The notes under the pieces were generated by a model. That model worked only from the letters and a program-made list of their open reading frames with translations, was not told the origin of the DNA and searched no databases. Below, piece after piece: positions 1-64,000 of a stretch of 64,000 nucleotides of DNA. Position numbers and translations under genes: made by a program. Within the stretch, counting starts at the first letter, position 1, and every line of letters starts with the position of its first letter. Origin of the DNA: an uncultured Oscillospiraceae bacterium (GTDB taxonomy: Bacteria; Bacillota; Clostridia; Oscillospirales; Ruminococcaceae); the NCBI GenBank assembly GCA_949285935.1, contig CASEAH010000011.1, positions 24,651-88,650 on the forward strand, given 5' to 3'.

Positions 1-100
1 ACAAGGCCGCCTGCTGCGCGATGGCCCGGATGGTCAACTCCTCCCGGAGATGTTCCTCGATATACTGGATTGCCTGATGAATGCTTGTTACCCAATCCAT
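1..100 (-). CDS. AraC-family transcriptional regulator, N-terminal fragment (cut by window edge)
   Basis: The reverse strand gives an ATG at 100-98 followed by 33 codons open to the window edge. The fragment reads MDWVTSIHQAIQYIEEH and then LREELTIRAIAQQAAL, the usual opening of an AraC/XylS DNA-binding domain (first helix-turn-helix). An AGAAGGA element lies about 14 nt upstream. Proteins starting directly with the HTH in this way often carry a C-terminal GyrI-like effector domain, but that part is outside the window, so this is inference. The 127 bases to the next gene (101-227) show nothing I can name. Confidence 0.75.
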   Translation of the reverse strand, partial: MDWVTSIHQAIQYIEEHLREELTIRAIAQQAAL

Positions 101-227
101 TGGTCACATCGTCCTTCTGGATCCAGCATACCGCAAATCAGCGCCCCCTGCCCGATTTTCCGTGCTTATATTTGTCCGGCGGCATTGATACGGCACCGTC
201 CTGGGGATCGCCCTTCCGGAAAACGCC

Positions 228-737
228 TTACGCTTTTTTTCGCGTCAAATAAATGCCAACGATGGCCGCGATCAGGACAATGGGAGCCAGCCTGACAAAC
301 AGCCATTCAAAAGCGTGAAAAACCGTTCCTGCAACGGCAATTTCCGGGTCACTAAAATCCCATCCCAAGTAAGGGCTGTTTACTGTGACCAAGACCGCGG
401 AAACGATCACAATCCCCGCGCATAATGTGATGAGCAGCCAATGAAGGATCACTTTTCGCATTGCCTTTCTGCGTGCAAACTGTAAGTTGATGATCTCCAG
501 CTTTTCAGAGAGTGCTTTTACGGCGTCCACCTCCGATTCCATCACAGTCTCTCCAAGCAATGTGCTCACGGGTGTCTCGAGTGCTTTCGATAGAGAGATC
601 AATAAATCAGAATCCGGGACTGACAATCCTTGCTCCCATTTGGAGATGGTTTGCCGTACCACATTCAGCTTCACGGCAAGCTCCTGTTGGGAAAGCCCCT
701 TTGATTTTCTAAGCGCTTTTATGTTTTCATTTAACAT
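228..737 (-). CDS. XRE-family regulator with C-terminal membrane anchor
   Basis: A 169-residue protein. Residues 5-60 form a Cro/CI helix-turn-helix (KGLSQQELA, VRQTISKWEQG). After a short linker there are two hydrophobic segments at about 96-118 and 145-164, ending RKKA. The arrangement is an HTH facing the cytoplasm tied to two membrane helices, common in Firmicutes. The start at 737 has AAAGGAG about 9 nt upstream. It is transcribed in the same direction as the SRPBCC gene 72 nt upstream and could be read from the same transcript. Targets and signal cannot be told from sequence. Confidence 0.85.
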   Translation of the reverse strand: MLNENIKALRKSKGLSQQELAVKLNVVRQTISKWEQGLSVPDSDLLISLSKALETPVSTLLGETVMESEVDAVKALSEKLEIINLQFARRKAMRKVILHWLLITLCAGIVIVSAVLVTVNSPYLGWDFSDPEIAVAGTVFHAFEWLFVRLAPIVLIAAIVGIYLTRKKA

Positions 738-809
738 GTGGGCTCACTCCTTTCGCTCACATTGTAGGGAGAATGGCCCATTGCCGCAAGCAACGCAGAT
801 TAACACGGC

Positions 810-1205
810 TTATTTCAGCAATTCCTTTCGCAAATCGTCCAGATATAGCTTCTGCTGCCGCTTCAGATAACCGGGAACAAAGGGGCGCATCCACCAGCGC
901 TTGGCCTTAACGGTCTCGGTGCAGGTCAGCCGGGTTCCACCCTCTGTTGCCTCAAAGAGCCCCTCCCAGGAGCCGGACATATTGCCGTTCTCCATAGTGA
1001 AAGCCCAAAAGCGAGGCGGCTCACAGGCCGCAACCGTAAAATTGGTGGTGCAGCCGCTTTTGGTGTGCTCTGCAAAACGGGCCTCGTCCAGAACTTCCAC
1101 CCGGGCCAAATCACTGCGCCAGGCGGTATGGGCAAGGTCAGTCACCGTCTGCCACACCTGCTCCACCGGGCAGGGGAAATGGACTGTCACCCTGGAAGTC
1201 GCCAT
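810..1205 (-). CDS. SRPBCC-family (START-like ligand-binding) protein
   Basis: A 131-residue single-domain protein. It opens with the characteristic strand VTVHFPCPVEQVWQTVTDL, followed by a W..D pattern and a C-terminal helix containing YLKRQQ and LDDLRKELL, as in the polyketide cyclase/SRPBCC fold. These proteins bind hydrophobic ligands; the ligand here is unknown. The start lies 4 nt downstream of the DUF3795 stop, with GGGGTGA serving as ribosome-binding site, so the two are probably co-translated as the distal genes of the operon that starts with the WYL regulator. Confidence 0.8.
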   Translation of the reverse strand: MATSRVTVHFPCPVEQVWQTVTDLAHTAWRSDLARVEVLDEARFAEHTKSGCTTNFTVAACEPPRFWAFTMENGNMSGSWEGLFEATEGGTRLTCTETVKAKRWWMRPFVPGYLKRQQKLYLDDLRKELLK

Positions 1206-1209
1206 GAGA

Positions 1210-1767
1210 TCACCCCTTCTTTGGTTTCTTGTTGAGCTTCAGGCTGATGCCCTGGCGGTCCGCCGCCTCCTGAAGCAGCTCCACAGCTGCAAGGGCCCGC
1301 TCCTTAATGGGTTGTTCGGTCAACTCCGGCCGGCTGTCCAGCGAAGTCATCACAGCGCTCAAATCTTCCAGGGGCAGGAGATACACCGCCATATTAAAAA
1401 ATGTTTTGCGGCGGCCATCGTTGTAATGGGCCAAAAGTTCATCTAAAATTGCCCGTTTTTCCTCCAACAGGGCAAGGTAAGCGTCCAGTCCCAACGCCCC
1501 GGCCTGGGCAATATCCTGCTGCCGATTCCTGTGCGGCACAAAAGAATCCCCATCGTCAAAGCCCTCGTAGCGGGGACAGGGATACTCTGGGCATTCCCAG
1601 CAAAACTGGACGCCGCCGTGTTCCAGGGAGCATTTGGCTATGGCGCAGCTCTGATTGCCTGCCCCGCCGCCGCAGCCGGGGCAGTAGCCGCCCAGGTGCA
1701 TGGAGCACAGGGTGCAGCCCAGGCCGCACAGGGAGAAGCGGGTTTCTGTACGGATAAAACCTTTTAT
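1210..1767 (-). CDS. DUF3795 cysteine-rich protein (start uncertain, possible ATA)
   Basis: The recognisable domain begins TRFSLCGLGCTLCSM and continues with GGYCPGCGGG and CWECPEYPCPRYEG, the dense cysteine pattern of DUF3795, likely metal or Fe-S binding. The reading frame is open back to an ATG at 1923, but that upstream part lies inside the preceding gene and looks non-coding (rich in R and S). A perfect GGGAGG sits at 1775-1780, directly after the upstream stop, and the in-frame codon at the right distance (1767-1765) is ATA. I therefore place the start at this ATA codon. The alternatives are the long ATG at 1923 or an internal ATG at CSMHLGG. Function is unknown. Confidence 0.7.
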   Translation of the reverse strand: MKGFIRTETRFSLCGLGCTLCSMHLGGYCPGCGGGAGNQSCAIAKCSLEHGGVQFCWECPEYPCPRYEGFDDGDSFVPHRNRQQDIAQAGALGLDAYLALLEEKRAILDELLAHYNDGRRKTFFNMAVYLLPLEDLSAVMTSLDSRPELTEQPIKERALAAVELLQEAADRQGISLKLNKKPKKG

Positions 1768-1780
1768 ACCGTTTCCTCCC

Positions 1781-2725
1781 TTAAAACCACAGCGTCTGCT
1801 CTTCCCGGAATACCGGGGTTTTCCCTTGGGCATAGGGATCGTAGCGGTTTTCGTTGCAGCCGAATTCCTGCAAAAAGCAGATCTGTCCCGCCTCATTCCA
1901 GCGGATGAGGGAGAGGCCGTCAAAGCTCTGGATCACACCATCTTCCATGGCACATCGGAAGGACCACTCCACCACGGTCTGGTCCTCTTTGTGGAAATAC
2001 TGACGGATGTTCCAGCGTTGTACCGTTCCCCGGGTGTTCCACTCATTAAACCACACCTTGATCTTCCCGCTGCCGTGATACTCCGGTCCCCAACTCTCAA
2101 TATAGACAGCATCAGGCGCAAAGAGGCCTCCAATGCCCGTGTCATCCTTGTCCAGCCACATGGAAAACCACTGCCGGATTTTGTCTTCCCGCTGTTTCTC
2201 CATTACATTTTCCATATCCACATTCTCCTGCTGCACTGCTTGGGTCATGTCCCGCAGCATCAAATATTCTGTACCCTTTTCTGCTACAATTTGAAATCCC
2301 GCCCGCTCATATAAGCGCAGCGCCGGGTTATCTTTCTGAACAGAGAGTGATGCCCGGAGATACCCGCTCTCCTGCAGCAAAAGCAGGAGGCCATTCAGCA
2401 GCCGCGTCCCGATGCCCAGCCCGCGACATTCCGGCAGCAATGAGATGGCCAGGGATGGTGTATTGCTGTCGATATGTCCATAGTCCTCCATGATACGGCA
2501 CCACGCCGCACCTGCCACTTTTCCCTCCGCCTCAGCCACCAGGCAATGGTCGCCGGGGCGTGTACCGAAGCCCGCAACATAGACCTGCAGCTCCGGCAGA
2601 TCCACCACGGACCAGGGCGGCGGCTCCACACCTTCCGGGAGATAGATGGCCTGGTAGAGAAATTCCCGCAGAAGACCGTATTCCTCCGGGCGCATCCTGC
2701 GAATGATTGCGTCTGTCTTCTTCAT
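1781..2725 (-). CDS. GNAT acetyltransferase fused to SnoaL/NTF2-like domain
   Basis: About 314 residues. The N-terminal half is a GNAT acetyltransferase (acetyl-CoA loop around CRGLGIGTRLL, then NPALRLYERAGF). The C-terminal half, from roughly residue 185, is a SnoaL/NTF2-like fold (IRQWFSMWLDKDD, LFAPDAVYIESWGPEYHG, VEWSFRCAMEDG). The start ATG at 2725 follows AAGGGCAAAG and overlaps the TGA of the GyrI-like gene by one base (TGATG), indicating translational coupling. A longer reading from 2782 would overlap the upstream gene and is rejected. Both halves occur separately in many bacteria. Substrate unknown. Confidence 0.85.
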   Translation of the reverse strand: MKKTDAIIRRMRPEEYGLLREFLYQAIYLPEGVEPPPWSVVDLPELQVYVAGFGTRPGDHCLVAEAEGKVAGAAWCRIMEDYGHIDSNTPSLAISLLPECRGLGIGTRLLNGLLLLLQESGYLRASLSVQKDNPALRLYERAGFQIVAEKGTEYLMLRDMTQAVQQENVDMENVMEKQREDKIRQWFSMWLDKDDTGIGGLFAPDAVYIESWGPEYHGSGKIKVWFNEWNTRGTVQRWNIRQYFHKEDQTVVEWSFRCAMEDGVIQSFDGLSLIRWNEAGQICFLQEFGCNENRYDPYAQGKTPVFREEQTLWF

Positions 2726-3366
2726 CACTTTGCCCTTCTGATGGGGTGACGGATAACGGTTTTCAGCCGCTCCGGCTTGCACCGCCGCACATCGCTTAAA
2801 TAAATCTCATGGTGGAACCGGCTTTCCCCGAAGTCCGCCTCATAACCCTGGGCCGTGGCATATTCTTCCATGGCGGCCACGGTGGCGGGTTCATCATCAT
2901 AGGGGCCTATGTGCATACACTGGACGCACAGGCCTTCCTCCCAGGGGAAAAACGCCACCTGGGAGAGATCCCGCTGCTTCTTTTCCGCGGCCTCCCGGAT
3001 AGCCCAGTCAAAGACCTCTTTCGTCACAAATTCCGGCAGGCGGATGAGGGAGATCCACTGAAAATCCCTTTTATGGGCGTAGTCCACCCCCTGGACGCCC
3101 TCCTGCCACCACAGACCCTCCAGGGGCGGTACCACATAGTCAAAGTAGCCCTCCGGCTTGTGCTTGCCCATCTTACTCATTTTGATGGCGAAGGCCACGG
3201 CATAAAGCATTCCCAGGGCCTGCTTGTAAGCGCCGTTTTCCTCGTTGGGATCGCCCTGGCCCCGCACTGCCAGAAAATTCATGGCGGGCACGGTGACAAT
3301 GCCCGGCGTTCTGGGCGGCAAATAGAACTCCTTATATTCTTTCTTGTAATCAAAGGGCATGGTCAT
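2725..3366 (-). CDS. GyrI-like small-molecule-binding domain protein
   Basis: 213 residues, matching the stand-alone GyrI-like family: PPRTPGIVTVPAMNFLAVRG near the start, then MLYAVAFAIKMS, EGLWWQEG and QCMHIGPYDDEPATVAAMEEY. GyrI-like folds bind or hydrolyse lipophilic cyclic molecules in related proteins; the ligand here is unknown. The ATGACC start overlaps the stop of the TfoX-N gene by four bases, so it belongs to the same co-translated operon. Two start ATGs (3366 and 3360) are possible. Confidence 0.85.
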   Translation of the reverse strand: MTMPFDYKKEYKEFYLPPRTPGIVTVPAMNFLAVRGQGDPNEENGAYKQALGMLYAVAFAIKMSKMGKHKPEGYFDYVVPPLEGLWWQEGVQGVDYAHKRDFQWISLIRLPEFVTKEVFDWAIREAAEKKQRDLSQVAFFPWEEGLCVQCMHIGPYDDEPATVAAMEEYATAQGYEADFGESRFHHEIYLSDVRRCKPERLKTVIRHPIRRAK

Positions 3367-3686
3367 TTCCTCCGCTTTTTTGGGGGATTGCTTCCCAGCG
3401 CCTCACAGGTGATGCGCGTAAGTTCCGTCATCTGTTCCCGATCCTCCACATCCTCCACCAGGAAGGAGTCTTTGGCTCCCTCATAGGGCGGGGCCTTGGG
3501 CAGGTCGGGGAATGCCGCTTCCCCCTGGGGAGTGACCTTTACAAAAAGCTGATCGTCGCAGATGACGGCAAAAAACACATTGTTGCAGTAAAGGCCGTAT
3601 TCACCGAACATTTTCCGGGTGCGGATGGCTCCGGCCTCCTGCAGCTGCTCAGCCACATAGTTCACAAAATCCGGATGAGACGCCAT
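3363..3686 (-). CDS. TfoX/Sxy N-terminal domain protein
   Basis: 107 residues with the TfoX-N signature: RTRKMFGEYGLYCNNVFFAVICDD, then LFVKVTPQG and PYEGAKDSF. Only the N-terminal domain is present; the C-terminal helix-hairpin domain of Sxy is absent, as is usual for short Firmicutes homologues found next to small-molecule-binding proteins. A consensus AGGAGG lies just inside the stop of the WYL regulator, and the next gene starts four bases before this one ends. The role is unknown; competence function should not be assumed. Confidence 0.85.
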   Translation of the reverse strand: MASHPDFVNYVAEQLQEAGAIRTRKMFGEYGLYCNNVFFAVICDDQLFVKVTPQGEAAFPDLPKAPPYEGAKDSFLVEDVEDREQMTELTRITCEALGSNPPKKRRK

Positions 3687-3687
3687 G

Positions 3688-4596
3688 TCAATTCCTCCTG
3701 TAACGGACGGCCAGTGTTTTGGTCAAATCCCTAAGTCTTTCCCGCAGCTCTTCCGGCTGCAGCAGTTCCGCCTTGTCTCCAAAGGTCAGGACCCAACTGA
3801 GTACGCTGTCCGCGTCAGGAAATCCGCCGGTAAAGCGCAGCCTGCCATCCGGCTCCATCGTGAAGCGGTCCGCACCGTACTCCTCCACCAGCCGCCAGCG
3901 ACAGGCCGGTTCAAACAGAACGGTGACCTGATATTTCACGGGAAAGACCCGTTCCGGCTCCAGGCTGGGCAGCGGTGCACAGCGAGGGGTGAAGGGTTCG
4001 CCGGTGGTAAGTTCCGTCATGCGGTTGAGTTTAAAAAGGCGGAAATCCTTCCGCATCTGGCACCAGCCCCACACATACCAGGCAGACCAGTGGAACACCA
4101 GGTAGTAGGGTTCGACGGTGCGGACCGACTCCCCTTTGGGGGAAAAATAGGTAAAATGGATGGTGCGGTGCTGCTCAATGGCCCCCTGAATGAGCTCAAT
4201 CTTTGGCGGCAGGCTGGTCTTGTACCAGGATGAGAGATCAATGAGCATGTGGGCGCCGCCGGGCACCAATCCTCCTGTCCCGGCGGACAGCTTCTCCATC
4301 AGCTGGGCATAGCGCCGGGTACCGCTGACGCTGTCCAGGCTCCGCAGCCCTGCCAGAATGGCCTGCATCTCCGGATCGGTTAGCACTGTACGATCCACCC
4401 GGTAGCCCTCCACGATGGAAATGCCGCCGCCCGCGCCCTGGGCGGTGGAGATGGGAATGCCCGCCCGGCACAGGGACTCGATGTCCCGCTGGATGGTCCG
4501 GCGGGATACCTCGAACTGCTCCGCCAGCTCCGGGGCGGTGACCTTTTCCCGTTGAAGCAGGATGGACAGGATGCCAATGAGCCGTTCCATCTTCAT
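3688..4596 (-). CDS. WYL-domain HTH transcriptional regulator (YafY type)
   Basis: About 302 residues. The N-terminal HTH (residues 1-55) has ERLIGILSILLQREKVTAPE and SRRTIQRDIESL, followed by a WYL domain containing YYLVFHWSAWYVWGW and FRLFKLNRM, and a C-terminal extension. WYL regulators sense small ligands or nucleotides. It is the first gene of a tightly packed leftward operon, so it probably controls that operon and itself. A GTG at 4605 is also possible, but ATG at 4596 has better spacing to AGGAAAGG. A perfect TATAAT (4733-4738, minus strand) and a dyad at 4745-4770 lie upstream. Confidence 0.88.
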   Translation of the reverse strand: MKMERLIGILSILLQREKVTAPELAEQFEVSRRTIQRDIESLCRAGIPISTAQGAGGGISIVEGYRVDRTVLTDPEMQAILAGLRSLDSVSGTRRYAQLMEKLSAGTGGLVPGGAHMLIDLSSWYKTSLPPKIELIQGAIEQHRTIHFTYFSPKGESVRTVEPYYLVFHWSAWYVWGWCQMRKDFRLFKLNRMTELTTGEPFTPRCAPLPSLEPERVFPVKYQVTVLFEPACRWRLVEEYGADRFTMEPDGRLRFTGGFPDADSVLSWVLTFGDKAELLQPEELRERLRDLTKTLAVRYRRN

Positions 4597-4732
4597 AGGA
4601 TGCACCGCCTTTCCTGTTTTTTGGCATGATACCGCCGCAGCGGCACCGGAGTGGAATCACGCCATGGCTTTGGGCTGCCCTGCGGGTGAGAAAACCGGCT
4701 GGGAATCAAGGTATCATCACCGTTCTGCGGCT

Positions 4733-4762
4733 ATTATACCATAAGAACGTGACAGCTGTCTG
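4733..4762 (-). promoter_or_regulatory. Promoter of the WYL-regulator operon
   Basis: On the minus strand there is a perfect TATAAT (4738-4733) preceded at 18 bp by CAGACA (4762-4757). The -35 lies inside the dyad, so a protein bound there would block or modulate this promoter. Confidence 0.6.
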
Positions 4763-4770
4763 TCATGTTC
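4745..4770. promoter_or_regulatory. Dyad operator candidate between divergent promoters
   Basis: GAACGTGACAG (4745-4755) and CTGTCATGTTC (4760-4770) are inverted repeats matching at 10 of 11 positions around a 4-nt spacer. The dyad covers the -35 region of the leftward WYL-operon promoter and ends 10 bp before the -35 of the rightward promoter. It is the natural binding site for the WYL regulator encoded next to it, by inference. Confidence 0.6.
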
Positions 4771-4779
4771 CTTTTTGCC

Positions 4780-4808
4780 TTGTGCTTTTTATAATTCTTG
4801 GGTACAAT
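4780..4808 (+). promoter_or_regulatory. Promoter of the rightward reductase-GNAT group
   Basis: TTGTGC (4780-4785), 17-bp spacer, TACAAT (4803-4808). Transcription would begin close to 4815, just upstream of the GGAGGG at 4818-4823, giving a very short leader. Confidence 0.55.
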
Positions 4809-4829
4809 AGGGGCAACGGAGGGATGGTC

Positions 4830-5360
4830 ATGGGAAAAATCGTGCTATATCTCGCCATGAGCGTGGACGGATATATTGCGGACGAGCAGGGCGGCGTGGG
4901 CTGGCTGGTGGGCGACGGCAGCAAGCCGGATGCTCCCGGCAGTTACCCGGCATTTTGGGATACGGTGGACGCCATTGTCATGGGATGGACCACCTATCAC
5001 CAGCTTGTCACGGAGCTTTCCCCGGACAGCTGGCCCTATGAAGACCGCCCCTGTTATGTGGTGACCCACCGGCAGGAAGAAGATCGGGAGGACATTTTCT
5101 TCTGGAACGGGGAGCTGACTGTCCTGGTGGACAAGCTGAAAGCGGAGCATGCGGGCAACGTCTGGATCTGCGGCGGTGCATCCGTGGCCGGGCAGCTTTT
5201 AAGAAAAGGCCTCATCGATAAACTGTGGCTGTCCATCATCCCCACAGTACTGGGCAAAGGCGTGGGGTTGTTTCCGGAGCTTCCTCAGGAACTGCCGCTG
5301 AAGCTGGTGGGAACAGAACATTGGAACGGTATCGTGGATCTGATATACGAAAAGCGGTGA
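4830..5360 (+). CDS. Dihydrofolate reductase-like (RibD C-terminal fold) protein
   Basis: 176 residues. It opens KIVLYLAMSVDGYIAD and has VMGWTTYHQL, WICGGASVAGQLL and LSIIPTVLGKG, the pattern of the RibD C-terminal/dihydrofolate reductase-like reductase family (YwjB/YyaP type). Such proteins bind NADPH and a pterin or pyrimidine; the true substrate is not known. The start at 4830 follows GGAGGG by 6 nt; ATG at 4824 is too close to it. First gene of a rightward trio, with 6 bases to the next start. Confidence 0.88.
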   Translation: MGKIVLYLAMSVDGYIADEQGGVGWLVGDGSKPDAPGSYPAFWDTVDAIVMGWTTYHQLVTELSPDSWPYEDRPCYVVTHRQEEDREDIFFWNGELTVLVDKLKAEHAGNVWICGGASVAGQLLRKGLIDKLWLSIIPTVLGKGVGLFPELPQELPLKLVGTEHWNGIVDLIYEKR

Positions 5361-5366
5361 CAAACG

Positions 5367-6116
5367 ATGCGTGATCAATTTATCAATCTGACGGAAGAAA
5401 ATCTGGCGCAGGAGCACCTGTGCTGCATCATCCGCAGCAAAAAGCCCCACCCCGGTGTGGAGACCAAGCGGGCCTGGCTCAGAGAGCGGCTGAAAGAAGG
5501 CCATGTGTTTCGCAAGCTGGACACCAAAGGTGTGGTGTTCATTGAGTACGCTCCGGTAGAGACTGCCTGGGTGCCGGTGGAGGGAGAAAACTTTCTCTAC
5601 ATCTACTGCCTGTGGGTCACCGGAGACTTCAGGGGCAAGGGATACGGCAGGCAGCTGATGGAGTACTGTCTGGCTGATGCCAGGACCAGGGGGAAATCCG
5701 GCGTGTGCATGCTGGGTGCGGAAAAGCAGAAAGCCTGGCTCTCAGACCAGGCCTTTGCGGAAAAGTATGGGTTTGAAGCGGTAGATACCACCCCGGACGG
5801 CTACCGGCTGCTGGCACTCTCCTTTGACGGAACCAAGCCCCGCTTTGCAGAGAACGTCAAACAAATGGAGATTGAACATCAGGAACTGACCATCTATTAC
5901 AGCCCCCAGTGTCCCTACATCCATCAAAGTGTGGAGCTGGTATGCAAAACTTGTCAGGAACTGGATGCCCCCTATACCCTCATTCCGGTGGATACGCTGG
6001 AAAAAGCCAAGGCTTTGCCCTGTGTGTTCAACAACTGGGCAGTATTTTATCGAGGAAAATTCATAACAGTGAATCTGATGGACGCCGCCGCGCTGAAGCG
6101 GCTTTTGAAAAGGTAA
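5367..6116 (+). CDS. GNAT acetyltransferase with YoaP-like C-terminal domain
   Basis: 249 residues. Residues 1-155 are a GNAT acetyltransferase (LWVTGDFRGKGYGRQLMEY, the acetyl-CoA loop). Residues 165-249 form a YoaP-like, thioredoxin-related domain (YYSPQCPYIHQSVEL, LPCVFNNWAVFYRGKFI). The cysteines in CPY and CKTC could be redox active. It follows the reductase-like gene by 6 nt and precedes a second GNAT gene by 8 nt, so the three are co-transcribed. Substrate unknown. Confidence 0.88.
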   Translation: MRDQFINLTEENLAQEHLCCIIRSKKPHPGVETKRAWLRERLKEGHVFRKLDTKGVVFIEYAPVETAWVPVEGENFLYIYCLWVTGDFRGKGYGRQLMEYCLADARTRGKSGVCMLGAEKQKAWLSDQAFAEKYGFEAVDTTPDGYRLLALSFDGTKPRFAENVKQMEIEHQELTIYYSPQCPYIHQSVELVCKTCQELDAPYTLIPVDTLEKAKALPCVFNNWAVFYRGKFITVNLMDAAALKRLLKR

Positions 6117-6124
6117 GGTGCGCC

Positions 6125-6568
6125 ATGGAAATCAAAAAAGTGGAAACCAATAAAAAGCAGTACCTTGATTTGCTTCTGTTGGCAGACGAGCAGGAGAACA
6201 TGATCGACCTCTATCTGGAGCGGGGAACCATGTATGTGCTGGAGGACGATGGAGTCAAGGCCGAATGTGTGGTGACTGACGAAGGCGACGGCATCCTGGA
6301 ACTGAAAAATATCGCTGTTGAGCCGGACTTTCAGGGCAAAGGCTATGGAAAAGCCCTGATGGATTACATCATCCAAGCCTACATGGGACAGTATACGGTG
6401 CTGCAGGTAGGCACCGGGGACAGCCCCTCCACCATCCCGTTTTACGAATCCTGCGGCTTTCGCAGGCACCACTTGGTCAAGAACTTTTTCACCGACCACT
6501 ACGACCATCCCATCTACGAGTGCGGGGTTCAACTGGTGGATATGGTGTATCTGCAAAGAGAACTATAA
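6125..6568 (+). CDS. GNAT family N-acetyltransferase
   Basis: 147 residues, single GNAT domain: LELKNIAVEPDFQGKGYGKAL (motif A) and IPFYESCGFRRHHLVKNFF (motif B). The start at 6125 is preceded by AGGTGCGCC after the previous stop. Homologues are annotated as general amine acetyltransferases. It closes the trio and is followed by a terminator. Confidence 0.88.
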   Translation: MEIKKVETNKKQYLDLLLLADEQENMIDLYLERGTMYVLEDDGVKAECVVTDEGDGILELKNIAVEPDFQGKGYGKALMDYIIQAYMGQYTVLQVGTGDSPSTIPFYESCGFRRHHLVKNFFTDHYDHPIYECGVQLVDMVYLQREL

Positions 6569-6572
6569 AAAG

Positions 6573-6600
6573 CGGAGTGCCTGTCGGGCGCTCCGTTTTC
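6573..6600 (+). terminator. Rho-independent terminator after GNAT gene
   Basis: CGGAGTGCC (6573-6581) pairs with GGCGCTCCG (6587-6595), one G-T pair, 5-nt loop, then TTTTC. Confidence 0.75.
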
Positions 6601-6606
6601 TGCTAC

Positions 6607-6845
6607 TTATCCTTCGGTCTGCTGTGCAAGAAATGCTTCTATGGCCTCTGCTGCTCCTCCGCAGTGATGGCGGCCGAAGGATCGCCCTTCTGCTGGCCGT
6701 AATTGTCCAACCGGGCGTGGTTGCCGCCCTCAATCTCTACAATGTTTTCCGTGTAGCCGATGTGGTCCTCCACGCTCTGGTTGAGGGAACCGCAGTTGGT
6801 CAGGGTATCTTCATCCGGATAATTGCCATCGATGTGGGGCCCATC
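6607..6845 (-). pseudogene. Relic of an alpha/beta hydrolase (C-terminal part only)
   Basis: The minus strand translates to GNYPDEDTL, then ENIVEIEGGNHARLDNYGQQ and KGDPSAAITAEEQQR, the hallmark C-terminus of the dienelactone-hydrolase-like alpha/beta hydrolases, including the catalytic His in GGNHA. After EEQQR the frame meets TAG, while the +1 frame continues EAIEAFLAQQTEG to a TAA at 6609-6607, so a frameshift breaks it. No Ser-nucleophile half is present upstream. The remaining bases to 7109 hold no recognisable gene. Confidence 0.65.
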
Positions 6846-7109
6846 AGAGTGAGTCCGTCGACCTGGCGAGGATGGTCTGAGGAAAACCTGGATGCCATGG
6901 CGCCGCCCTCCGAATGCCGGCTATGCAAAAGAGTGCGTATTCCCCTCTAAATTCGGTGCGGCTGGTGGCACGCTGCGGAGTGGAAAACCAAACCCATGCC
7001 CTGTCCCCGAAGATAGAAGCATTTTTCAAGGGTGAAAAAGGGCGGCAGGTATTATCCGGCAGAAAAGACAACAGGGAAAGGAAACCGTAAAACAGGAACA
7101 ATACACATG

Positions 7110-7135
7110 GGGGGTGTATCAAACGATACGCCCCC
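7110..7135. other. Stable hairpin downstream of small membrane-protein gene
   Basis: GGGGGTGTATC (7110-7120) and GATACGCCCCC (7125-7135) form an 11-bp stem with a 4-nt loop. It lies just past the end of the leftward gene at 7149, but neither side has a strong T run, so terminator function is uncertain. Confidence 0.5.
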
Positions 7136-7148
7136 TTCTGTCATATAT

Positions 7149-7403
7149 TTATTCACCCTGTCCGTCAATGTGCCGCAGCAGCTCGGATATAACATAAGTT
7201 GCTGCGGTTGAAATGACCGCACCAATACAGCACGCGGGGAGCCAACGCATGGCATCCATTATTTCTCTTTGAGCTTCATAATCATTGGTAGTATAACTGC
7301 TATTGCTTTTAAAAAAAAGAATAATCGTAATGATCCACAAGATTACAGATAGAATTGGGAAAATATATTTCCATAAATTATCTCCAAATTTGCTTTCTTT
7401 CAC
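7149..7403 (-). CDS. Small two-helix membrane protein, unknown function
   Basis: About 84 residues with two hydrophobic segments (YIFPILSVILWIITIILFF and LPACCIGAVISTAATYVI) separated by a polar stretch, and a charged tail. I do not recognise the family. The GTG at 7403 has GAGGTG 7 nt upstream and is preferred; an ATG at 7424 would give 91 residues. Base composition is AT-richer than its neighbours, hinting at recent acquisition. It stands alone between the hydrolase relic and the transketolase pair. Confidence 0.5.
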   Translation of the reverse strand: MKESKFGDNLWKYIFPILSVILWIITIILFFKSNSSYTTNDYEAQREIMDAMRWLPACCIGAVISTAATYVISELLRHIDGQGE

Positions 7404-7537
7404 CGCTGTGCACCTCATTTCCAATCGTGCTTGTTGGTAATAGAAACATCATGGTCAAAAGGTCAAATTCGCTTTTTACAAATCATCCATGTATGCAAAG
7501 CCACTGGGCGAATGGCCATATGCGGCAGAAATTAAAG

Positions 7538-7564
7538 CCCCCGGAGCCGCAGTGACCCCGGGGG
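7538..7564 (-). terminator. Terminator of the transketolase operon
   Basis: CCCCCGG (7538-7544) pairs with CCGGGGG (7558-7564); on the minus strand the stem is followed by CTTTAATTT. It lies 15 nt past the stop of the C-terminal subunit. Confidence 0.6.
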
Positions 7565-7578
7565 TAAGGAAGACAAAA

Positions 7579-8523
7579 TTATTTTTTCCGGGAGATGGCC
7601 TTGCGGACCGCTGCCACAATATGGCCTGCGGTAAGACCGTATTTCTCCATCAGCTCAGCCGGTTTGCCGGACTCACCAAAGCTGTCCTGTACCGCCACCA
7701 TTTCCAGGGGAGCGGGGCAATGGAGCGCCATGTACTCCGCCACCGCGCCGCCCAGGCCGCCGGTGACCTGATGCTCTTCTGCAGTGACCACCGCGCCGGT
7801 CTTAGCCACCATTTTGCTGACGCAGTCGCCATCCAGAGGCTTGACGGTATGCATGTTCACTACCGAGATCTCTACACCTTCGGCGGACAGGGTTTTGGCC
7901 GCTTCCAGCGCCTCGTAAACCATAGCGCCGTTGGCAAAGACCACCGCGTCATCGCCCTCCCGCAGGACGTTGGCCACGCCCAGGGTGAAGGGGGTGTTCT
8001 CATCGGTAATGGTGGGAACTGCCTCACGGCCAAAGCGAATAAAGCAGGGGCCTTCCACAGCAGCTACTGCCAGTGTGGCCTTTTCAGTCTCCAGAGCGTC
8101 GCAGGGGACTACTACCCGCATATTGGGCAGTACCCGCATCAGAGCCACATCCTCCAGGGACTGATGGGTGGCGCCGTCGGGGCCCACCGAGATACCGGCA
8201 TGAGCGCCGGCCAGTTTAACGTTCAGCTTATTGTAGCAGACCGTGGTGCGGATCTGATCCCAGGCCCGGCCCGCCAGGAACACACAGTAGGTGGTGGCAA
8301 AGGGAATCATTCCCGCCAGAGCAAAGCCCGCGGCGGTGCCCACCATATCCTGCTCGGAAATACCGATATCCAGGAACTTCTCAGGGTATTTGTCCCGGAT
8401 CCAGTTGGTGCGGGTGGACTTGGCCACGTCGGCGTCCAGCACCATCACTTTGTCATTGGTTTCGGCCAGCTTCAGCAGCGCCTTGCCGTATCCATCCCGC
8501 ATGGGTACCATATCGTATGCCAT
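7579..8523 (-). CDS. Transketolase, C-terminal subunit
   Basis: 314 residues, carrying the pyrimidine-binding and C-terminal transketolase domains: DADVAKST, FLDIGISEQDMVGTAAGFAL (with the conserved Glu that activates thiamine diphosphate), TYCVFLAGRAWDQIR and the HQSLEDVALMR region. Together with the N-terminal subunit it transfers two-carbon ketol units in the non-oxidative pentose phosphate pathway. The split form is common in Clostridia. It follows the N-terminal subunit by 23 nt in one operon, ended by a hairpin at 7538-7564. Confidence 0.95.
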   Translation of the reverse strand: MAYDMVPMRDGYGKALLKLAETNDKVMVLDADVAKSTRTNWIRDKYPEKFLDIGISEQDMVGTAAGFALAGMIPFATTYCVFLAGRAWDQIRTTVCYNKLNVKLAGAHAGISVGPDGATHQSLEDVALMRVLPNMRVVVPCDALETEKATLAVAAVEGPCFIRFGREAVPTITDENTPFTLGVANVLREGDDAVVFANGAMVYEALEAAKTLSAEGVEISVVNMHTVKPLDGDCVSKMVAKTGAVVTAEEHQVTGGLGGAVAEYMALHCPAPLEMVAVQDSFGESGKPAELMEKYGLTAGHIVAAVRKAISRKK

Positions 8524-8546
8524 CGTTAACCTCTCCTTCCCTTCCG

Positions 8547-9371
8547 TTACGCCCGGATCTCCGCCAGGGCCTTGGCCAGCTGCTCATCGTTGGGGGCCAG
8601 TCCATGCCAGCTGCAGTCGTTCTCCATGAAGGAAACGCCCTTGCCTTTGATGGTATGAGCCACCAGAACGGTGGGCTTTCCCTTATAACGGGCAGCCATC
8701 CGGTAAGCGTCCATAACCTGCTCCAGATCATGGCCATCCAGTTCAATGACGTTCCAGCCAAAGTCATGCCACTTGGCGGCCACGTCGCCGATATCCTTGA
8801 TCTCCTCCACGGTGCCGTCCAGCTGTACCATGTTGCGGTCCACAATGGCGCAAAGGTTGTCCACCTTGTTATGGGCCGCGGTCATCACCGCTTCCCAAAC
8901 CTGGCCTTCCTGAAGCTCTCCGTCTCCCAGCATGCAGTAGACCCGGTTGCTGCGGCCGGTCTTCTTGAAAGCCATGGCCAGGCCGTCGGCGATGGACAAG
9001 CCCTGACCCAGGGAGCCGCTGGAGCAGTCAAATCCAGGCAGGATAGAGGCATGGGGATGTCCCTGGAGGATACTTCCCAGCTGGCGCAGGGTGCCCAGGG
9101 TCTCCACCGGGAAAAAGCCCATCCGTGCCAGAGTGCTGTAAAACACAGGGCCTACATGGCCTTTGGAAAGGATAAAGCGGTCGCGGCCTTCCCAATCGGG
9201 GTTCTTGGGATCCACCTTCATGATCCCGCTCATATACAGGCCCACCACCAACTCCACAGCGGAGAGGGAACCGCCGGGATGGCCGGAGCCCGCCTTATGC
9301 ACCATGGTAACGATATCCTCGCGCACGATCTTGCACATCTGCTGCAGACCGGCCAAATCCATATGATCCAT
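8547..9371 (-). CDS. Transketolase, N-terminal subunit
   Basis: 274 residues with the thiamine-diphosphate-binding half: SGHPGGSLSAVELVVGLY, LSKGHVGPVFYSTLA, and the ThDP motif GDGELQEGQVWEAVM ending in VDRN. The partner subunit lies immediately downstream, and both are needed for the active site at the dimer interface. The start at 9371 follows AAAGGGGCAGG. A promoter with a perfect TTGACA lies 70-100 nt upstream. Confidence 0.95.
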   Translation of the reverse strand: MDHMDLAGLQQMCKIVREDIVTMVHKAGSGHPGGSLSAVELVVGLYMSGIMKVDPKNPDWEGRDRFILSKGHVGPVFYSTLARMGFFPVETLGTLRQLGSILQGHPHASILPGFDCSSGSLGQGLSIADGLAMAFKKTGRSNRVYCMLGDGELQEGQVWEAVMTAAHNKVDNLCAIVDRNMVQLDGTVEEIKDIGDVAAKWHDFGWNVIELDGHDLEQVMDAYRMAARYKGKPTVLVAHTIKGKGVSFMENDCSWHGLAPNDEQLAKALAEIRA

Positions 9372-9440
9372 TCTGATACCTGCCCCTTTCTTTTTTGTCG
9401 GAAGGATGATATTTTTCGCCCATACAGGCTTTCTGTAAAC

Positions 9441-9469
9441 AGCCTATCACAGCCGCCACTTTTTGTCAA
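9441..9469 (-). promoter_or_regulatory. Promoter of the transketolase operon
   Basis: Minus strand: TTGACA (9469-9464), 17-bp spacer, TAGGCT (9446-9441). The -35 is perfect, the -10 weak. The rest of the gap 9372-9807 shows nothing else I can name. Confidence 0.5.
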
Positions 9470-9807
9470 CAATGGATAATAATTTAACTATTTTTAGGTG
9501 GATATCGCCAAAAAAATGTCATGATTCTTCCTGTCGTACCCCTTATTTTTTCTGCAGCTGCTTTTTGAGAGGAAACAAGCTCGGGGTCTGGGGACTCCAA
9601 ACCCCGCCACATTCAGGAAGCTGCCTTTATCTCCTCACCTGCCCGCTTTTGAAATTTTTTTCACAGCACAGCTGTTTCCATCTTTCAGCGGCTTCGCTTT
9701 TTCCTTTTTCCCTTGCTGCCAGGGCTGGGGATCCTGCCCTTCCCGGGAGAGTCCGGCATCGCCGCGAAGCTGGAATTCGCCGCAGCCAAAAGGTCTGCCC
9801 GGTATGT

Positions 9808-10032
9808 TCAGCGTCTGGGGTAAGGCCTGGGATCGGCGGTACGTCCCAGCAAATAGTCGGTGGAAACGCCAAAGTAATCGGCCAACAGCTCCAGGCGGTG
9901 GAGGGGAAGCTCATATTTTTCACACTCATAATCGGAATAGTACTGTACCGTGGTATGAAGTATTGCCGCCACCTGAGCCTGAGTGATCCCCTTGTCTCTG
10001 CGCAGTTCCTTCAGGATATCGCCATTTTGCAT
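9808..10032 (-). CDS. Small XRE-family transcriptional regulator
   Basis: 74 residues, essentially a bare HTH: DILKELRRDKGITQAQVAAIL, then TTVQYYSDYECEKYELPL and LLADYFGVSTDYLLGR. The YYSDYE variant and DYLLG ending are typical of the short clostridial XRE proteins. No ligand domain. Upstream (10085-10125) the sequence contains TCATGATATT followed by TCATGATATC as a direct repeat, a possible operator. It stands alone. Confidence 0.85.
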   Translation of the reverse strand: MQNGDILKELRRDKGITQAQVAAILHTTVQYYSDYECEKYELPLHRLELLADYFGVSTDYLLGRTADPRPYPRR

Positions 10033-10158
10033 TCCTTCACCCCACCCGGAAAAATCTCATGTTAATATTGTAGGTACCCTATATTTTGAGGCATTGAAAT
10101 TCATGATATTTCATGATATCATAAGGACATCCTGCTTCCCCGCGCGGAACACGGATAA

Positions 10159-10201
10159 ACCCGGTAAAAAGGCTCTCCGCTGGAGGGCCTTTTTGCCGGG
10201 T
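10159..10201. terminator. Long hairpin between XRE regulator and deacetylase
   Basis: ACCCGG-TAAAAAGG-CTCTCC (from 10159) pairs with GGAGGGCCTTTTT-GCCGGGT (to 10201), a stem of about 20 bp. The T tract is inside the stem, so it can serve either strand; no gene on the plus strand ends just upstream. Confidence 0.45.
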
Positions 10202-10291
10202 ATGGGGACAAACCTTCCTTACATATACTCCCACAGGATCAAGTTACGGCCGGAGAAAGCCTCTTTTCCCGCCGGACGAGGAGCTGATTGC

Positions 10292-11164
10292 ATGAATCCT
10301 GTTTTTCGCCGCCTGCTGGCTGTCGTGCTGACGGTGTGTATGCTGCTTTGGGCAGGTTTTGCCTTTGGAGAAGGGAAAACAGTGGCAGTTTCCGCTGTTT
10401 CTGAAGAGATCGATCTGGTGGTTCTCATGTACCATGCTGTTATGACCAAAGAGAGCCGGGCAGGAGATTACGTTATCACCCCTGAGGCTTTGGAGGCGGA
10501 TCTGCGGTATATTTCCTCCCAGGGCTTCCGCACCGTGGTAATGGAGGATTTGATCGCCTATGTCCAGGATGGGCGGCCACTGCCGGATAAGCCCATTATG
10601 ATCACCTTTGACGACGGCTATTACAACAATTATCTCAACGTCTATCCCCTGCTGCAAAAATATCAAATGAAAGCGGTAATTTCCATCATCGGCGCAAAAA
10701 CGGAGGAATATTCAGCCCGCCCCGAAGAAAAGAATGAAAGCTATACCCATCTGACCTGGGATATGATCCAGGAGATGCAGCAAAGCGGTTTGGTAGAGTT
10801 CCAAAACCACAGCTACGACCTGCATACCCTGGACCGCGGCCGCAAAGGCGCAGGAAAAAAGCAGGACGAATCGGAGGAAGCCTATCAGGCTATGCTCCGA
10901 AAGGATTTGACGCGGCTTCAGGAACTGTTTACCCAGTTCACCGGCACCGCTCCCACCACCTTCACCTACCCGTTTGGTTCGGTAAGCCCCAGTTCCTATC
11001 CGGTGGTGGAAGAACTGTTCCAGGCATCGCTGGATGCTCAGGGCCGGGTATTCCACCTGACCCGCGATCCCCAATGCCTCTGGAGGATTCCCCGGTTTAA
11101 CCGTCCCTGGGGTACCACGGCGGAGGAAATTATCCGCAAAGCTCTCCCTGAGGCTGTGAAGTAG
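10292..11164 (+). CDS. Secreted or membrane-anchored polysaccharide deacetylase
   Basis: 290 residues. It has an N-terminal signal peptide or anchor (RRLLAVVLTVCMLLWAGFAFG), then the NodB domain: VVLMYHAV, the metal-binding ITFDDGYYNN, the second motif EFQNHSYDLH and a C-terminal TYPFGS motif. Members remove N- or O-acetyl groups from peptidoglycan or surface glycans. The start at 10292 follows GAGGAG by 8 nt. No operon partner: the next 90 bases lead into a pseudogene. Confidence 0.9.
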   Translation: MNPVFRRLLAVVLTVCMLLWAGFAFGEGKTVAVSAVSEEIDLVVLMYHAVMTKESRAGDYVITPEALEADLRYISSQGFRTVVMEDLIAYVQDGRPLPDKPIMITFDDGYYNNYLNVYPLLQKYQMKAVISIIGAKTEEYSARPEEKNESYTHLTWDMIQEMQQSGLVEFQNHSYDLHTLDRGRKGAGKKQDESEEAYQAMLRKDLTRLQELFTQFTGTAPTTFTYPFGSVSPSSYPVVEELFQASLDAQGRVFHLTRDPQCLWRIPRFNRPWGTTAEEIIRKALPEAVK

Positions 11165-11254
11165 CTGCCCGTCGCCTCCAAAAGGCTGTACAAGAGCCAT
11201 CCGGAGCATTCCAACCGGCTTCGGATTATGGTATACTAAAAAAGCTCCACCCTG

Positions 11255-12239
11255 GTGCGGCGGCGATGCAAGGGTACCGGAGAAGACTGTTTCGCCGTAG
11301 GATCCTTACATGGCAGGTATTGGTCCTGTCAGCCTGATTTTATGGGCCGCAGCCGGGGGCCTATGATGATGGAGGATTCCAACCCGGGAACTATCCGCAT
11401 CTGGGTGGGCGGCGTCGCCCACAATATCTGCAAAAACGCGGCCCGCTTGGGTCTTCCCGTGCGGCTTATCTCCGCCGTCGGGGATGACCCGCAGGCTCAT
11501 ATCATACGGGACAGCTGCTGTCGGGCAGGAATGGATATCCGGCATTTTCTCACCCTTCCCGGCCGCAGTTCCAGCACTTACCTTTCCATCCACAGCCCGG
11601 AGGGAGAAAGGACAGTGGCGCTCTCGGAGATGCGTATCCTTCAGGAGCTGGGGACAGATCGCACGGAGGCGCGCCGGGAACTGCCGGCGGGTGCTGCGGC
11701 CATAGTGGCGGACTGAGGCTTCCCTCAGGAGGCGCTGGATGATGCGGCTCGCACCTTTGGGAGCCGGCTGCCGGTTTTTGCCGATTCTGTTTCCACGGTC
11801 CATGCCCGGAAGCTGCAAGGAAATCTGGAGGGTTTTCATACGGTTAAGCCCAATCTTCCGGAGGCCCGGGTAATGACGGAAAGGGAAATCACCCGAACCT
11901 GATGCTTGGGAGGAAGCCTGCCGGCGAATCCTGCGCCGGGGCGCTCGTCATGCAGTAATAAGTCCGGGCCGTCAACGCGCTTTTTCCATGGATAAGGAGG
12001 ACTGCTGCTTCCGGGTTCCCGCTTTCCCGCTGCGGCTGGTCATCAATGCCACCGGCGCGGGAAACTGTTGTATGTGGGCGCTGGTTTTTGCCCATATCCG
12101 GAATATGCCGCAGGGACAAGCCCTGGACTTTGCTTCCGCCGCAGCTGCTCTGGCCCTTTCCCATATTGCTGCTATTGCCCCGCATCTGAGCGAAGCCGCT
12201 GTACGCAGGGCCCTGTCCCGGTATCCCTTCACGTCATAA
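11255..12239 (+). pseudogene. Decayed PfkB-family carbohydrate/nucleoside kinase
   Basis: Three collinear pieces of a PfkB sugar kinase. Piece 1 (11255-11716) contains PMMMEDSNPGTIRIWVGG and NAARLGLPVRLISAVGDD, then stops at TGA 11714. Piece 2 continues in the same frame (SRLPVFADSVSTVHARKL, FHTVKPNLPEARV) to another TGA near 11900. Piece 3 (11988-12239, shifted frame) has NATGAGN in place of the family's catalytic DTxGAGD, so the general-base Asp is lost. The HTVKPN and PVST-like patterns suggest a pseudouridine-kinase-type ancestor. A TATACT lies at 11231-11236. The gap 12240-12559 shows nothing I can name. Confidence 0.8.
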
Positions 12240-12559
12240 AAAAGCCGGGACGATAAGCCCCATTCCCACGGCAGAAGCTGCCCAGGATCCCGTATTTCCA
12301 AGGCTTTTGGGACTCCCGCACAATACAAAGCATGTGCCGCCATTTGCCTTCTTTTCTCAGAGCCGCCGCAACACCGGATATGTTTATATCCCGGCGGCAA
12401 GGAATGTCTTTTACTTTTGCTTTTGCTTATACCATTTTCTCCGGCTGAGATGCCGCTCCGGTTCGACTTCTCCATCCATCCGGACAAAGATGCGTCTGAT
12501 TGTAGCCCTGCCGGGGTCGGTTTCCTCTTTCAAAATTATTTTCATTCAGGAGAATGTCC

Positions 12560-13918
12560 ATGCTTTCTTCTTTCTCACGCAAAAATTCTTTCCCGGCTGA
12601 CAGCCCGCGCCGGGCCCTGGTTCTGGGGGGCGGGGGCGCCAAGGGCGCCTATCAGATCGGCGTCTGGCAGGCATTCCGGGAGCTGGGGATTACCTTTCAG
12701 GTGGTCACCGGCACCTCAGTGGGGGCCCTCAACGGAGCGCTCATTGCCCAAGGCTCCTATAAAGAAGCCGTGGAAATGTGGGAAAACATGTCCAACGATC
12801 AGGTACTTGCCGATATTCCCCCCGTGGAAGCCGACGATCCGGGAAGCGTCCTGGGCGCCTATCGGGCCTATATCCGGGAAATCATTCGGAAAGGAGGGGT
12901 GGATACCGCTCCTTTGGAGGGCCGGATCCGCCAGCTGCTTGACGAGGACCGCTTGAGAAATTCCGGCATCCGGTACGGAGTGGTAACGGTAGCCATGGGG
13001 ACCCTGCGTCCGGTGGAATTATTTGCGGAAGAGATGCCTCCCGGAACCATAGCTGACTATATGATGGCATCCGCCTCCTGTTTCCCGGCCTTCCCGCCCC
13101 GGGAGATCGGGAATCAAAAATATATTGACGGGGGTTACCATGATCTGCTTCCGGTAGAGCTGGCCCTCCGGGCTCAGCCACCGGTAACGGAAGTCTATGT
13201 GGTGGACATTGACGGAATCGGGATCCGGCGCTCACCTGCGTCCCAAGTCCCTGTCCACACCATCCGCAGCCACTGGGATCTGGGCAGCATGCTGATTTTT
13301 GAGAGCAGCCGCTCCCGCAGGAATATCCGTCTGGGGTATCTGGATACCCTTAAGGTGTTGGGCCGCTGTGACGGCTGGGCATATGGGTTCCAATCGGGAC
13401 AGAAATCCCTCCTGGAGCGCCGCTATCTGGAGCCGGTGCGGCAGATGTGGGAAGAGCTTTGGGCCACTCTGCCCGGACCGGGCAGGAACCAGCTGGACCG
13501 CTTGCTGCAGTCACGCCTTTCCGGTACCCTGTCCCATGGAAAGCCCAGCAGGCAAACGGAATCGGGGCTTCTTCTACACGCTGCCGAACTTGCAGGAGAA
13601 CTTCTGGGTCTGGATCCTACCCCGCTCTATACCGTGGAAAGCTTTAACCGGGAGCTGCGGGAGATTCTGGCCAAAGCCCGACAGGAAAGCGGACCCGAAG
13701 CGGTTGGAGAAGCTTTAAAAAGACTTCCTGTTACCCGCCTGGGAGAATCCCTTCGGGAATTGGCAGGGGGCACGCTTTTGCAGTTGGCTATGGATGCCAT
13801 CCGCCAGCAGCTGATGGGGGGCGAGCCTTTTTTCCGTTCCGAGCTGCTGGCTGTCACAGCCCCGCGTCAGACCCTGGCCGCTTTGTATCTGCTGGCTCTG
13901 GAACGGGAGACACTGTGA
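12560..13918 (+). CDS. Patatin-like phospholipase family protein
   Basis: 452 residues. The N-terminal patatin domain has the oxyanion loop [12 protein letters not shown], the nucleophile elbow GTSVG (catalytic Ser) and the catalytic Asp in [12 protein letters not shown]. The remaining roughly 200 residues form an extra helical region that I do not recognise. Members hydrolyse acyl lipids. ATG at 12560 has AGGAG 7 nt upstream; ATG at 12554 is too close. Monocistronic, with a strong terminator downstream. Confidence 0.88.
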
Positions 13919-14011
13919 TGCTGCTTTCATCTCACGGCATCCGGAGTACAGACAGCATCTGCTTTGGCGTTTTCATCCTTCTTCCATAAACACACTCTGT
14001 TTTTACCATGC

Positions 14012-14078
14012 AAAAGACCTTCCGGCCATATCCCTGCGGCTGATTGCTGCAAGGGTATTATGCTGGAAGGTCTTTTTT
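14012..14078 (+). terminator. Terminator downstream of patatin gene
   Basis: AAAAGACCTTCC (from 14012) pairs with GGAAGGTCTTTT, with an imperfect upper stem (ATATCCCT with AGGGTATT), then a T run to 14078. Confidence 0.8.
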
Positions 14079-14147
14079 CTGCAGGTTTTGGAATTTCCTG
14101 TACAGTGGAGAACATTTTCTATAAAATCCGGAAACAGGATTTCCCTC

Positions 14148-14176
14148 TTGACAGCGCCTCACATGTGTGATACTGT
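14148..14176 (+). promoter_or_regulatory. Promoter of the gntR-ABC operon
   Basis: TTGACA (14148-14153), 17-bp spacer, TACTGT (14171-14176). The -10 lies within the palindrome at 14172-14196. Confidence 0.7.
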
Positions 14177-14196
14177 ATATATACGATATATACAGT
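14172..14196. promoter_or_regulatory. Palindromic operator for the GntR/YtrA-type regulator
   Basis: ACTGTATATA (14172-14181) and TATATACAGT (14187-14196) are a perfect 10-bp inverted repeat with a 5-nt centre. The site overlaps the -10 and the expected start of transcription, the classical arrangement for repression by the regulator encoded immediately downstream. Confidence 0.8.
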
Positions 14197-14210
14197 ATGG
14201 AGGGGACACA

Positions 14211-14591
14211 TTGGACATTATCCTGAGCAATTCCAGTCCCAGACCCATTTATGAACAGATTGCCCTGCAGGTCAAGGCCCAGATCATTAGCGGACAGCTT
14301 TCCCAGGGGGATCCTCTGCCTTCCATGCGGCAGCTGGCCAAAGACCTGCGAATCAGCGTCATTACCACCAAGCGGGCCTATGAGGAACTGGAGCAGGCAG
14401 GCTTTATTGAAACTGTAGCCGGCAAAGGGTGTTTTGTAGCCGGCGCCAATACTGACGTACTGCGGGAAGAGCAACTCTCCCGGGTTCGGGAACATCTGGC
14501 TGCGGCAGCGGAAGCCGCCCGCATCGGCGGCATCTCCTTTCAGGAGGTCCTGTCGCTGCTGCGGGAGCTTCTGGACGCTCCGCCGCCCTGA
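14211..14591 (+). CDS. GntR-family (YtrA-type) transcriptional repressor
   Basis: 126 residues. It has the winged HTH: RPIYEQIALQVKAQIISG, LPSMRQLAKDLRIS, TTKRAYEELEQAGFIETVAGKG. The short C-terminal tail of two helices is the YtrA subtype, which normally represses a following ABC transporter. The start is a TTG at 14211, 6 nt after GGAGGGG; an ATG further up would lie upstream of the promoter. It lies in front of an ABC ATPase and permease, which it probably represses until a cell-wall or membrane stress signal appears. Confidence 0.9.
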   Translation: MDIILSNSSPRPIYEQIALQVKAQIISGQLSQGDPLPSMRQLAKDLRISVITTKRAYEELEQAGFIETVAGKGCFVAGANTDVLREEQLSRVREHLAAAAEAARIGGISFQEVLSLLRELLDAPPP

Positions 14592-14668
14592 TAGCAGATG
14601 CGCGGTTTGGCGGGGAGGGCTTTCCCCGGTGGTACGCCGGAGCAACCCGGCAGAAGGGAGCAATTGCA

Positions 14669-15532
14669 ATGGACAATCAACTGGCACTGGAACTGAAAGA
14701 AGTTACCAAAGAATATCCCGGCTTTTCATTAAAAATGGATCTGGCCCTTCCTCAGGGCGCTATTTTGGGACTGATCGGTTCCAATGGCGCGGGGAAAACC
14801 ACCACGCTGCGGATGATCCTGGGATTGGCGGCCCCGGACAGCGGCAGTATCCGGCTTTGGGGGCAGGACGTCTCCCGGCTGCCCCCCGCAGTTCGGGAGG
14901 AAATCGGTGTGGTGTTTGATGAAAATTCCTTTCACGAATCCCGCACACCTCTGCAGATGGGCCGCATTTTAAGCGGTATCTACCGTACCTGGGACACATC
15001 CTGCTACAGCAGCCTTCTGGAACGGCTGGAACTGCCTGCGCGAAAAAAGATTCAGGATTTTTCCCGGGGGATGAAGATGAAGCTGGCCATTGCCTGCGCT
15101 CTTTCCCACCGGCCCCGGCTTCTTCTCCTGGACGAACCCACCAGCGGTCTGGACCCGGTGGTGAGGCTGCAGATCCTGGATATTTTTCAGGAGTTTCTCC
15201 AGGATGAAACCCATTCCATCCTCCTCTCCTCCCATATTACCACCGACCTGTCCCGGATCGCCGATTATGTGGTCTTTATGGATCGGGGACGGATCATCCT
15301 TCAGGGGGAAAAAGACGCCCTGCTGGAGCATTACGGCATCCTGAAAGGTCCTGCCGCCCAGGCGGAAGAGCTGGATCCTTCGGAGGTACTGGGACTGGAA
15401 ACCGGGCCGCATGGTTTTTCGGCGCTGGTGCGGGAACGAAGCGTTTTCCGTACCCGTTACCCCCACATGGTCATAGACCCTCCCACATTGGACGATATAC
15501 TTTTCTACTTGACGCGAGGTGATGGAAAATGA
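14669..15532 (+). CDS. ABC transporter ATP-binding protein
   Basis: 287 residues. Walker A GSNGAGKTT (about residue 36), Q-loop region VVFDENSFHESRTPLQ, signature FSRGMKMKLAIA, Walker B LLLLDEPTSGLDP and the switch His in LSSHITTDLSRIADY. The signature SRGMK replaces LSGGQ, common in this YtrB/BcrA-like family. It partners the 211-residue permease with a 4-base ATGA overlap and is probably repressed by the upstream GntR protein. Export of a peptide or lipid-linked compound is likely, substrate unknown. Confidence 0.92.
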   Translation: MDNQLALELKEVTKEYPGFSLKMDLALPQGAILGLIGSNGAGKTTTLRMILGLAAPDSGSIRLWGQDVSRLPPAVREEIGVVFDENSFHESRTPLQMGRILSGIYRTWDTSCYSSLLERLELPARKKIQDFSRGMKMKLAIACALSHRPRLLLLDEPTSGLDPVVRLQILDIFQEFLQDETHSILLSSHITTDLSRIADYVVFMDRGRIILQGEKDALLEHYGILKGPAAQAEELDPSEVLGLETGPHGFSALVRERSVFRTRYPHMVIDPPTLDDILFYLTRGDGK

Positions 15533-16164
15533 AAGGGCTGCTTCTCAATGATCTGTATACCGTCCGCAGCTACGGACGGACTTTGGGCCTGTATTTTGCG
15601 GTCTTTGGCGGGATTTCAGTTATTACGGGCAATCCCTCCTACGCCTTTACTCTGGCGGTAGTTCTGGTAATGACCATCACCCTTTCCTGCTTTACCTATG
15701 ATGAGTTTTACCACTGGGAGCGCTACGCGGCGGCAGCCCCTGTCAGCCGCCGGCAGATCGTAGCTGCCCGGTATCTCCTGCTCCTGCTTCTTGCGGCAGC
15801 CGGCAGCATCCTTTCATTGGCCTGTATTGCCGTGGCGTCTCTCCTGAGTCCCCAGGTGGACCTGCCGGAAGCTGTCGTCTCTCTTTTCGCCGCTGTAACC
15901 GTGGATACCACCCTGTTTTCCCTGTCCATCCCCTTCCTGTACAAATTCGGTTCGCAGAAAGGGCGGGGTGTGATGATGTTTCTCTTCGGCCTGGTCTTTG
16001 TTCTGGCGGTTTCCCTTTCTTACTGGAAAAAATTTTTCCCTGCCCTTCCCCAGGGAATCCCCCTTGCAATCCTGACGGCAGGAGGTTTGATTTTGTGCGT
16101 GGCGCTGTTCCTTGGCTCGTTTTTCGTTTCCGTAGCCGTCTACAGCAAAAAGGAACTGAGATAG
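15529..16164 (+). CDS. ABC-2 type permease
   Basis: 211 residues with about six hydrophobic segments, beginning MKGLLLNDLYTVRSYGRTL, the typical opening of permeases paired with YtrB-like ATPases (an N-terminal amphipathic stretch and then SYAFTLAVVLVMTITL). It overlaps the ATPase gene by 4 bases. Function follows from that partner; no substrate motif is visible. Confidence 0.85.
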   Translation: MKGLLLNDLYTVRSYGRTLGLYFAVFGGISVITGNPSYAFTLAVVLVMTITLSCFTYDEFYHWERYAAAAPVSRRQIVAARYLLLLLLAAAGSILSLACIAVASLLSPQVDLPEAVVSLFAAVTVDTTLFSLSIPFLYKFGSQKGRGVMMFLFGLVFVLAVSLSYWKKFFPALPQGIPLAILTAGGLILCVALFLGSFFVSVAVYSKKELR

Positions 16165-16211
16165 AGGTAAATTTTTGTTGCTCCAATACCCCATTCAGAA
16201 TATTGATCTTT

Positions 16212-16252
16212 ATAAAAAGTGGCTGTTGCAAAATGCAACAGCCACTTTTTAT
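16212..16252. terminator. Perfect bidirectional terminator
   Basis: ATAAAAAGTGGCTGTTGCA (16212-16230) and its exact complement (16234-16252) form a 19-bp stem with a 3-nt AAA loop, flanked by A and T runs on both sides. It ends the ABC operon on the plus strand and the orphan gene at 16254-16640 on the minus strand. Confidence 0.85.
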
Positions 16253-16253
16253 A

Positions 16254-16640
16254 TTATCGCGGTTCTAACACCAAAAAATTTTCTAAGCTTTTATCTCTTT
16301 TCACGCTATATCGTGTTGTTTTCTTTTGGGTTCCAATTCCAAGCACTCCAAACATTTTTTCCAAATGCGCCTTGGATGACAACTCTATTCCTCCAACCGG
16401 TTTTCCATTTGCTTGTTTTCTTTTAATTACAATAGAGTTCGGGGTACTCTCCTCTAAAAATTGAATTCCAAATGCAGATGATTGCTCACTGTCACTAAAG
16501 ATTTCTGCAAATTTATATTTCTCATAATTATCTATCAATTCACACGCCGCCACATTTAACCCAATTCTCCCATATCCAATACTTGCACTCGGCACATTTC
16601 TAACTTTCGCTCTATTTTCTACTTCGACTTTTTTCCACAT
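16254..16640 (-). CDS. Orphan protein in AT-rich patch, unknown function
   Basis: 128 residues, soluble, opening MWKKVEVENRAKVRNVPSAS and ending SVKRDKSLENFLVLEPR. I do not recognise a family. It contains a central FGIQFLEESTPNSIVIKRK and looks like a compact globular protein. Base composition is much richer in A and T than the flanking ABC operon, suggesting horizontal transfer. An AAGGGGGAAAAAGC element precedes the start. It lies back to back with another orphan upstream (16765-17034). Confidence 0.6.
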   Translation of the reverse strand: MWKKVEVENRAKVRNVPSASIGYGRIGLNVAACELIDNYEKYKFAEIFSDSEQSSAFGIQFLEESTPNSIVIKRKQANGKPVGGIELSSKAHLEKMFGVLGIGTQKKTTRYSVKRDKSLENFLVLEPR

Positions 16641-16764
16641 GCTTTTTCCCCCTTATCTTATTTTATAAAATTTATATCAACTTACAGAGATTCAGCGTCT
16701 TATCCACGCTTTAATTTTCGAAAACTTTTATACAAAGAACAGCAGAACAAAATATTCCTACCTT

Positions 16765-17034
16765 TTATTCCAAATCTGTTTTTTTATGCCACGGGTCCCT
16801 TCTTTTTATCCCTCTTATTATTGCAGTATATAGATCTGTCGAATCAACGGTTACCCATTCTTCCCTGGATTGCAATATCTTTCTTTCAATTAAAAAAGTT
16901 ATTTTTAAAACCTCTGGATCTTTTGTTTCTTCTATTTTAAGCAATTGATCGATATTTAGTTTTTTATTAGTTCTTCCCCCTTGCCTCAATAAGGTTTTGT
17001 GGCTAACCAAAGATTTTGAGGGCTCATTTTTCAT
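16765..17034 (-). CDS. Orphan small protein in AT-rich patch, unknown function
   Basis: 89 residues, hydrophilic and charged: LRQGGRTNKKLNIDQLLKI, LIERKILQSREEWVTVD. No recognised domain. It is 124 nt upstream of the other orphan, on the same strand, and equally AT-rich, so the two may form one acquired unit. GAGAGGAGAG provides a ribosome-binding site. The stretch 17035-17290 is very AT-rich and holds no gene. Confidence 0.55.
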   Translation of the reverse strand: MKNEPSKSLVSHKTLLRQGGRTNKKLNIDQLLKIEETKDPEVLKITFLIERKILQSREEWVTVDSTDLYTAIIRGIKRRDPWHKKTDLE

Positions 17035-17295
17035 ATCAGAAGCTCTCCTCTCTCATCATTTTTACTAATTCGGATATTGCTGCTTTAAAATTTTACAATT
17101 TAGTCTTGTATAAATTATATGACATTAATTCTCTGAATCATCTTCTCTATATCCAATTAATTTATTATATTTGTATACACATCTGTGTATACTTCCACTC
17201 GTTTAATCATTTTTTGTTTATTAATTTTATTTTACTTATTTATCGATTTATTGTCAATATTATTTAATCATTACATTAATTTTATCTAAATTAAC

Positions 17296-17324
17296 TTGAC
17301 AACGCCCTGCAAGAAGGCTATACT
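17296..17324 (+). promoter_or_regulatory. Promoter of the FMN riboswitch-ribU unit
   Basis: TTGACA (17296-17301), 17-bp spacer, TATACT (17319-17324); transcription would start just before the riboswitch. Confidence 0.8.
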
Positions 17325-17336
17325 GTACATGGTTTT

Positions 17337-17490
<154 letters not shown>

Positions 17491-17534
17491 GGCTGCTTTT
17501 CCCATGCCCTTTGGGCGGGAAGCCTGCGACCATT

Positions 17535-17571
17535 CGCCCTTGATCCCTTTTGGGGACCAAGGGCGTTTTTG
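17535..17571 (+). terminator. Regulated terminator of the FMN riboswitch
   Basis: CGCCCTTG-ATCCC (from 17535) pairs with GGGACCAAGGGCG (to 17565), followed by TTTTTG. It sits between the aptamer and the ribU start, as an expression platform. Confidence 0.85.
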
Positions 17572-17632
17572 TTTCCGACAACACCCCCGAACAAACCTGC
17601 AAAAATATTCTATTTTTTTGGAGGTTGGCAGC

Positions 17633-18178
17633 ATGCAAAGAACATCTCAGCGCACCAGAAGAATCACCATTCTCGGCCTCATGGCCGCCGTTTCCATTAT
17701 TCTGGTCTATTTTATCCGTTTCCCCATTTTCCCGTCGGCGCCCTTTTTGGAGTACGATCCCGCCGATATCCCCATTTTTATCTGCACTTTTCTGTTCGGG
17801 CCATGGTGGGGCCTGGCTTTGACGGTAGTGGTCAGCTTTATCCAGGGCTTTACCGTAAGTGCCGGCAGTACCATCATCGGTGTGATCATGCACATTCTGG
17901 CAACCGGATCTTTCGCTCTGGTGGCCGGCTTTCTGTACCGGCGCAATAAAACCCGCCGCAGCGCCGTTGTCGCGCTTCTGGCCGGGGTTGTGGTGATGGT
18001 TGCGGTCATGGCCCTCTGCAATCTGGTTTTCACCCCCATCTTTATGAAGACTCCTGTGGACGTGGTGCTCCAGATGCTGGTGCCGGTGATCATCCCCTTC
18101 AATCTCATTAAAGCCGGAGCCAATGCCGCCATTACCTTCCTGGTATACAAAAAGCTGGCCGGCGTCATCCCTCACTGA
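17633..18178 (+). CDS. ribU: Riboflavin ECF transporter S component RibU
   Basis: 181 residues, about six membrane helices. RibU-like features: ITILGLMAAVSIILVYFIRF near the N-terminus, then FLEYDPADIPIFICTFLFGP (the FLEYDPADIP motif of riboflavin-binding S components), GSTIIGVIMHILATGS and a final FNLIKAGANAAITFLVYK. It captures riboflavin and works with a shared ECF energising module encoded elsewhere. The FMN riboswitch upstream fits this. The start at 17633 follows GGAGG by 8 nt. Confidence 0.95.
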   Translation: MQRTSQRTRRITILGLMAAVSIILVYFIRFPIFPSAPFLEYDPADIPIFICTFLFGPWWGLALTVVVSFIQGFTVSAGSTIIGVIMHILATGSFALVAGFLYRRNKTRRSAVVALLAGVVVMVAVMALCNLVFTPIFMKTPVDVVLQMLVPVIIPFNLIKAGANAAITFLVYKKLAGVIPH

Positions 18179-18226
18179 GGGCTTTCCTGTCTGCTCTCAC
18201 GCATGTTCTTATCTGCCTTTTATGGA

Positions 18227-18388
18227 TTACCGGCGGTATTCTTCCTCTTGGCGAAACACGCGGGCAGTATTCCCCCCACAGGAAAGCTTTCCTTCTCCTT
18301 TAGGCAGGAGTCCTAATTTAGATTTGTGTTGGTAAAAGCCCGTTTCGCCAAACCTTTCGTCGAAATGCACAAGGAAACGCAGTCGCAT
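18227..18388 (-). other. Short open frame of 53 codons, possible repeat or relic
   Basis: Opens MRLRFLVHFDERFGE and runs to a TAA at 18229-18227 (GFYQHKSKLGLLPKGEG within). No Shine-Dalgarno sequence precedes the ATG. It could be a gene relic or part of a dispersed intergenic repeat. The rest of 18179-18437 shows nothing else. Confidence 0.2.
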
Positions 18389-18437
18389 TTTTCAAAGTGA
18401 GAATGTATTGAGAACCAACATTTTAGTTGACCAAAAC

Positions 18438-18470
18438 AAAAGGCGTTGCCTTTGCAAGCAACGCCTTTTT
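18438..18470. terminator. Terminator between ribU and the DUF4236 relic
   Basis: AAAAGGCGTTGC (18438-18449) pairs with GCAACGCCTTTT (18458-18469), flanked by T runs on either strand (TTTTGTTTTGG on the minus strand). Confidence 0.7.
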
Positions 18471-18496
18471 ACAATTTATAACAGATGGATAATTGT

Positions 18497-19505
18497 TTAA
18501 TCAGTGCTTGAGTTCGAAAACATGAATACAGTATTCAACCCCGATGCCGATTTCAATTCTATTTCTCCGTAAAGACAAATTGGTAGCTGACGATTATCCT
18601 TGAAACGCTTATCTGGTCCACCAGATTTATTGACGTATTTCCATGTTCTATCCACTACCAGAGCATCGTGTGGAATGCTTTCGTTCTCTATGAAACGTGT
18701 TGTATGCGTTGAAGTTTCTATGTCCGCATAGTTTAATGCTCCGACCGTACCCTTTTGAATAATAAACAACTTATCAGGGAAGGAATACAAGAGTTTCATT
18801 ACCTGACTTGAACGCAACTACTGGAGCATTTGTTTTGAACGGAAAGGGAGCTTTCGTAGAAGCTGTACAAGCAACTCGTTTTACTGTATTAGAGGCGCCA
18901 GCCTCATACTTTTTGTCTATGACTTTACTAGTTTGCATAATACGCCATATTCGATTGCTATTTGCAACCTTCAACATAGCATTTATGCGTTGATTAATTT
19001 CGTCCTGTTTGTCGGCATCGATTGTATAGTCTAACTCGACCAAGCCTGATTTCTTAACATATATTTTTAGGATAACAAAGCCTAACAAGATAATAAAAAG
19101 AGGTGGCGTGCCGAAACTGAGCAGTAGAGATACCCATATGCCAACGGTTGAGATTTTATTTATGAATAAAGATTTTTTGATAGTATCAAGGATATCTTCT
19201 AACCCATCAGATACCATATTTGTTGCCGCGCCGTTAACGATTTCTTCTGTATCGTAATGGTTAGCATTGATAGTCGGTGCAGGTGGCGCAGGAAAATTCG
19301 AGCGCTTTTCACGCCTACTTTTACCTGTTTCATCCACAAAAGATATGCCAGTACCAGGAATGGAAGCCGTTCTACGAGTTGTCCCTCAAGCAGTTTTGGT
19401 AATGCGGTATCCTTTAACACCCCAACTGTAACCAATTCCAGATTTGCTAATATTGACTCTGAAGCCGCCACCTAAATTGATGCTTTTTCTATACCTAAAG
19501 CCCAT
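18497..19505 (-). pseudogene. DUF4236-domain membrane protein, broken by a stop and a frameshift
   Basis: A GGAGGGATTGCT-ATG start at 19505 is followed by the DUF4236 signature FRYRKSINLGGGFRVNISKS, GIGYSWGVKGYRITKTA, then TGA at codon 40 (19388-19386) where the family has a basic residue, then GTTRRTASIPGTGISFV and on. Two membrane helices follow (ISTVGIWVSLLLSF, PPLFIILLGFVILKIY). Near 18777-18785 the frame shifts: ETLVFLP-stop versus FPDKLFIIQKG in the next frame. Removing one C restores a continuous reading to TAA at 18499-18497. Composition is AT-rich relative to metK. The promoter appears intact. Confidence 0.8.
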
Positions 19506-19536
19506 AGCAATCCCTCCCCGTTGCAGTTCTAATTTG

Positions 19537-19565
19537 ATTATAGCATTTGTTTGTGCTTTCTTCAA
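19537..19565 (-). promoter_or_regulatory. Promoter of the DUF4236 relic
   Basis: Minus strand: TTGAAG (19565-19560), 17-bp spacer, TATAAT (19542-19537), about 30 nt ahead of the start codon. Confidence 0.6.
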
Positions 19566-19663
19566 TTTGTAACAATTATTGATAATGGTCTCACTTTTTG
19601 GTGACTATGCCGGAGTTTAGAACCACCAACAAATATCAGAATTAAGACGGGCAGGATCCCCTG

Positions 19664-19693
19664 TTGACAAAAACGGGCAGTTTGTGCTATTCT
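19664..19693 (+). promoter_or_regulatory. Promoter of SAM riboswitch-metK
   Basis: TTGACA (19664-19669), 18-bp spacer, TATTCT (19688-19693). Confidence 0.65.
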
Positions 19694-19714
19694 ATTATGG
19701 TCAACTGAATATCG

Positions 19715-19814
19715 TCTTATCAAGAGTGGTGGAGGGAACAGACCCTGTGAAGCCCGGCAACCTGTCCCAAAAGGATAAGGTGCCAAATTCTGCGGAGATT
19801 TCCGAGAGATGAGA
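19715..19814 (+). ncRNA. SAM-I riboswitch (S-box)
   Basis: P1 TCTTATC (19715-19721) pairs with GATGAGA (19808-19814). Conserved elements are visible in order: AAGAGTGGTGGAGGGAA, CAGACCC, TGTGAAGCCCGGCAACC, AAGGTGCCAAATTC, GAGATTTCCGAGAGATGAG. A terminator follows. Binding of S-adenosylmethionine should end transcription before metK. Confidence 0.95.
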
Positions 19815-19822
19815 ATCATTGA

Positions 19823-19849
19823 ACGCTCGGGCTCGCCCGGGCGTTTTTT
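19823..19849 (+). terminator. Regulated terminator of the SAM riboswitch
   Basis: ACGCTCGGGC and GCCCGGGCGT form the stem around a short loop (19823-19843), followed by a six-T run. Confidence 0.85.
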
Positions 19850-19885
19850 GTTCCGGGTAAGCTGCTTATGAAAGGATGTCGAAAA

Positions 19886-21061
<1,176 letters not shown>

Positions 21062-21092
21062 CAACAGCAAACTTTTTCAGCCAGCACTTCAT

Positions 21093-21130
21093 GCGGCGGG
21101 GGACCTCTGTCTCCCGCTGCTTTGTTGTTA
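21093..21130 (+). terminator. metK terminator
   Basis: GCGGCGGGGGAC (21093-21104) pairs with GTCTCCCGCTGC (21109-21120), two G-T pairs, followed by TTTGTTGTT. Confidence 0.75.
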
Positions 21131-21199
21131 AGGTACCTGTCCGGCACTTTCCAGAGAGGGTGTGCATAGAATACATCAGACCACAACAGGAAGGTTGGC

Positions 21200-22030
21200 A
21201 TGAAAATGAACCAATATGATGATCGTTTCGGCCGCCATAATCCCAATTCTCCGGATTGCTGCTGCCGTACCTGCAGATGCTGCGTAGGCCCTCAAGGACC
21301 CAGAGGCCCTCAAGGACCCACAGGACCCCAGGGGCCTGAAGGGCCTCAGGGACCCGAAGGACCTCAGGGGCTCACAGGACCCCAGGGACCCACAGGACCC
21401 CAAGGACCCACAGGACCCCAAGGACCCGAAGGACCTCAGGGACCCGAAGGGCCTCAGGGACCCGAAGGGCCTCAGGGACCCGAAGGACCCCAGGGACCTG
21501 AAGGACCTCAGGGACCCACAGGACCCCAGGGACCCGAAGGACCTCAGGGACCCACAGGACCTCAGGGACCCGAAGGACCCCAAGGTCCCACAGGGCCTCA
21601 GGGACCTGCGGGAGTCATTCCTGATGAAGCTTTTGCTTCTTTTGCCAACGCGCAGTACACTTTAATCAACCGGAATTTAATTACTCTCTTTCCGGATATT
21701 ACCGATTCCACCGGTGCCATTACCTCTCCCGATACGGAGCATATCACTTTGACGCCCGGCTATTATCTGATCTCTTACAAAGTCTCCGCCCAGCTTCGAA
21801 ATCCCGGATATATTCAAGTGACACCCAGCTACAACGGCGCTCCCCATTTGGAGACGGGGATCTACTTTGCCACCGGATCAGAAAATTCCACCGCAGGCGG
21901 CTCTGCCTTTCTCATTCTCCGGGCTCCGGTGCAAACCTCGTTTTTCCTCACGTATAACGGCTCTGCCAATGGCCTGGATGGAGAAGTAAACCTGACCATC
22001 CTGAAACTGAGCCGCCCCATGCCCTCCTGA
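21200..22030 (+). CDS. Collagen-like triple-helix repeat protein (BclA-type)
   Basis: 276 residues in three parts: a cysteine-rich N-terminus ([11 protein letters not shown], residues 19-28), about 36 uninterrupted Gly-X-Y triplets (residues 30-138, mainly GPQGPE and GPQGPT), and a 138-residue C-terminal globular domain rich in beta strands ([33 protein letters not shown]), as in the trimerising domains of exosporium glycoproteins. The protein likely forms a trimeric surface filament, probably on spores. No signal peptide or sortase signal, which fits assembly from the mother cell. AGGAAGG lies 5 nt before the start. Confidence 0.9.
21287..21613 (+). repeat. Tandem Gly-X-Y coding repeat
   Basis: About 327 bases of units such as GGACCCGAAGGACCTCAG and GGACCCACAGGACCCCAG, near-identical at 9- and 18-base periods. 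Only a few residues vary (E, T, L, R, A at the Y position). Such arrays change length by slippage between strains. Confidence 0.9.
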
Positions 22031-22091
22031 CATTTCAAACTTCCGTTTCAAGTTTTTACTGTCACCGTAATGCATGACTGTGCGTATTTTG

Positions 22092-22132
22092 ACCGCCCGA
22101 TTTCCGATATCTGCGGAAATCGGGCGGTTATT
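22092..22132 (+). terminator. Terminator of the collagen-like gene
   Basis: ACCGCCCGATTTCCG (22092-22106) pairs perfectly with CGGAAATCGGGCGGT (22114-22128), 7-nt loop, then TATTTAT. The remaining gap to 22418 holds a weak TTGACA (22140-22145) and nothing else. Confidence 0.85.
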
Positions 22133-22418
22133 TATAAGATTGACAAAAAGCCATGTGTGACTCCATAAACGGGCATAAGATACAAGTTTTTATATATCCT
22201 CCATATCTTCGCGGGCAGGTCGGGTCCCATTGTTGCTGCCAGCTACACGGAAACAGCCCCCTCAGACCGCTGCAACTGCAAAATGGCTGGGGTACCGCGG
22301 GAATGTCGGGAAATGTTTTACAGAAAAATCCTTTGCCAGTATCTCTTTTTCCAAAGGCGCTTTTCCCTTTCCGCACCCATTCCAGCAGCAAAACATAGGA
22401 TATGACGAGGTGATGGCA

Positions 22419-22754
22419 ATGGAAAAGCAAATTTTTCTCTTTTTTCTCATGGCGCTGGCTGCCGTAGGCCTTACCGAAGTCTGTGCCTCCGCCGCCCGAT
22501 GGCTTTGCCGCAGCTGCCGGCTTCAGGACAGCTTCCTGGTGGTGGTGGTCCGTGGACGGGATGAGTCTCTGGAAAGCCGCTTGACACAGGCCTGCACGGA
22601 GGTATGCCTGGGGCGGGGGATCCGGGGAGCCCAGGTCGCTGTTCTGGCAGAGAATGCCGACCCGGAAACCATCCGCTTTTGCCGGCGGCTTTGCCGCAGC
22701 AGGGGGGTTCCCTGTTTGGAAAGCCTGGATGCGCTGGAACGTTTCCTTTGTTGA
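22419..22754 (+). CDS. Small protein with N-terminal membrane helix, unknown function
   Basis: 111 residues. One hydrophobic segment at the start (IFLFFLMALAAVGLTEVCA), then a basic cysteine-containing stretch and a soluble domain (SFLVVVVRGRDESLESRL, AQVAVLAENADPETIRFC). I do not recognise a family. ATG at 22419 is 6 nt after GAGGTG; ATG at 22413 abuts it. The next gene recD2 starts 336 nt downstream; in between, TATAAT at 22802-22807 may belong to a recD2 promoter, but its -35 is poor. Confidence 0.65.
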   Translation: MEKQIFLFFLMALAAVGLTEVCASAARWLCRSCRLQDSFLVVVVRGRDESLESRLTQACTEVCLGRGIRGAQVAVLAENADPETIRFCRRLCRSRGVPCLESLDALERFLC

Positions 22755-23090
22755 AAGCATCCCAGTCAGGCGGGCCTCTTTTCTCCTGTCCAAAAATGTA
22801 CTATAATGGAAGGCAGCTGCCGCGGCGCAGTTTTCCCGGGACTGTACCGCGGAAATGAATGTGCCATCGGGGGTTCGGCTCTTTTACGGAACCGGAAAGG
22901 TCTGCGAAAAAGGGCAATACCGACACAGGGGGCGAAAGCTGGGGTAAATCTCCAAGCCGGGTGGCTGCCGCCGGAAGCCTTCCGCCCCATTGGGGCTGAA
23001 GGAACTTCCGTCAGCCTGGGGGCTATCCGGGTCACTGCCCGGATCCGCCCTTGGCGCTTCATAAGGATTGGATAAAAAGGGGGGATGGTG

Positions 23091-25322
23091 ATGATGCATC
23101 CGGAATCCCAACAGTCTCTGGAACAACTGGAGGGGACCGTGGAGGACGTGGTCTACCACAGCGAAGAAACTGGGTTTTCGGTGCTGGAGGTATCGGTGGA
23201 GGACGAACTGGTAACAGTGGTGGGGGAATTGCCTCAGCCCGCCCCTGGAGAAGAAATCTCTGCCATGGGCCAATATACTGTCCATCCTTCCTACGGAATG
23301 CAGTTTAAAGCCCAGGCCATCACCCGCACCCTTCCCGCTACCCAAAGCGCCATCCTTAAATATCTTTCCTCCGGAGCCATCCGGGGGGTAGGTCCCGCCA
23401 TCGCCAAACGGATCGTTACCACCTTTGGTGACCGTTCCCTGGAAATCATGGAAAAGGATCCTGATGCCCTGTGTCAGGTCCGGGGCATTTCTCCCCGGAA
23501 AGCCCGGGAAATTGGAGAAGAATTCGCCCGGCTGTTTGGTTTGCGGGCCACCATGCTGTTTTTTACCTCCCGGGGGATCCTGCCTGCCCAAGCGGTACGG
23601 ATCTGGAAGCTTTGGGGAAACGCCGCTCCCGACCTGGTACGTGAGAACCCCTATATCCTCTGCCGGGAGGATATAGGCCTGGAATTTGAGGCAGTAGACC
23701 AGCTGGCCCAGGAGTCTCTGGAAATTCTTCCCGAAGACCGCTGCCGGCTTTCCGCCGGTATGCAATATATTTTGCGGCATAACAGCCGCAGCGGCCATGT
23801 GTGTCTCCCCAAGGAAAAGCTGCTTGCAATGGGGGCCGATTTTTTGGGAGCGCCCGGGGAACATCTGGAAGAACTGCTGCAGGAATTGATTGAAGATAAC
23901 ACACTCTGTATTTTCCAAAGCGATGCCCGGGAGTATGTCTATCTGGAACCTTTGTACCGTGGGGAAAGCTATATTGCAGGCCGGGTTGCCATGATGCTCC
24001 AGATCGCTCCACCCGAGCACAGAGGGCTGGACAGGGAGATCGACACTCTGGAGGAATCCCTGGGCATCCGTTACGACCCTCTTCAGCGCAAGGCCATCAG
24101 CACTGCTGTCCAAAGTCCGCTGTTCATTCTTACGGGTGGGCCGGGCACCGGCAAAACCACAACGATGGGCGGGATCATTGCCCTTCTGGAAAGCCAGGGC
24201 CTCAAAGTGGCGCTTTGCGCTCCCACCGGCCGCGCCGCCAAACGGATGACCGAAGTCACCGGACGGGATGCCAAAACCATCCATCGTCTGCTGGAGGTAG
24301 ACCCCTTTAAGGACACCCTTACCTTTAAGCGCAACGAGAAAAATCCCCTTCAGGCTGACGCAGTGATTGTGGATGAGATGTCCATGGTGGATACTTTGAT
24401 CCTGGAAAGCCTGCTGCGTGGAATGCGGATGAGCACCAAGCTCATCATGGTGGGAGACAGCGACCAGCTGCCTTCCGTGGGGGCGGGGAATATTTTGGGT
24501 GATCTGGTGGCCAGTGACGCAGTGCCCACCGTACATCTGGACCAGGTTTTCCGTCAGGCGGCCCAAAGCCTGATCGTGACCAGCGCCCACGCCATTGTGC
24601 GGGGAGAACTCCCCGATTTGAGCCGGCGGGATAACGACCTTTTCTTTCTCCCCACCGCCACTACCCAGCAGGCGCAGACGCTGGTGGTGGATCTTTGTGC
24701 CCGGCGGCTCCCGGGCAGCTATGGCTATTCCCCTCTCTGGGATATTCAGGTCATCGTTCCCGGCAAGCAGGGCCCGTTGGGCACCCGGGAACTGAACCGG
24801 CTTTTGCAGGAACGTCTCAATCCTCCTGCCCGGGAAAAATCACAGCTGAATGCTTTGGGGCGGATCCTGCGGGAGGGAGACAAGGTGATGCAGGTCCGCA
24901 ACAACTACGACATCCTCTACCGTACCGATGATGGCGAAGAAGGCATGGGAATCTTCAATGGCGATATCGGAGTCATTGAGATGGTGGATCCTTCCTCACA
25001 GGCCATTTTGGTGCGGTTTGACGATAAAGTGGCCCAATATCATTTTGACAACAGCGATCAATTGGAACATGCCTATGCCATTACCGTCCACAAAAGCCAG
25101 GGCAGCGAGTTTGAGGCGGTGGTGATGCCCTTGATGCAGCGGCATCCCAAACTTCATTACCGAAACCTGCTGTATACCGGCGTGACCCGGGCCCGGAGGC
25201 TGCTGGTCATGGCGGGCGAAGCTGCTACTGTGGCGGAAATGGTAGCCAATGACCGCCGTACCCGCCGTTATACAAACCTGAAGGAAATGCTTTGGAGGAT
25301 CATGGAAGATGGGATGTTCTGA
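23091..25322 (+). CDS. recD2: ATP-dependent DNA helicase RecD2
   Basis: 743 residues. The N-terminal OB and helix-hairpin-helix regions (LEGTVEDVVYHSEETGFSVL, AIRGVGPAIAKRIV, VRGISPRKAREI) mark the RecD2 subfamily. The helicase core follows: Walker A GGPGTGKTTT (about residue 346), Walker B VDEMSMVD, and the SF1 C-terminal VHKSQGSEFEAVVMP. A 5'-3' helicase acting in DNA repair independently of RecBC. ATG at 23091 is 6 nt after GGGGGG. The comF-like gene begins 14 nt before its end, so the two are coupled. Confidence 0.95.
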   Translation: MMHPESQQSLEQLEGTVEDVVYHSEETGFSVLEVSVEDELVTVVGELPQPAPGEEISAMGQYTVHPSYGMQFKAQAITRTLPATQSAILKYLSSGAIRGVGPAIAKRIVTTFGDRSLEIMEKDPDALCQVRGISPRKAREIGEEFARLFGLRATMLFFTSRGILPAQAVRIWKLWGNAAPDLVRENPYILCREDIGLEFEAVDQLAQESLEILPEDRCRLSAGMQYILRHNSRSGHVCLPKEKLLAMGADFLGAPGEHLEELLQELIEDNTLCIFQSDAREYVYLEPLYRGESYIAGRVAMMLQIAPPEHRGLDREIDTLEESLGIRYDPLQRKAISTAVQSPLFILTGGPGTGKTTTMGGIIALLESQGLKVALCAPTGRAAKRMTEVTGRDAKTIHRLLEVDPFKDTLTFKRNEKNPLQADAVIVDEMSMVDTLILESLLRGMRMSTKLIMVGDSDQLPSVGAGNILGDLVASDAVPTVHLDQVFRQAAQSLIVTSAHAIVRGELPDLSRRDNDLFFLPTATTQQAQTLVVDLCARRLPGSYGYSPLWDIQVIVPGKQGPLGTRELNRLLQERLNPPAREKSQLNALGRILREGDKVMQVRNNYDILYRTDDGEEGMGIFNGDIGVIEMVDPSSQAILVRFDDKVAQYHFDNSDQLEHAYAITVHKSQGSEFEAVVMPLMQRHPKLHYRNLLYTGVTRARRLLVMAGEAATVAEMVANDRRTRRYTNLKEMLWRIMEDGMF

Positions 25323-25959
25323 AAAGCTTTTGGATTTGCTTTTCCCGCCCCGGTGTGTGCTTTGCGGTCAGGTCTGCGCCAGTGGACAGCTGTGCTGCGA
25401 CCGGTGCCTGCGGGAAGAGCCTCCCTTCTGCCAACCTCTCCGCCCCGGCGACGGCACCGCTTCCCGTCCCTGGGAGATGCTGGCCTGCGCTTTCGCCTAC
25501 CGGGGACAAATCCGAGGAGCCCTTTCCCGTTTCAAATTCCAAGGAGACCGCCGCGCCGGTGAATACTTGGGCAGGTCAATGGCAAAGCTTGTTACAGAAG
25601 TGTTCGCACCTGGAAGTTTTGATATTGTGGTCCCGGTGCCCATGCCCGAAGAACGTCTGCGCATGCGGGGCTATAACCAGGCGGAAATTCTGGCGGACTA
25701 TGTCGCCGCAGAGCTGGGCATTCCGGTGCTTCCTCAAGCCCTGGTTCGGCGCAGTACCTTTTCCCAGCATCAGCTGACCATCGGCTTCCGCCACCGGGAA
25801 GCAGAGCATTCCTTTTGTTCCGGTTCGGCAAACCTTGCCGGGATTCGGGTACTGCTGGTGGATGATATCGTTACCACCGGCAGTACGGTAGCTATTTGCT
25901 GCCGGCTGTTGCTGGAAATGGGAGCCGCAAAGGTCTCTGTTGTGGCCGCTGCGGGGTAA
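25309..25959 (+). CDS. ComF-family phosphoribosyltransferase-like protein
   Basis: 216 residues. An N-terminal zinc-finger-like part (PPRCVLCGQVCASGQLCCDRC) is followed by a phosphoribosyltransferase domain with RGYNQAEILADYVA and the PRPP loop VLLVDDIVTTGSTV. This is the ComF/GntX architecture, linked to DNA uptake in competent species, biochemical role unproven. The 14-base overlap with recD2 suggests a DNA-handling pair. Confidence 0.92.
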   Translation: MGCSEKLLDLLFPPRCVLCGQVCASGQLCCDRCLREEPPFCQPLRPGDGTASRPWEMLACAFAYRGQIRGALSRFKFQGDRRAGEYLGRSMAKLVTEVFAPGSFDIVVPVPMPEERLRMRGYNQAEILADYVAAELGIPVLPQALVRRSTFSQHQLTIGFRHREAEHSFCSGSANLAGIRVLLVDDIVTTGSTVAICCRLLLEMGAAKVSVVAAAG

Positions 25960-26016
25960 ATGTTGCCGGACAAGTCGAATTCACAAGAAATTCATACAAA
26001 AAACGGGGAAATTCTT

Positions 26017-26046
26017 TTGACAAGCTGACCAGTCCCGTGATACAAT
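26017..26046 (+). promoter_or_regulatory. Promoter of the mreB-like gene
   Basis: TTGACA (26017-26022), 18-bp spacer, TACAAT (26041-26046). The leader then carries a hairpin, TTGCCCTGAGGC with GCCTCGGGCAA (about 26063-26092, one bulge). Confidence 0.75.
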
Positions 26047-26123
26047 TTCGTAGGAGAGATCTTGCCCTGAGGCCGTTTCCGCCTCGGGCAACAGGAGAAT
26101 AGACAGGTAAAGGGGATCAGGCA

Positions 26124-27146
26124 GTGTTTAGTAACGACATCGGTATCGACCTGGGTACCGCCACTACGATTATTTATGTCAGCGGCAAGGGTATCGTTCT
26201 CAAGGAACCCTCCATCGTCGCCATGGATACCCGCACCGGTACTGTTAAGGCTGTGGGTGATGAGGCCCATGCCATGCTGGGCAAAACCTCCGATATGATC
26301 CGGGTGGTCCGCCCTCTGGAAGAAGGCGTCATCTCCGATTATGAGGTTACCGAGCAGATGCTCAAGCATTTCTTCCGCAAAGTCAGCCCCAGCCGCTTTT
26401 TTAAGCCCAGGGTATGTGTCTGCGTCCCTTCTGCCATTACTGAGGTGGAATCCCGGGCAGTTATCGATACGGTCATTTCCTCCGGCGCCCGCAACGTTTT
26501 TCTCATTGAGGAGCCGGTAGCTGCGGCCATTGGCGCGGGGATCGACATTACCGTCCCCGGAGGCGTTGCCATCCTGGACATTGGAGGCGGCACCAGCGAT
26601 ATCGCCGTCCTTTCCCTCAATGGCATCGTCTGCAAAACCTCTCTCAAAATGGCAGGCAACAAGCTCAATGACGCGATTGTTAAATTCATCCGTTCCAGCT
26701 ACAATGTGCTGGTAGGCGATAACACTGCCGACCGGATTAAGCGGGAGATCGGCACGGTCTGGATGGAGGACACGCCGGTGGTGGAATATGAGGTAAAAGG
26801 CCGCAACCTGGTTACGGGACTGCCTCAGCGGATTACCATTACCAACCAGGAATTGGTGGAACCTCTTCGGGCGGAGGTGGAGCATATTATTCTGGCGCTT
26901 CAGTCGGTTCTGGAGCGGACGCCTCCCGAACTGGTGGCCGATATCCAGCAGAACGGTTTGGTCATGACCGGCGGCGGTGCCATGCTCAAGGGTCTGGACA
27001 AACTGATTTCCAGCCGTATCCGTATTACTGCCCGGCTGGCCGACAATCCGGTGGAGGCAGTGGCTGTGGGCACGGGAATGTCCTTTGATTACCTGGGTAA
27101 GCTGTACGACGGCTTTGTCACCTACACCAGCTACTCCAATAAATAA
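26124..27146 (+). CDS. MreB/Mbl-type actin-like cell-shape protein
   Basis: 340 residues. Actin-family motifs: NDIGIDLGTATTIIYVSGKG (phosphate 1), VAILDIGGGTSDIAVLSLNG (phosphate 2), MAGNKLNDAIVKFIR, and VMTGGGAMLKGLDKLI (adenosine). It polymerises under the membrane and guides cell-wall synthesis. It stands alone with its own promoter and terminator; mreC and mreD are not next to it, so it may be a second paralogue (Mbl/MreBH-like) rather than the mreBCD member. Full length. Confidence 0.93.
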   Translation: MFSNDIGIDLGTATTIIYVSGKGIVLKEPSIVAMDTRTGTVKAVGDEAHAMLGKTSDMIRVVRPLEEGVISDYEVTEQMLKHFFRKVSPSRFFKPRVCVCVPSAITEVESRAVIDTVISSGARNVFLIEEPVAAAIGAGIDITVPGGVAILDIGGGTSDIAVLSLNGIVCKTSLKMAGNKLNDAIVKFIRSSYNVLVGDNTADRIKREIGTVWMEDTPVVEYEVKGRNLVTGLPQRITITNQELVEPLRAEVEHIILALQSVLERTPPELVADIQQNGLVMTGGGAMLKGLDKLISSRIRITARLADNPVEAVAVGTGMSFDYLGKLYDGFVTYTSYSNK

Positions 27147-27159
27147 GAAATATGATTCG

Positions 27160-27200
27160 CAAAGGGCGGGGCAGCCAATTGCCTGCGCCCTTTGTTGTTT
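27160..27200 (+). terminator. Terminator of the mreB-like gene
   Basis: CAAAGGGCG (27160-27168) pairs with CGCCCTTTG (27186-27194), with an inner GGCAG-GCC part, followed by TTGTTT. Confidence 0.75.
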
Positions 27201-27366
27201 CAGGAATGGCTTTGAGAGCGATGTTTCTCTACCCCCATGCTATCCCCGTATTTCCATAGAATCGTGCTTTGGCGGACATGGCGGCTCTTTGGAAACATAT
27301 ATACAGGGGAGTTTTCACCTTATGGGGATATAGGCGGCGGATGCTGCCAATAAAGCGCAAATTTTG

Positions 27367-27895
27367 GAAAGAATCCTTGAAACCTCTTCCCTGTTGTTGT
27401 GAAAGCAGGCGTGATTTGTCCCTGCTGCCCCTACCGGCAACTCTGTCGGAGCCGAAGACTGTTCTCAGGCTCCTCTTACAATCGAGACCTGCATAGCAGG
27501 CATTGGCAACAAATCGCAGGTTCTTAGAAAAATCTTGAAAACCGCTTCCCTGCTGCTATAAAAGCAGGTGTGATTTTTCCCTGCCGCCCTGCCGGCAAAT
27601 CTGTCGAAACCGAAGGTTGTTCTTAGGCTCCCTTACAGCCAGGACCTGCATGGCAGACATTGACAACAAATCCCTGGTTCTTGGAAAATCCTGAGCCCAC
27701 TTCCCTGTTGCTATAAAAGTAAGAAGGATTTTCTTACTGCTGGTGCCGGTGACTCTGTCGTTGAGCCTGAGGCTGCCTCATCCCCCTTACAACCAGGCCC
27801 TATGCGACAGATCTTGATAACAGATCGCAAAAAGTCCTGAAAATCGCCTCTTTGTTGTTGTAAAAATAAGAAGTACTTCCCTGCATTGCGTCGTT
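27367..27895. repeat. Tandem array of about 155-bp diverged units (candidate structured RNA)
   Basis: Three full units and one partial, starting near 27367, 27527, 27684 and 27832. Shared landmarks in order: GAAAAATC-TTGAAA, CTTCCCTG, GCTATAAAAG, a hairpin, GCCGGCAA-CTCTGTCG, GGCTCCCTTACA, ACCTGCAT-GCAG, and CAACAAATC-GGTTCTTGG. The hairpin is GCAGG/CCTGC in units 1 (27405-27425) and 2 (27564-27584) but GTAAGAA/TTCTTAC in unit 3 (27719-27737), so two base pairs changed on both sides at once. No open frame spans the units. Strand is not certain. I cannot assign a known family. Confidence 0.65.
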
Positions 27896-28570
27896 AATTT
27901 ATATGGGGAAAAATTTTTGCCCAGCCAAGTACAGGTCTTCGGCAAACAGAAAACGATTTCTTAGTTCCCACATATCAACCATTCACCCCACCCACCATTC
28001 CCTTCCACGTTACGCCAAAAGATTTTATGACGTGGGAAAGCAGGCTGCATCCCGTAGATTTGGAAACTGCCCCTTCATTTTATTATACAATTCGGATATT
28101 TTTTATTTATATTTGTTATTGTATAATTTTTACTGTTTTTACGCCGCATCGACACGATATGCATCAGGAAGATACCTATTGATTCAGGTAAAAACTCCGC
28201 ATAGTTCCATGCGCAATGTTCTTTTTTGCTGTTGCAACTGGAAATTTGTAGAGAGCAGACCCCTTGTGGTGCTGTTGAATCACCATCTTCATCTGGCCGA
28301 ATTACAAACTATGCGGAGGTTGTTCTCCCAATCAAGCTTCTGCCCTCACCTTCTTTTCGGGTGGATAGCCTCCCCAAGCAGCTGATTTTTTCAAAGGATT
28401 CTTTGATTTTGTGGTTTTCTTGTTGTTATTTCCATCTGCAAGTGTGAAAGAAGGGGGCAAAAGCTTTATGAATGACCTGCTGCCTGTACCAAATGAACCA
28501 ATCGATACACTCATGCTGAGTCAATTCTAAAAGTGGAACCAGATCCCCCGCGGGGAATTTTTGTTGCTTT
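27896..28570. other. AT-rich gene-free stretch before mltG
   Basis: About 670 bases without a convincing gene. It includes very AT-rich parts (28080-28140) and a 20-codon open frame beginning MNDLLPVPNEPIDTLML (about 28468-28530). A small GC stem (CCCC-GCGG-GG) followed by AATTTTT near 28543-28562 may be a weak terminator. The short frames look like relics; I cannot name their source. Confidence 0.4.
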
Positions 28571-28600
28571 TTGTCAAATCATGGGATAAAATCATACTAT
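28571..28600 (+). promoter_or_regulatory. Promoter of mltG
   Basis: TTGTCA (28571-28576), 18-bp spacer, TACTAT (28595-28600), about 100 nt ahead of the start codon. Confidence 0.65.
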
Positions 28601-28705
28601 GGGTCCGCAGGCAACAGCTCCCAGTGTGTCTACGGGCTGTTAATATGATTTTGGGGCATACTGATTTGCACAGGTGTGCCCGTCCAAGAAAACGGAGGTC
28701 ATTTT

Positions 28706-29854
28706 ATGGCTGATTATGAAAAAATCCATTCCGCCACACCGGGACCTCAACCCCGGCGGCGTTCTAAAAAGAAAAAGAAGGGACATCCTATTTTATTTTT
28801 CTTCCTGACCCTGTTGGTGATCGGGCTTTTGGGAATTGGATACCTTTATACGGAAATTCAGGGGAGCTTACGGCAAAGCGGTGCTGTAACTGTGGAGATC
28901 CCCCAGGGAGCCTCCACCTCAGAAATCGCTTCCCGCCTTAAAGATGCGGGAGTGATTGGAAATCCCCTGCTTTTCCGTGCCTATTCTCGTTATTCCCATG
29001 CGGATGGCTCTTATCAGTACGGCTCCTTTGAGTTGGACCCTGCCCAGCATTACGACCAAATTATCCAAGCCCTCCAGCAAACCATCCAGTATCAGGATAC
29101 CATTACTATTACTTTCCCTGAAGGCTATAATGCCTATCAGTTCGGAGAGGCACTGGAAAAGGCCGGCCTGTGTACACAGGATGCCTTTATCGAGGCTCTC
29201 AATACCCACGATTTCCAGGTGGATTTTGTATCGGAAATCCAGGATGACCCTTTAAAAATGGTCCGCCTGGAGGGATTCCTTTTTCCGGATACCTATGATT
29301 TCTTTGCTGACGAAGATGTGGATTCCATCATCCTGCGGATGCTGAAAAACTTTGAAGCTAAGGTGCTTACCGACGAGCGAAAAGAGGAAATCCGTCAAAG
29401 CGGTTCTTCGCTGGAAGATGTTGTAATTTTGGCATCCATCATCCAGAAAGAAGCTGCCAACGTGGAAGAAATGTACAATGTGTCCTCTGTTTTTCACAAC
29501 CGCATGGCAGACACCTCTTCCTATCCCCAGTTGGAATCCTGCACAACCAATAACTATATCAATGATTATATCCGCCCTCTCTGCCCTGCTGATACATTGG
29601 ATCAGGTTGTGGCGGCTTACGACACTTACGGCACAGCAGGTCTGCCTGTGGGTGCGATTGCCAACCCCGGTGTAGATGCGATTGACGCTGCCCTTCACCC
29701 GGAGAAAAACACTCTGGATGACACCTATTATTTCTTCGTAACCGATGTGGAATATACCCACTATTATGGACGCACCTATGAGGAGCATCTGGCAAACATT
29801 GAAAAAGCAAAAGCGGTCAACCGCACTTACGGCATTGAAGGTCTCATTCCTTAA
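28706..29854 (+). CDS. mltG: Endolytic transglycosylase MltG
   Basis: 382 residues. A cytoplasmic basic tail (RRRSKKKKKG), one membrane helix (ILFFFLTLLVIGLLGIGYLY), a LysM-like region, then the YceG domain with RLEGFLFPDTYDF, the catalytic Glu in LASIIQKEAAN, NRMADTSSYPQLES, and the final HPEKNTLDDTYYFFVTD. It cuts nascent peptidoglycan strands and sets their length. ATG at 28706 follows GGAGG by 7 nt. Monocistronic, with terminator at 29976. Confidence 0.95.
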   Translation: MADYEKIHSATPGPQPRRRSKKKKKGHPILFFFLTLLVIGLLGIGYLYTEIQGSLRQSGAVTVEIPQGASTSEIASRLKDAGVIGNPLLFRAYSRYSHADGSYQYGSFELDPAQHYDQIIQALQQTIQYQDTITITFPEGYNAYQFGEALEKAGLCTQDAFIEALNTHDFQVDFVSEIQDDPLKMVRLEGFLFPDTYDFFADEDVDSIILRMLKNFEAKVLTDERKEEIRQSGSSLEDVVILASIIQKEAANVEEMYNVSSVFHNRMADTSSYPQLESCTTNNYINDYIRPLCPADTLDQVVAAYDTYGTAGLPVGAIANPGVDAIDAALHPEKNTLDDTYYFFVTDVEYTHYYGRTYEEHLANIEKAKAVNRTYGIEGLIP

Positions 29855-29975
29855 TGAAGTGCCGGACAGGCTGATTTGGGGATCCGGTTCTGCAGCGGAT
29901 CATTAAACACAAGGATTCCACCCATTGCCTGCCCAAATATCAAAAAAGATATGCCGGACTTAAAAATGGCAAACA

Positions 29976-30013
29976 AAAAGGCTCGTCCTCACAGTAATGA
30001 GGACGAGCCTTTT
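29976..30013 (+). terminator. mltG terminator
   Basis: AAAAGGCTCGTCCTCA (29976-29991) pairs perfectly with TGAGGACGAGCCTTTT (29998-30013), 6-nt loop. Confidence 0.85.
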
Positions 30014-30279
30014 AATACTTATATGCTGCTCCCGGACTAAATCGGGAGGGAGAAGAAAAGCTCTGAAAGGGCGTTTGTTTCGTCAGCAAGCTGCGCAAAA
30101 AAGCAACGCATTTGTCCCTTTGCATCGTTTGCTGCGTGTACAAACAGATGCTACTTTTTCTATAAAGCGCCATCTAACATTTCACTTTTCTATCATCATT
30201 CTGCAACACTTATCCTAAAAACAGCTTTTTATGCGTCCCCGCAAAGCCGAGGCCTGCCTTTCCCGAAGCTAACAATTAC

Positions 30280-30315
30280 AAAAAAGCCCAGGGCATAAAA
30301 ACCCTGGGCTTTTTT
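30280..30315 (-). terminator. Terminator of the str operon after tuf
   Basis: AAAAAAGCCCAGGG (30280-30293) pairs perfectly with CCCTGGGCTTTTTT (30302-30315). On the minus strand it lies 26 nt past the tuf stop. Between 30014 and 30279 I see no gene. Confidence 0.88.
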
Positions 30316-30341
30316 AACTGCGAATAACTACCGAATATTGA

Positions 30342-31541
<1,200 letters not shown>

Positions 31542-31605
31542 GGTTACATTTCCTCCCTTTTTAAACAGGATTGATTGTTTTGGATCACAGCGCGGTACAG
31601 TTTGT

Positions 31606-31634
31606 ATTGTAGCAATTTATAGCCAAAATTGCAA
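31606..31634 (-). promoter_or_regulatory. Internal promoter upstream of tuf
   Basis: Minus strand: TTGCAA (31634-31629), 17-bp spacer, TACAAT (31611-31606). Confidence 0.7.
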
Positions 31635-31658
31635 GTGTTTATGCAGATTTGCCGTACA

Positions 31659-33743
31659 TCAGGCGGTGGGCTTGTTGCGGGTCGCCATGATCTTTTCGGC
31701 AATGTTCTTGGGAACCTCAGTGTAGTGACTGGGCTCCATGGTGTACTGGCCGCGGCCCTGAGTCTTGGAACGCATATCGGTAGCGTAACCGAACATCTCA
31801 GACAGGGGCACAAAGGCATTGATCTGCTGAGCGCCGGGCCGGGCATCCATACCCTGGATCTGTCCGCGGCGGGAGTTCAGGTCGCCGATAACGTCGCCCA
31901 TGTACTCCTCAGGCACAATGACAGAAACCTTCATGATGGGCTCCAGCAGGACGGGATCCGCCTTGCGCATGGCCTCCTTGAAGGCCATAGAACCGGCCAG
32001 CTTAAAGGCCATTTCAGAGGAGTCCACCTCATGGTAGGAGCCGTCGTACAGAGTGACCTTGCAGTCTACCACAGGATAGCCTGCCAGAACACCGGACTGC
32101 ATAGCTCCGCGGATACCCTGATCAACAGCGGGGATATACTCCTTGGGAACGGAGCCGCCCACAGTAGCGTTGATAAACTCATAGCCCTTACCGGACTCGT
32201 TGGGCTCCAGCTTGATCTTGACGTGACCGTACTGGCCCTTACCACCAGACTGGCGGGCATATTTGTAGTCCACATCGGCCAGGCGGCGGACGGTTTCCTT
32301 ATAGGCAACCTGGGGCTTGCCCACGTTGGCTTCCACCTTGAACTCACGGAGCAGACGGTCCACGATGATCTCCAGGTGAAGCTCGCCCATGCCGGCGATG
32401 ATGGTTTGTCCCGTTTCCTCATCGGTGTAGGTACGGAAGGTGGGGTCCTCTTCAGCCAGCTTGGCCAGACCGATACCCATCTTCTCCTGACCAGCCTTGG
32501 TCTTGGGCTCGATGGCTACACGGATAACGGGGTCGGGGAACTCCATGGATTCCAGGATGATGGGAGCCTTGGGGTCACAGAGGGTATCACCGGTGGTGGT
32601 ATTCTTCAGACCCACAGCGGCAGCGATATCGCCGGCATAAACCTTCTCGATATCCTTCCGGTTGTTGGCGTGCATCATCAGGATACGGCCGATGCGCTCG
32701 TTGCCGTCCTTGTTTGCATTGTAAACAGTGGATCCGGCCTCCAGAGTACCAGAGTACACCCGGAAGAACGCCAGTTTACCCACGAAGGGGTCGGTGGCGA
32801 TCTTAAAGGCCAGCGCGGCAAAGGGCTCATCGTCGGAGGAGGGACGCTCCTCTTCTTCCTCGGTCTCGGGGTTGATGCCCCGGATATGGGGAATATCCGT
32901 AGGCGCAGGCATGAAGTCCACAATGGCGTCCAAAAGCTTCTGCACGCCCTTGTTCTTGTAGCTGGTACCGCAGCAAACAGGGACCATCTGGTTGGCCAGA
33001 GTGGCCTGACGGATGCACCGGCGAATCTCATCGGTGCTGATCTCCTCGTCCATGAGGTACTTCTCCATCAGTTCCTCGTCCTGCTCGGCGACAGCTTCCA
33101 TCAGCTCATGACGGTATTTGGCCGCCAGTTCCTTCATGTCTTCGGGGATCTCTTCCACCCGCATGTCCTTACCGATATCGTCGTAGTAGACATCGGCTTT
33201 CATCTCTACCAGGTCGACAATTCCCTTAAAGGTTTCTTCCCGGCCGATGGGGAGCTGGATGGGGACCGCGTTGCACTTGAGCCGATCATGCATCATCTTG
33301 ACCACGTTGTAAAAATCCGCACCCATGATGTCCATCTTGTTGACGTACGCCATGCGGGGAACGTGGTACTTGTCGGCCTGACGCCACACAGTCTCAGACT
33401 GGGGCTCAACGCCGCCCTTGGCGCAGAAGACGGTCACGGAACCGTCCAGCACGCGCAGGGAGCGTTCCACCTCTACGGTGAAGTCCACGTGGCCGGGGGT
33501 GTCGATGATGTTGATGCGGTGGCCGCGCCAGAAGCAGGTGGTGGCGGCGGAAGTGATGGTGATGCCGCGCTCCTGCTCCTGGGCCATCCAGTCCATCTGA
33601 GCGGTGCCGTCGTGAGTCTCACCAATCTTGTGCGTCTTGCCGGTATAGAACAAGATACGCTCGGTGGTGGTCGTCTTGCCCGCGTCGATGTGAGCCATGA
33701 TGCCTATGTTACGAGTCATCTCCAAAGATACTTCTCTTGGCAT
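31659..33743 (-). CDS. fusA: Elongation factor G
   Basis: 694 residues. GTPase motifs [26 protein letters not shown], followed by domains II-V with [12 protein letters not shown]-type domain IV (here [14 protein letters not shown]) and the C-terminal [10 protein letters not shown]. It drives tRNA translocation. It lies 79 nt after rpsG in the str operon. Full length with no oddities. Confidence 0.98.
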
Positions 33744-33822
33744 AGTGCCCTCCTAAAATAGTATAACCGCCCCTGCGTCTGTGCGCAGGGAATGTGAAAA
33801 ACGAAACAGTGCCGCAGCGCAA

Positions 33823-34293
33823 TTACCATCTGTAATGGGCAAAAGCCTTATTGGCCTCGGCCATTTTATGGGTATCTTCACGCTTCTTGCTGGCGCCGCC
33901 CTGGCCGTTCATGGCGTCCAGGATCTCGCCGGCCAGCCGCTCCTTCATGGTCTTCTCGGAACGCTTTCTGGAATACTCGGTGAGCCAGCGCAGACCCAGG
34001 GTCTGACGGCGCTCAGGCCGGACTTCCATAGGCACCTGGTAGGTAGCGCCGCCTACACGGCGGGCTTTGACCTCCAGCAGGGGCATGATATTCTCCATGG
34101 CCTGTTCAAAGCACTCCAGGGGCTCCTTGCCGGTTTTTTCCTTGACAATGTCGAAGGCACCATACACAATCTTCTGGGACACGCCCTTCTTGCCATCCAG
34201 CATGACGCTGTTGACCAGACGTGTGACCAGCTTGGAATTGTAAAGCGGATCAGGCAAAACGTCACGTTTTGCGATATTACCTCTTCTTGGCAC
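33823..34293 (-). CDS. rpsG: 30S ribosomal protein S7
   Basis: 156 residues, the usual length. The start is GTG at 34293, 6 nt after GGAGGGAAG, giving the conserved [17 protein letters not shown]; an ATG at 34311 would add six residues containing the ribosome-binding site. Motifs [20 protein letters not shown] and the C-terminal [15 protein letters not shown] are conserved. It nucleates the 30S head and binds 16S rRNA. In the str operon between rpsL and fusA. Confidence 0.97.
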
Positions 34294-34431
34294 TTCGCTT
34301 CCCTCCTTCATAAAATGAATTCATCGGTACTCGAAAGCTGTAACTCCCGCGGGCCAATACAGAGGCAGCATCTTCTATAGTATGCCACATATATTGGCTG
34401 ATTTTCTTAAATGACAGAAACCAGGGGGGTC

Positions 34432-34860
34432 TTACTTCGCGGCACCAGCCTTTTTGGGTCTCTTTGCGCCGTACTTGGACCGGGCCTGCATTCTCTTGGC
34501 GACGCCCTGAGCATCCAGGGTACCGCGGATGATGTGGTAACGCACACCGGGCAGGTCCTTAACACGGCCGCCGCGGATCAGCACCACGCTGTGTTCCTGC
34601 AGGTTGTGGCCGACACCGGGAATGTAGGAAGTAACTTCCATCCCGTTGCTCAGCCGGACTCTGGCTACTTTACGCAGAGCGGAGTTGGGCTTTTTGGGGG
34701 TAGAAGTTCTGATCGCGGTGCAGACACCTCTCTTTTGAGGGGAATTCTGTTCCAAAGCGACGCGCTTCTTGGAGTTCCATCCTCTCAGCAGAGCGGGAGC
34801 AGTGGATTTCTTGCCCACGGTTTCACGGCCTTTACGGACGAGCTGGTTAAAGGTTGGCAT
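34432..34860 (-). CDS. rpsL: 30S ribosomal protein S12
   Basis: 142 residues. Conserved [12 protein letters not shown] start, [33 protein letters not shown], and RGTLDAQGV. The loop reads [20 protein letters not shown], normal for S12 in the streptomycin region. It shapes the decoding centre. A GGAGG lies before the start. A promoter at 35042-35071 precedes it by about 175 nt, so it can be expressed apart from rpoBC. Confidence 0.97.
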
Positions 34861-35041
34861 TATGGCACCTCCTTAAAGAAAGATTCCCGCATCCTCGCAG
34901 GCGGAGCGGCTTTGTTTGATTGCGCCTGCGCGCAATTATGTCAGACGGGATCCCCCGGTCTGAGCCGGGAGATCCGCGCCGTGCATAACCAGTGAAAATC
35001 CTGAAACAAGGCCTGGACAGGCCCAGTCTCACCAAGTAAAT

Positions 35042-35071
35042 ATTGTACCAAAATCCCCTTTGTCTTGTCAA
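35042..35071 (-). promoter_or_regulatory. Promoter upstream of rpsL
   Basis: Minus strand: TTGACA (35071-35066), 18-bp spacer, TACAAT (35047-35042). The following leader of about 175 nt is GC-rich with several possible hairpins. Confidence 0.8.
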
Positions 35072-35128
35072 GGACTTCTTTCAGTTTTACACAAGATTTG
35101 CAAAAGATTTTTGTACAATTTTCGCATT

Positions 35129-38746
<3,618 letters not shown>

Positions 38747-38763
38747 AATGCTACCCCTCTTCC

Positions 38764-42540
<3,777 letters not shown>

Positions 42541-42621
42541 CCGCGCATTCACTCCGTTTCATCTATTTTCACCATAAACCGATCCAACAAATTATGCCTT
42601 GCTTTTTGTCATTTTATGCCA

Positions 42622-42647
42622 AATTCACGAGAGTATTATCGTGAATT
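42622..42647 (-). promoter_or_regulatory. Palindrome in the rpoB leader
   Basis: AATTCACGA (42622-42630) and TCGTGAATT (42639-42647) form a perfect 9-bp inverted repeat with an 8-nt centre. It lies in the untranslated leader of rpoB; it also overlaps a possible second promoter (TTGTCA 42662-42657, 16 bp, GATAAT 42640-42635). RNA hairpin or protein site cannot be told apart. Confidence 0.55.
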
Positions 42648-42702
42648 TTTCATACTTGACAACCACCTGCAGACATAATTGGCCATTATGATACAGTATA
42701 AT

Positions 42703-42731
42703 ATTATATTACAGTGCCTGGGACGTGTCAA
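42703..42731 (-). promoter_or_regulatory. Consensus promoter of rpoBC
   Basis: Minus strand: TTGACA (42731-42726), exactly 17 bp, TATAAT (42708-42703), matching the consensus at all 12 positions. It gives a leader of about 155 nt before rpoB. Confidence 0.85.
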
Positions 42732-42803
42732 GAAATTTTTCAGGAAAAAATTTCTTTTTTCGCCGGAGTTTTCCCAGGACGCAGACAGTCTTTTGTCATG
42801 GGT

Positions 42804-42855
42804 AACAACCGGAACCCGCCAGGGGAGCGCCAGGCTCCGGCGGGTTCCGGTTGTT
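42804..42855. other. Large two-part hairpin upstream of rpoB
   Basis: AACAACCGGAACCCGCC (42804-42820) pairs perfectly with its complement (42839-42855), with an inner GGAGC/GCTCC stem. On the plus strand it is followed by TTGG. It lies 70 bp upstream of the rpoB -35 and may end transcription from either side. The stretch 42860-43429 shows no convincing gene; a 40-codon minus-strand run (DAFQTNLPHGKPLELSASKE, about 43190-43300) may be a relic. Confidence 0.5.
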
Positions 42856-43429
42856 TTGGTATCTTTGCAGACAGATCCGGCGATGGGAAGCTCAAAGGAT
42901 TTCCTGGGAGCGTCCCTGGATCTCCCGGCGGATTCCCAGCACCGTCTGCTGTTCATGGGTTCACAGAGCGGGGGCCGTCCCTCCGGGCATTCTGTTTGGA
43001 GGCAAGGGCGGCCCGTTCATGACAAACCGCCCAAAGCGCCTCCTTTGGGCACACGGAGAAAACGGGATATTGGTAAAAAGCGGCTGGACCGCATCACATC
43101 CACACGTTTGCCCATCCGGGAGATTTCTGAGCTTTCCCCGTGCCAGGCAGCCAAGCCAGAGGCTCCACGGTGAAATTTAACATTCCGCCCGGCTTTGGAG
43201 CGCCGTTGCCTTTTGGGCAATCAGCACCTCATTCTCTTTGGATGCGGACAATTCCAGCGGCTTTCCATGCGGCAGATTGGTCTGAAAGGCATCCGGGGAG
43301 TATCTGGCCGCCCACTGTCAAAAAGTCGGACAAGCAACTTTCCGGCGGCTCACCACGCCTGCTTGGGAAAAGCATCTTTTCCCCCAGACCTTTTTTCGTA
43401 CCGGGCTGTACCCCGGCAGCAGTTCCCTC

Positions 43430-44827
43430 TCAGCGGTAAAAAGCCTCCATGGCCTTGTAGGTCATATACACATCGCACTTGGAAACCACCTCGTAGGGAG
43501 CGTGCATGGACAGCACCGGCACACCCAAGTCAATGGTGTCCACGTTATGGGCGGCCACATATTTTGCTACCGTTCCGCCGCCGCCGGCATCCACCTTGCC
43601 CAGCTCACCGGTCTGCCATACCACCCCGGCGTCGTCCAGAATGCGGCGGATAAAGCCCACCATTTCCGCGTCGGCGTCGTTGGTGCCGGATTTTCCGCCG
43701 CTGCCGGTGTACTTGGTCAGGACGGGGCCGTAGTTGAGATAAGCGGTATTGCGGCGCTCGCTGACATCGCTGAAGGCAGGATCAAACGCAGCGTTAACAT
43801 CGCAGGACAGGCACTTGGAACGGGCCAGCAGATGGCGCACCTGGCATCCCTCCGCCTGAGCCAGATCCTCCAGGAAGTCCCGCAGGAACCAGGACTGGAG
43901 GCCGGTGGCTCCGGAAGACCCGGTTTCTTCCTTGTCGGCAAAAACGGTCACGGTGGTATACTCAGGGTTTTGGGCCTCCAGTTCCGCCATCAGGTTGGCG
44001 TAGGCGCACACCCGGTCGTCATGGCCATAGGAGCCGATCATGGAGCGGTCCAGACCCAGATCCCGGGCAGGATAGGCCGGCACCGCCGAAAGCTCCGCAG
44101 ACAGGAAGTCGCTTTCCACCACCCCGTATTTTTCAAACAGCAGGTTCATGATGTTCAGCTTTACCCGCTCGGACGCCTTGTCATCCCGGAAGGGGTGGCA
44201 GCCGATGAGGATGTTAAACTGCTCTCCCTTGATCCCCTCGGTCATGGGAAGCTTCATCTGATCCTTGGCCAGATGGGGCAGCAGGTCGGTAACGCAGAAA
44301 ACCGGCTCACTGGGATCTTCGCCAATGGTGACCTTGACAGAGGAGCCGTCCTTTTTGACGATAACGCCATGGAGCGCCAGAGGGATGGCGGTCCACTGGT
44401 ATTTCTTGATGCCGCCGTAGTAATGGGTCTTGAAGTAGGCCAGCTGGGCCTCCTCAAAAAGGGGCCGGGGCTTCAGGTCCAGACGGGGGCAGTCGATATG
44501 GCTGGCGCCGATGCGTACCCCTTCGGCAACGGGGCGGCGGCCCATGGTCGCCATAATCATCGCCTTACCCCGGTTGACGGTATACACCTTGTCGCCCGGC
44601 CGGTACTGTTTTCCCGCCACGAAGGGGACATATCCATATTGTTCCAGCATCTCCAGGGTGACGTCCACAGCCTCCCGTTCCGTTTTGGCACGGTCCAGGA
44701 ACTTCTTGTACCCTTCGCAGAAGTTCTGGACCGCCTGCAGTGTCTCGTCATCCAGAAGTTCTCCCATGTTCTTGGGGTCCATCATCAGCTGCTCCTGCAG
44801 CAGTTCGCCTTTGCTCTTTTCCGCCAT
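43430..44827 (-). CDS. M18-family aminopeptidase
   Basis: 465 residues. The zinc ligands and catalytic residues of M18 peptidases are visible: GASHIDCPRLDLK (His, Asp), ADKEETGSSGATGLQ (catalytic and bridging Glu), a later NDADAEMV and the final His in VLSMHAPYEV. It releases N-terminal residues from peptides. Length fits the bacterial family, which usually forms tetrahedral dodecamers. AGGAGG precedes the start. It stands 890 bp upstream of rpoB on the same strand, with a separate promoter in between. Confidence 0.93.
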   Translation of the reverse strand: MAEKSKGELLQEQLMMDPKNMGELLDDETLQAVQNFCEGYKKFLDRAKTEREAVDVTLEMLEQYGYVPFVAGKQYRPGDKVYTVNRGKAMIMATMGRRPVAEGVRIGASHIDCPRLDLKPRPLFEEAQLAYFKTHYYGGIKKYQWTAIPLALHGVIVKKDGSSVKVTIGEDPSEPVFCVTDLLPHLAKDQMKLPMTEGIKGEQFNILIGCHPFRDDKASERVKLNIMNLLFEKYGVVESDFLSAELSAVPAYPARDLGLDRSMIGSYGHDDRVCAYANLMAELEAQNPEYTTVTVFADKEETGSSGATGLQSWFLRDFLEDLAQAEGCQVRHLLARSKCLSCDVNAAFDPAFSDVSERRNTAYLNYGPVLTKYTGSGGKSGTNDADAEMVGFIRRILDDAGVVWQTGELGKVDAGGGGTVAKYVAAHNVDTIDLGVPVLSMHAPYEVVSKCDVYMTYKAMEAFYR

Positions 44828-44934
44828 GACAGATTCCTCCTGTATTCAGTAATTGGTTTCTTTCTAATATCCCGTTTGTTTTATTGCATATTCGTCCGGC
44901 TTGATGTGCTTCTTTCCTGCCGGAAGGGTTCCGG

Positions 44935-45492
44935 TCATTCGTACAGCCGCTGGTAGATCTGCACCGTTTCCAGCACCTTGGTCACATAGGCGTCGGTATC
45001 GGCAAAAGGGATGTGGACGATGGTCTGGCCGTCCTGCGAATAGCGTTCATCCGCCAGCCATCGGGAAACGCTCCCCCACCCGGCATGGTAGGCGGCCAGG
45101 GCGTTTTCCACGCTTCCGAATTCCTCAATCAGCAGCCGCAGGTTGGCGCAGCCGTATTTGATGTTCTCCTCCGGCTCAAAGAGGAGATCCGGAGACGCCG
45201 CGCCCGTCTCTCCCAGGCGGTACCGGACCCAGTGGAAGGTATCGGGGGTCATCTGCATCAGTCCCCGCGCCCCCACCGACGATTCCGCCAGAGGGTCAAA
45301 GCCGCTCTCCGTACGGATCACCGCATAAACCAGCGCCGGATCCAGATCATTCTCACGGGCGTACTGCTCCACCAGTTCTCCATATTTCTGGGGATAGGCG
45401 CAGCGGTAATAGGTGCGGTAGCCCACCGTCAGCAGGCCCAGGCAGACCGCCAGCCAAATCAGCCCCATCAGGAGCCGCCGTCCGCCCCGCAT
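44935..45492 (-). CDS. Membrane-anchored lytic transglycosylase (SLT family)
   Basis: 185 residues. An N-terminal membrane anchor (LLMGLIWLAVCLGLLTVGY) is followed by the SLT/goose-lysozyme-like domain: YAVIRTESGFDPLAESSVGA (catalytic Glu in RTESGF), GLMQMTPDTFHW, and ALAAYHAGWGSV. It cuts peptidoglycan at the cell surface. The start overlaps the coaE stop by one base (TGATG), so it is translated with coaE. Last gene of the DUF951-prfA operon. Confidence 0.93.
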   Translation of the reverse strand: MRGGRRLLMGLIWLAVCLGLLTVGYRTYYRCAYPQKYGELVEQYARENDLDPALVYAVIRTESGFDPLAESSVGARGLMQMTPDTFHWVRYRLGETGAASPDLLFEPEENIKYGCANLRLLIEEFGSVENALAAYHAGWGSVSRWLADERYSQDGQTIVHIPFADTDAYVTKVLETVQIYQRLYE

Positions 45493-46085
45493 CAGAGCCC
45501 CAGTGCGTTCAGCAGTTCCAGCACTGCCAAACGCAGCTCCGCCATGGAGTCGTTGTTGCGGATCACATAGTCGGCCCGGGACGTATAGAATTCGTCATCA
45601 TGCTGGCTGGTCATGCGGTTCATCGCCTCCTGAGGCGTCAGCCCGTCCCGCTGGATAATCCGCTGCAGGCGCCGGGTACTGTCGCTGATGACCGCCACCA
45701 CCTTGTCGCACAGGGCATTGGCCCCGCTTTCGTAAAGGGTGGGGGCGTCCAGGAAGATCGCCCGGGCCCCTTCGGTTCTGGCCCGCATAATGGCCATTTC
45801 CGTCTCTTCCACAATATAAGGAAAAATGATCCGGTTCAGGGTGCGCAGTTTTTCCCGGTCGGTAAAAACCACCTGAGCCAGCTTTTTCCGGTTCAGATTG
45901 CCGTCAGCGTCGATGATGAGGGGAGAAAACTCCACCGCCAGGTCCACCAGGCAGCGTTTTCCTTTCTTGACCACCTCCCGGGACACCTGGTCCGCGTCAA
46001 TCACCACAACGCCCCGCCACTCCCGCAGGATACCGGAAACCGAAGATTTTCCCGCTCCGGTGGGTCCGGTAAGTCCGATCACCAT
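45492..46085 (-). CDS. coaE: Dephospho-CoA kinase
   Basis: 197 residues. P-loop GLTGPTGAGKSSVSGIL, DADQVSREVV, and the lid region DSTRRLQRIIQRDGLTPQEA. It phosphorylates dephospho-CoA in the last step of CoA synthesis. GGAGGCAATAAGC precedes ATG 46085; a reading from 46127 would lie before that site. Overlaps the SLT gene by one base and follows the Sua5 gene by 38 nt. The citrate lyase locus at 57-64 kb uses dephospho-CoA, the same intermediate. Confidence 0.93.
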   Translation of the reverse strand: MVIGLTGPTGAGKSSVSGILREWRGVVVIDADQVSREVVKKGKRCLVDLAVEFSPLIIDADGNLNRKKLAQVVFTDREKLRTLNRIIFPYIVEETEMAIMRARTEGARAIFLDAPTLYESGANALCDKVVAVISDSTRRLQRIIQRDGLTPQEAMNRMTSQHDDEFYTSRADYVIRNNDSMAELRLAVLELLNALGL

Positions 46086-46123
46086 GCTTATTGCCTCCTG
46101 TCGTGTTTGATGGCTGCCCGATC

Positions 46124-47176
46124 TCACACATCGGTAATATGGAATCCGGCGGAACGGATGAGACGGTTATAGACCGCCAGACCCATTCCCGTGGGCTGTG
46201 GGGCATGGACAAGTACCCGCCGGGCTCCCAGGGCGTCCAGACGGCGCAGGTCGTCAAACAGCGCCTCCGTCTGGGCAGCATAGTCCTCCATACCGCCGTA
46301 GCAGAGCCGGGGGATCTCCTCCCCCAGCCTCTCCTGATCCTCGGTGAAGCACATGGCCCACAGTCCCGTTTCTTTGGCCGCCCGGTCCCGCACATAGGCG
46401 GTATAGGCAGCGGAATCCCCCCGCACCAGTTCCACATCGGCGCTGGGGGCATAATGCTTATATTTCAGGCCGGGAGAAAGGACCTTGCTTCCTTCCTCCA
46501 GCCGCTCCAAAACACCCTTGCCCAGTTCTACCCGGCCCAGGGCCTCCCGAAGCTGCTCCAGGGTCACCGCTCCGGGCCGCAGCAGGACCGGGACCTCCCC
46601 GCAGAGGGAGATCACCGTAGATTCCACTCCCACGGTGCAGCGGCCGCCGTCCACAATGGCGTCCACCCTTCCCCACAGGTCGTCCACACAATGGCGGGCG
46701 GTGGTGGGGCTGGGGTAACCCGACCGGTTGGCAGATGGCGCTGCCAACGGCACCGAAGCTTCAATAATCGCCCGGGCCACAGGGTGAGAGGGCATCCGCA
46801 CCGCCACGGTATCCAGCCCTCCGGAGGTTACCAGAGGGATCCGGTCCGCCTTGGGGCAGATAATGGTAAGCGGCCCCGGCCAGAAGCGCCGGGTCAGGAT
46901 CTCCAGTCCCCGGGGCCGTCGGGAGATCACCTGCTCCAGCTGCTCTTCATGGGCAATATGGACAATGAGTGGATTGTCGGCAGGGCGGCCCTTGGCCTCA
47001 AAAATAGCGGCTACCGCCTCTGCATTGGCCGCGTCGGCAGCCAGACCGTACACCGTTTCGGTGGGAATGGCCACCGTCCCGCCCTGGCGGAGGATCTCCC
47101 CCGCTCTGGCGATGGCCTCCGCCCCGCCGTCGGGTCCGGAGGCCTGCAAAAGAATGGTTTGCTTCTCTGTCATCAT
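46124..47176 (-). CDS. L-threonylcarbamoyladenylate synthase (Sua5/YwlC)
   Basis: 350 residues, so the long Sua5 form: a YrdC domain (GTVAIPTETVYGLAADA, FEAKGRPADNPLIVHI, PSANRSGYPSPT) and a C-terminal Sua5 domain following PGLKYKHYAPSA. It makes threonylcarbamoyl-AMP for the t6A modification of tRNAs reading ANN codons. In the operon between prfA and coaE. No anomalies. Confidence 0.94.
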   Translation of the reverse strand: MMTEKQTILLQASGPDGGAEAIARAGEILRQGGTVAIPTETVYGLAADAANAEAVAAIFEAKGRPADNPLIVHIAHEEQLEQVISRRPRGLEILTRRFWPGPLTIICPKADRIPLVTSGGLDTVAVRMPSHPVARAIIEASVPLAAPSANRSGYPSPTTARHCVDDLWGRVDAIVDGGRCTVGVESTVISLCGEVPVLLRPGAVTLEQLREALGRVELGKGVLERLEEGSKVLSPGLKYKHYAPSADVELVRGDSAAYTAYVRDRAAKETGLWAMCFTEDQERLGEEIPRLCYGGMEDYAAQTEALFDDLRRLDALGARRVLVHAPQPTGMGLAVYNRLIRSAGFHITDV

Positions 47177-47215
47177 TTATTCTCGCTCGATTCTCTTCTT
47201 GTGGGGGCGGCCCGG

Positions 47216-48295
47216 TCAAAGAGCGCCGCCCTGCGCTTTCAGCTTCTCCGCCTGGTCATAGGTAAGGAGCGCATCCAGCAGTTCATCCAGATCCCCGCTC
47301 AGGAAACTGTCCAGCTTGTACAGGGTCAGGCCGATCCGGTGGTCGCTGACCCGCCCCTGGGGATAATTATAGGTACGGATCCGTTCACTGCGGTCGCCGG
47401 TACCCACCTGGAGTTTCCGTTCATTGGCGATGCGGTCGGTCTGTTCCCGAAGCTTGGCCTCGTACAGCCGGGAACGAAGCACCCGCAGGGCCTTGTCCTT
47501 GTTTTTGAACTGGCTCCGCTCGTCCTGGCATTCCACCACCGTGCCGGTGGGGAGATGTGTGACCCGGATGGCCGAGCTGGTCTTATTGATATGCTGCCCG
47601 CCCGCTCCGCTGGAACGGAAAGTGTCGATTTTCAGATCCTTGGGATCCAGTTCAAATTCCACCTCTTCCGCCTCGGGAAGGACCGCCACGGTGACCGTAG
47701 AGGTATGGATGCGGCCCTGGGTCTCGGTCTCGGGGACCCGCTGGACCCGGTGGACGCCGCTTTCAAACTTGAGCCGGGAGTACGCCCCCTCGCCGTCAAT
47801 GGAAAAGCTGATTTCCTTGACGCCTCCCAGTTCCGTCTCATTCAGATTCATGATCTCGGTTTTCCAGCCCCGTTTTTCGGCGTACATGGTGTACATCCGG
47901 GTAAGGACGGCGGCGAAAAGCGCCGCTTCCTCGCCTCCCGCTCCCGCCCGGATCTCCATAATAACACTGCGGTCGTCGTTGGGGTCCCGGGGCAGCAGCA
48001 GGATCGTCAGTTCCCGCTGGCAGGTCTCCACCTTTTCCCGGGACTCCTTCAGCTGTTCCTCGGCTATTTCCCGCAGCTCCCGGTCCAGTCCCGCTTCCTC
48101 CAGCAATTCCCTGGCTTCCCGAAAAGCCGCGTCCGCTGCCTGGTATTCCCTGTGCTTTTCCACAATGGGGGTCAGATTCTTATATTCCCGCATCAGGTCC
48201 CGGTACCGGGCATTATCCCCGATGACGGAAGGGTCGGTAAGGAGATTGCTTACCTCTTCATATCGGTTGGCGATCCCCTGCAGCTGTTCCAGCAT
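47216..48295 (-). CDS. prfA: Peptide chain release factor 1
   Basis: 359 residues. RF1 features: the GGQ motif in [20 protein letters not shown], and the stop-codon reading segment [16 protein letters not shown] carrying the PxT-type element (PETE here). It recognises UAA and UAG and releases the finished chain. The usual partner methyltransferase prmC is not adjacent. Transcribed after DUF951 with a 119-nt gap. Confidence 0.96.
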
Positions 48296-48414
48296 AAAAA
48301 GTCCTCCTTGGCTTGCAGTATTCAGGAAGGGCGCGCTTCACCCCGTCCGCCGGACAGCACCTGTTTCCCGGTGCGTCCCTCGTGGGGCTGCCTTGTGTTT
48401 CCGGACCCCTCTCC

Positions 48415-48603
48415 CTACAAGCCGTCTTCCCGGATGACCTTTTTGATGTTCCGTTCCACCTTGAGGCGGGGCGCCATGATCAGATGTCCGCATTTGCGGC
48501 ATTTGATTTTAAAATCCATCCCCACCCGGGTTACCTCAAAAAGGTTGCAGCCGCAGGGGTGCTGTTTCTTCATTTCCAATATATCTCCCACCCGGACGTC
48601 CAT
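48415..48603 (-). CDS. DUF951 domain protein
   Basis: 62 residues: MDVRVGDILEMKKQHPCG, then EVTRVGMDFKIKCRKCGHLI and an arginine-rich end. CxxC and HPCG residues suggest a small zinc ribbon. This is a widespread Firmicutes protein of unknown function, often near DNA replication or translation genes. GAAAGGAGG precedes ATG 48603; a longer reading from 48636 includes the ribosome-binding site. First gene of the prfA operon. Confidence 0.9.
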   Translation of the reverse strand: MDVRVGDILEMKKQHPCGCNLFEVTRVGMDFKIKCRKCGHLIMAPRLKVERNIKKVIREDGL

Positions 48604-48653
48604 TCCGGCCGCCTCCTTTCCCGTTGGATCCGCCATTTTTGTTCGTGCCCATT

Positions 48654-48683
48654 ATTGTACCAGATTTTATGGAGAATTTCCAA
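48654..48683 (-). promoter_or_regulatory. Promoter of the DUF951-prfA operon
   Basis: Minus strand: TTGGAA (48683-48678), 18-bp spacer, TACAAT (48659-48654). Confidence 0.65.
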
Positions 48684-48742
48684 CCTTTCCTCGGAAAAAA
48701 TAGGAGAGAAGCCGCGGCATCTGCGGCGGAAAGGAGAAAAAC

Positions 48743-49045
48743 ATGGCAGAAATCAGCATTACCGCTGTATTCAGCGATCCAAACGCCGCCAGCTGGGCGG
48801 CAGAAACCCTGGCCATCGCCCACGGAGGAGGGGCGGCATCTCCCGTCAGTGTCCGCAGCGGCGGAGACCTTGCCGGCAGCGCCGGGCTTTCGTGTCTGAT
48901 GCGGGCAGGGACTTCCTGCGGCCCTGTTCAGGACCGCTCCGGAAGAAATGTCCTGCATGTGCGGTGCTCTCCGGAGGCAGAAAACCGGATGGTGGGCGAG
49001 CTGGCCGCCCTGGGAGCAGAAAAAATCCAGGTGGAGGGCCGATGA
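48743..49045 (+). CDS. Small protein of unknown function
   Basis: 100 residues, no membrane segment: ISITAVFSDPNAASWAAETL, then a glycine- and serine-rich middle, and RMVGELAALGAEKIQVEGR. The two halves resemble a beta-alpha-beta layout with a helix (AASWAAETL) after the first strand, vaguely like small stress proteins, but I cannot assign a family. GGAAAGGAG is 7 nt before the start, which supports it as a real gene. The next gene begins 131 nt downstream after a GC-rich stretch without features. Confidence 0.65.
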   Translation: MAEISITAVFSDPNAASWAAETLAIAHGGGAASPVSVRSGGDLAGSAGLSCLMRAGTSCGPVQDRSGRNVLHVRCSPEAENRMVGELAALGAEKIQVEGR

Positions 49046-49176
49046 GGCACGCATAACTTCCGGGGCCGTCCGAATATATATCAGACAGTGAGTGAGAGGC
49101 CCCGCCCTCCCTCGCCAGTACGGAGCGCCGAGCCTGCACGAAGCGGCAGGGCCCGGCCAAAAGGGAGGCTTTGGAA

Positions 49177-50112
49177 ATGTCTGATTATCTGCCTGAGGGC
49201 AGTCTTATGGGGACTCCGGAAAACGACGCCTGTCTGCGGTCTGCCGCCGCTCTCCAGGAAGCCATGGAAAGCGGCCGTATCCTGGAGGCCCGGGCGGTAC
49301 TTTGCGATTATGCCCACAACCTGGTGGTGGATCTGGGTTTCACCCGGGGGCTGATCCCCCGTGTGGAGGGCGCACTGGGGATCGGAGACGGCTCCACCCG
49401 GGATATCGCCCTCATTTCACGGGTCAATAAACCGGTATGCTTTGTGGTCAGCGAACTGCGGCGGCAGGGGGATGAGTTTCTGCCCATTCTCAGCCGGCGG
49501 GCGGCCCAGGAGCGGTGCCAACGGGAATATCTGGACCGGCTGGTCCCGGGGGATATCATTCCCGGCCGGGTGACCCATCTGGAAAGCTTCGGATGCTTTG
49601 TGGATGTAGGCTGCGGCCTCCCTTCCCTCATTCCCATCGACCAGATCTCCGTTTCCCGTATTTCTCACCCCCGGGACCGCTTTCGGGTGGGGGACTCCAT
49701 CTTCGCTGTGGTCAAAAGCCGGGAAGGTGGCCGTATCTGTCTCAGCCATCGGGAACTGCTGGGCACCTGGCAGGAAAATGCCGACCTGTTCCTTCCGGGG
49801 GAGACAGTGGGCGGCGTGGTGCGGTCGGTAGAGGATTACGGTATTTTTGTGGAACTGACTCCCAATCTGGCGGGCCTGGCGGAGCCCTGTCCCGGTGTGG
49901 CGCCGGGACAGCAGGCCTGCGTATATATCAAAAACATTATTCCGGAAAAAATGAAGGTCAAACTCATCATTGTGGACGCCTTTGACGCCTCCTATCCCGC
50001 GGAAGAGATGCGGTACTTCCTTACCCAGGGGCATCTGGACCGCTGGCGCTACTCGCCGGAAGGCGTGCCCAAAGTGGTGGAAACCGTTTTTACCCCTTCC
50101 TCCGCTACATAA
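49177..50112 (+). CDS. S1 RNA-binding domain protein
   Basis: 311 residues. After an N-terminal region (ARAVLCDYAHNLVVDLGFTR-like strand pattern, itself S1-like) there is an S1 domain with PGDIIPGRVTHLESFGCFVD and ISHPRDRFRVGDSI, then a second with VGGVVRSVEDYGIFVELTPN. This is similar to the short S1 proteins of Clostridia, which likely bind RNA or the ribosome. ATG 49177 lies 8 nt after GGGAGG; a TTG at 49171 is too near. The gene ends in a terminator at 50145. Confidence 0.88.
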   Translation: MSDYLPEGSLMGTPENDACLRSAAALQEAMESGRILEARAVLCDYAHNLVVDLGFTRGLIPRVEGALGIGDGSTRDIALISRVNKPVCFVVSELRRQGDEFLPILSRRAAQERCQREYLDRLVPGDIIPGRVTHLESFGCFVDVGCGLPSLIPIDQISVSRISHPRDRFRVGDSIFAVVKSREGGRICLSHRELLGTWQENADLFLPGETVGGVVRSVEDYGIFVELTPNLAGLAEPCPGVAPGQQACVYIKNIIPEKMKVKLIIVDAFDASYPAEEMRYFLTQGHLDRWRYSPEGVPKVVETVFTPSSAT

Positions 50113-50144
50113 TCCCGGCTTCCCCATTTTCCGGTCTGGCCTGT

Positions 50145-50198
50145 TGCCGCCCTCTGCCATTTTCCATGGCCGGGGGCGGCTTATTGCTGTCGTTTTTT
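50145..50198 (+). terminator. Terminator of the S1-domain gene
   Basis: GCCGCCC (from 50146) with GGGGCGGC (to 50180) and inner GCCAT/ATGGC, then TTATTGCTGTCGTTTTTT. Bases 50199-50575 show only a weak TATGAT and no gene. Confidence 0.6.
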
Positions 50199-50575
50199 CC
50201 CGCCCCGGCTTTTCAAAAGCTGATTTCCTCATGGATCTCTTTCTCCCCAAAGTGTAATGCACAATTCAGCCAAAAAGAGGGCAGGCTCTCCCGCATGTGC
50301 ATCGTAAAATAAAAACGCCTGCTTCCCCACCGGATGCTCCGGGGCGGACAGGCCGTGTATCTCTTTCAAAATTTCCCTTCCCCATTTTTTCCGTTTTCAC
50401 AGGTCTCCGGCACGCAATTGGGGTATAGGGGAAACCCGGGAGACGTTTCCTAAAAATAAAAAAGGCTTTTCTCTTTCCAAAACCATCCGGGTCTGCTATG
50501 ATGAAGGAGCAAAGCCCGCCTCCCTTTCGGAAGCGTGGATGGCCCACTATTTTAAGCAAAGGAGTCCTGACATCC

Positions 50576-52360
50576 ATGACAGCAAATGAAAAGCTGGCCC
50601 TTCTCCGGGGCAAAATGAAGGAAAACGGCATCCAGGCTTATTACATTCCCTCTTCCGATCCTCATATGAGTGAATACCTGCCCGACCATTGGCGCATCCG
50701 GGCATGGCTTTCCGGCTTCAGCGGTTCCGCCGGGGTCATGGTCGTGACCGAAACGGAAAGCGCCCTGTGGACCGACGGCCGCTATTTTATCCAGGCTGCC
50801 CGGCAGATCCAGGGCAGCGAGATCGTTTTGCAGCGGATGAACGTCCCGGGGGTACCTACTGTGGCGGAATATCTTTCCTCCCGGCTGGGCAAGGGGGACA
50901 CTCTTGGACTGGACGGAATGATCACTCCCGCCGCCTTTGTCCGGGAACTGGAAACAGCCTTTGCAGGCAAGGACGTCTCCATCCGCAGTCTGGACCTCAT
51001 CTCCCCCATCTGGTCGGATCGCCCCTGCCGCCCCGCCACCCAGGCCTTTGTGCATCCGGTGGAGTATACCGGTCTGTCCGCCGCCGAAAAAATCTCCGCC
51101 CTCCGGCAGAAGCTTACTCAGGCCGGGGCCGATTCCATCCTTCTGGCCCGTCTGGACAGCATTGTTTGGCTGCTGAACGTCCGGGCTTCTGACATCTCTT
51201 ATACCCCGGCCCTTCTTTCCTTCTGTCTGGTGACCCCGGACAGCGCCGTACTCTACACAGACGCAGGCCGTCTGCCTCAGGAAGTCCGGGACCACCTGGC
51301 CGGCAACGGAGTTTCCGTCGCTTCCTACGACGCCATTCCCGGAGATGTGGACATGCTGGACCGTCCCGTGACCATGCTCTGCTCCGGCGAGGATCTTCCC
51401 TGGAGCCTGCTGGCCGCTATTGAAAAGAACCCCCATATCACCGTACGGGAGGGCCGGGATCCGGTGCAGGCCATGAAAGCCTGCAAAAACGATACCGAGA
51501 TTTCCTGCCTGCGCAACGCACATATTAAAGAGGGCGTCGCCATGGTCCGGATGGAGATGGAACTGGAGCGTCGTCTGGCAGCCGGAGAGCGGCTCACCGA
51601 ATGCGATGTTCATGACATCCTCAACCGTTTCCGTCAGCCCCTGCCCCTCTTCCTGGGGGAGAGCTTTTCCTGCATCTGCGCCTATGGCCCCAACGCTGCC
51701 ATGATGCACTACTCCCCCACCCCCGACCACTGCGCCGTGGTGGAGCCCAGAGGCCTGCTGCTGCTGGACACCGGTTCCCAGTTCCTGGACGGCACCACCG
51801 ACACCACCCGCACCTACCAGGTGGGGCCCCTCACCGATGAGGAGCGCCGGTTTTATACCTATGTCCTCAAGGCACACATCAGCCTGGCGCGGGGAGTATT
51901 TATGAAAGGCTGCTCGGGCGCCAATCTGGACGTCCTCTCCCGGGTACAGGTGTGGCAGTACGGCATCGATTACCGCTGCGGCACCGGCCATGGTGTGGGA
52001 TACCTGGGAGGCGTCCATGAGGGCCCCCACAGCATGCGCCTGACCAACTCTGTTCCTCTGGAACCGGGCATGATCGTCACCGACGAGCCGGGCATTTACG
52101 AAGAGGGGCGGGTGGGCATCCGTATTGAAAATGAACTGGTAGTAGTCCCCGCCATGGAAACCGAATACGGTCAGTTCTACCGGTTTGAAGCCGTTACCCG
52201 CTGCCCCATCGACACCCGCCCGGTGATCCGGGAGCTGCTGACCTATGAAGAAGTGGAGTGGCTGGACCGTTTCCATGAAACGGTATGCCAGGATCTGAAG
52301 GATTATCTGGAGCCCGAGGAGCAAGCCTGGCTGCGGGAAAAGACCCGTCCTCTGGCTTAA
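50576..52360 (+). CDS. M24B aminopeptidase P-type peptidase
   Basis: 594 residues. Two creatinase-like N-terminal domains (PHMSEYLPDHWRIRAWLSGF, ALWTDGRYFIQAARQI) precede the pita-bread metalloprotease: LLDTGSQFLDGTTDTTRTY (two Asp ligands), GTGHGVGYLGGVHEGPH (His), EPGIYEEG (Glu) and RIENELVVV (Glu). It cleaves Xaa-Pro bonds at the N-terminus of peptides. AAAGGAG is 11 nt upstream of ATG 50576. Length fits the three-domain form. Ends with a terminator at 52404. Confidence 0.93.
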   Translation: MTANEKLALLRGKMKENGIQAYYIPSSDPHMSEYLPDHWRIRAWLSGFSGSAGVMVVTETESALWTDGRYFIQAARQIQGSEIVLQRMNVPGVPTVAEYLSSRLGKGDTLGLDGMITPAAFVRELETAFAGKDVSIRSLDLISPIWSDRPCRPATQAFVHPVEYTGLSAAEKISALRQKLTQAGADSILLARLDSIVWLLNVRASDISYTPALLSFCLVTPDSAVLYTDAGRLPQEVRDHLAGNGVSVASYDAIPGDVDMLDRPVTMLCSGEDLPWSLLAAIEKNPHITVREGRDPVQAMKACKNDTEISCLRNAHIKEGVAMVRMEMELERRLAAGERLTECDVHDILNRFRQPLPLFLGESFSCICAYGPNAAMMHYSPTPDHCAVVEPRGLLLLDTGSQFLDGTTDTTRTYQVGPLTDEERRFYTYVLKAHISLARGVFMKGCSGANLDVLSRVQVWQYGIDYRCGTGHGVGYLGGVHEGPHSMRLTNSVPLEPGMIVTDEPGIYEEGRVGIRIENELVVVPAMETEYGQFYRFEAVTRCPIDTRPVIRELLTYEEVEWLDRFHETVCQDLKDYLEPEEQAWLREKTRPLA

Positions 52361-52403
52361 GCCCTCTTCCCTGCTTCCTGCCTTTACAGCCGCAACAAAT
52401 TTA

Positions 52404-52441
52404 CTGCCCGTCTCCGTCATTCTCCGGAGGCGGGCAGTTTT
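52404..52441 (+). terminator. Terminator of the Xaa-Pro peptidase gene
   Basis: CTGCCCGTCTCCG (52404-52416) pairs with CGGAGGCGGGCAG (52425-52437), followed by TTTTG. Confidence 0.75.
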
Positions 52442-52454
52442 GTTTATCAATGGA

Positions 52455-53080
52455 AACCACCGGCTGTTCCGGTGGAGGCATCCTGTAAAAAAGCTTCCGC
52501 TTCAAATATCGAGGGAAGCAAGCTATGAGGAGCAAATTACCGCTCATGAAAAACTTCCGTGGAACGGCGACTGCCCGTTTACGGACTGCGGGGCAAAGGA
52601 TGCAAGGAAAGTAACGTTCAGTGCGTCTTGAGACGTGTACCGGTCATATGCCCTTTCAGGGCTGGTGCAAATCACCAGTTCAACTGGTGGTTTTGATTGA
52701 GCAAGGCAACCAGCGAAGCCGCCCTGCCAAAATGCTTTGGCTTCAGGGGGCGGGCGAAGCAAGCTGCTCATGGCAAACTGGCGGCAATGAAAATCTTTTG
52801 AAAAACCAGCCACTGCCTGTCTGCAGGCCGCAGGGCAAGTAACGCGGGCAAAACGCCTACCGATAACCGTTCCTTATCCATTTAGGGCACCGCTTAGCCA
52901 GTGGTTATGACCATCAGCCCCGGCAATACAATCCCGCCAGGGTGTGGAACAAAACGCTGCCTTCCGGTGCGGAGCAGACAAAAGATCCAAAATAGCTGTC
53001 GCAAAATAGCCGCATCAAAAAACGATGCACAAAATCGGGCTCAAAAGAAGCAAAATCACTTCTTTTGAGCCCATTTTTAA
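52455..53080 (+). ncRNA. Candidate large structured RNA (duplicated hairpin-rich region)
   Basis: No gene fits these roughly 600 bases, yet strong local hairpins follow one another: CCACCGG/CCGGTGG (52457-52475), GCTTCC/GGAAGC (52493-52519), ATGAG/CTCAT (52525-52547), CGTCT/AGACG (52624-52635), GCCC/GGGC (about 52650-52662), CACCAG/CTGGTG (52673-52689). The motif GAAGCAAGCT occurs at 52515-52524 and 52756-52765, and each is followed by related text (ATGAAAA-CTT, CACTGCC-GT, GGGCAA-GTAACG), so the region looks like two diverged copies about 241 nt apart. A terminator on the plus strand closes it at 53037-53080. No promoter is evident. I cannot name the family. Confidence 0.5.
53037..53080. terminator. 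Terminator between candidate RNA and rarA
   Basis: GGGCTCAAAAGAAG (53037-53050) pairs perfectly with CTTCTTTTGAGCCC (53059-53072), then ATTTTTAATTT on the plus strand; on the minus strand the stem is followed by GATTTTGTG. It can serve rarA and the region upstream. Confidence 0.8.
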
Positions 53081-53147
53081 TTTGGGGTTTCTATTTTTAT
53101 TCAGAATGCGATTGCTTTTTTATTTTGCAACAATCCCGGCGGCAACT

Positions 53148-54458
53148 TTACGGTTGAGAGCGAGCCGCGCCTTTGGCAGCGGGCGCTGGGGATTCTTCTG
53201 TCTGTCCCCGCTGGCGGCGGCGGTATTCCTGGGCCGCCTGTTCGGTCTTATTGTCTCCAAAGTGGTAATACACCCGGTCTTTGAGGGCATCCGGCAGATA
53301 CTGCTGTTCCACCCAGTGTCCGGGAAAGTCATGGGGATATCGGTAAAACTGGCCCTTGACCTTGGCGTCCGCTCCGTCATAATGCTTATTCTGAAGCTGT
53401 CGGGGGATATCTCCCGTCCGCCCCGCCTGGACGTCCGCCATGGCTTCATGAATGGCCAAATAGGCGCTGTTGGACTTGGGGGCGGTAGCCAGCAGCACCG
53501 CTGCCTCAGCCAGTGGGATCCGGGCCTCGGGCAAGCCCAGCTGAAGGGCGCTGTCTACGCAGGCCTTGGTAATCACCACTGCCATGGGCCAGGCCAGGCC
53601 TACATCCTCGCTGGCGATCACCAGCAGACGCCGGCAGGGAGAAAGCAGATCCCCTGCTTCCAAAAGCCGGGCCAGGTAGTGGAGGGCGGCATTTTCATCC
53701 GAACCACGGATGGATTTTTGCAGGGCGGAGAGAAGGTCGTAATGCTGGTCGCCGTCCTTATCGTACCGCATGGCGCTGCGCTGCCCCAAAGCCAGGGCGT
53801 CGTCCATGGTCAGGCGGCGCACCCCCTCCTGGGGCACCGCGCCCAGGTAAGCCAGTTCCAGAGCGTTGATGCTTTTGCGCACATCCCCTCCGCAGGCATA
53901 GGACAGATGCTCCAGGACGCCTTCCTCTATTTCCACCGGGCCATCCTCCCGCAGCACGTCCACCACCCGTTTCAACCCCCGCAGGACCTCCTGCGGAGAA
54001 ACGGATTTAAACTCAAAAACGGTACTGCGGCTCAGGATGGCGTTATAGATATAGAAATACGGGTTTTCGGTAGTGGAGGCGATAAGGGTAATGGATCCGT
54101 TCTCGATAAATTCCAGCAGGGTCTGCTGCTGTTTTTTATTCAGATACTGGATCTCATCCAGATACAGCACCACGCCCCCCACTCCGGCAAAGCTGTCCAG
54201 ATCGTTGATCAGAGCTTTGATGTCCCCGGTGGAGGCTGTGGTACCGTTGAGTTTGTAGAGGGTCTTCCCGGCGGCGCCAGCGATGATTCGGGCAGCGGTA
54301 GTTTTTCCCACTCCCGACGGCCCGTAAAAAATCATATTGGGAATGGTGCTCCCCCGGGCAATGCGGCGGAGGATCCCCCCAGGGCCCAGAAGATGCTCCT
54401 GCCCTACCATATCGTCCAGGGTTTTAGGCCTGATCCGTTCTGCCAAAGGCGTAGACAT
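53148..54458 (-). CDS. rarA: Replication-associated recombination protein A (RarA/MgsA)
   Basis: 436 residues. AAA+ ATPase: DDMVGQEHLLGPGGILRRI, Walker A YGPSGVGKTTAARII, Walker B VVLYLDEIQYLN, sensor region ASTTENPYF, arginine finger in LSRSTVFEF, and the C-terminal MgsA_C domain with KHYDGADAKVKGQFYRYP. It acts at stalled replication forks. A Q-rich tail (RRRQRGQTEESPAP) ends the protein. Bases 54459-54824 show two stems (GAGCGGCCC 54630-54662, ACCGGCCGCC 54748-54781) but no gene. Confidence 0.94.
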   Translation of the reverse strand: MSTPLAERIRPKTLDDMVGQEHLLGPGGILRRIARGSTIPNMIFYGPSGVGKTTAARIIAGAAGKTLYKLNGTTASTGDIKALINDLDSFAGVGGVVLYLDEIQYLNKKQQQTLLEFIENGSITLIASTTENPYFYIYNAILSRSTVFEFKSVSPQEVLRGLKRVVDVLREDGPVEIEEGVLEHLSYACGGDVRKSINALELAYLGAVPQEGVRRLTMDDALALGQRSAMRYDKDGDQHYDLLSALQKSIRGSDENAALHYLARLLEAGDLLSPCRRLLVIASEDVGLAWPMAVVITKACVDSALQLGLPEARIPLAEAAVLLATAPKSNSAYLAIHEAMADVQAGRTGDIPRQLQNKHYDGADAKVKGQFYRYPHDFPGHWVEQQYLPDALKDRVYYHFGDNKTEQAAQEYRRRQRGQTEESPAPAAKGAARSQP

Positions 54459-54746
54459 ATGATCTTCCTCTCTTCTTTGAACCGGGATATGCAGTTATAA
54501 GAATTTTTCGCACCGCCGTTGGTCCCGGATTTTATCTCCGAAAGCCTTTCCCGGGCACGGTACTCATCCGTGCCTTTTCGCTTCTTCCCGTGCCGGTCGG
54601 CAAATAGCTGTATCCCGCCCGAGTGCGGTGAGCGGCCCACTGTATACACAGGAGGGCCGCTCAGCCTTCCCGTGCAGGTCCACACCTGTTTAGGGCATGC
54701 TTTTCCCGCCAAATATTTTCTTATACCGGGCAGGGCGCACAGCCGA

Positions 54747-54782
54747 AACCGGCCGCCGTTCTGTTGGGAATGGCGGCCGGTT
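54747..54782 (-). terminator. Probable terminator of the glyA transcript
   Basis: AACCGGCCGCC (54747-54757) pairs with GGCGGCCGGTT (54772-54782). On the minus strand it lies 42 nt past the glyA stop; the T run (TTTC) is weak. Confidence 0.45.
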
Positions 54783-54824
54783 CCATTTTGAAAAGCGCCG
54801 GAAGTCTGACCCGGAGAATTTGGA

Positions 54825-56078
54825 TCACCGGTACAGGGGGTACCGGGAGCAGATTCCTTCCACCGCAGCGCGGATCTCGTCGGCCTTATCGTCAAAGTTG
54901 ACTGCCGCATCGTAGATGCACTGGGCAATGATTTCCATATCCGCCTCCACCAGGCCACGGGTGGTGACGGCAGGCGTACCCACCCGGATACCGCTGGTAA
55001 CAAAGGGCTTCTCGGGGTCGTTGGGGATGGCGTTTTTGTTGACGGTGATATACACCTCATCCAGACGATGCTCCAGCTCCTTACCGGTGATGTGCATGGA
55101 GCGCAGATCCAGCAGCATCATATGGTTGTCCGTTCCGCCGGAGACCAGGTCGAAGCCCTTGGCCATCAGAGCAGCGGCCAGTGCCTTGGCGTTGCGGACG
55201 ATCTGCTGCTGGTATGCCTTGAACTCGGGCTTAAGGGCCTCGCCGAAGCAGACCGCTTTGGCGGCAATGATGTGCTCCAGAGGTCCGCCCTGTGTTCCCG
55301 GGAAAATGGCCTTATCGATCTGCTTGGACAGTTCCTCCCGGCAGAGGATCATGCCGCCCCGGGGGCCCCGGAGGGTCTTGTGGGTGGTGGTGGTCACCAC
55401 GTCGGCATAGGGGACGGGACTCATGTGGAGCCCTGCCGCCACCAGACCGGCGATATGGGCCATATCCACCATAAAGTAAGCGCCCACTTCTTTGGCAATC
55501 TCCCCAATGGTCTTAAAGTCGATTTCCCGGGGGTAGGCGCTGGCTCCGGCCACGATCAGCTTGGGCTTGCAGGCCCGGGCGGTCTCACGCAGGGCGTCGT
55601 AGTCGATGACCTGCTTGTCATCCGAAACGCCATAGGCCACAAAGTTATAGTATTTTCCCGACATATTGACAGGGGAACCATGGGTCAGATGGCCTCCGTG
55701 GGCCCGATTCATTCCCAGGATGGTGTCGCCGGGGTTGACCAGGGCAAAATACACCGCCAGATTGGCCTGGGCGCCGGAGTGAGGCTGTACATTGGCGTGC
55801 TCCGCGCCGAAAAGGGCCTTTGCCCGTTCCCGGGCCAGGTCTTCCACAATGTCCACCTTCTCGCAGCCGCCATAGTAGCGGTGGCCGGGGTATCCTTCGG
55901 CATATTTGTTGGTGAGCACGCTGCCCATAGCGGCCATAACGGCGGGGGAGACAAAGTTTTCAGAAGCGATCAGCTCAATATTGCGCTGCTGACGGGCCAG
56001 CTCCTGAGCCATGGCGGCTCCCACTTCGCTGTCAAAGCCGCTGACGAACCCGATGGTATCCATCATCTTGTCGTACAT
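54825..56078 (-). CDS. glyA: Serine hydroxymethyltransferase
   Basis: 417 residues. PLP-enzyme hallmarks: [44 protein letters not shown], and [16 protein letters not shown] (the Lys binding PLP). It interconverts serine and glycine with tetrahydrofolate, feeding one-carbon units. It follows a DUF2752 gene by 40 nt and shares its promoter. No anomalies. Confidence 0.97.
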
Positions 56079-56118
56079 GTTCCTGTCCTGCCTTTCCTTG
56101 TGTCGTTATTATTTGAGT

Positions 56119-56478
56119 TTAGGGAAACAAAACCATACCAGTTATTCTTCCGGCCCATACCATGACCAGACCTGCCGCCAGGACAATCCAAAGGCTTCTG
56201 CTTTTCCAGGCCTGCGCACCCCGGCGGATATACAGCAGTGCCGCCCACAGGCACCAGGGAATCAAAAAAAACACTGCCGGATTGGCATGCCAGGCTCCCG
56301 CCGCATCTCCCCGGAGCAGCAACCGGAAGGCAGTGGTAACACCGCATCCGGCACAGGGCAGGCCCGTAATGGCCCGAAAGGGGCATTTCCACCGCTCATA
56401 GGAAAAAAACAGCGCGGCACCTGCCAGGGCAAGGCCTGCCCCGGCGGCAGCCACACGCCCAGCCTTCCATTTTTCCAT
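56119..56478 (-). CDS. DUF2752 membrane protein
   Basis: 119 residues. Family core CPFRAITGLPCAGCGVTTAF followed by AGAWHANPAVFFLIPWCLW, with about three membrane helices. Function unknown; common upstream of diverse metabolic genes. ATG 56478 is 6 nt after GGAGG; a start at 56508 would include that site. Transcribed with glyA. Confidence 0.9.
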   Translation of the reverse strand: MEKWKAGRVAAAGAGLALAGAALFFSYERWKCPFRAITGLPCAGCGVTTAFRLLLRGDAAGAWHANPAVFFLIPWCLWAALLYIRRGAQAWKSRSLWIVLAAGLVMVWAGRITGMVLFP

Positions 56479-56552
56479 GCCATCCTCCAAAAAACATTCC
56501 GAAACCATGGAGGCCGTTTTTTCCGCCCCCTGATTTTACCGGTACAGTTTTC

Positions 56553-56581
56553 ATTATAGCGGGTTGCTTTCCCGGTTGCAA
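56553..56581 (-). promoter_or_regulatory. Promoter of the DUF2752-glyA operon
   Basis: Minus strand: TTGCAA (56581-56576), 17-bp spacer, TATAAT (56558-56553). Confidence 0.75.
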
Positions 56582-56848
56582 GAGCGGCCAATAAGGGGTT
56601 TTTCCTTTTCCCGTACAACCAAAGACCGTTTTGTATCTCCCACAAAAAATCTTTCAAATTTCTTTATTTTCAGCATATCTGCCCCAAAGGTATCCGTCCG
56701 AAATTCCCTGGACGGGTACAGGGAAAAACGGGACAAGTGTGCCGGAAACTGACACAGAATCCGTCCACGACCATCCTCAGGGTCTTCTCTGCCGTGCTGT
56801 GTGCCGCAAGCCCCGGCAGGCGCTCCGCATTTTGGCAAACGCAGCAAA

Positions 56849-56890
56849 GGGAGAGCCCCCTGGCCTTCCGGCCAAAGTTCTCTCCCCCTG
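56849..56890 (-). terminator. Probable terminator downstream of small ORF
   Basis: GGGAGAG (56849-56855) with CTCTCCC (56880-56886) and an inner GGCC/GGCC; on the minus strand followed by TTTGCTGCGTTTGCC. Confidence 0.5.
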
Positions 56891-56931
56891 CCGCCGTCTG
56901 AAAAAGGTCGGCTTGCATCTGCCGCTGGCGT

Positions 56932-57102
56932 TTACTCCGTTCCCTGTTCCGGAGCGTAATGAGCCGCCAGCTGCCGCTGTACCTCCGCCCCCGGTTCTCT
57001 TTCTCCGGTGATCCCCGCAAAAAATCCGGCGGGCGGTACCGGCTCCTCCCCCGCCCGAGCGGGGGCAGCCGGCTGCTCCTTGTGGGGCTTTTCTTTTTTC
57101 AT
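56932..57102 (-). CDS. Small hydrophilic protein, unknown function
   Basis: 56 residues, mostly disordered in look: MKKEKPHKEQPAAPARAGEE, then a short FFAGITGE and HYAPEQGTE end. No domain recognised. GAAGGAACG directly precedes the ATG, and a possible terminator lies downstream, which is why I list it. The frame is open further up to 57180 without a better start. It may still be spurious. Confidence 0.4.
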   Translation of the reverse strand: MKKEKPHKEQPAAPARAGEEPVPPAGFFAGITGEREPGAEVQRQLAAHYAPEQGTE

Positions 57103-57262
57103 CGTTCCTTCACCCCAGTAGTTATTCTGCGCCTTTGGGGCTGAAATAGACCCGTTAAACCCTGGCAGAAGGCTTTCCAATTTTTACTGTGTCCCGGCAT
57201 CCTTTCTCAGGAAGCGGCAAATACCGTCTCAGCCCTTTTCATTCCCCGGAACAGTGGGATTT

Positions 57263-58309
57263 TCAGTAATGGATCACATCCGCTGATTCACGGATGCGGC
57301 GCACCGTTTCGGCTCCTTCCGGCGAAACAAAGTACCGGTAGGTGCTTTCCGGCACCAGCGCCTTCATTTCTTCCATCCGCCCTTCCTGGATCAGTTGGCG
57401 CACCGCCGAGGCGCTGATGGCTGAACCGCCCTGCTCCTGCCTGGGCAGGACCACACACCGGATCCCCTTCCGGGGCAGTTCCTCTGCCATAACAGCGTTG
57501 TAGATCCCCGTCACCTGGCTGAAAGGCTCCTCCCCCACATACCTGGCCCGGATTCCCAACTGGGCGGCAATCCCGCCAAAGACCTGAAGATCCAGCCTGG
57601 CCTGGGCGCGGATCACATCCTGGCTGTCCTTGATAAAGTAAGAGGGAAAGGTTGCGCTGGAGATCATGTAGGGGCCGGTGGTGTGGAGGGTCACATTGTC
57701 CAGATGCGCCACACCTTCCCGTACCAGGCGGTACCGTGTTTCAAAGGGCACCAGCGATACATCTTCCGAAACCACAAACAGATGGACCCGGTCGTTTTCC
57801 GCCGCCGCCCGCTCCACCAGATACCGGTGCCCCAGGGTAAAGGGGTTGGCATTCATCACCACGGCTGCCCGGCTTTCCCCCGGCCCGCCGTCTCCCAGGC
57901 TCTTCAGATAGCCGGCAAAGCCTCCCCTTCGGTTTTCCATAAACACCACCTGCCCCGGCACACGGCAGATCTCGTAAAAGCCCAGGTCAGCGAAGAATTT
58001 GGCGGTATCACATTTGGTATAAACAAAAAGGTCAAAGATCCCCCGCTGGGCCTGGTAACTGATGAGCCGGGAGATCACCCGGTTGAGCAGCCCCTCGCCC
58101 TGATGACGGGAATCCACCGCCATACACCGCAGGGTATTGCGGAATACCGATCCGGTGGCGATCAGTTGGCCATCGTCATACAGGCCGATGGTGTATTCCA
58201 GGTTTGCATCCCGGCGGATGCCCTCCCGCTCCAGCAGGGCATCCAGCTGGGCCATGGCGGTGCTGCTGCCTGGGTAGATCTCATATTCCTGGTATTCGCC
58301 GTCAAACAC
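57263..58309 (-). CDS. citC: [Citrate (pro-3S)-lyase] ligase
   Basis: 348 residues. The N-terminal GNAT-like domain (LRCMAVDSRHQGEGLLNRV) and the C-terminal nucleotidyltransferase domain (VVMNANPFTLGHRYLVERAA, the HIGH-type site; ISASAVRQLI) are the CitC architecture. It acetylates the prosthetic group of citrate lyase with acetate and ATP, switching the enzyme on. The GTG at 58309 is 8 nt after AAGGAGG and gives VFDGEYQEY; earlier ATG reading is rejected. It diverges from the CitXG fusion across about 145 nt. Confidence 0.93.
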   Translation of the reverse strand: MFDGEYQEYEIYPGSSTAMAQLDALLEREGIRRDANLEYTIGLYDDGQLIATGSVFRNTLRCMAVDSRHQGEGLLNRVISRLISYQAQRGIFDLFVYTKCDTAKFFADLGFYEICRVPGQVVFMENRRGGFAGYLKSLGDGGPGESRAAVVMNANPFTLGHRYLVERAAAENDRVHLFVVSEDVSLVPFETRYRLVREGVAHLDNVTLHTTGPYMISSATFPSYFIKDSQDVIRAQARLDLQVFGGIAAQLGIRARYVGEEPFSQVTGIYNAVMAEELPRKGIRCVVLPRQEQGGSAISASAVRQLIQEGRMEEMKALVPESTYRYFVSPEGAETVRRIRESADVIHY

Positions 58310-58454
58310 GCTGCCTGCCTCCTTTTGCTTGTCCGTCTTTTCAAGAATAGGATACACGATTTTTTTCGCTTTGAATAGTGCCCCGCCGCTTTCTTTATGA
58401 TACAATAGCATCAGTGCCCACCGGCAAAAACACGACGTAAGGAGCCCTGTCCCT

Positions 58455-60269
58455 ATGAACAATCATTCCTGCGGCCCGGTCTGCCTGGAAGAAATGCTGG
58501 AAGCCCGGGAGCAGCGGGTAAAGCGCCAGCAGGCGCTGCTGAAAACCTGGGGTGTGCCCCTGGTCAGCTTTACCCTCAATCTGGCCGGTCCCTACAAGCG
58601 TTCTCTCTCGGCTGACCGGGCCTTTGACGAAGGCTGCCGTCTGATTCTGGACCAGCTGCGCCGTCACGGCCTGGCTCCTCTGGCCCGGGAAGAAGACCGT
58701 GCCAAAACCGGCTGTGAACTGCGCCTGGCCGTGGCGGGGGATGCGGTCCGCATCAAGGAACTTATGTCCCGGATCGAGGAATCCTCCGATCTGGGACGTC
58801 TTCTGGATATTGACGTGCTGGATACTTCGGGGCGCAAGCTCTCCCGGGAAACTATGGGAGGCCGGGGCCGCCGCTGCCTGGTATGCGGCGGAGACGCCTT
58901 TGCCTGCGCCCGCAATCGCTCCCACAGTGTGGAAGAACTGCGCCGCCGCACCCGGGAGATCATCCTGGGGCATTTTGACGGCAGGCTGTGGGACCATATC
59001 GCCGCGCTGGCGGTACGGGGGCTGCTGTACGAGGTGTCCGTCACCCCCAAGCCTGGGCTGGTGGACCGGGCCAATTCCGGCGCACACCAGGATATGGATA
59101 TTTTTACCTTTATGGACAGCGCCAGCGTCCTGCTTCCCTATTTCCGCCAATGCGCCGCGTTGGGAGGGGCGCTGCAGGACGAGGATCCCGCCGGCCTCTT
59201 CGCCCGGCTCCGCTATCCGGGCCAGCTGGCGGAGGAGGCCATGCTTCAGGCCACAGGCGGAGTCAACACCCATAAGGGGGCCATTTTCTCCCTGGGGATC
59301 CTCTGCGCCGCCATGGGGCGGCTGGCCGTTCTGGGAACCCCCTGGACGCCGGAGTCTCTGGGCGCCGCGGCATCCGCTATGGCCACCCCCGCTCTGCGGG
59401 ATTTTGAAGGAGTTGCTGCCGCCACCGCCGCTACTTTTGGCGAAAAATTATACTGTGCCGCCGGGATCACCGGGATCCGCGGGGAAGCAGCCGCCGGGTT
59501 CCCTTCGGTTCGCCGGTATGGCCTGCCGGTTCTGCAGGAGCGCCTGAGACGGGGAGACGGCCCCAACGCCGCCGGAACGGCTGCTTTGACCCACCTGATG
59601 GCCCATGTGGAAGATACCAATGTGATCGCCCGTTCCAGTCTGGAGCGCCAGCGGCAGCTGCGGTCTTCCATGGCGGCCCGTCTGGAGCAGGGAGAGCTTT
59701 CTTCCGGGGAGCTGGCGGAAATGGACCGGGCGTATATCCGGGAAAACATCAGCCCCGGCGGATGTGCCGATCTGCTGGCTGTCACCTTCCTGTTTCATTT
59801 TGCCCAAACCTCTTCCCTGAACACCGGCAAGCTGCTGGAAGAACTTTTTCCCCGGGAGGGGCTGGAGGGCGTAAACCGGGCCCTGGGCCGTCCTTACACC
59901 CTGGAAGGCACCATCATCCACGGCCGGGCCCTGGGCCGCACGGTAGGGATGCCCACCGCCAATCTGGATCCGGCTGCCGGAAGCGTCCTGCCGCCCCACG
60001 GGGTTTACGCCACCTTGTTCCGTTTTGACGGCAGGGAACAGGCCGGGCTGACCAATGTGGGGCCCCGGCCTTCGGTGGGCGGCGACCAGGTGACGGTTGA
60101 AACCTACCTTCCGGATTTTGAAGGAGATCTGTATGGCCGGCGGGTGCTGCTGGAATTCCGCGGCTTTGTCCGGGAGGTGCGCAAAATGAGCGGTCTGGAG
60201 GAGGTCCACCGGCAAGTGGAACGGGACCTGGATGCTGCCAGGATGATTCTGGAGGAGACGGCGCTATGA
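58455..60269 (+). CDS. CitX-CitG-riboflavin kinase-like triple fusion
   Basis: 604 residues in three parts. Residues 1-170 are CitX (LAGPYKRSLSADRAFDEG, GRLLDIDVLD, CARNRSHSVEEL), which attaches the prosthetic group to CitD. Residues 180-460 are CitG (SVTPKPGLVDRANSGAHQDM, GGVNTHKGAIFSLGIL, HVEDTN), which makes triphosphoribosyl-dephospho-CoA. Residues 470-598 match the riboflavin kinase half of RibF: GTIIHGRALGRTVGMPTANL, PHGVYATL, LTNVGPRPS, the Glu in VETYLPDFEGDLYG, and REVRKMSGLEEV. The nucleotidyltransferase half of RibF is absent. CitXG fusions are known; the third domain on them is, to my knowledge, unusual. yaaA overlaps its stop by four bases. ATG 58455 has AAGGAG upstream. Confidence 0.92.
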   Translation: MNNHSCGPVCLEEMLEAREQRVKRQQALLKTWGVPLVSFTLNLAGPYKRSLSADRAFDEGCRLILDQLRRHGLAPLAREEDRAKTGCELRLAVAGDAVRIKELMSRIEESSDLGRLLDIDVLDTSGRKLSRETMGGRGRRCLVCGGDAFACARNRSHSVEELRRRTREIILGHFDGRLWDHIAALAVRGLLYEVSVTPKPGLVDRANSGAHQDMDIFTFMDSASVLLPYFRQCAALGGALQDEDPAGLFARLRYPGQLAEEAMLQATGGVNTHKGAIFSLGILCAAMGRLAVLGTPWTPESLGAAASAMATPALRDFEGVAAATAATFGEKLYCAAGITGIRGEAAAGFPSVRRYGLPVLQERLRRGDGPNAAGTAALTHLMAHVEDTNVIARSSLERQRQLRSSMAARLEQGELSSGELAEMDRAYIRENISPGGCADLLAVTFLFHFAQTSSLNTGKLLEELFPREGLEGVNRALGRPYTLEGTIIHGRALGRTVGMPTANLDPAAGSVLPPHGVYATLFRFDGREQAGLTNVGPRPSVGGDQVTVETYLPDFEGDLYGRRVLLEFRGFVREVRKMSGLEEVHRQVERDLDAARMILEETAL

Positions 60270-61015
60270 TTGTCATCATCTCTCCCGCCAAACAGATGTA
60301 CTGGGACCCCGATTCCCTGTCTCCCGCCGGAGCGCCCCTGTTTCTGGATCGCTCCCGGGAATTGCTGGCCCGGCTGCGGGAGTTTTCTCTTCCTCAGCTG
60401 CGGGTCCTTTTGGGCTGCAGCGAAAAGCTGGCCTCCCAGGCCTTTGCCATGTTCCGGGATATGGATCTGGACAGGCAGCCCGCCGCCCCCGCTCTTCTGT
60501 CCTATCGGGGGATCCAGTACCAGTACATGCTGCCCGGCGCCTTTACGGACAGCCAGCTGGCTTACCTTCAGGAGCATCTGCGTATCCTGTCGGGCTTTTA
60601 CGGACTGCTGCGCCCCCTGGACGGCATCCTTCCCTACCGGCTGGAAATGCAGGCCCGGTTGGATGTGGGTGCTTTCCGGGATCTGTATGCCTTTTGGGGG
60701 GATACGCTGTCGGCAGCGCTGGAAAAGGAAGCAGAGGGTGTGATCCTCAATCTGGCTTCCGAGGAGTATGCCCGGGCCGTCCGGCCTCACCTCTCCCCTG
60801 GAATCCGTTGGGTCACTCCGGTATTTGGTCAGCTGGAAAACGGCCGTCTGCGGGAAAAGGGCGTGTATGTGAAAATGGCCCGGGGCGAAATGGTCCGCTT
60901 CCTGGCAGAAAAATCTGTCCGTGAGCCGGAAGAGATCCGAAACTTTTCCCGCCTGGGCTTCCGCTTTGATCCTGCCCTTTCTTCCCCCGACATCCCGGTA
61001 TTTTTGAAGGAATGA
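60266..61015 (+). CDS. yaaA: Peroxide stress protein YaaA family (UPF0246)
   Basis: 249 residues. Family landmarks: IIISPAKQM-type start (MIVIISPAKQM), LLSYRGIQYQYM, LRILSGFYGLLRPLDGI, YRLEMQARL, LNLASEEYARAV, VYVKMARGEMVRFL. The E. coli protein binds DNA and limits free iron under oxidative stress. It overlaps the triple fusion by ATGA, so it is translated with it, an uncommon neighbour for citrate lyase genes. Full length. Confidence 0.93.
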   Translation: MIVIISPAKQMYWDPDSLSPAGAPLFLDRSRELLARLREFSLPQLRVLLGCSEKLASQAFAMFRDMDLDRQPAAPALLSYRGIQYQYMLPGAFTDSQLAYLQEHLRILSGFYGLLRPLDGILPYRLEMQARLDVGAFRDLYAFWGDTLSAALEKEAEGVILNLASEEYARAVRPHLSPGIRWVTPVFGQLENGRLREKGVYVKMARGEMVRFLAEKSVREPEEIRNFSRLGFRFDPALSSPDIPVFLKE

Positions 61016-61258
61016 TTTTCCGGGGGAGTATTTCCCCCCTTGGTTTATGCTGCTTCGTCAAAAACCAGAATAAAGGCTCTCATGCTCTTCAGGAGGGTAC
61101 AAAGGCTTTGTTTTCGATCAACCGGACAGGCAAACAGCCGCTTGCCGGAACTTCCCGCATACGCCGGTCCATCGGGTTCCGGCTTGCCCTCCACGAAGCA
61201 GAGGATCTGCGGCGGCATTTCCGCCGTCCTTTTGAGAGAGAGGAAGAGTACGCAACGA

Positions 61259-61302
61259 CGCGCCCCCATCGGTCCGCAAAACCGATGAGAGCGCGTTTTT
61301 TT
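61259..61302 (+). terminator. Terminator of the citXG-yaaA operon
   Basis: CGCGC-CCC-CATCGGT pairs with ACCGATG-AGA-GCGCG (61259-61295), followed by seven T. Between 61016 and 61258 I see no gene. Confidence 0.8.
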
Positions 61303-61315
61303 ATGGGCCGCAGCG

Positions 61316-62875
61316 TCATTCGTCAAAGCTGTAAGGTTTGATTTCCCTTACCACATCCAGCAGGGTCCCGTCCCGGGCCTCCAGAATCGCCACCACCCTG
61401 TCTCCAAAGCGGACAGGGTCGGGAACTCCTACCATAGAATAGGCTTTGTCCCTCAGCTCCTCAATGGTCACATGGGGGACTCCTGCCGCGTCCAGGGCCT
61501 CCATCAGGTCCCGGCGCCTGGGATTGACCGCCGCGCCGTATTCGGTCACCAGAATATCCACCGATTCGCCGGGGGTAGTCACCGTAACGACGCTGTCGCA
61601 GACGGTGGGGATCCGCCCTCGTACCAGAGGCGCCACAATAATCGTGCATTTGGCCCCGTTGGCGGTATCAGGATGCCCGCCGGGAGCGCCCCGAAGGATC
61701 CCATCCGATCCGGTAATGACATTTACATTAAAATGAACGTCGATCTCCAGCGCCGCCAGCACCACAAAGTCCAGTTTGTTTACATAAGCGCCCTTATTCA
61801 TGGGATTGGCATACTCGGAGCAGGTCACCTCAAAGTGGCCGGGGGTGACCCCCAAAGAAGCGATGGCCCCGGTATCAAAGTCCTGGGTATCCGCCAGGTA
61901 CTTCACATAGCCTTCCTTGAGCAGATCTACCATGGGGGTGGAGATCCCCCCTACGATCCACCCCATGCGGATTCCTTTTTCCTGCATATATTTTTTAAGG
62001 AACAGGGTGACCGCAATGGAAGGCCCTCCCACACCGGTCTGAAAGGAAAAACCGTCCTTGAAGTAGGGCGTGGCCTTCATGATCCCGGCGCATTTTTCGG
62101 CAATCTTCAGGTCCCTGGGGTTATCGGTGATGCGTGCGGCGGCACTGGCGATTTTGGCGGGATTGCCGATCTCATCCACTACCACCACATAATCCACGTT
62201 CACACAGCTGATGCTGCAAGGCTGGTTGGGGAACGGCACCAGGGTGTCGGTAATGATCACTACCTTGTCGGCATGCCGGGCGTCCACGTCGGCATACGAC
62301 AATACGCCGCAGTCGGATTTTCCGCCCTTCCCGCTGGCATTGCCGTACTCGTCGCTGGTGGGCGCTCCGATAAACGCCACGTCAATATGGACCTCGCCGC
62401 ATTCAACGGCCCGGACGCGTCCCCCATGGGTGCGCAGGATGGCGGGAGTTTTCAGCTTCCCGGTGGAAACGGCCTCGCCGATTTTTCCGCGGATCCCGCT
62501 GGTCTGAAGGCCTGTGACGATCCCCTGTTCGATGTACTCCGCAATGGGATCATGGGCCGCGCCCATGGATGACGCCGCAATGGTAATGTCCCGTATTCCC
62601 AGGTCAGCCACTTCCTTCATTACCATATTGGCAATATAATCCCCATCCCGAAAATGATGATGAAAAGAAATGGTCATGCCGTCCCTGAGGCCGCACTGGA
62701 GAATCGCTTCCCGGATGGAGGCCACCACTTTGCTTTCTCTGGGCATGACGCTGGCCCGCACGGTAGGCCCCGCCTTGGTATACTGAGCATTTTCCCGGTA
62801 AGCGTTGCCCTGGAATACCTCTCTGCCGCCAGTGAGCAACTGGTCGGGGATTTCTCTGCCTACTGCATTTCTCAT
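61316..62875 (-). CDS. citF: Citrate lyase alpha subunit (citrate CoA-transferase)
   Basis: 519 residues. CitF landmarks: MTISFHHHFRDGDYIANMVM, IRDITIAASSMGAAHDPIAE, GAPTSDEYGNASGKGG, QTGVGGPSIAVTLFL, GVTPGHFEVTCSEYANP and NVITGSDGILRGAPGGH. The alpha subunit swaps acetyl for citryl on the acyl carrier CitD. Starts 2 nt after the citE stop. Full length. Confidence 0.96.
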   Translation of the reverse strand: MRNAVGREIPDQLLTGGREVFQGNAYRENAQYTKAGPTVRASVMPRESKVVASIREAILQCGLRDGMTISFHHHFRDGDYIANMVMKEVADLGIRDITIAASSMGAAHDPIAEYIEQGIVTGLQTSGIRGKIGEAVSTGKLKTPAILRTHGGRVRAVECGEVHIDVAFIGAPTSDEYGNASGKGGKSDCGVLSYADVDARHADKVVIITDTLVPFPNQPCSISCVNVDYVVVVDEIGNPAKIASAAARITDNPRDLKIAEKCAGIMKATPYFKDGFSFQTGVGGPSIAVTLFLKKYMQEKGIRMGWIVGGISTPMVDLLKEGYVKYLADTQDFDTGAIASLGVTPGHFEVTCSEYANPMNKGAYVNKLDFVVLAALEIDVHFNVNVITGSDGILRGAPGGHPDTANGAKCTIIVAPLVRGRIPTVCDSVVTVTTPGESVDILVTEYGAAVNPRRRDLMEALDAAGVPHVTIEELRDKAYSMVGVPDPVRFGDRVVAILEARDGTLLDVVREIKPYSFDE

Positions 62876-62877
62876 GA

Positions 62878-63780
62878 TTACAGATCCCCCTTATACAATC
62901 CGGCTGCCCTGGCCAGAGCCAGGGTGCGTTCCGCCCCCTCCACAAAGGCGACGTCCAGCATTTTTCCATCCACTTTAAAGATGCCGATCCCCTTTTTGGC
63001 GTTCTCACGGATCGCCAGCACCACCCGCTCAGCCTCAGCAATCTCCCTGGCGGTAGGGGTAAAGATCTCGTGGACAATGGCAATCTGCTTGGGGGTAACG
63101 ATGGATTTTCCGTCAAAACCCATTTCCTTGATCAGCATGGTCTCCCGGCGGAAGCCCTCCATATCATTAAAATCGGTAAATACGGTGTCAAAGCACTGGA
63201 TGCCGGCTGCCCGGGCCGCAATGACGATATTTCCCCGGGCGACAAACAGTTCATTGCCGCTGGGATAATATTTGGTATGCAGGCAGCGGCGGTAATCGCC
63301 GCCTGACAGCGCAATGCCAAACATCCGGGGGGACGCTTTGCAAATTTCCAGGGCATTGATGATCCCCAGCGGACTTTCCAATGCCGCCATCAGCAGGGTG
63401 CGCCCCTCTTCCACACCAAATTCCTTCTCTGCCGCGGCAACCGCTTCCTCAACAATCTGCACATCCCGGGCGCTTTCGCATTTTGCAATGCGGATGCCGT
63501 CTGCCCCTCCTGCCACACATACCCGGACATCCTCCTGCCAGTGAGGGGTATCCAGGCCGTTGATACGCACCAGACGCTCCGTATCTCCGTAATCCACGCT
63601 TTTCAGGGCATGGTAGAGGGAAAATCGGGCGGAATCCTTCTGATTTTCGGAAACGGCGTCCTCCAGATCCAGAATGACGCTGTCGCTGCCGTAGATGTAG
63701 GCATCCTTGATGAGGCTGGGCTTCTGGGCGCTGAGGAACATCATGGTTCTTCTGAGCCTGTTTTTATCCGGCTTTTTCAT
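62878..63780 (-). CDS. citE: Citrate lyase beta subunit (citryl-ACP lyase)
   Basis: 300 residues. CitE/HpcH aldolase fold: RRTMMFLSAQKPSLIKDAYI, SDSVILDLEDAVSENQKDSA, RLVRINGLDTPHW, ALESPLGIINA, and GFDGKSIVTPKQIAIVHEIF. It cleaves citryl-ACP to oxaloacetate and acetyl-ACP. GGGGAGGGG precedes ATG 63780, which overlaps the citD stop by four bases (ATGA); a reading from 63843 would extend into citD. Confidence 0.96.
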   Translation of the reverse strand: MKKPDKNRLRRTMMFLSAQKPSLIKDAYIYGSDSVILDLEDAVSENQKDSARFSLYHALKSVDYGDTERLVRINGLDTPHWQEDVRVCVAGGADGIRIAKCESARDVQIVEEAVAAAEKEFGVEEGRTLLMAALESPLGIINALEICKASPRMFGIALSGGDYRRCLHTKYYPSGNELFVARGNIVIAARAAGIQCFDTVFTDFNDMEGFRRETMLIKEMGFDGKSIVTPKQIAIVHEIFTPTAREIAEAERVVLAIRENAKKGIGIFKVDGKMLDVAFVEGAERTLALARAAGLYKGDL

Positions 63781-64000
63781 TGTACCGCCCCTCCCCATGG
63801 GATATTCTTGTCCGAAATCTCCCCTGACCGGAAAACCGCACATTCCACCCGCGCCCGCAGGGTACAGTCCAAAGCGCCCCGGTCCACGATGGTGACCCTG
63901 GCGTCCTGAACCTCCAGCCGTTCCAGGACATCCAGAACGGATGCCCGGATGGCGCGGCCATACTGGTTGATAACACTGCTGCTGATGGACAGCTCCAGCC
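63777..64000 (-). CDS. citD: Citrate lyase acyl carrier protein, C-terminal part (cut by window edge)
   Basis: The minus strand reads LELSISSSVINQYGRAIRAS at the window edge, then ERLEVQDARVTIVDRGALDC and RARVECAVFRSG, ending EISDKNIPWGGAVQ at TGA 63779-63777. This is the C-terminal part of CitD (gamma subunit); the N-terminal serine that carries the prosthetic group lies outside the window. Overlaps citE by four bases. Order citD-citE-citF is the standard one. Confidence 0.92.
   Translation of the reverse strand, partial: LELSISSSVINQYGRAIRASVLDVLERLEVQDARVTIVDRGALDCTLRARVECAVFRSGEISDKNIPWGGAVQ

Follow-up and report, generated by a model that had tools for sequence, protein, structure and literature searches.

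CitG makes triphosphoribosyl-dephospho-CoA and CitX transfers it, and we know of no kinase step that is missing from this route, which raises the question of what a riboflavin kinase (RK) domain is doing at the end of a fused CitX-CitG (CitXG) protein. The question matters for flavin supply as well, FMN and FAD being essential. Here, we describe such a protein, encoded at positions 58455-60269 (+) of the window, a stretch of 64,000 nucleotides on contig C11 (158,661 bases) in the assembly of an uncultured Oscillospiraceae bacterium (G000; 2.44 Mb, 110 contigs, 89% complete, 3.4% estimated contamination). A preliminary description of the sequence had proposed that the tail could phosphorylate riboflavin in step with citrate use, act on another nucleoside-like intermediate, or serve as a structural or sensory domain. 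We consider it likely, judging from sequence, that the tail is a working ATP:riboflavin kinase that has moved out of RibF, and that it is the general, and probably only, RK of this bacterium; on the best reading it is not a step in citrate lyase maturation.

The reading frame of the fusion gene is open for 604 codons, which rules out a stop or frame artefact, and yields a protein of 604 amino acids in which complete CitX and CitG domains share one chain with the RK domain. Pfam, with scores far above its cut-offs for all three domains, places CitX at residues 11-170 (58485-58964, +; PF03802, 167 bits) and CitG at residues 183-447 (59001-59795, +; PF01874, 257 bits), and together these two parts keep 63 of 63 positions that are at least 95% conserved in 56 other CitXG proteins. 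Against the NCBIfam models, the CitX part scores 156 and passes the cut-off of 105.25 (TIGR03124), and the CitG part scores 270.3, slightly below the cut-off of 272.3 (TIGR03125). A linker (residues 448-476; 59796-59882, +) follows, the end of which (GLEGVNRALGRPYTLEG) looks by eye like the stretch ahead of the RK module of RibF. The RK domain itself (residues 477-599; 59883-60251, +) covers positions 1-124 of the 124 positions of the Flavokinase model PF01687 at 117.7 bits (E 4.6e-34; cut-off 19.6), a score that rules out a chance match and sets aside the doubt, raised in the preliminary description, that the C-terminal part might have no significant match to an RK. The last 135 residues also match solved chains of FAD synthetases and RKs (best 1mrz, E 5e-23). 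Residues 467-602 are matched by the C-terminal part only of the NCBIfam RibF models, with scores below the whole-protein cut-offs, and consistently no PF06574 (FAD_syn) match was found by Pfam in the fusion protein. The FAD-synthetase half of RibF is thus missing, as the preliminary description had said, and lacking that N-terminal module the protein is not a bifunctional FAD synthetase. A model of the full fusion protein, built from an alignment (A4) that includes four other CitXG proteins, has a mean pLDDT of 80, with low confidence in linker residues 456-468. In fold comparisons, the predicted RK part reaches a TM-score of up to 0.75 against the Corynebacterium RK module (normalised to that module), and the predicted CitX part 0.85 against solved CitX.

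Active-site residues were read from an alignment (A3) in which conservation was counted over the 40 RK rows other than that of the fusion. In the Corynebacterium ammoniagenes enzyme, T208, N210 and E268 mutants stop FMN formation and not the FMN-to-FAD step, and the RK module is active by itself (excerpts of PMC2573891). The counterparts of these residues in the fusion protein are Thr501 and Asn503 of the PTAN motif (59955-59963, +) and, for the catalytic Glu268, Glu549 (60099-60101, +), all three of them kept. The tail retains 17 of the 23 positions that are at least 90% conserved across the 40 rows, among them P500, T501, N503, G516, Y518, E549, Y560 and R573, and deviates at the other six (A473V, V487I, T540S, E575V, F578M, L584V), none of which touches PTxN or the catalytic Glu. 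The earlier view of a plausible live kinase with intact catalytic residues therefore stands, with these six departures added to it. They weigh on our reading, F578M and T540S included: because none of the other 40 rows varies at T540 or F578, activity of the tail is to be expected but is not certain. With the RK catalytic residues and the conserved CitX and CitG positions kept, all three parts look functional. Residues 425-498 contain no in-frame ATG, GTG or TTG, so a free RK made from an internal start is not evident.

Whether the bacterium depends on this tail turns on its other flavin genes. A six-frame profile search of the assembly, which matched 10 of 14 control genomes, found a single PF01687 match, the fusion tail, and no second recognisable RK. 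FAD_syn likewise has one match in the assembly, in a ribF gene straight after truB on contig C38 (290-residue frame; L002 1474-2346). The preliminary description had asked about a separate, full RibF; a RibF is indeed present, but its RK half is ruined. Pfam lists no Flavokinase match in it at E up to 1, a range in which HMMER filters drop most matches above 0.1, and its last 110 residues share 34% identity with the RK half of a same-genus RibF (E 4e-7, small local database). Measured against 39 other RibFs, at positions with 90% conservation or more, it retains 20 of 21 in the N-terminal (FAD-synthetase) half and 5 of 19 in the C-terminal (RK) half; the losses include the catalytic Glu and all three fixed residues (P, T and N) of PTxN. 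An intact RK hidden in another frame of ribF was looked for by eye and in the six-frame search, and there is none. The AlphaFold model of this RibF still draws a barrel in the C-terminal half (mean pLDDT 91.5) and matches the whole FAD synthetase 2x0k with a TM-score of 0.84; its alignment came from intact RibFs, so the whole-FAD-synthetase fold is biased. From its residues, we judge the RK half of RibF to be dead.

With that half lost and the fusion tail the only RK found, the puzzle of a flavokinase without a step in the citrate lyase route looks resolved. Among the functions proposed in the preliminary description, plain phosphorylation of riboflavin becomes the likeliest, as a general supply of FMN; action on another nucleoside-like intermediate, or a purely structural or sensory role, is less likely, since it would leave the assembly without any recognisable RK. 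The sole FMN riboswitch found in the assembly (17332-17495, +) precedes the gene for a RibU-like riboflavin transporter S component (17630-18178, +; PF12822 87 bits, PF07155 45 bits); there is none at the fusion gene. Lumazine synthase was not found in the assembly by the search that matched 14 of 14 control genomes, and, taken with the riboswitch-controlled RibU-like gene, this indicates that riboflavin is probably taken up from outside. In the pathway that we propose, riboflavin would enter via the RibU-like transporter and be phosphorylated to FMN by the tail of the CitX-CitG protein, with Thr501 and Asn503 holding Mg-ATP and Glu549 serving as the base, and RibF, with its FAD-synthetase half only, would adenylylate FMN to FAD. 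The kinase function would in effect have shifted from RibF to CitXG. We infer that the tail is catalytic and essential, and the fused protein would then have to be made whenever FMN is needed.

The preliminary description had also allowed for an assembly error that joined two genes. The CitG-RK join is in frame, stop-free and at a domain boundary; third-position GC is even over the CitX (0.72), CitG (0.73) and RK (0.75) parts, which rules out a composition break at the fusion point; and a yaaA-family gene (60266-61015, +) overlaps the fusion stop codon by 4 bases. All of this speaks against a misjoin, which would moreover leave the ruined RK half of RibF unaccounted for. As to whether C11 and C38 come from one organism, the GC content is 0.561 for the window and 0.562 for C38, and the tetranucleotide distance between them is 0.09, compared to 0.10-0.14 when 18-kb stretches are taken from the window alone. 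For the relative G002, a 7-kb stretch gives 0.16, which falls in the range of the window's own 7-kb stretches (0.12-0.26), so that contamination by a close relative would escape a test of composition. The best matches of GlyA, encoded in the window, are in same-genus genomes (82%), as are those of TruB and the N-terminal half of RibF on C38 (68% and 57%, respectively). The two contigs are consistent with a single organism. Set against the fact that this is a single draft assembly with some estimated contamination, and that the fusion is absent from every other genome searched, these observations make an artefact of assembly or binning, be it two misjoined genes or a C11 drawn from another organism than the RibF contig, very improbable.

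The fusion is known from one genome, which counts against our reading of its function. CitX and CitG occur together in 64 ORFs among the loci examined; three of these are copies of the fusion and the remainder are 56 distinct proteins, which terminate 2-36 residues past CitG. How many CitXG proteins carry an RK tail was a matter that the preliminary description had left to a survey, and the count came to 0 of 56 others. Three further CitXG places in the family, known from matches alone, have matches that end at residues 449-456. Elsewhere (in the family, among the matches listed; in the order; in the phylum), CitG matches end at or before residue 483; those ending past residue 465 contain internal stop codons, and all fall well short of the RK end. 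No fusion was found in overlapping sets of 61 relatives, 10 genus, 396 family, 394 order and 398 phylum genomes. A pattern-based scan of public genome contigs, which may omit records from the window's own or very near genomes, returned 29 loci, of which 28 match the CitX/CitG part and one (L051) the RK part. Residues 9-450 of the fusion protein are typical CitXG, with up to 53% identity to a family member (G216). Five same-genus genomes (G001, G002, G005, G007 and G009; L068-L072) have separate neighbouring citG and citX genes, whereas the genome of the window has a fused CitXG.

The fusion gene sits in a citrate lyase cluster. It is divergent from citC, for citrate lyase ligase (57263-58462, -; start codon uncertain), and beyond the yaaA-family gene lie citF, for the alpha subunit (61316-62875, -), citE, for the beta subunit (62878-63843, -; NCBIfam 372.8 bits, below the cut-off of 443.4), and citD, for the acyl carrier protein (63777-64000, -; L064 7428-7892), an ORF that extends past the window and whose start is uncertain. 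Its strand, opposite to that of citC and citDEF, would let the fusion gene be expressed separately, with no promoter recognised. Near the gene, a promoter scan found none (0.9 expected) and a terminator scan found five (4.7 expected); both counts are close to expectation, so neither scan is informative. Elsewhere in the window, a SAM riboswitch (19714-19815, +) ahead of an S-adenosylmethionine synthetase-like gene (19868-21061; named by eye) is ordinary, and a collagen-like Gly-Pro-Gln repeat protein of 276 residues is encoded at 21200-22030 (+; by eye).

It is odd to find an essential enzyme carried by a protein that normally goes with citrate use, and two other readings take the location as their starting point. 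The RK may make FMN and also be coupled to citrate lyase maturation, with FMN supply tuned to citrate use or with active sites that interact via shared ATP, ADP or CoA-like ligands, a reading that overlaps with ours. Both the position within the citC / citDEF cluster and the retention of all 63 conserved CitX and CitG positions, by which the two functions appear to have been kept together, are in keeping with coupling. There is no sign of it in the sequence, however, the linker between the domains is predicted with low confidence, the gene runs opposite to citC and citDEF with yaaA after it and so need not share their regulation, and 56 other CitXG proteins work without an RK; we regard coupling as unlikely. 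We give an equally small chance to a sole RK built into the citrate lyase prosthetic-group enzyme in such a way that FMN formation and citrate lyase activation are mutually responsive via shared ATP, dephospho-CoA or flavin ligands. In the other reading, the substrate of the RK-like domain would be a prosthetic-group intermediate or another nucleoside instead of riboflavin. The place of the domain on CitXG and its six departures from otherwise conserved RK positions would fit that, but the domain is lacking from 56 CitXG proteins, the known route leaves no gap for a kinase, the catalytic residues match those of genuine riboflavin kinases, and the assembly would be left without any recognisable RK, all of which makes another substrate highly unlikely.

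Two of the relatives likewise have a RibF with no usable RK and hold an intact RK at another place. Both RK and FAD_syn domains are present in 58 of 61 genomes, the same three genomes being without either, and the two are adjacent in 55 of the 58 (tables compared by eye; G025 is cut by contig ends). All nine same-genus relatives have RK beside FAD_syn, and PTxN and the Glu are present in those of their RibFs that were inspected (eight of nine aligned). The domains lie apart in three genomes, namely that of the window, G026 and G058, each with a Pfam-matched RK elsewhere. In G026, the RK half of RibF (L173 896-1693, +) is ruined, and immediately behind an ECF transporter S-component gene lies a free RK (L174 3388-3810 and 3810-4493, -); in G058, RibF stops once the FAD-synthetase module is complete, and a different contig carries a free RK of 133 residues (L175 2139-2546, +; L176 2566-2967, +). 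In all three genomes, loss of RK from RibF is accompanied by an RK elsewhere.

An additional RK, fused to a winged-helix DNA-binding domain of the OmpR type, is present in four same-genus genomes (L052 5619-6302, +; L054 3614-4294, -; L056, RK at 3656-4012, -; L058 3804-4532, -), assigned by Pfam (PF01687 and PF00486) for L052, L054 and L058 and by sequence for L056. An ECF transporter S-component gene precedes the winged-helix RK in L052 and L054, with a similar gene in L056 (by eye), and no FMN riboswitch was found at these loci. These proteins are possibly flavin-sensing regulators, for which archaeal RbkR is the comparison. They also bear on the idea that the fusion tail binds flavin in a spare or regulatory capacity, the housekeeping RK being encoded in the unassembled part of the genome: at 89% completeness and 110 contigs another RK or RibF could be missing, second RKs evidently occur in the genus, and none of the winged-helix kind was found in the window's genome. 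Yet those four genomes all retain an intact RibF, whereas the RibF here is ruined, and the tail has PTxN and the catalytic Glu. We consider a spare tail improbable and retain the view that it supplies FMN.

Where the RK domain came from is less clear. A 58-row tree places the tail in a set of 12 rows (96/85, bootstrap not settled) with winged-helix RKs and RibFs of other families, and a second tree of 57 rows, to which the G058 RK was added and from which L093 and L051 were dropped beforehand for their long end branches, places it in no supported set; RK matches below 30 bits, shorter than 95 residues, or identical were left out. Tree tests did not reject a grouping of the tail with the four winged-helix RKs (p 0.24), with nine same-genus RibFs (p 0.28), or with all six other non-RibF RKs (p 0.41). 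The motifs LPPxGVY and PTAN(L/M), a combination noticed post hoc, occur together in 7 of 7 non-RibF RKs and in 0 of 50 rows counted as RibF, two of which (L125, L132) are without the FAD_syn motif looked for; LPPxGVY alone occurs in 1 of 50 RibF rows, and PTAN(L/M) alone in 2 of 50. This distribution leans towards an origin of the tail from a shared second-RK lineage, against which stands the likeness of the fusion linker to that of RibF. The fusion may be a mere accident, in which an RK gene would have landed in frame behind citXG and the RK of RibF would then have been free to decay, an order of events that we infer.

The kinase function thus seems to have departed from RibF, where its remnant has decayed, and to persist as the tail of a cofactor enzyme that is unrelated to RibF. 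The fusion and the ruined RibF together capture, with unusual clarity, how an essential domain can pass from one host protein to another. If this is true, loss of 'citXG' should kill for want of FMN, beyond abolishing citrate use. The case also bears on annotation, as the names would lead one to take this RibF for a bifunctional enzyme and the fusion protein for nothing more than a CitXG.

The fusion is real, so far confined to a single genome, and set in a convincing functional context, and we regard it as a variation on known enzymes and not as a kind of its own. For the known arrangements of RK and FAD synthetase (FADS), we rely on PMC2972280 (Yruela et al. 2010). Excerpts of PMC2972280 place both the FMN and the FAD step in the single protein RibF in 1190 of 1194 genomes, and already report FADS type II with a separate RK and the splitting of the two activities in four bacterial species. 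The RibF of this genome fits that definition of type II, as excerpted, with FAD_syn kept and a C-terminal half that is short and without PTAN, and resembles FADS type II in joining a FAD-synthetase half to a non-conserved C-terminal half; the separate RKs there are monofunctional proteins, however, and not part of a citrate lyase enzyme. The monofunctional RKs of Bacillus subtilis and Streptococcus agalactiae (PMC2972280, in excerpt), and the stand-alone RKs of G026 and G058, are likewise without FMN adenylyltransferase, whereas the fusion RK is part of CitXG and a free form is not evident. A literature search outside subscription papers did not find an RK on the citrate lyase cofactor enzyme CitXG. 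Known fused proteins of CitX (holo-citrate-lyase synthase) and CitG (triphosphoribosyl-dephospho-CoA synthase) have the same CitX-CitG part, but none of the 56 others examined has the RK tail. That tail is alike in sequence, motifs, catalytic residues and predicted fold to the RK module of RibF (FADS type I; C. ammoniagenes 2x0k, Thermotoga maritima 1mrz), but it is attached to CitX and CitG and not to an FMN adenylyltransferase.
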